From: Syntrophobacterales bacterium
GTDB lineage: Bacteria > Desulfobacterota > Syntrophobacteria > BM002
DNA length: 11,466 nucleotides
NCBI GenBank assembly: GCA_030613915.1
Contig: JAUWKY010000029.1
Span: forward strand, 1-11,466
Reading direction: 5' to 3'
Shown in pieces: positions 1-11,466 of the stretch (position 1 is the first letter of the stretch; each line of letters opens with the position of its first letter). Made by a program: the position numbers and the translations under genes. Under the pieces are notes generated by a model. That model saw only the letters and a program-made list of their open reading frames with translations. It had not been told where the DNA came from and searched no databases.

Positions 1-3
1 AGT

Positions 4-65
4 GTTCAGGATTCAGCTTTTTTCTTTTCCCTGACACCTGAAACCTGACACCTGGTACCTGTACA
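4..65. repeat. Heptamer tandem repeats upstream of the aromatic operon (CTGACAC family)
   Basis: Positions 31-65 read as five consecutive 7-base units based on CTGACAC (CTGACAC, CTGAAAC and variants, the last two CTGGTAC and CTGTACA). Positions 4-17 hold two related units in the opposite orientation (GTTCAGG, ATTCAGC), separated from the array by a pyrimidine run at 18-30. The array ends about 40 bases before the first gene. I see no clear promoter or gene in 1-93. The period of seven is read directly; function is unknown. Confidence 0.7.
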
Positions 66-93
66 TGATTCTGGCTTTCTATATCAGGGGAAA

Positions 94-98
94 AGGAG
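94..98 (+). promoter_or_regulatory. Ribosome binding site deciding the ADH synthase start
   Basis: AGGAG ends six bases before the ATG at 105. A TTG at 99 is in the same frame but directly abuts this site, so it cannot use it. The ATG at 105 is therefore the better start. Confidence 0.75.
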
Positions 99-104
99 TT
101 GCAC

Positions 105-935
105 ATGCTAGGTAAACAGATTAGGATGGAACGGATAATTGACCGGAATACCAACAGAACTGTCATTGTCCCAATGGACCATGGGGTCAGCTCGGGTCCC
201 ATCTACGGCATCACCGATCTCAGAGATGCCATTGAGCAAGTAGTCCGTGGTGGCGCAAACGCCTTAGTAGAACACAAAGGTATGGTGGGTGCTGGCCACC
301 GCCGAAGCGGTAAAGACGTCGGCTTGATCATTCATCTCTCTGCCAGTACTTCACTCTCCCCCTATCCCAACACCAAGACTCTGGTTTGCACGGTTGAGGA
401 AGCCTTGCGTTTGGGTGCGGACGCTGTGTCCATACATGTGAACATTGGCGATGAAATGGAACGGCAGATGCTCAGTGACTTTGGTATGGTCTCTAGCAGA
501 GCCCGAGAGTGGGGTATACCGCTACTGGCGATGATTTATCCGCGAGGGGAGAAGATAGCTAACGAGTACGACCCCGATGTGCTTAAGCATGCCGCTCGCC
601 TGGGTGCTGAGTTGGGTGCTGATATTGTCAAGATATCCTATAGCGGTTCGGTGGAATCCTTTCGGGAAGTGATAGCGGGCTGTCGGGTGCCAGTGGTCAT
701 TGCCGGTGGTGAAAAGATGGAGTCGGACAAGCAGATACTCGAGATGGTGAGAGGGTCCATTGATGCCGGTGGTTCTGGTGTCTCCATTGGGCGTAACATA
801 TTTCAGCACCCAGACCCCACCAGAATGGTCGGGGCGATCAGTATGATCGTTCATGAAGAAGCCACGGTGGAACAGGCTTCGGCCTTTCTCAGCAGCCAGT
901 CATTGGACACTGAAAGGAAAAGGGTAACGGTATGA
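105..935 (+). CDS. 2-amino-3,7-dideoxy-D-threo-hept-6-ulosonate (ADH) synthase, class I aldolase
   Basis: Likely catalyses the first step of the alternative, archaeal-type route to 3-dehydroquinate, condensing L-aspartate semialdehyde with 6-deoxy-5-ketofructose 1-phosphate to ADH. The 276-residue protein is a DeoC/LsrF/FbaB-type TIM barrel. The N-terminal PMDHG motif contains D25. MIYPRG contains Y145. DIVKISYSG contains K176, the expected Schiff-base lysine. The phosphate-binding segments IAGGEK (199-204) and GVSIGRN (225-231) are intact. The D-Y-K spacing (120 and 31 residues) fits what I recall for the Methanocaldococcus ADH synthase. It is followed, with a 4-base ATGA overlap, by DHQ synthase II, its known pathway partner. 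That neighbour favours ADH synthase over a plain fructose-bisphosphate aldolase. The ATG at 105 is chosen by its Shine-Dalgarno site. Confidence 0.9.
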
Positions 936-1924
936 AAATTGCCTGGGTAAGAGTGGATCCCTGGGACAAGGAGCTGGTTACAACCGCTCTTGAGGGCGGG
1001 GCTGCGGCAGTAATGGTGCCGGAGGGCTACCATCAGAAGGTTAAGGAACTGGGACGCATCACTACCATTGCCCCTGATGGAGATCTCAAACCCGAGCGGG
1101 AAGTGGTTTTTTATGAGGTCAAAAGCCAGGAAGACGAAAAGGAGATACTCAGACTGGCTCACAGTGCTACGGTAGTGGTACGTACGACGGATTGGACGAT
1201 AATACCCCTGGAGAATTTAGTCGCTCAGGCGGACAACATCTTTACCGAGGTGGCCAACAGTGAGCAAGCCAGAAACGCTCTTACTGTCCTAGAGCGAGGA
1301 GTCGCTGGGATATTGATCAAGACCGACGATCCGGTGGAACTCAAAAAAACCCTGGCCATTGTGCGCGAACAGGGTGAGCAGGTTCAACTCAGCACTGCGC
1401 GAATAGTCGCTGTACGCCAGGCAGGTTTGGGAGATCGAGCCTGTGTGGATACCTGTAGCCAAATGGAACAGGGGCAGGGCGTGCTTGTGGGCAACAGTAG
1501 TGGTGGACTCTTTTTGGTTCATGCTGAGAGTGTCGAAAATCCCTATGTGGCACCACGTCCCTTCCGGGTAAACGCTGGCCCAGTGCATGCCTACATTAGA
1601 GTGCCGGGTGGTAAGACCCGCTACCTTTCAGAACTTGTGGCTGGTGACCCCGTTTTATGCGTGGATCACGAAGGACGGGCCCAGGAGGCCATAGTAGGTC
1701 GGATGAAAATAGAGCGGAGGCCGTTGTTGCTGGTGACCGCAGAAACTGATGCGGGGGAAGTTACCACTTTGGTGCAAAATGCTGAGACCATTCGGTTGAC
1801 TACACCCAACGGTGAACCCCGCTCCGTGGTAGCCTTGGAGAAGGGTAGCGAGGTCCTGGTGGCTATAGAGTCCGCGGGACGCCACTTTGGACACAAGGTG
1901 GAGGAGACCATTTGGGAAAAATAA
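932..1924 (+). CDS. 3-dehydroquinate synthase, type II (archaeal AroB')
   Basis: Converts ADH to 3-dehydroquinate by NAD-dependent oxidative deamination and cyclisation, replacing the usual DAHP/AroB reaction. The 330-residue length is normal for the family. Its conserved blocks are all readable: MKIAWVR at the N-terminus, then [12 protein letters not shown] (165-176), [10 protein letters not shown] (183-192), FLVHAES (194-200), [19 protein letters not shown] (203-221) and [11 protein letters not shown] (225-235). It is unrelated in sequence to classical AroB. The ATG sits in an ATGA overlap with the ADH synthase stop, and its 3' end overlaps the next gene by 13 bases, so tight translational coupling is expected. 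No damage is seen. Confidence 0.95.
1900..1906 (+). promoter_or_regulatory. Ribosome binding site for the TTG start of chorismate mutase
   Basis: GGAGGAG lies inside the end of DHQ synthase II, five bases before the TTG at 1912. It supports a TTG start overlapping the upstream gene. Confidence 0.65.
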
Positions 1925-2244
1925 CTGATAGCAAACAAGATAGGTCGGATCTAGAGCGACTGCGACAGCAGATCGACAATCTGGACGATGAAATCCTCCA
2001 GTTGCTCAACCAACGTATGCTTCTCGTCCAGGAGGTAGCTACGCTGAAAAACAAGGCAGGAAAAGTCCCCCTGGACCTGAACCGAGAGCAAGCTATTTTC
2101 CGGCGGCTGGCACGTGAGAACAGAGGGCCGCTGGCCTGGGGCGCCTTGAAGAAGATTTTCGGTGAGATCCTGGCCGCTTCTCGAGACATCCAGGCATACC
2201 TAGGGACGAACGACCGGGAGTCTCCTAGCCCGGACATTTCATGA
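1912..2244 (+). CDS. Chorismate mutase, AroQ class, monofunctional
   Basis: Rearranges chorismate to prephenate, the branch point to phenylalanine and tyrosine. The 110-residue all-helical protein has the AroQ active-site set at the right spacing: R18, R35, K46, D55, R58, E59 and probably Q94. It begins with TTG behind a strong GGAGGAG site and overlaps DHQ synthase II by 13 bases. There is no prephenate dehydratase or ACT domain, unlike the PheA fusions common in related operons. Oddity: the last five codons and the TGA stop (2227-2244) lie inside a MITE-like element, so the SPDIS tail is element-derived. Since Q94 is upstream of that tail, activity should be unaffected. If the element is removed, the frame would run to a TGA overlapping the aroD start. 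Confidence 0.9.
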   Translation: MGKITDSKQDRSDLERLRQQIDNLDDEILQLLNQRMLLVQEVATLKNKAGKVPLDLNREQAIFRRLARENRGPLAWGALKKIFGEILAASRDIQAYLGTNDRESPSPDIS

Positions 2245-2408
2245 ATTGCTGTCGCGAGACCGCGAAGATGGGCGTGCCACCTGGCAACCGCAGGGTGTGG
2301 GTTCCGAGGCGTACCTGAACGGTACGTCGCAGGGGCCGACACCCGAGGACGCCAGGAAGGACGGCCATATCCGCGGTCGCAGCAAGTGATTCATGAAATG
2401 TCCGGGCT
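2227..2408 (-). mobile_element. MITE-like hairpin element, copy A (inverted, inside the aromatic operon)
   Basis: This 182-base element starts AGCCCGGACATTTCATGAAT and ends with its near-perfect inverse. The arms extend imperfectly to about 50 bases each (for example GACCGCG at 2258-2264 pairs with CGCGGTC at 2372-2378). The centre has a CGTACC/GGTACG hairpin (2310-2326). Its reverse complement matches the copies at 6075 and 6839 over the whole length, apart from a loss of about 12 bases that removes the CCCGCG/CGCGGG inner hairpin. It is flanked by T and A, which may be a TA target duplication. It has no transposase, so it is non-autonomous. It supplies the chorismate mutase stop and ends three bases before the aroD Shine-Dalgarno site. 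Confidence 0.85.
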
Positions 2409-2411
2409 AAA

Positions 2412-2418
2412 GGGAGGG
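2412..2418 (+). promoter_or_regulatory. Ribosome binding site for the TTG start of aroD
   Basis: GGGAGGG lies just outside the right end of the MITE-like element and four bases before the TTG at 2423. The element therefore sits upstream of the aroD translation signal without destroying it. Confidence 0.6.
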
Positions 2419-2422
2419 CACC

Positions 2423-3091
2423 TTGACGAAGATCTGTGTGTCCGTAATGGTTGAACGGCCTGATCAAGTGCTCGAGACCATGACGAGGGCAAAAGATATG
2501 GGAGCCAACCTGCTGGAGTGGCGGCTGGATGTCACTCGGGAGCCAGAGGTGGAAAGTGTTTTGCGTCAGGCTCCTTTGCCGGTGATCGCCACAGTGCGCT
2601 CCTTAGACCATGGCGGTCATTTCGATGGTAGCAAAGAGGAGCAACTTCGACTTCTCCTCCGGGCAGCGGCAGGAGGAAGTTCATATGTGGACTGGGAGTT
2701 CCGGAGGGAAGAGGATTTGCCGGATGAATTGGCAAGCATGAGAGAGCGAGTGATTTTGAGCTACCATAATTTTCAGGAAACACCTCCGGAAAACATACTG
2801 AAATCTTTGTTCAACGAGATGGCTGCCATCAGGGCTGGGACGGTGAAGGTGGTTACTCTGGCCCAGGAGATGGAAGATAACATCTCCTTGCTCAACCTCA
2901 TTGGCCAAGGCAGGAAACAGGGGCTAGAGGTCGTGGCTTTCTGTCTCGGCTCATTGGGCCGAATCAGCAGGGTAGCCTGTTTGCTGGTAGGCGGTGCCTT
3001 TACCTATGCGGCTTTGGAACGTGGCGCTGAGGCTGCCCCGGGACAGTTCACCCTGGCGGAGATGCACCAACTTCTGGAAATGTTACAATGA
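2423..3091 (+). CDS. aroD: 3-dehydroquinate dehydratase, type I
   Basis: Dehydrates 3-dehydroquinate to 3-dehydroshikimate through a Schiff base. The 222 residues form the type I barrel. LEWRLD (31-36) is the substrate-binding start. H115 in LSYHNFQ is the general base. K142 in TVKVVTLAQ is the Schiff-base lysine. SRV (182-184) and APGQ (205-208) are the C-terminal binding motifs. The start is TTG at 2423, behind GGGAGGG. The next ATG would cut into the conserved first strand. It overlaps aroE by four bases (ATGA). The gene is separated from chorismate mutase only by the inserted hairpin element, so its expression relative to the upstream genes may be altered by that insertion. This last point is inference. 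Confidence 0.93.
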   Translation: MTKICVSVMVERPDQVLETMTRAKDMGANLLEWRLDVTREPEVESVLRQAPLPVIATVRSLDHGGHFDGSKEEQLRLLLRAAAGGSSYVDWEFRREEDLPDELASMRERVILSYHNFQETPPENILKSLFNEMAAIRAGTVKVVTLAQEMEDNISLLNLIGQGRKQGLEVVAFCLGSLGRISRVACLLVGGAFTYAALERGAEAAPGQFTLAEMHQLLEMLQ

Positions 3092-3909
3092 TCAACGCTC
3101 AGACCGCATATGTTGCAATTTTCGGGAATCCGGTTGCGCATAGCCTCAGTCCTCAGATGCACAACGCCGCTTTCAACCACCTTGGCTTGAACCTAGCTTT
3201 TCTGGCCTTTAAAGCGAACAAGGCGTCAGAAGCGGCGGTGGCCATCAGGACACTGGGTCTCCGCGGGGCCAGCATCACCATACCCCATAAAGAGGACATT
3301 ATGGGACATCTGGACGAGGTGGATGATGTTGGTCGGGCCATTGGAGCCGTGAATACAGTGGTCGCTCAAGAGGACAGGTTGCTGGGGTGTAATACGGACT
3401 GGCTGGGGGTGGTCAGGGCTCTGGAGCAGGTAACCGAGCTCGGGGGGAAACGTTGTCTGGTCCTGGGGGCCGGTGGTGCAGCCCGGGCTGCCATATTTGG
3501 ATTGCAGAACAGCGGTGCAGAGGTTTTCCTCATGAATCGAAACCAAGAACGGGGCCACAGCCTTGCGGCAGAGATGAACTGCATCTTCGTGGCGTGGCAA
3601 TCGTGGGATCGTCTAGAGATAGAACTTTTAGTAAATGCCACCCCGGTGGGCATGTCCGCAACTCGGGACCAGAGTTTGATTTCTGCCCAGCAGCTGAAGG
3701 GGGGCATGGTGGTTTTGGACATGGTATACAGACCCTTGGAAACAAGACTGCTCAAAGACGCAGCCACAGCTGGCAGTATTTGCGTTTCCGGGCTGGAAAT
3801 GCTTCTCCACCAAGGTGTGGCCCAGTTTGAGATATGGACTGGCGAAGAAGCGCCCGTTGAAGTCATGCGCCAGGCCCTAGTTGAGTCCCTTGCAAATGAA
3901 ACAGATTAG
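3088..3909 (+). CDS. aroE: Shikimate dehydrogenase (NADP-dependent)
   Basis: Reduces 3-dehydroshikimate to shikimate. The 273-residue length is typical of AroE. The N-terminal substrate domain shows SLSPQMHNAAF (19-29), the catalytic K68 in ITIPHKED, N89 in GAVNT and D104 in NTDWLG. The nucleotide-binding loop GAGGAARA lies at 127-134, and NRN at 150-152 suggests NADPH preference. NATPVGM (183-189) and GLEMLLHQG (235-243) complete the family pattern. The ATG lies in an ATGA overlap with the aroD stop. The 3' end overlaps aroA by 14 bases. All catalytic residues are present. Confidence 0.95.
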   Translation: MINAQTAYVAIFGNPVAHSLSPQMHNAAFNHLGLNLAFLAFKANKASEAAVAIRTLGLRGASITIPHKEDIMGHLDEVDDVGRAIGAVNTVVAQEDRLLGCNTDWLGVVRALEQVTELGGKRCLVLGAGGAARAAIFGLQNSGAEVFLMNRNQERGHSLAAEMNCIFVAWQSWDRLEIELLVNATPVGMSATRDQSLISAQQLKGGMVVLDMVYRPLETRLLKDAATAGSICVSGLEMLLHQGVAQFEIWTGEEAPVEVMRQALVESLANETD

Positions 3910-5158
3910 AACCACTGCAAATCTAGATACAACTGTTCGTATTCCCGGCTCCAAGAGCATCACCCACCGGTACCTCATCATGGCCTCACTGGCCGAGGGG
4001 AGGAGTCAGCTGGGTAACACTCTCTGGTGTGACGACACCCGGTACACGGCGAAGGCTCTTGAGAGTTTGGGGGCACAGATCATACATTCTCCCGAAGCAG
4101 CAGAAGTGACTGGTACCGGTGGCAAACTTGACCATCCTTCGAAACCTATTTTTCTGGACAACGCGGGCACTTCTATGAGGTTACTGACTGCAGTGGCCTG
4201 TTTGGCTCAAGGCGATTGTGTCCTGACCGGGAGTGACCGCATGCACAGGCGACCCATTGGTGAACTTTTGGCTGGCCTACGACCACTGGGTGGGGTTGTT
4301 GAGAGCTTGGGAAAAAATGGCTGTCCCCCTGTACACATTCATGGCAACGGCCTCAAAGGTGGGCGCACTCTTGTAGACGCGAGTCGCTCAAGTCAGTTCG
4401 TCTCCGCCATTCTCCTCGCAGCACCTTATGCCTCCAATCCTGTTGAGATTGGAGTTGAGGGGCTGGTTTCCAGGCCGTACGTCGATGTTACTTTGGATGG
4501 AATGTCCAGGTTTGGTGCGGTGGCCGGTTGGCTGGACGAGGAAACCCTCAGGGTGGAGGCACCTGGACAATATCGGCCTGGCAACTACGATGTGGAGGGA
4601 GACTGCTCTTCGGCCTCCTATTTCTGGGCGGCCGCAGCCATCACCGGGGGGAAAATTACAACACTCAATATCGTTCGAAACAGCCAGCAGGGAGATTTGG
4701 CCTTTCTGGAACTTCTCTCCCAGATGGGATGCAGGATTGAGTGGCATGACCACGGAGTCACCGTACTAGGCGGGCGACTTAGAGGAATTGAAGTGGATAT
4801 GAGGGACATGCCTGACATGGTACCCACTTTGGCAGTAACGGCTGCTTTTGCTGAAGGCACGACGGTCATAGGTAACGTTGGCCACCTCCGTATCAAAGAA
4901 AGTGATCGTCTCCAAGCCGTCGCTGAAGGCTTGCAGAGATTAGATGTACAGGTTGATGAGGGGCAAGACAGCCTTACCATCAGAGGCGGAAGTCCTGTTG
5001 GAGCCCTGATTGATCCCCATAATGATCACCGAATTGCCATGAGTTTCGCAGTAGCTGGCCTGGTCACGAGAGGGGTGCGTATTGCAGATGAGACCTGCGT
5101 GGACAAGTCCTTTCCAGAATTCTGGGACAGATTTGAGGAACTGTATGAGAGTAAGTAG
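3896..5158 (+). CDS. aroA: 3-phosphoshikimate 1-carboxyvinyltransferase (EPSP synthase)
   Basis: Transfers the enolpyruvyl group of PEP to shikimate 3-phosphate. From the ATG at 3896 the protein has 420 residues. Visible motifs are PGSKS (17-21, K20), NAGTSMRLL (89-97), RMHRRPIG (115-122), RSSQF (164-168), DMVPTLA (307-313, with the likely catalytic D307), KESDR (335-339) and DPHNDHRIAM (373-382). I prefer ATG 3896 to the upstream in-frame TTG 3881 because MKQI is followed at the usual distance by the PGSKS motif. The Shine-Dalgarno is weak either way, so coupling to aroE is likely. The loop residue matching Pro101 of the E. coli enzyme is Leu96, while the Gly and Thr matching positions 96 and 97 are kept. 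Confidence 0.95.
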   Translation: MKQIRTTANLDTTVRIPGSKSITHRYLIMASLAEGRSQLGNTLWCDDTRYTAKALESLGAQIIHSPEAAEVTGTGGKLDHPSKPIFLDNAGTSMRLLTAVACLAQGDCVLTGSDRMHRRPIGELLAGLRPLGGVVESLGKNGCPPVHIHGNGLKGGRTLVDASRSSQFVSAILLAAPYASNPVEIGVEGLVSRPYVDVTLDGMSRFGAVAGWLDEETLRVEAPGQYRPGNYDVEGDCSSASYFWAAAAITGGKITTLNIVRNSQQGDLAFLELLSQMGCRIEWHDHGVTVLGGRLRGIEVDMRDMPDMVPTLAVTAAFAEGTTVIGNVGHLRIKESDRLQAVAEGLQRLDVQVDEGQDSLTIRGGSPVGALIDPHNDHRIAMSFAVAGLVTRGVRIADETCVDKSFPEFWDRFEELYESK

Positions 5159-5188
5159 TAAGCAAGCACCACCCACCAAGCAAAGCCA

Positions 5189-5977
5189 ATGATCGAAGAC
5201 AAGGACATACATGTGGGAATAATCGGCGGTCTGGGGAAAATGGGCCGTTGGTTTCATCGATTTTTCGGTGAACTTGGCTACCAGGTATCAGTGGCTGATC
5301 TTGGTACCGAAACCACACAGGAGGATCTGGCGAAAACCTGTAATCTAGTCCTGGTGGCGGTACCCTTGCAGCATACGGTAGAGGTGGTCCGCGCTATCGG
5401 CCCTCTGGTTCAAAATGATGCACTACTCATGGACCTCGCTTCACTTAAGAGTGAGGTGGTGAGCACTATGCTCGAGGTCTCAGCCGCTAGCGTCATAGGG
5501 ACTCATCCGCTTTTTGGGCCTGGGGAGCCCAACGTTACCGGACAGACTGTGGTGATGTGTCCCGGTCGAGGGCAATGGTGGCAAGAATGGCTTCAGGGTG
5601 TTCTGGTAGAGGGCGGCGCCCGGGTGGAGGTGGTTACGCCTGAGGTTCATGACTATTATATGGCCGTAGTCCAAGGCTTGACTCACTTTAGTACCTTGGC
5701 CTTGGGACTCACCATCGACTCATTAGGTGTTGATCTTAAGGACTTGAAGCGTTTTGCCACCCCTGCGTTCCATCGAAGGCTCATGGAAATCACCCATCTC
5801 CTTTCCCAAGATGCAGACCTGTACGCAGCCATGCCAATGCTAAATTCCACCTACGGGGTATTTTATAGAGAATTCGAAAGGATCATCCTTGACCTGAAAG
5901 GAGTAATTGCGAAAAAGGACATCGAGGAGTTTATTCGGCTTTTCGACCGGGCTAGGAGCCACTTTCGTTCATCCTGA
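5189..5977 (+). CDS. tyrA: Prephenate dehydrogenase
   Basis: Oxidatively decarboxylates prephenate to 4-hydroxyphenylpyruvate for tyrosine synthesis. The 262 residues contain a Rossmann motif GLGKMG (14-19). D37 at the end of the second strand suggests NAD preference. The family block GTHPLFGPG (104-112) has the catalytic H106, and HDYYMAVVQGLTHF (154-167) follows. There is no fused chorismate mutase or ACT domain; the mutase is the separate gene at 1912. It begins 30 bases after aroA with no good Shine-Dalgarno site, so its start is the least certain of the operon, although the glycine-rich loop sits at the usual distance. It is the last recognisable aromatic gene here. No clear intrinsic terminator follows. 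Confidence 0.92.
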   Translation: MIEDKDIHVGIIGGLGKMGRWFHRFFGELGYQVSVADLGTETTQEDLAKTCNLVLVAVPLQHTVEVVRAIGPLVQNDALLMDLASLKSEVVSTMLEVSAASVIGTHPLFGPGEPNVTGQTVVMCPGRGQWWQEWLQGVLVEGGARVEVVTPEVHDYYMAVVQGLTHFSTLALGLTIDSLGVDLKDLKRFATPAFHRRLMEITHLLSQDADLYAAMPMLNSTYGVFYREFERIILDLKGVIAKKDIEEFIRLFDRARSHFRSS

Positions 5978-6074
5978 CCCTGATGGAATCCAAGTGGTTT
6001 CTCTTGCTCCTCGCAAGCAATCATGCTATAAGAAATTAATCCAGCTCTGTGTGTCCTACACTGTATGTAAATCT

Positions 6075-6267
6075 AGCCCGGATATTTCATGAATCACTTA
6101 CTGCGACCACGGATATGGCCGTCCTTCCTGGCGTCCTCGGGTGTCGATCCCTGCGACGTACCGTTTAGGTACGCCTCGGAATCAATCCCGCGGTAGCGCG
6201 GGACGGTTGCCCGGTGGCACGCCCATCTTCGTGGTCTCGCGACAGCAATTCATGAAATATCCGGGCT
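6075..6267 (+). mobile_element. MITE-like hairpin element, copy B
   Basis: This 193-base copy has perfect 20-base terminal inverted repeats (AGCCCGGATATTTCATGAAT and its inverse). The arms continue imperfectly to about 50 bases, including GACCACG (6105-6111) pairing with CGTGGTC (6230-6236). Two inner hairpins are present: CGTACC/GGTACG (6157-6173) and CCCGCG/CGCGGG (6187-6202). The flanks read CT before and AG after, compatible with a TA target. It lies between tyrA and an unknown gene, ending about 30 bases before that gene's start. The remaining gap, 5978-6074, holds nothing I can identify. Confidence 0.88.
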
Positions 6268-6297
6268 AGGCGCATCCCTTTTTCTAGGAAACGCTCC

Positions 6298-6840
6298 TTG
6301 ACAATGGCCGAAGTTATCCAACTGGAGTTTTTTAAACGTAAACAGGCTGCAGCCAGGGGATTTAAGTCCTGGTCAAAACGGTTTGGCGACAAACTAGATG
6401 AGCAAACCAGGTTGTCCGATCTTGCGGACAACACTCTGCTTTTTCTTATCTCTCCGGGCGACCAGAACATCTTTGCCCTTTATGAACTGGTCATGGGCGT
6501 AAAGAACCTTGGTACCGCTTCCGACTTTTTCCAGTTGGATAAAGCGGAAAAAATGGAAGTAATAGATATCTCGATTTATGTGCTAGATCAACTCCGTTGC
6601 GAATCTATGCGTCGACTCGACTGGTTGGAGAGTGGAGCAGGGCAACCGTTGCCGATTGTAGAACTAGTCGAACAGTACCCACTCCTAAAAGGGCTGGGAC
6701 CGGCCTCGATTCCAACGTTCAACGAATCTCATCCCAAATACCAGGTATATAGGGAGCTTCCTGAGCTTGAAAGGGAGACTTTTCTACGTAAACAGATTCC
6801 TGAGGCCATTAACGCGTTTGGCAAAAGGCTTCAGGATTAG
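6298..6840 (+). CDS. Unrecognised 180-residue protein flanked by two MITE-like copies
   Basis: I do not recognise the family. The protein is soluble and mostly helical, with a basic N-terminus (FFKRKQAAARGFKSWSKRFGD) and no signal peptide or membrane segment. Notable stretches are DNTLLFLISPGDQN (near 44-57) and LLKGLGPASIPTFNESHPKY (near 128-147). Coding character is supported by the long open frame and AGGAA at 6286-6290, seven bases before TTG 6298; ATG 6304 is the alternative start. The TAG stop (6838-6840) is the first bases of MITE copy C, so the original C-terminus was probably altered. Deleting the element as a GGAT-flanked insertion would continue the frame to a TAG at 7103-7105, adding about 20 residues. 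The gene lies 30 bases after copy B. Confidence 0.65.
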   Translation: MTMAEVIQLEFFKRKQAAARGFKSWSKRFGDKLDEQTRLSDLADNTLLFLISPGDQNIFALYELVMGVKNLGTASDFFQLDKAEKMEVIDISIYVLDQLRCESMRRLDWLESGAGQPLPIVELVEQYPLLKGLGPASIPTFNESHPKYQVYRELPELERETFLRKQIPEAINAFGKRLQD

Positions 6841-7032
6841 CCCGGATATTTCATGAATTGCTTGCTGCGACCACGGATATGGCCGCCCTTCCTGGCGTCC
6901 TCGGGTGTCGGCTCCTGCGACGTACCGTTCAGGTACGCCTCGGTACCAATCCCGCGGTACCGCGGGACGAGTTGCCCGGTGGCACGCCCATCTTCGTGAT
7001 CTCGCGACAGCAATTCATGCAATATCCGGGCT
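6839..7032 (+). mobile_element. MITE-like hairpin element, copy C
   Basis: This 194-base copy is in the same orientation as copy B and nearly identical to it. The terminal inverted repeats run AGCCCGGATATTTCATGAAT at the left, with one mismatch at the right. The inner hairpins are CGTACC/GGTACG (6921-6937) and a perfect 16-base palindrome at 6951-6966. GGAT occurs directly before its first T and directly after its end (6834-6837 and 7033-7036), a possible 4-base target duplication; copies A and B do not show this. Its first bases form the stop codon of the preceding gene. The open frames crossing it are not genes. Confidence 0.87.
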
Positions 7033-7193
7033 GGATGTGTCGTTTCCCTCTGATGGCAGCGATGGGGCGGTGAAGCTTACCTTGTTGCCAGGTGGCATTG
7101 CATAGGCTTTGGTTAACGCCAACAATTTTCGCTGGGATTTGGACTAAGAATCTGCTAAAAAAGAAAGCTGTTTCTCATAACGTAGGAATCCTG

Positions 7194-7544
7194 ATGTATT
7201 CGGAGAATAACAGGAGTCGGAAGCTGCGGTTCATGGGGTTAATGCAGAGGTGTCTCCCTTTTAAATGGAAGAAGTACTGGAGCTGCGGCACCAAAGAATT
7301 TGACCTCCTGATGATTCTCCAGGATATTGACAATCTAGACTTAGACGTCCAGGATCGACTGCTGCTCACCTTGCTGGCCCGGATATGGACCGGCAAGGAA
7401 GATTCTCTTGGGGAGATAAAGGAAGCCGTTCATGTCCTGGATGAAGAGCAGCGCAAGATTTTGGCTGACTGGATGGAGGAGGAGCACTGTGAGTTGAGCT
7501 TCTCCCACGCCCCTGCCTGCGCTAGCTGTTCCGAGCAATTATAA
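7194..7544 (+). CDS. Unrecognised small helical protein with a Cys-rich tail
   Basis: I do not recognise this 116-residue protein. The ATG at 7194 has AGGA six bases upstream (7184-7187), so I prefer it to an in-frame TTG at 7092, whose extra residues look non-coding. The N-terminal third is basic (RSRKLRF, PFKWKKYW). The middle is a predicted helical, acidic region (DIDNLDLDVQDRLLLTLLARIW). The C-terminus ends with HAPACASCSEQL, and a CX2C pair sits three residues before the last residues. With the upstream Cys residues this might bind metal, but that is a guess. The gap 7033-7193 between copy C and this gene shows no other feature, apart from a possible displaced 3' end of the preceding gene up to 7105. 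Confidence 0.55.
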   Translation: MYSENNRSRKLRFMGLMQRCLPFKWKKYWSCGTKEFDLLMILQDIDNLDLDVQDRLLLTLLARIWTGKEDSLGEIKEAVHVLDEEQRKILADWMEEEHCELSFSHAPACASCSEQL

Positions 7545-7659
7545 CTCCTTAGTACCCGCCCCAAAGAGAACCTGCCCCGGCTTAGCCCTGCGATACTTCT
7601 TTTGATCACTCGAGCCTCTCTAACAGTAAGGCCAGTTCAGCGCTCTCCATATCTTTTAC

Positions 7660-7689
7660 TTGCAAGCCCTTGATTTAACCCTGTAGAAT
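7660..7689 (+). promoter_or_regulatory. Possible sigma-70 promoter before the EEP-family gene
   Basis: TTGCAA (7660-7665) and TAGAAT (7684-7689) are separated by 18 bases and resemble -35 and -10 boxes, with four and five matches to consensus. The site lies in the 170-base gap before the gene starting at 7733. No other feature is seen in 7545-7659. Confidence 0.3.
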
Positions 7690-7720
7690 TGGGCAGAATG
7701 TTAGTACCAGACTGATGATG

Positions 7721-7727
7721 AAAGGAG
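7721..7727 (+). promoter_or_regulatory. Ribosome binding site deciding a TTG start
   Basis: AAAGGAG ends five bases before TTG 7733. Two in-frame ATGs at 7715 and 7718 lie upstream of or next to this site and have no Shine-Dalgarno of their own. The TTG is therefore the likely start. Confidence 0.6.
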
Positions 7728-7732
7728 TTTCC

Positions 7733-8521
7733 TTGCGGGTAATGACCTTCAACCTCCGTTTTGAAAATGCATTTGATGGAGAGAACCATTGGCTTAATCG
7801 CCGGGATTTTCTGGTGAGGATGATTCTTAAGTACCGCCCTCATTTGCTGGGGACGCAAGAAGGAAAACCCTCTATGTTGGCATTTTTGCAAGAAAATCTG
7901 TCGGGCTACAGGATCTCGGCTGAGTCACGTCACTGGGATGACCACTGTCAGTATCCCACGCTATACTATCTGGACGATTCTTTTGCTCTGGTAGAAGACG
8001 GTGAATTCTGGCTATCAGAAAGGCCAGAAGTTCATATGAGCAAGAGTTGGGATACGGCCTTTCCCCGCATGATCAGTTTTGCTCTTTTGGAAATGAGACA
8101 TAGCGGTCAGCACATTTGGGTCTCGGTAACACACCTTGATCACATATCAGAACAGGCCCGCATAGAAGGGGCAAAAATGATTCGTGCCTGGGCTGCTGAG
8201 AGGGGAGCACCAACGGTGTTACTGGGGGACTTTAATGATCTCCCTGGCTCGGAAGTGCATCGTACCCTTAACAAGCCTATTGGACCTTTCGTCGACAGTT
8301 GGCAAGAGCTGAACAGACCGGAAGATCAACAGAGCTATACCCAACATGGATTTACAGGTGTTCCAACGAAAGGCCGCATAGACTGGGTCCTGACCACATT
8401 CGAGTTCAGAATCCTTGATGTTTCTATCGTCTGCGATCACGAAGCTGGTTGCTACCCATCCGATCATTTTCCCTTGTGGGTGGATCTAGAGCTGCATGAG
8501 GAAGTGGTGAGCGGAAGCTAG
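7733..8521 (+). CDS. Endonuclease/exonuclease/phosphatase (EEP) superfamily hydrolase
   Basis: A metal-dependent phosphodiesterase or phosphatase of the EEP fold (relatives include DNase I, ExoIII and sphingomyelinase). From the TTG start it has 262 residues. The motifs appear in order: MTFNLR (4-9, N7), LGTQEG (39-44, E43), VTHLDH (132-137), LGDFNDLPGS (164-173), GRIDWV (214-219) and PSDHFPL (242-248, the catalytic D-H pair). The short N-terminal NLRF...DGENHW resembles the uncharacterised bacterial branch rather than ExoIII. There is no signal peptide, so it is probably cytoplasmic. The substrate cannot be told from sequence, and the neighbours give no hint. An in-frame ATG at 7715 is the alternative start. 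Confidence 0.88.
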   Translation: MRVMTFNLRFENAFDGENHWLNRRDFLVRMILKYRPHLLGTQEGKPSMLAFLQENLSGYRISAESRHWDDHCQYPTLYYLDDSFALVEDGEFWLSERPEVHMSKSWDTAFPRMISFALLEMRHSGQHIWVSVTHLDHISEQARIEGAKMIRAWAAERGAPTVLLGDFNDLPGSEVHRTLNKPIGPFVDSWQELNRPEDQQSYTQHGFTGVPTKGRIDWVLTTFEFRILDVSIVCDHEAGCYPSDHFPLWVDLELHEEVVSGS

Positions 8522-8589
8522 TAGATCAAGAATAATCGTGAGGAAGAAACGGTTCACCATTATCAAGAGCAGGAAAAAAGGAGGCTGTC

Positions 8590-9168
8590 ATGGGTCGACG
8601 ATTGATAACTGTATTGCTAATTTTGATTTTCGGGAGCTTGGGCGCAACGGCTGCTTCTGGAGCGTCGCTGGAAGAGGGCTACTTACGTTATTCCAAGGGT
8701 CGCTTGAAGTTCAAGCTTCCCGCGGGGGACTGGGAAATAGTGAAAAAAGTACCTGCACCGTATGATGCTTTCACAGTGGGGAAAAAACCCGATGTGGTGC
8801 TTGCTGCCAAAATTCGCCCGGCGGTGATAAAGATCTGGGTGGAGCGCTCATCCCGTGACTACTCAGATAATCTTATTAAGGCCTACGGGAAACTCAAAGA
8901 CATTCTCAAGAACCGCAGCAAGGCGGCGCGGGCCTCAAAAAACTATCAGTATTTCGAATACGAGCTTTTCGGTGGCCTACCTGCGGCCGAGAGTACAATG
9001 GCAGCTCAGGCAGAAGATCTTCAGGTACAGGGGCAGGGGGAGGCTCGGATCTATTTCCATAAGGGCAAAACGTACTTTCAGTACTTTGAACTGCTGGCGG
9101 ACTCAGACGTATTCGACGCTGTCAAAGAAGAGTTTTCTGAAGCCCTGAAAGAAAGTCGCGGTCATTAG
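8590..9168 (+). CDS. Secreted protein of unknown function
   Basis: The 192-residue protein begins with a clear Sec signal peptide: MGRR followed by a hydrophobic stretch (5-18), with likely cleavage near 22-26 (AASGA). There is no lipobox cysteine. The mature part starts YLRYSKGRLKFKLPAGDWEI and ends with YFQYFELLADSDVFDAVKEEFSEAL. A leading 'FKLPAGW-like' strand and a closing 'tyrosine-rich strand then helix' is the pattern I associate with PsbP/DcrB-like folds, but the match is weak and I would not name it. The start is firm: AAGGAGG at 8578-8584 is five bases before the ATG. It follows the EEP gene by 68 bases with no visible terminator, so co-transcription is possible. It probably acts in the periplasm or outside the cell. 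Confidence 0.75.
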   Translation: MGRRLITVLLILIFGSLGATAASGASLEEGYLRYSKGRLKFKLPAGDWEIVKKVPAPYDAFTVGKKPDVVLAAKIRPAVIKIWVERSSRDYSDNLIKAYGKLKDILKNRSKAARASKNYQYFEYELFGGLPAAESTMAAQAEDLQVQGQGEARIYFHKGKTYFQYFELLADSDVFDAVKEEFSEALKESRGH

Positions 9169-9199
9169 CCCTCAGCGGTGGACAGTACCCATCCTAATA

Positions 9200-9240
9200 C
9201 AATAGACAGTAGGCACTAAGCACTAGGCAGTATGCATTGC
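9200..9240. repeat. Heptamer tandem repeat (CAGTAGG family)
   Basis: About six consecutive 7-base units fitting CANTANN (CAATAGA, CAGTAGG and so on, ending CATTGC), in the gap before the nitrilase-like gene. The same family recurs at 10108-10128. No gene or clear promoter is seen in the rest of 9169-9273. Confidence 0.75.
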
Positions 9241-9273
9241 TCCATGTGGACTACATGAGAGGTAGAGTGTGCC

Positions 9274-10095
9274 ATGAAAGACACCGTGCGTGTTGCCCTC
9301 ATTCAGGGGAAACCCTATCCAGAATTGGATGATCCTCGCAATGTGGGCCATGCCATAACACTGCTGGAAAAGTGTCGCGGTAAAGATGTGGATCTGGCTT
9401 GCCTCCCGGAATATTTCCCGTGGGCTGGTGATGAGATCTTGGCTGATATGGCGAAAAAACTTCGGTGTTACATTATTGCCGGTTTGGTGGAAGAGGTGGG
9501 TGACGAAAGATTCAATACGGCAACGCTTTTTGATCGGAGTGGCACTATTGTTGGTCGGCAGCGTAAAGCCAATCTTACCACTATGGAGCGGCGCCATTTA
9601 GGGATTGTCCCGGGAGACTCAACCTATAAGGTGTTCGATACTGAATTTGGTAAAATGGGTTTCCCAGTCTCCTTCGACTTCTGGGGACAGCCTAGGGCGG
9701 CTCAAATACTTACTGATCATGGCGCAGATCTGATTATCAACCAGTCCATTTTTCCTATACTCAAAGCCCACTGGAAGCAAAGTGCTTTGGTGCGGGCATT
9801 TGAGAATTTTATTCCCGTGGTTGGTATCAATACCGCTGGCTTCAACTCCCGGGTCGGGGGTCGGGTCTACCGGCACCACGGAGGAAATAGCATTATAATT
9901 CAGCCACCTAGACTGATAAGCAGGGATGATTTCACCCTTTGGTTACGCAGCTTGGATAGTCTGGAAGGGTGGGTCAAGGTGGAACTCGATGAGCGTGAAC
10001 AGGTGTACTTTAGTGAGGTGGATCTGGGTACCACTCGAAAGTTTCGCACCGAGCTCTGGCATCGCCTCGGTATCCAACGCCATCGTCTCGAGTGA
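9274..10095 (+). CDS. Nitrilase-superfamily (carbon-nitrogen hydrolase) protein with Ser in place of the catalytic Cys
   Basis: The 273-residue protein has the alpha-beta-beta-alpha nitrilase fold pattern: VRVALIQGKP at the N-terminus, E46 in CLPEYFPW, and K98 in GRQRKANL followed by a probable second acidic residue, E105. Active members attack an amide or nitrile with a Cys in a block like ICYD. Here the block reads GFPVSFDFWGQP (129-140), and the nucleophile position is S133, codon TCC at 9670-9672. The other Cys residues (34, 43, 65) are far away in sequence. It may be a pseudo-enzyme, a serine variant, or have a binding role. The remaining family pattern (ADLIINQS, VVGINTAG) is intact, and the frame is undamaged, so this looks retained rather than decayed. 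The start ATG has GAGAGG about 12 bases upstream. Confidence 0.82.
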   Translation: MKDTVRVALIQGKPYPELDDPRNVGHAITLLEKCRGKDVDLACLPEYFPWAGDEILADMAKKLRCYIIAGLVEEVGDERFNTATLFDRSGTIVGRQRKANLTTMERRHLGIVPGDSTYKVFDTEFGKMGFPVSFDFWGQPRAAQILTDHGADLIINQSIFPILKAHWKQSALVRAFENFIPVVGINTAGFNSRVGGRVYRHHGGNSIIIQPPRLISRDDFTLWLRSLDSLEGWVKVELDEREQVYFSEVDLGTTRKFRTELWHRLGIQRHRLE

Positions 10096-10205
10096 AGAAA
10101 GATTGTACAATAAGCAGTAGGCAGTATTGGGATTTTGATATCTTAGAAGAGTATCAACGCTTGGGAATTCAAGCAAATTACGCTTCGACTCTAGGTAGGA
10201 GATGA
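10092..10205 (+). CDS. Possible 37-residue small open frame between nitrilase-like and J-domain genes
   Basis: A GTG at 10092 overlaps the stop of the preceding gene as GTGA, and the frame runs to a TGA at 10203-10205, one base before the GTG of the next gene. The second half, [19 protein letters not shown], reads like an amphipathic helix. Against it: there is no Shine-Dalgarno site, and the first half passes through a heptamer repeat (10108-10128). It could equally be chance or a gene remnant. Confidence 0.2.
10108..10128. repeat. Short heptamer repeat (CAGTAGG family)
   Basis: Three consecutive 7-base units, CAATAAG, CAGTAGG and CAGTATT, matching the family at 9200-9240. The two sites flank the nitrilase-like gene in the same orientation. 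Confidence 0.6.
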
Positions 10206-10206
10206 T

Positions 10207-10635
10207 GTGCTCTGGCTGAAACGCTTCTGGCCGTTGCTTCTTGGCCTATTATATCTGGCTAGTCCCATAGATGCGATTCCCGACACCCTATTGGGATTGG
10301 GCTGGGCCGATGACATTGCAGTGCTCCTTCTCGCATATTGGTTTGTCAAACGAGTCCTACCTGGGGGCTACCGACAAACTGGCAGCTACCATTCCGGCAG
10401 ACCAGGGCAGGAGGAATCGGAACCAGGAGCAGGGGCGGAAAAAGATCCCTACGAGATTCTAGATGTCTCCAGGAACGCAACTCCAGAGGAAATCAAGAGT
10501 GCTTATCGTAAAAAGGCGCAGCGATATCATCCGGATCGGGTCACGCACCTAGGCGATGAATTTCAACGGTTGGCCGAGCGAAAGTTTCAAGAGATCCAAA
10601 GGGCTTATGAAATCCTATCCAATGGGACGAGTTGA
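10207..10635 (+). CDS. Membrane-anchored YkvA (DUF1232)-like and J-domain protein
   Basis: The 142-residue protein joins two modules. Residues 5-48 are hydrophobic and carry the YkvA/DUF1232 signature [13 protein letters not shown]...[12 protein letters not shown] (14-41), likely one or two membrane segments. A Gly/Glu-rich linker (53-79) follows. Residues 80-139 are a J domain, [21 protein letters not shown], with the HPD motif at 108-110 that stimulates DnaK-type ATPases. There is no G/F or zinc region, so it is a class III (type C) J protein that probably recruits Hsp70 to the inner membrane. The GTG start is set by AGGAG (10197-10201), five bases upstream. What the YkvA part does is not known. 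Confidence 0.85.
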
Positions 10636-10641
10636 AATTCA

Positions 10642-10662
10642 TTATTCGGATTTCGTATTTAT
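10642..10662. repeat. Short heptamer repeat (GATTTCG family)
   Basis: Three 7-base units, TTATTCG, GATTTCG and TATTTAT, just after the J-domain gene. The middle unit is identical to two units of the array at 11258-11290. The rest of the gap to 10714 shows nothing else I can support. Confidence 0.45.
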
Positions 10663-10714
10663 AGAGATACCATTGCAAATAACCCAATTTGATTAGTTCG
10701 GGAGATACTTACCC

Positions 10715-11254
10715 ATGTTGGTTGAAAAGTTTCACGTGAACCTGGTGAACATCGAATGTATGCCCACCTCGACCAAGTTCAATGCCATCATTGATCTGCA
10801 GACAGATATCGGTGATCTCTTGCCCTATCTTGCCACGGAAATCCGAGGTTGCACCTATTTCCATGGCACAAACGAGCTCAACTACATGGAGCGGGGTCAC
10901 ATAATCGCTATCCGACCGAAACAGATAACAGTAACCGCTCTACAGGATGAGGCGGAAGCCCGACAGGTGTGTGAAGAGCTGAAAAGAATGATCAATGGGG
11001 TTCACGATCGTCGCGACAGCATTACGCCGACCTGGCGCAAACAGGCCCGTGTCGGTCCTCTCACCGTTTACCGTGAGCTTCCCCAGACCAATTGTGGCGA
11101 ATGTGGTGAGCCCACTTGCATGGCCTTTGCTGCAAGGGTGGTGAGTAGAGAGATGCCGGCAAGTCACTGTGGTCCGCTGCTGCTGCAAGAATACGAAAGC
11201 AATCGAGAACGGCTCTGGGGGATACTCGAGCAAGCAGAGTACGAGGTGGAGTAG
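10715..11254 (+). CDS. Small protein with a C-terminal 4Fe-4S domain (Fe-S domain of the AcsC/CdhD type)
   Basis: The 179-residue protein has an N-terminal alpha/beta region (1-115) with no recognised family, including CPTST-like MPTSTKFNAIIDL and an IIAIRPKQITVTAL strand. The C-terminus has a Cys cluster C127, C130, C135 and C152 (CX2CX4CX16C) within NCGECGEPTCMAFAARVV. That is the Fe-S domain (Pfam FeS type) found in the corrinoid iron-sulfur protein, RnfB and related anaerobe proteins. The cluster likely handles one 4Fe-4S and low-potential electrons, but no partner is visible here. GGGAG at 10700-10704 precedes ATG 10715 by 10 bases; a TTG at 10718 is an alternative start. The product is cytoplasmic by sequence. 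Confidence 0.75.
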   Translation: MLVEKFHVNLVNIECMPTSTKFNAIIDLQTDIGDLLPYLATEIRGCTYFHGTNELNYMERGHIIAIRPKQITVTALQDEAEARQVCEELKRMINGVHDRRDSITPTWRKQARVGPLTVYRELPQTNCGECGEPTCMAFAARVVSREMPASHCGPLLLQEYESNRERLWGILEQAEYEVE

Positions 11255-11257
11255 AGA

Positions 11258-11290
11258 GATTGCGGATTTCGCATTGCGGATTTCGGATTT
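11258..11290. repeat. Heptamer tandem repeat (GATTTCG family), left member of an inverted pair
   Basis: Four and a half 7-base units alternating GATTGCG-like and GATTTCG-like forms begin four bases after the Fe-S protein stop. A related array in opposite orientation lies at 11376-11399, so the two could pair across about 85 bases. Between them (11291-11375) I see no gene. Confidence 0.75.
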
Positions 11291-11375
11291 AGAGCTACAA
11301 ATTCGAGACCGCAGGATATGGTTAGATCGAACTAGACAGAGCAAGTCAAGAAATATTGTTTTTCACAATCCCCAA

Positions 11376-11399
11376 CCTGCAATCTGCAATCTAAAATCC
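11376..11399. repeat. Heptamer tandem repeat (CTGCAAT family), right member of an inverted pair
   Basis: Units CTGCAAT, CTGCAAT and CTAAAAT followed by CCC. The reverse complement (ATTGCAG units) matches the GATTGCG-type units at 11258-11290. It lies about 25 bases before the next gene start. Confidence 0.65.
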
Positions 11400-11425
11400 C
11401 CGGTGTGACTCGGGAGAATGAATCA

Positions 11426-11466
11426 ATGACGGCTGATCAGCTTGATATGGTACGGGTTCACACGGT
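11426..11466 (+). CDS. Start of a gene running off the right edge, product unknown
   Basis: An open frame from ATG 11426 begins MTADQLDMVRVHT and continues past the window. CGGGAG (11411-11416) is nine bases upstream and gives a fair ribosome binding site. An ATG at 11418 is closed after two codons. Only 13 residues are visible, so no function can be named. Confidence 0.4.
   Translation, partial: MTADQLDMVRVHT

Follow-up and report, generated by a model that had tools for sequence, protein, structure and literature searches.

Hairpin-forming MITEs with IS1380-type ends in a Syntrophobacterales genome: arms that change together and a fold possibly constrained on one strand

The window analysed here, a stretch of 11,466 nucleotides from a Syntrophobacterales bacterium, carries three members (copies A, B and C) of a family of non-autonomous hairpin MITEs of 182-194 bp. 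In this family, paired changes in the two hairpin arms, at the ends and in the inner stems alike, far outnumber those in slid or shuffled controls. Tolerance of mismatches is uneven: it favours G.U on the minus strand of the element (i.e., the + strand of the window at copy A). In our opinion, with a probability of about one in two, this is an IS1380-type MITE whose hairpin is kept mainly as a putative one-strand RNA, with arm-to-arm copying as the supplier of the paired changes. For bacterial MITEs, a long hairpin may be no more than a consequence of inverted ends; with many copies in related genomes, one can test whether such a fold is kept up, for which strand, and whether mutation bias or selection is responsible.

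The original prediction had described three copies with terminal inverted repeats of about 20 bases, and its coordinates and bases agree with the sequence (Table 1). The same is true of the paired bases C2235/G2400 in copy A, T6083/A6259 in copy B and T6847/A7024 in copy C and, in the inner stem, of A6109/T6232 in copy B, where the matching pair of copy A is G/C. Copy A is inverted with respect to the other two and is flanked by a chorismate mutase ORF and a 3-dehydroquinase ORF. Its fold reaches -125.2 kcal/mol on the + strand of the window (mean of 200 shuffles, -68.6; z -13.0) and -107.8 kcal/mol (z -10.8) on the opposite strand. The bounds of copies A and C were narrowed because the empty A and C sites of relatives have a single TA; those of copy B proper were set by analogy with A and C (its empty site in genome G001 reads CA). 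The predicted absence of a transposase from the window holds for 17 ORFs compared with Pfam: 14 main ones and, over copies A and B, three antisense ones that had no Pfam match.

Table 1. Positions of the three MITE copies and their terminal inverted repeats in the window.
Feature	Position	Strand	Remarks
Copy A as first bounded	2227-2408	inverted	182 bp; bounds checked against sequence
Copy B as first bounded	6075-6267		193 bp; bounds checked against sequence
Copy C as first bounded	6839-7032		194 bp; bounds checked against sequence
Copy A, element proper	2228-2407	-	180 bp; TA at 2226-2227 and 2408-2409
Copy B, element proper	6076-6266	+	191 bp; TA at 6074-6075 and 6267-6268
Copy C, element proper	6840-7031	+	192 bp; left TA at 6838-6839, TG on the right at 7032-7033
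Copy A terminal inverted repeat, one end	2228-2246	+	GCCCGGACATTTCATGAAT; IS1380-type end
Copy A terminal inverted repeat, other end	2389-2407	-	
Copy B terminal inverted repeat, left	6076-6094	+	
Copy B terminal inverted repeat, right	6248-6266	-	
Copy C terminal inverted repeat, left	6840-6858	+	
Copy C terminal inverted repeat, right	7013-7031	-	1 mismatch with left end

The elements have the characteristics of MITEs: they are short, lack a transposase, end in terminal inverted repeats of about 20 bases and reach a high copy number. The family is MITE-like, as had been proposed, and the refuting condition of the original prediction, that there be just three copies, fails: 173 distinct copies were aligned, 48 of them from the genome of the window itself (G000), after reducing 411 nhmmer rows to the near-whole-model matches and removing partial, second-strand and duplicate ones. 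The own genome holds at least 40 matches to copy B of 177-194 bp (40 of 117 candidates were scored), and 204 places there match the 19-base end when as many as 3 mismatches are allowed (reversed control: 0). The MITE was found in 12 of the 59 genomes searched, namely the own genome, eight of the same genus and three of the same taxonomic family; all 11 of the other family genomes searched carry it, each being sampled by at most 13 scored candidates, and it was found in none of the 47 genomes searched outside that family. Counts of the ends suggest that the 12 family genomes together hold several hundred copies. Collections of plasmids and phages gave no match to copy B at E 1e-5.

Within this bacterial family, the MITE has inserted precisely and many times, mostly at YTAR sites and with duplication of TA, often after the split of close species. 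Fifty empty copy-genome sites were found, 37 of them with flanks joined exactly, and the sites read have TA. The site of copy A, occupied by the same element in G007, is empty in G002, G003, G004 and G005; that of copy C is empty in G003, G005 and G007; and that of copy B is empty in G001, whose target is CA where the copy has TA. Next to the TA, G..C or A..T was present in 147 of 160 copies (13 of the 173, with divergent or damaged ends, were left out of this tally). That this adjoining pair forms part of a 4-bp duplication is not favoured, since the combinations TTAG/CTAG and CTAG/CTAA are common and the empty sites mostly fit TA alone. With regard to genes, 37 vs 39 of 125 classified copies lie in either orientation, i.e., there is no bias. 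Of 11 candidate orthologous pairs, considered as a clock of paired change in situ, only 5 proved to be true pairs.

The terminal repeat of the MITE is found across Proteobacteria, and the MITE shares its ends with IS1380-family insertion sequences of other members of that group. Elements of this family with these ends and an intact transposase are present in Methylobacter marinus A45 (1582 bp) and Noviherbaspirillum malthae (1568 bp); their transposases of 448 and 461 aa score 427 and 380 bits, respectively, against NF033539 (cut-off 180). M. marinus A45 has, besides, many more copies of the ends. A broken IS1380 copy with the same ends was found as well (locus L155). Full-length transposons with the same ends, which the original prediction suggested looking for, were found, but only outside this bacterial family: the MITE-bearing family yielded no IS1380 element with such ends. 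PF13701 matches 3 of its 12 genomes and not the own genome (79% complete), and the PF13701 loci have no MITE ends at up to 4 mismatches (6-mismatch matches occur in two of the three). Moreover, the five IS1380 copies read have 4-bp duplications (TTAG, TTAG, CTAG, GTAG, CTAG), in contrast to the TA of the MITE, which in this respect does not match an IS1380-mobilised element; among 62 short-element candidates with these ends in Proteobacteria records, duplication types are mixed. Tc1/mariner-like IS630 elements also use TA. An IS630/mariner origin, prompted by the TA duplication, found no support, PF13358 (DDE_3) being present in 1 of 12 family genomes at a locus without the ends; nor did DDE_Tnp_1 as the mover (13 matches in 5 of 12 family genomes, with end pairs in two loci and not around the gene). 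DDE_3, DDE_Tnp_1_4 and DDE_Tnp_1 had no match in the own genome at its 79% completeness. An IS1380-type transposase, now lost or located elsewhere, may have moved the MITE.

Covariation between the arms, for which three copies (two pairs) gave a thin basis, holds with 173 copies. At the 71 pairs of the hairpin, 72 double changes from one Watson-Crick (WC) pair to another were counted, against 0-5 when partners were slid (ten slides) and no more than 15 when they were paired at random (300 pairings); 40 fall at the 20 end pairs and 32 at the 51 inner pairs. It was the consensus sequence that supplied the structure, because RNAalifold on the whole set was weak on both strands (-17.9 and -12.5). 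With the structure derived from G000, the 125 copies from other genomes still gave 48-49 double changes (slid, 0-5). A tool check on a gap-free alignment of 51 copies (all of 182 bp, up to 6 per genome) yielded 28 pairs and 63 cells, vs 4-11 and 4-15 in slid controls and with 0 of 500 shuffles reaching these values. The R-scape type of check that had been proposed gave a divided answer: under two versions of an R-scape-like null, no individual pair was significant (E<0.05 or 5% FDR), but the summed statistic of 1592 exceeded all 2000 simulations (null mean 697, sd 135, maximum 1324). These nulls look conservative, given that slid pairs lie below the null mean. When 15,931 column pairs were ranked, only 14 of the 35 highest were structure pairs, and the top three (112/116, 112/117, 113/117) fall in a misaligned indel region. 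WC pair states found in exactly one copy numbered 26 (34-45 in slid columns), opposite to expectation; this count was not used, as slid columns are richer in low-frequency combinations. Among the most similar copies, taken as 27 disjoint pairs with no more than 8 differences, there is one WC-WC double change in all (slid, 0-2), and the 5 orthologous pairs have none among 20 paired-column differences.

The mismatches, in turn, are not distributed evenly. Single changes from WC pairs gave A.C 258 times vs G.T 125 times at 64 pairs; on internal branches, the figures are 56 vs 15, and 54:11 at the 58 pairs outside the misaligned stretch. This bias is absent from the 36 unpaired columns (G>A 0.496 vs C>T 0.463; T>C 0.311 vs A>G 0.388); columns 109-119 were left out of this comparison of 58 pairs with unpaired columns. 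The minus strand folds more stably in 169 of 172 copies (one copy with N was left out), and there are standing wobble sites: at pair 27-157, 164 of 173 copies have C.A, and at pair 82-100, 162 of 172 have A.C. Selection on the fold, one of the three causes named in the original prediction, is supported, and the wobble pattern suggests that it acts on one strand, a refinement which that prediction did not contain. This apparent strand specificity was unexpected. The asymmetry does not depend on host transcription (39:27 vs 49:23, p 0.29) and, since there is no orientation bias either, read-through transcripts are not an obvious carrier. A known RNA family was rejected as the identity of the hairpin: Rfam had no match over the elements of the window or 14 related loci, the sole gathering-level match being a tRNA (L119).

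A second, separate family, 164 bp long and sharing these ends, resembles the MITE of copies A, B and C in its behaviour, less strongly. One strand folds better in all 29 copies analysed (3 of 32 matches were dropped); double changes number 37 vs 1-4 in controls, and wobble changes 52 vs 27. Under wobble-free pairing, the asymmetry is 41:28 (p 0.15), not significant. Homology between the interiors of the 182-bp and 164-bp elements was not found, their longest shared word having 8 bases and the 182-bp model matching 0 of 26 loci of the 164-bp family. Two further elements with these ends (L139 and L402) have no clear strand preference.

In the reading we prefer, the lineages that later spread would be keeping the hairpin chiefly as an RNA fold of one strand; many of the paired changes would come from copying of one arm onto the other by hairpin template switching; and a strand-specific filter would then keep G.U and remove other mismatches. 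Arm copying is suggested by the transition:transversion ratio, which is the same for double changes (27:13 in the ends, 19:13 in the inner stems) and single ones (114:62 and 269:177). One may guess, by analogy with ERIC and Correia elements, that the hairpin transcript serves protection or processing. Against this reading weigh the fact that only the sum, and no single pair, is extreme in the R-scape-like tests, the rarity of double changes in the closest and orthologous pairs, an asymmetry that does not follow host transcription in copies with no preferred orientation relative to genes, the loss of significance in the 164-bp family with wobble-free pairing together with the indifference of L139 and L402, and the TA duplication in a family where no IS1380 with these ends was found. 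Were the template switching of replication to homogenise the hairpin DNA with no selection on the fold, the paired changes would be mutational by-products. This mechanism, described for RNA genes (in the part of PMC8794818 drawn upon here), would explain why the double changes are blind to mutation type, in ends and inner stems alike, and why copies with inner double changes have more of their standing A.C sites repaired to WC (40/147 vs 174/1064, p 0.0025). Nevertheless, as the sole cause it is rather unlikely: the standing wobble sites persist, the asymmetry between A.C and G.T needs a strand-specific force, and one-step copying is weakened by the scarcity of double changes in the closest pairs and their absence from the 5 orthologous ones. 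The conversion between arms put forward originally is supported by this blindness to mutation type, with the same reservation about the closest and orthologous pairs.

The original prediction had also considered symmetric recognition, i.e., that the transposase requires like ends, so that end variants spread only if both match. The ends do have the densest double changes, and in a subfamily of genomes G011 and G006 both ends have switched to GCCCGCATTATGCACGA while the interior remains homologous. It is not the whole story, however, since inner stems outside the ends and far from them covary too (32 of the 72 double changes), and separate recognition of each end leaves private matched changes unexplained, for instance C-to-G at position 3 and G-to-C at 180 in a single copy; as the general cause, it is improbable. 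Less credible still is an artefact, be it of alignment, of common ancestry or of recombination among copies. Such an artefact would account for the failure of single pairs in the R-scape-like tests, the misaligned top three and the modest share of structure pairs among the top 35, but slid partners share the same ancestry and give 0-5 double changes instead of 72, the hold-out structure, the gap-free alignment and the 164-bp family agree, and the sum lies beyond every simulation.

More broadly, covariation, commonly taken to indicate functional RNA, may stem in part from arm-to-arm copying, a warning for its interpretation. The wobble-asymmetry test is simple and applicable to ERIC, Correia and other families. 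As a tentative and rather doubtful extension, IS1380-type ends across Proteobacteria might carry several unrelated miniature elements that would act as mobile one-strand RNA hairpins, with selection on the RNA fold (one-strand G.U) aiding their persistence; transposon and structured RNA would then form one unit.

Among known systems, the IS1380 insertion sequences of M. marinus A45 and N. malthae share with the MITE the repeat CCCG(G/A)ATATTTCAT and a TA-centred target; they differ in encoding a transposase and duplicating 4 bp, the MITE having an extra G..C end pair besides its TA duplication. Three other elements can be likened to it from the passages of the papers cited: (i) ERIC or RU-1 of enterobacteria, repeats of 127 bp that have TA ends and short terminal repeats, are co-transcribed and affect mRNA stability depending on orientation (PMC2229807); (ii) Correia or NEMIS of Neisseria, MITEs with TA ends and with stem-loop transcripts that RNase III cleaves (PMC2229807; PMC10969869); and (iii) the Chunjie MITE of Geobacter uraniireducens, of 178-235 bp, with 38 full copies and inserted in an operon (PMC10969869). 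The likeness to all three is one of anatomy, as given in those papers; our MITE has IS1380 ends and lives in other bacteria than ERIC and Correia, and cutting by RNase III is a Correia feature. In stem loops derived from IS605 on Borrelia plasmids, compensatory changes and G-U pairs keep the stem (PMC2775950); these are likewise transposon-derived and have paired changes, but are short, subterminal and of another IS family, and the passages concerned contain neither a strand test nor a tree-based count. Finally, paired changes in rRNA stems are explainable by template switching that copies one half of the stem onto the other, according to the relevant part of PMC8794818; here, by contrast, the hairpin belongs to a mobile element, and the wobble asymmetry gives a further sign.

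The three MITE copies in the window, A, B and C, have the positions and bases that the original prediction gave them, as checked against the window sequence, and their mutual alignment makes them a single family. The absence of a transposase from the window also held, none being detected by Pfam among the 17 window ORFs. Copy A lies within a series of ORFs, all in one direction, whose Pfam matches assign them to aromatic amino acid synthesis: a DeoC/LacD-type aldolase, 3-dehydroquinate synthase II, chorismate mutase, 3-dehydroquinase I, shikimate dehydrogenase, EPSP synthase and prephenate dehydrogenase; the aldolase and DHQ synthase II may point to an archaeal-type pathway entry.

Coordinates of the MITE copies, neighboring features and related repeats
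Feature	Position	Remark
ORF run	window 99-5977	aromatic amino acid synthesis
Copy A	window 2227-2408	inverted
Chorismate mutase ORF stop	window 2242-2244	TGA, provided by copy A
Copy B	window 6075-6267	
Upstream ORF stop	window 6838-6840	TAG; coincides with start of copy C
Copy C	window 6839-7032	
Another repeat	window 11258-11400	gattgcggatttcgcattgcggatttcggattt facing caatctgcaatctaaaatcc
Lookalikes of that repeat	L119:7292-7646; L097:4001-4316	split MITE copies
Repeat-like stretch	window 1-60	ctgacacctgaaacctgacacctgg
Repeat resembling window 1-60	query 945-990, one copy's flank	many matches in relatives
57-bp versions, own genome	L048:1540-1596; L054:158-214	a short middle, different in each, flanked by two ends
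238-239 bp versions, own genome	L053:1555-1792; L056:65-303	additional GC-rich hairpin within one arm
Palindromes of 26-30 bases	G005:C1:189802-189827; L086:6447-6476; L108:5949-5978; L129:7457-7486; L142:6158-6187	two ends only; perhaps the smallest end-only elements

The family extends well beyond these three copies: copy B found 40 matches of 177-194 bp in its own genome (40 of 117 candidates scored), together with a further 34 arm matches that are shorter or on the opposite strand, and the 19-base end occurs there at 204 places with ≤3 mismatches (reversed control, 0). That assembly is incomplete (2.25 Mb, 351 contigs, 79% complete). Among 59 genomes searched, 12 have matches (the own genome, eight of the same genus and three of the same family), and none of the 47 outside the family has one at E ≤ 0.001. 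In a subfamily with homologous interior, both ends read GCCCGCATTATGCACGA (loci L070, L300, L301, L302, L305, L306, L308 and L309 of genome G011, and L292 of genome G006), which is a matched end switch.

Insertion could be read from orthologous sites. Site A is empty in the genomes G003, G002 and G004 and holds the same 182-bp copy in another (G007), and site C is empty in several relatives. When the flanks of 48 own-genome copies were used as queries against four genomes, 50 empty copy-genome sites were found, with the flanks joined exactly in 37, and 5 of 11 candidates were true orthologous filled pairs; close species split before many of the MITE insertions. The target is YTAR in 11 of the 17 empty sites read; at the rest the relative has CTGA, TTGA, CGCG, CCAG (twice) or TTGG. 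For the 160 copies whose ends were good, the flanks most often combine as CTAG/CTAG (38), TTAG/CTAG (22) and CTAG/CTAA (18), and the pair adjoining TA is G..C in 131, A..T in 16 and A..C in 8. Hence, insertion is usually at YTAR, with duplication of TA, and the adjoining G..C pair moves with the element. The copy at locus L021 is centered in a perfect palindrome of 30 bases close to the end of a contig; this may be a genuine target or an artefact of assembly.

The proposed covariation of the arms was assessed on 173 distinct copies by 182 columns (172 belong to the 12 family genomes; the remaining copy is from the named record L119), using the consensus minus-strand fold, one long bulged hairpin of 71 pairs. 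These pairs carry 72 double changes from one Watson-Crick (WC) pair to another, against 0-5 in ten controls with partners slid along the alignment and at most 15 in 300 random pairings; 40 fall at the 20 pairs of the ends and 32 at the 51 pairs of the inner stems. A structure taken from the own-genome copies, applied to the other 125 copies, gave 48-49 (slid, 0-5). In the 51 gap-free copies, both-sided changes occur at 28 pairs and in 63 cells (slid, 4-11 and 4-15), and none of 500 shuffles reached any of five covariation measures. Individual pairs do not reach significance: an R-scape-like test gave no pair at E < 0.05, and per-pair tests under two nulls gave none at 5% FDR, although the second null yielded p ≤ 0.05 in 19 of 71 pairs (slid sets, 2-5) and a summed statistic (1592) above that of every one of 2000 simulations (maximum 1324). 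A tree-free count in disjoint pairs of close copies found one double change in the 27 closest pairs (≤8 differences; slid, 0-2), 11 in 44 pairs (≤12; slid, 0-2) and 30 in 72 pairs (≤20; slid, 0-6), so that paired change builds up with divergence; the five orthologous pairs show none among 20 paired-column differences.

Single changes from WC pairs are asymmetric, leaving A.C 258 times and G.T 125 times at 64 pairs (262 vs. 131 with wobble-free arms, 261 vs. 145 with the plus-strand fold, and 418 vs. 214 when cells instead of events are counted). At the 58 pairs outside a misaligned stretch, A.C:G.T is 54:11 on internal and 179:101 on terminal branches, with 35 columns favoring A.C and 14 favoring G.T; this bias is absent from unpaired columns. 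A plus-strand A.C reads as G.U on the minus strand, and the minus-strand fold is the more stable one in 169 of 172 copies (on average -110.2 vs. -95.6 kcal/mol). Orientation between co-directional genes is 37 vs. 39 (125 copies with classifiable neighbors) and the asymmetry does not track host transcription; therefore, the strand preference belongs to the element itself. In a 164-bp family that shares these ends but has an interior without detectable homology to the MITE, one strand is also more stable (29 of 29 copies); WC-WC double changes number 37 (slid, 1-4), and wobble events on that strand are 52 vs. 27 (p 0.0066), or 41 vs. 28 with wobble-free pairing (p 0.15). Single copies of further elements (loci L128 and L140, L150, L158) favor one strand; in L139 and L402 the preference is not clear.

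Two processes seem to be needed. Copying of one hairpin arm onto the other, a template switching described for RNA genes (PMC8794818), would supply the double changes: their transition:transversion ratio equals that of single changes, in ends and inner stems, which fits such copying and not the evolution of pairs via G.U steps, and standing A.C sites are repaired in 27% of cases in copies with inner double changes vs. 16%. Nevertheless, copying alone would not explain the data, as it would neither yield the strand bias nor preserve the A.C sites kept at pair 27-157 in 164 of 173 copies and at pair 82-100 in 162 of 172; nor is it frequent, since double changes are rare in the closest copies. 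Selection for the fold of one strand in spreading lineages would add the bias. RNA would be the likeliest such molecule; a single-stranded DNA step is possible, though less likely, because G.T is more stable than A.C in DNA as well.

A scan of named genomes for the end pattern, designed to exclude the MITE interior, found at least 109 stretches. Among the 80 listed, mostly from Gamma-, Beta-, Alpha- and Deltaproteobacteria, 44 have a second inverted end (≤5 mismatches) within 360 bp and thus form short elements. Among 62 short-element candidates in the listed records, 12 have identical non-palindromic YTAR 4-mers (TTAG/TTAG 7, CTAA/CTAA 5) and 12 have half-matched flanks. The ends are those of IS1380 elements: the full-length transposon sought was found in Methylobacter marinus A45 (1582 bp, four copies, each encoding the same intact transposase of 448 aa) and Noviherbaspirillum malthae (1568 bp, one copy, 461 aa), both transposases scoring above the IS1380 cut-off, but was not found in the MITE-bearing family; a 1563-bp Magnetococcales locus (L155) contains an IS1380-type transposase interrupted by a stop. 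While the MITE duplicates TA, these five M. marinus and N. malthae copies have 4-bp duplications (TTAG, TTAG, CTAG, GTAG, CTAG). In the 12 family genomes, PF13701 (3 genomes) and PF01609 (5) are never bounded by MITE ends, and PF13358 is present in one; in consequence, the MITE's mover is one we infer, not observe.

In the open-access literature, the end sequence led to a single listing, a fish vaccine paper, no listed title treats IS1380 MITEs, nothing was found on IS1380 with piggyBac and target duplication, and no MITE family with tree-based covariation plus strand-specific wobble bias was found; the accessible part of PMC3281130 does not describe an IS1380 MITE. ERIC and Correia element transcripts are reported to act on mRNA via RNase E and RNase III (PMC2229807 and PMC10969869). 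Chunjie, a MITE of Geobacter, may be a relative. For MITEs with compensatory change or covariation, the only bacterial case found in that literature concerns IS605 stem loops on Borrelia plasmids, in which both compensatory changes and G-U pairs occur (PMC2775950); hence, compensatory changes in stem loops derived from transposons are already published.
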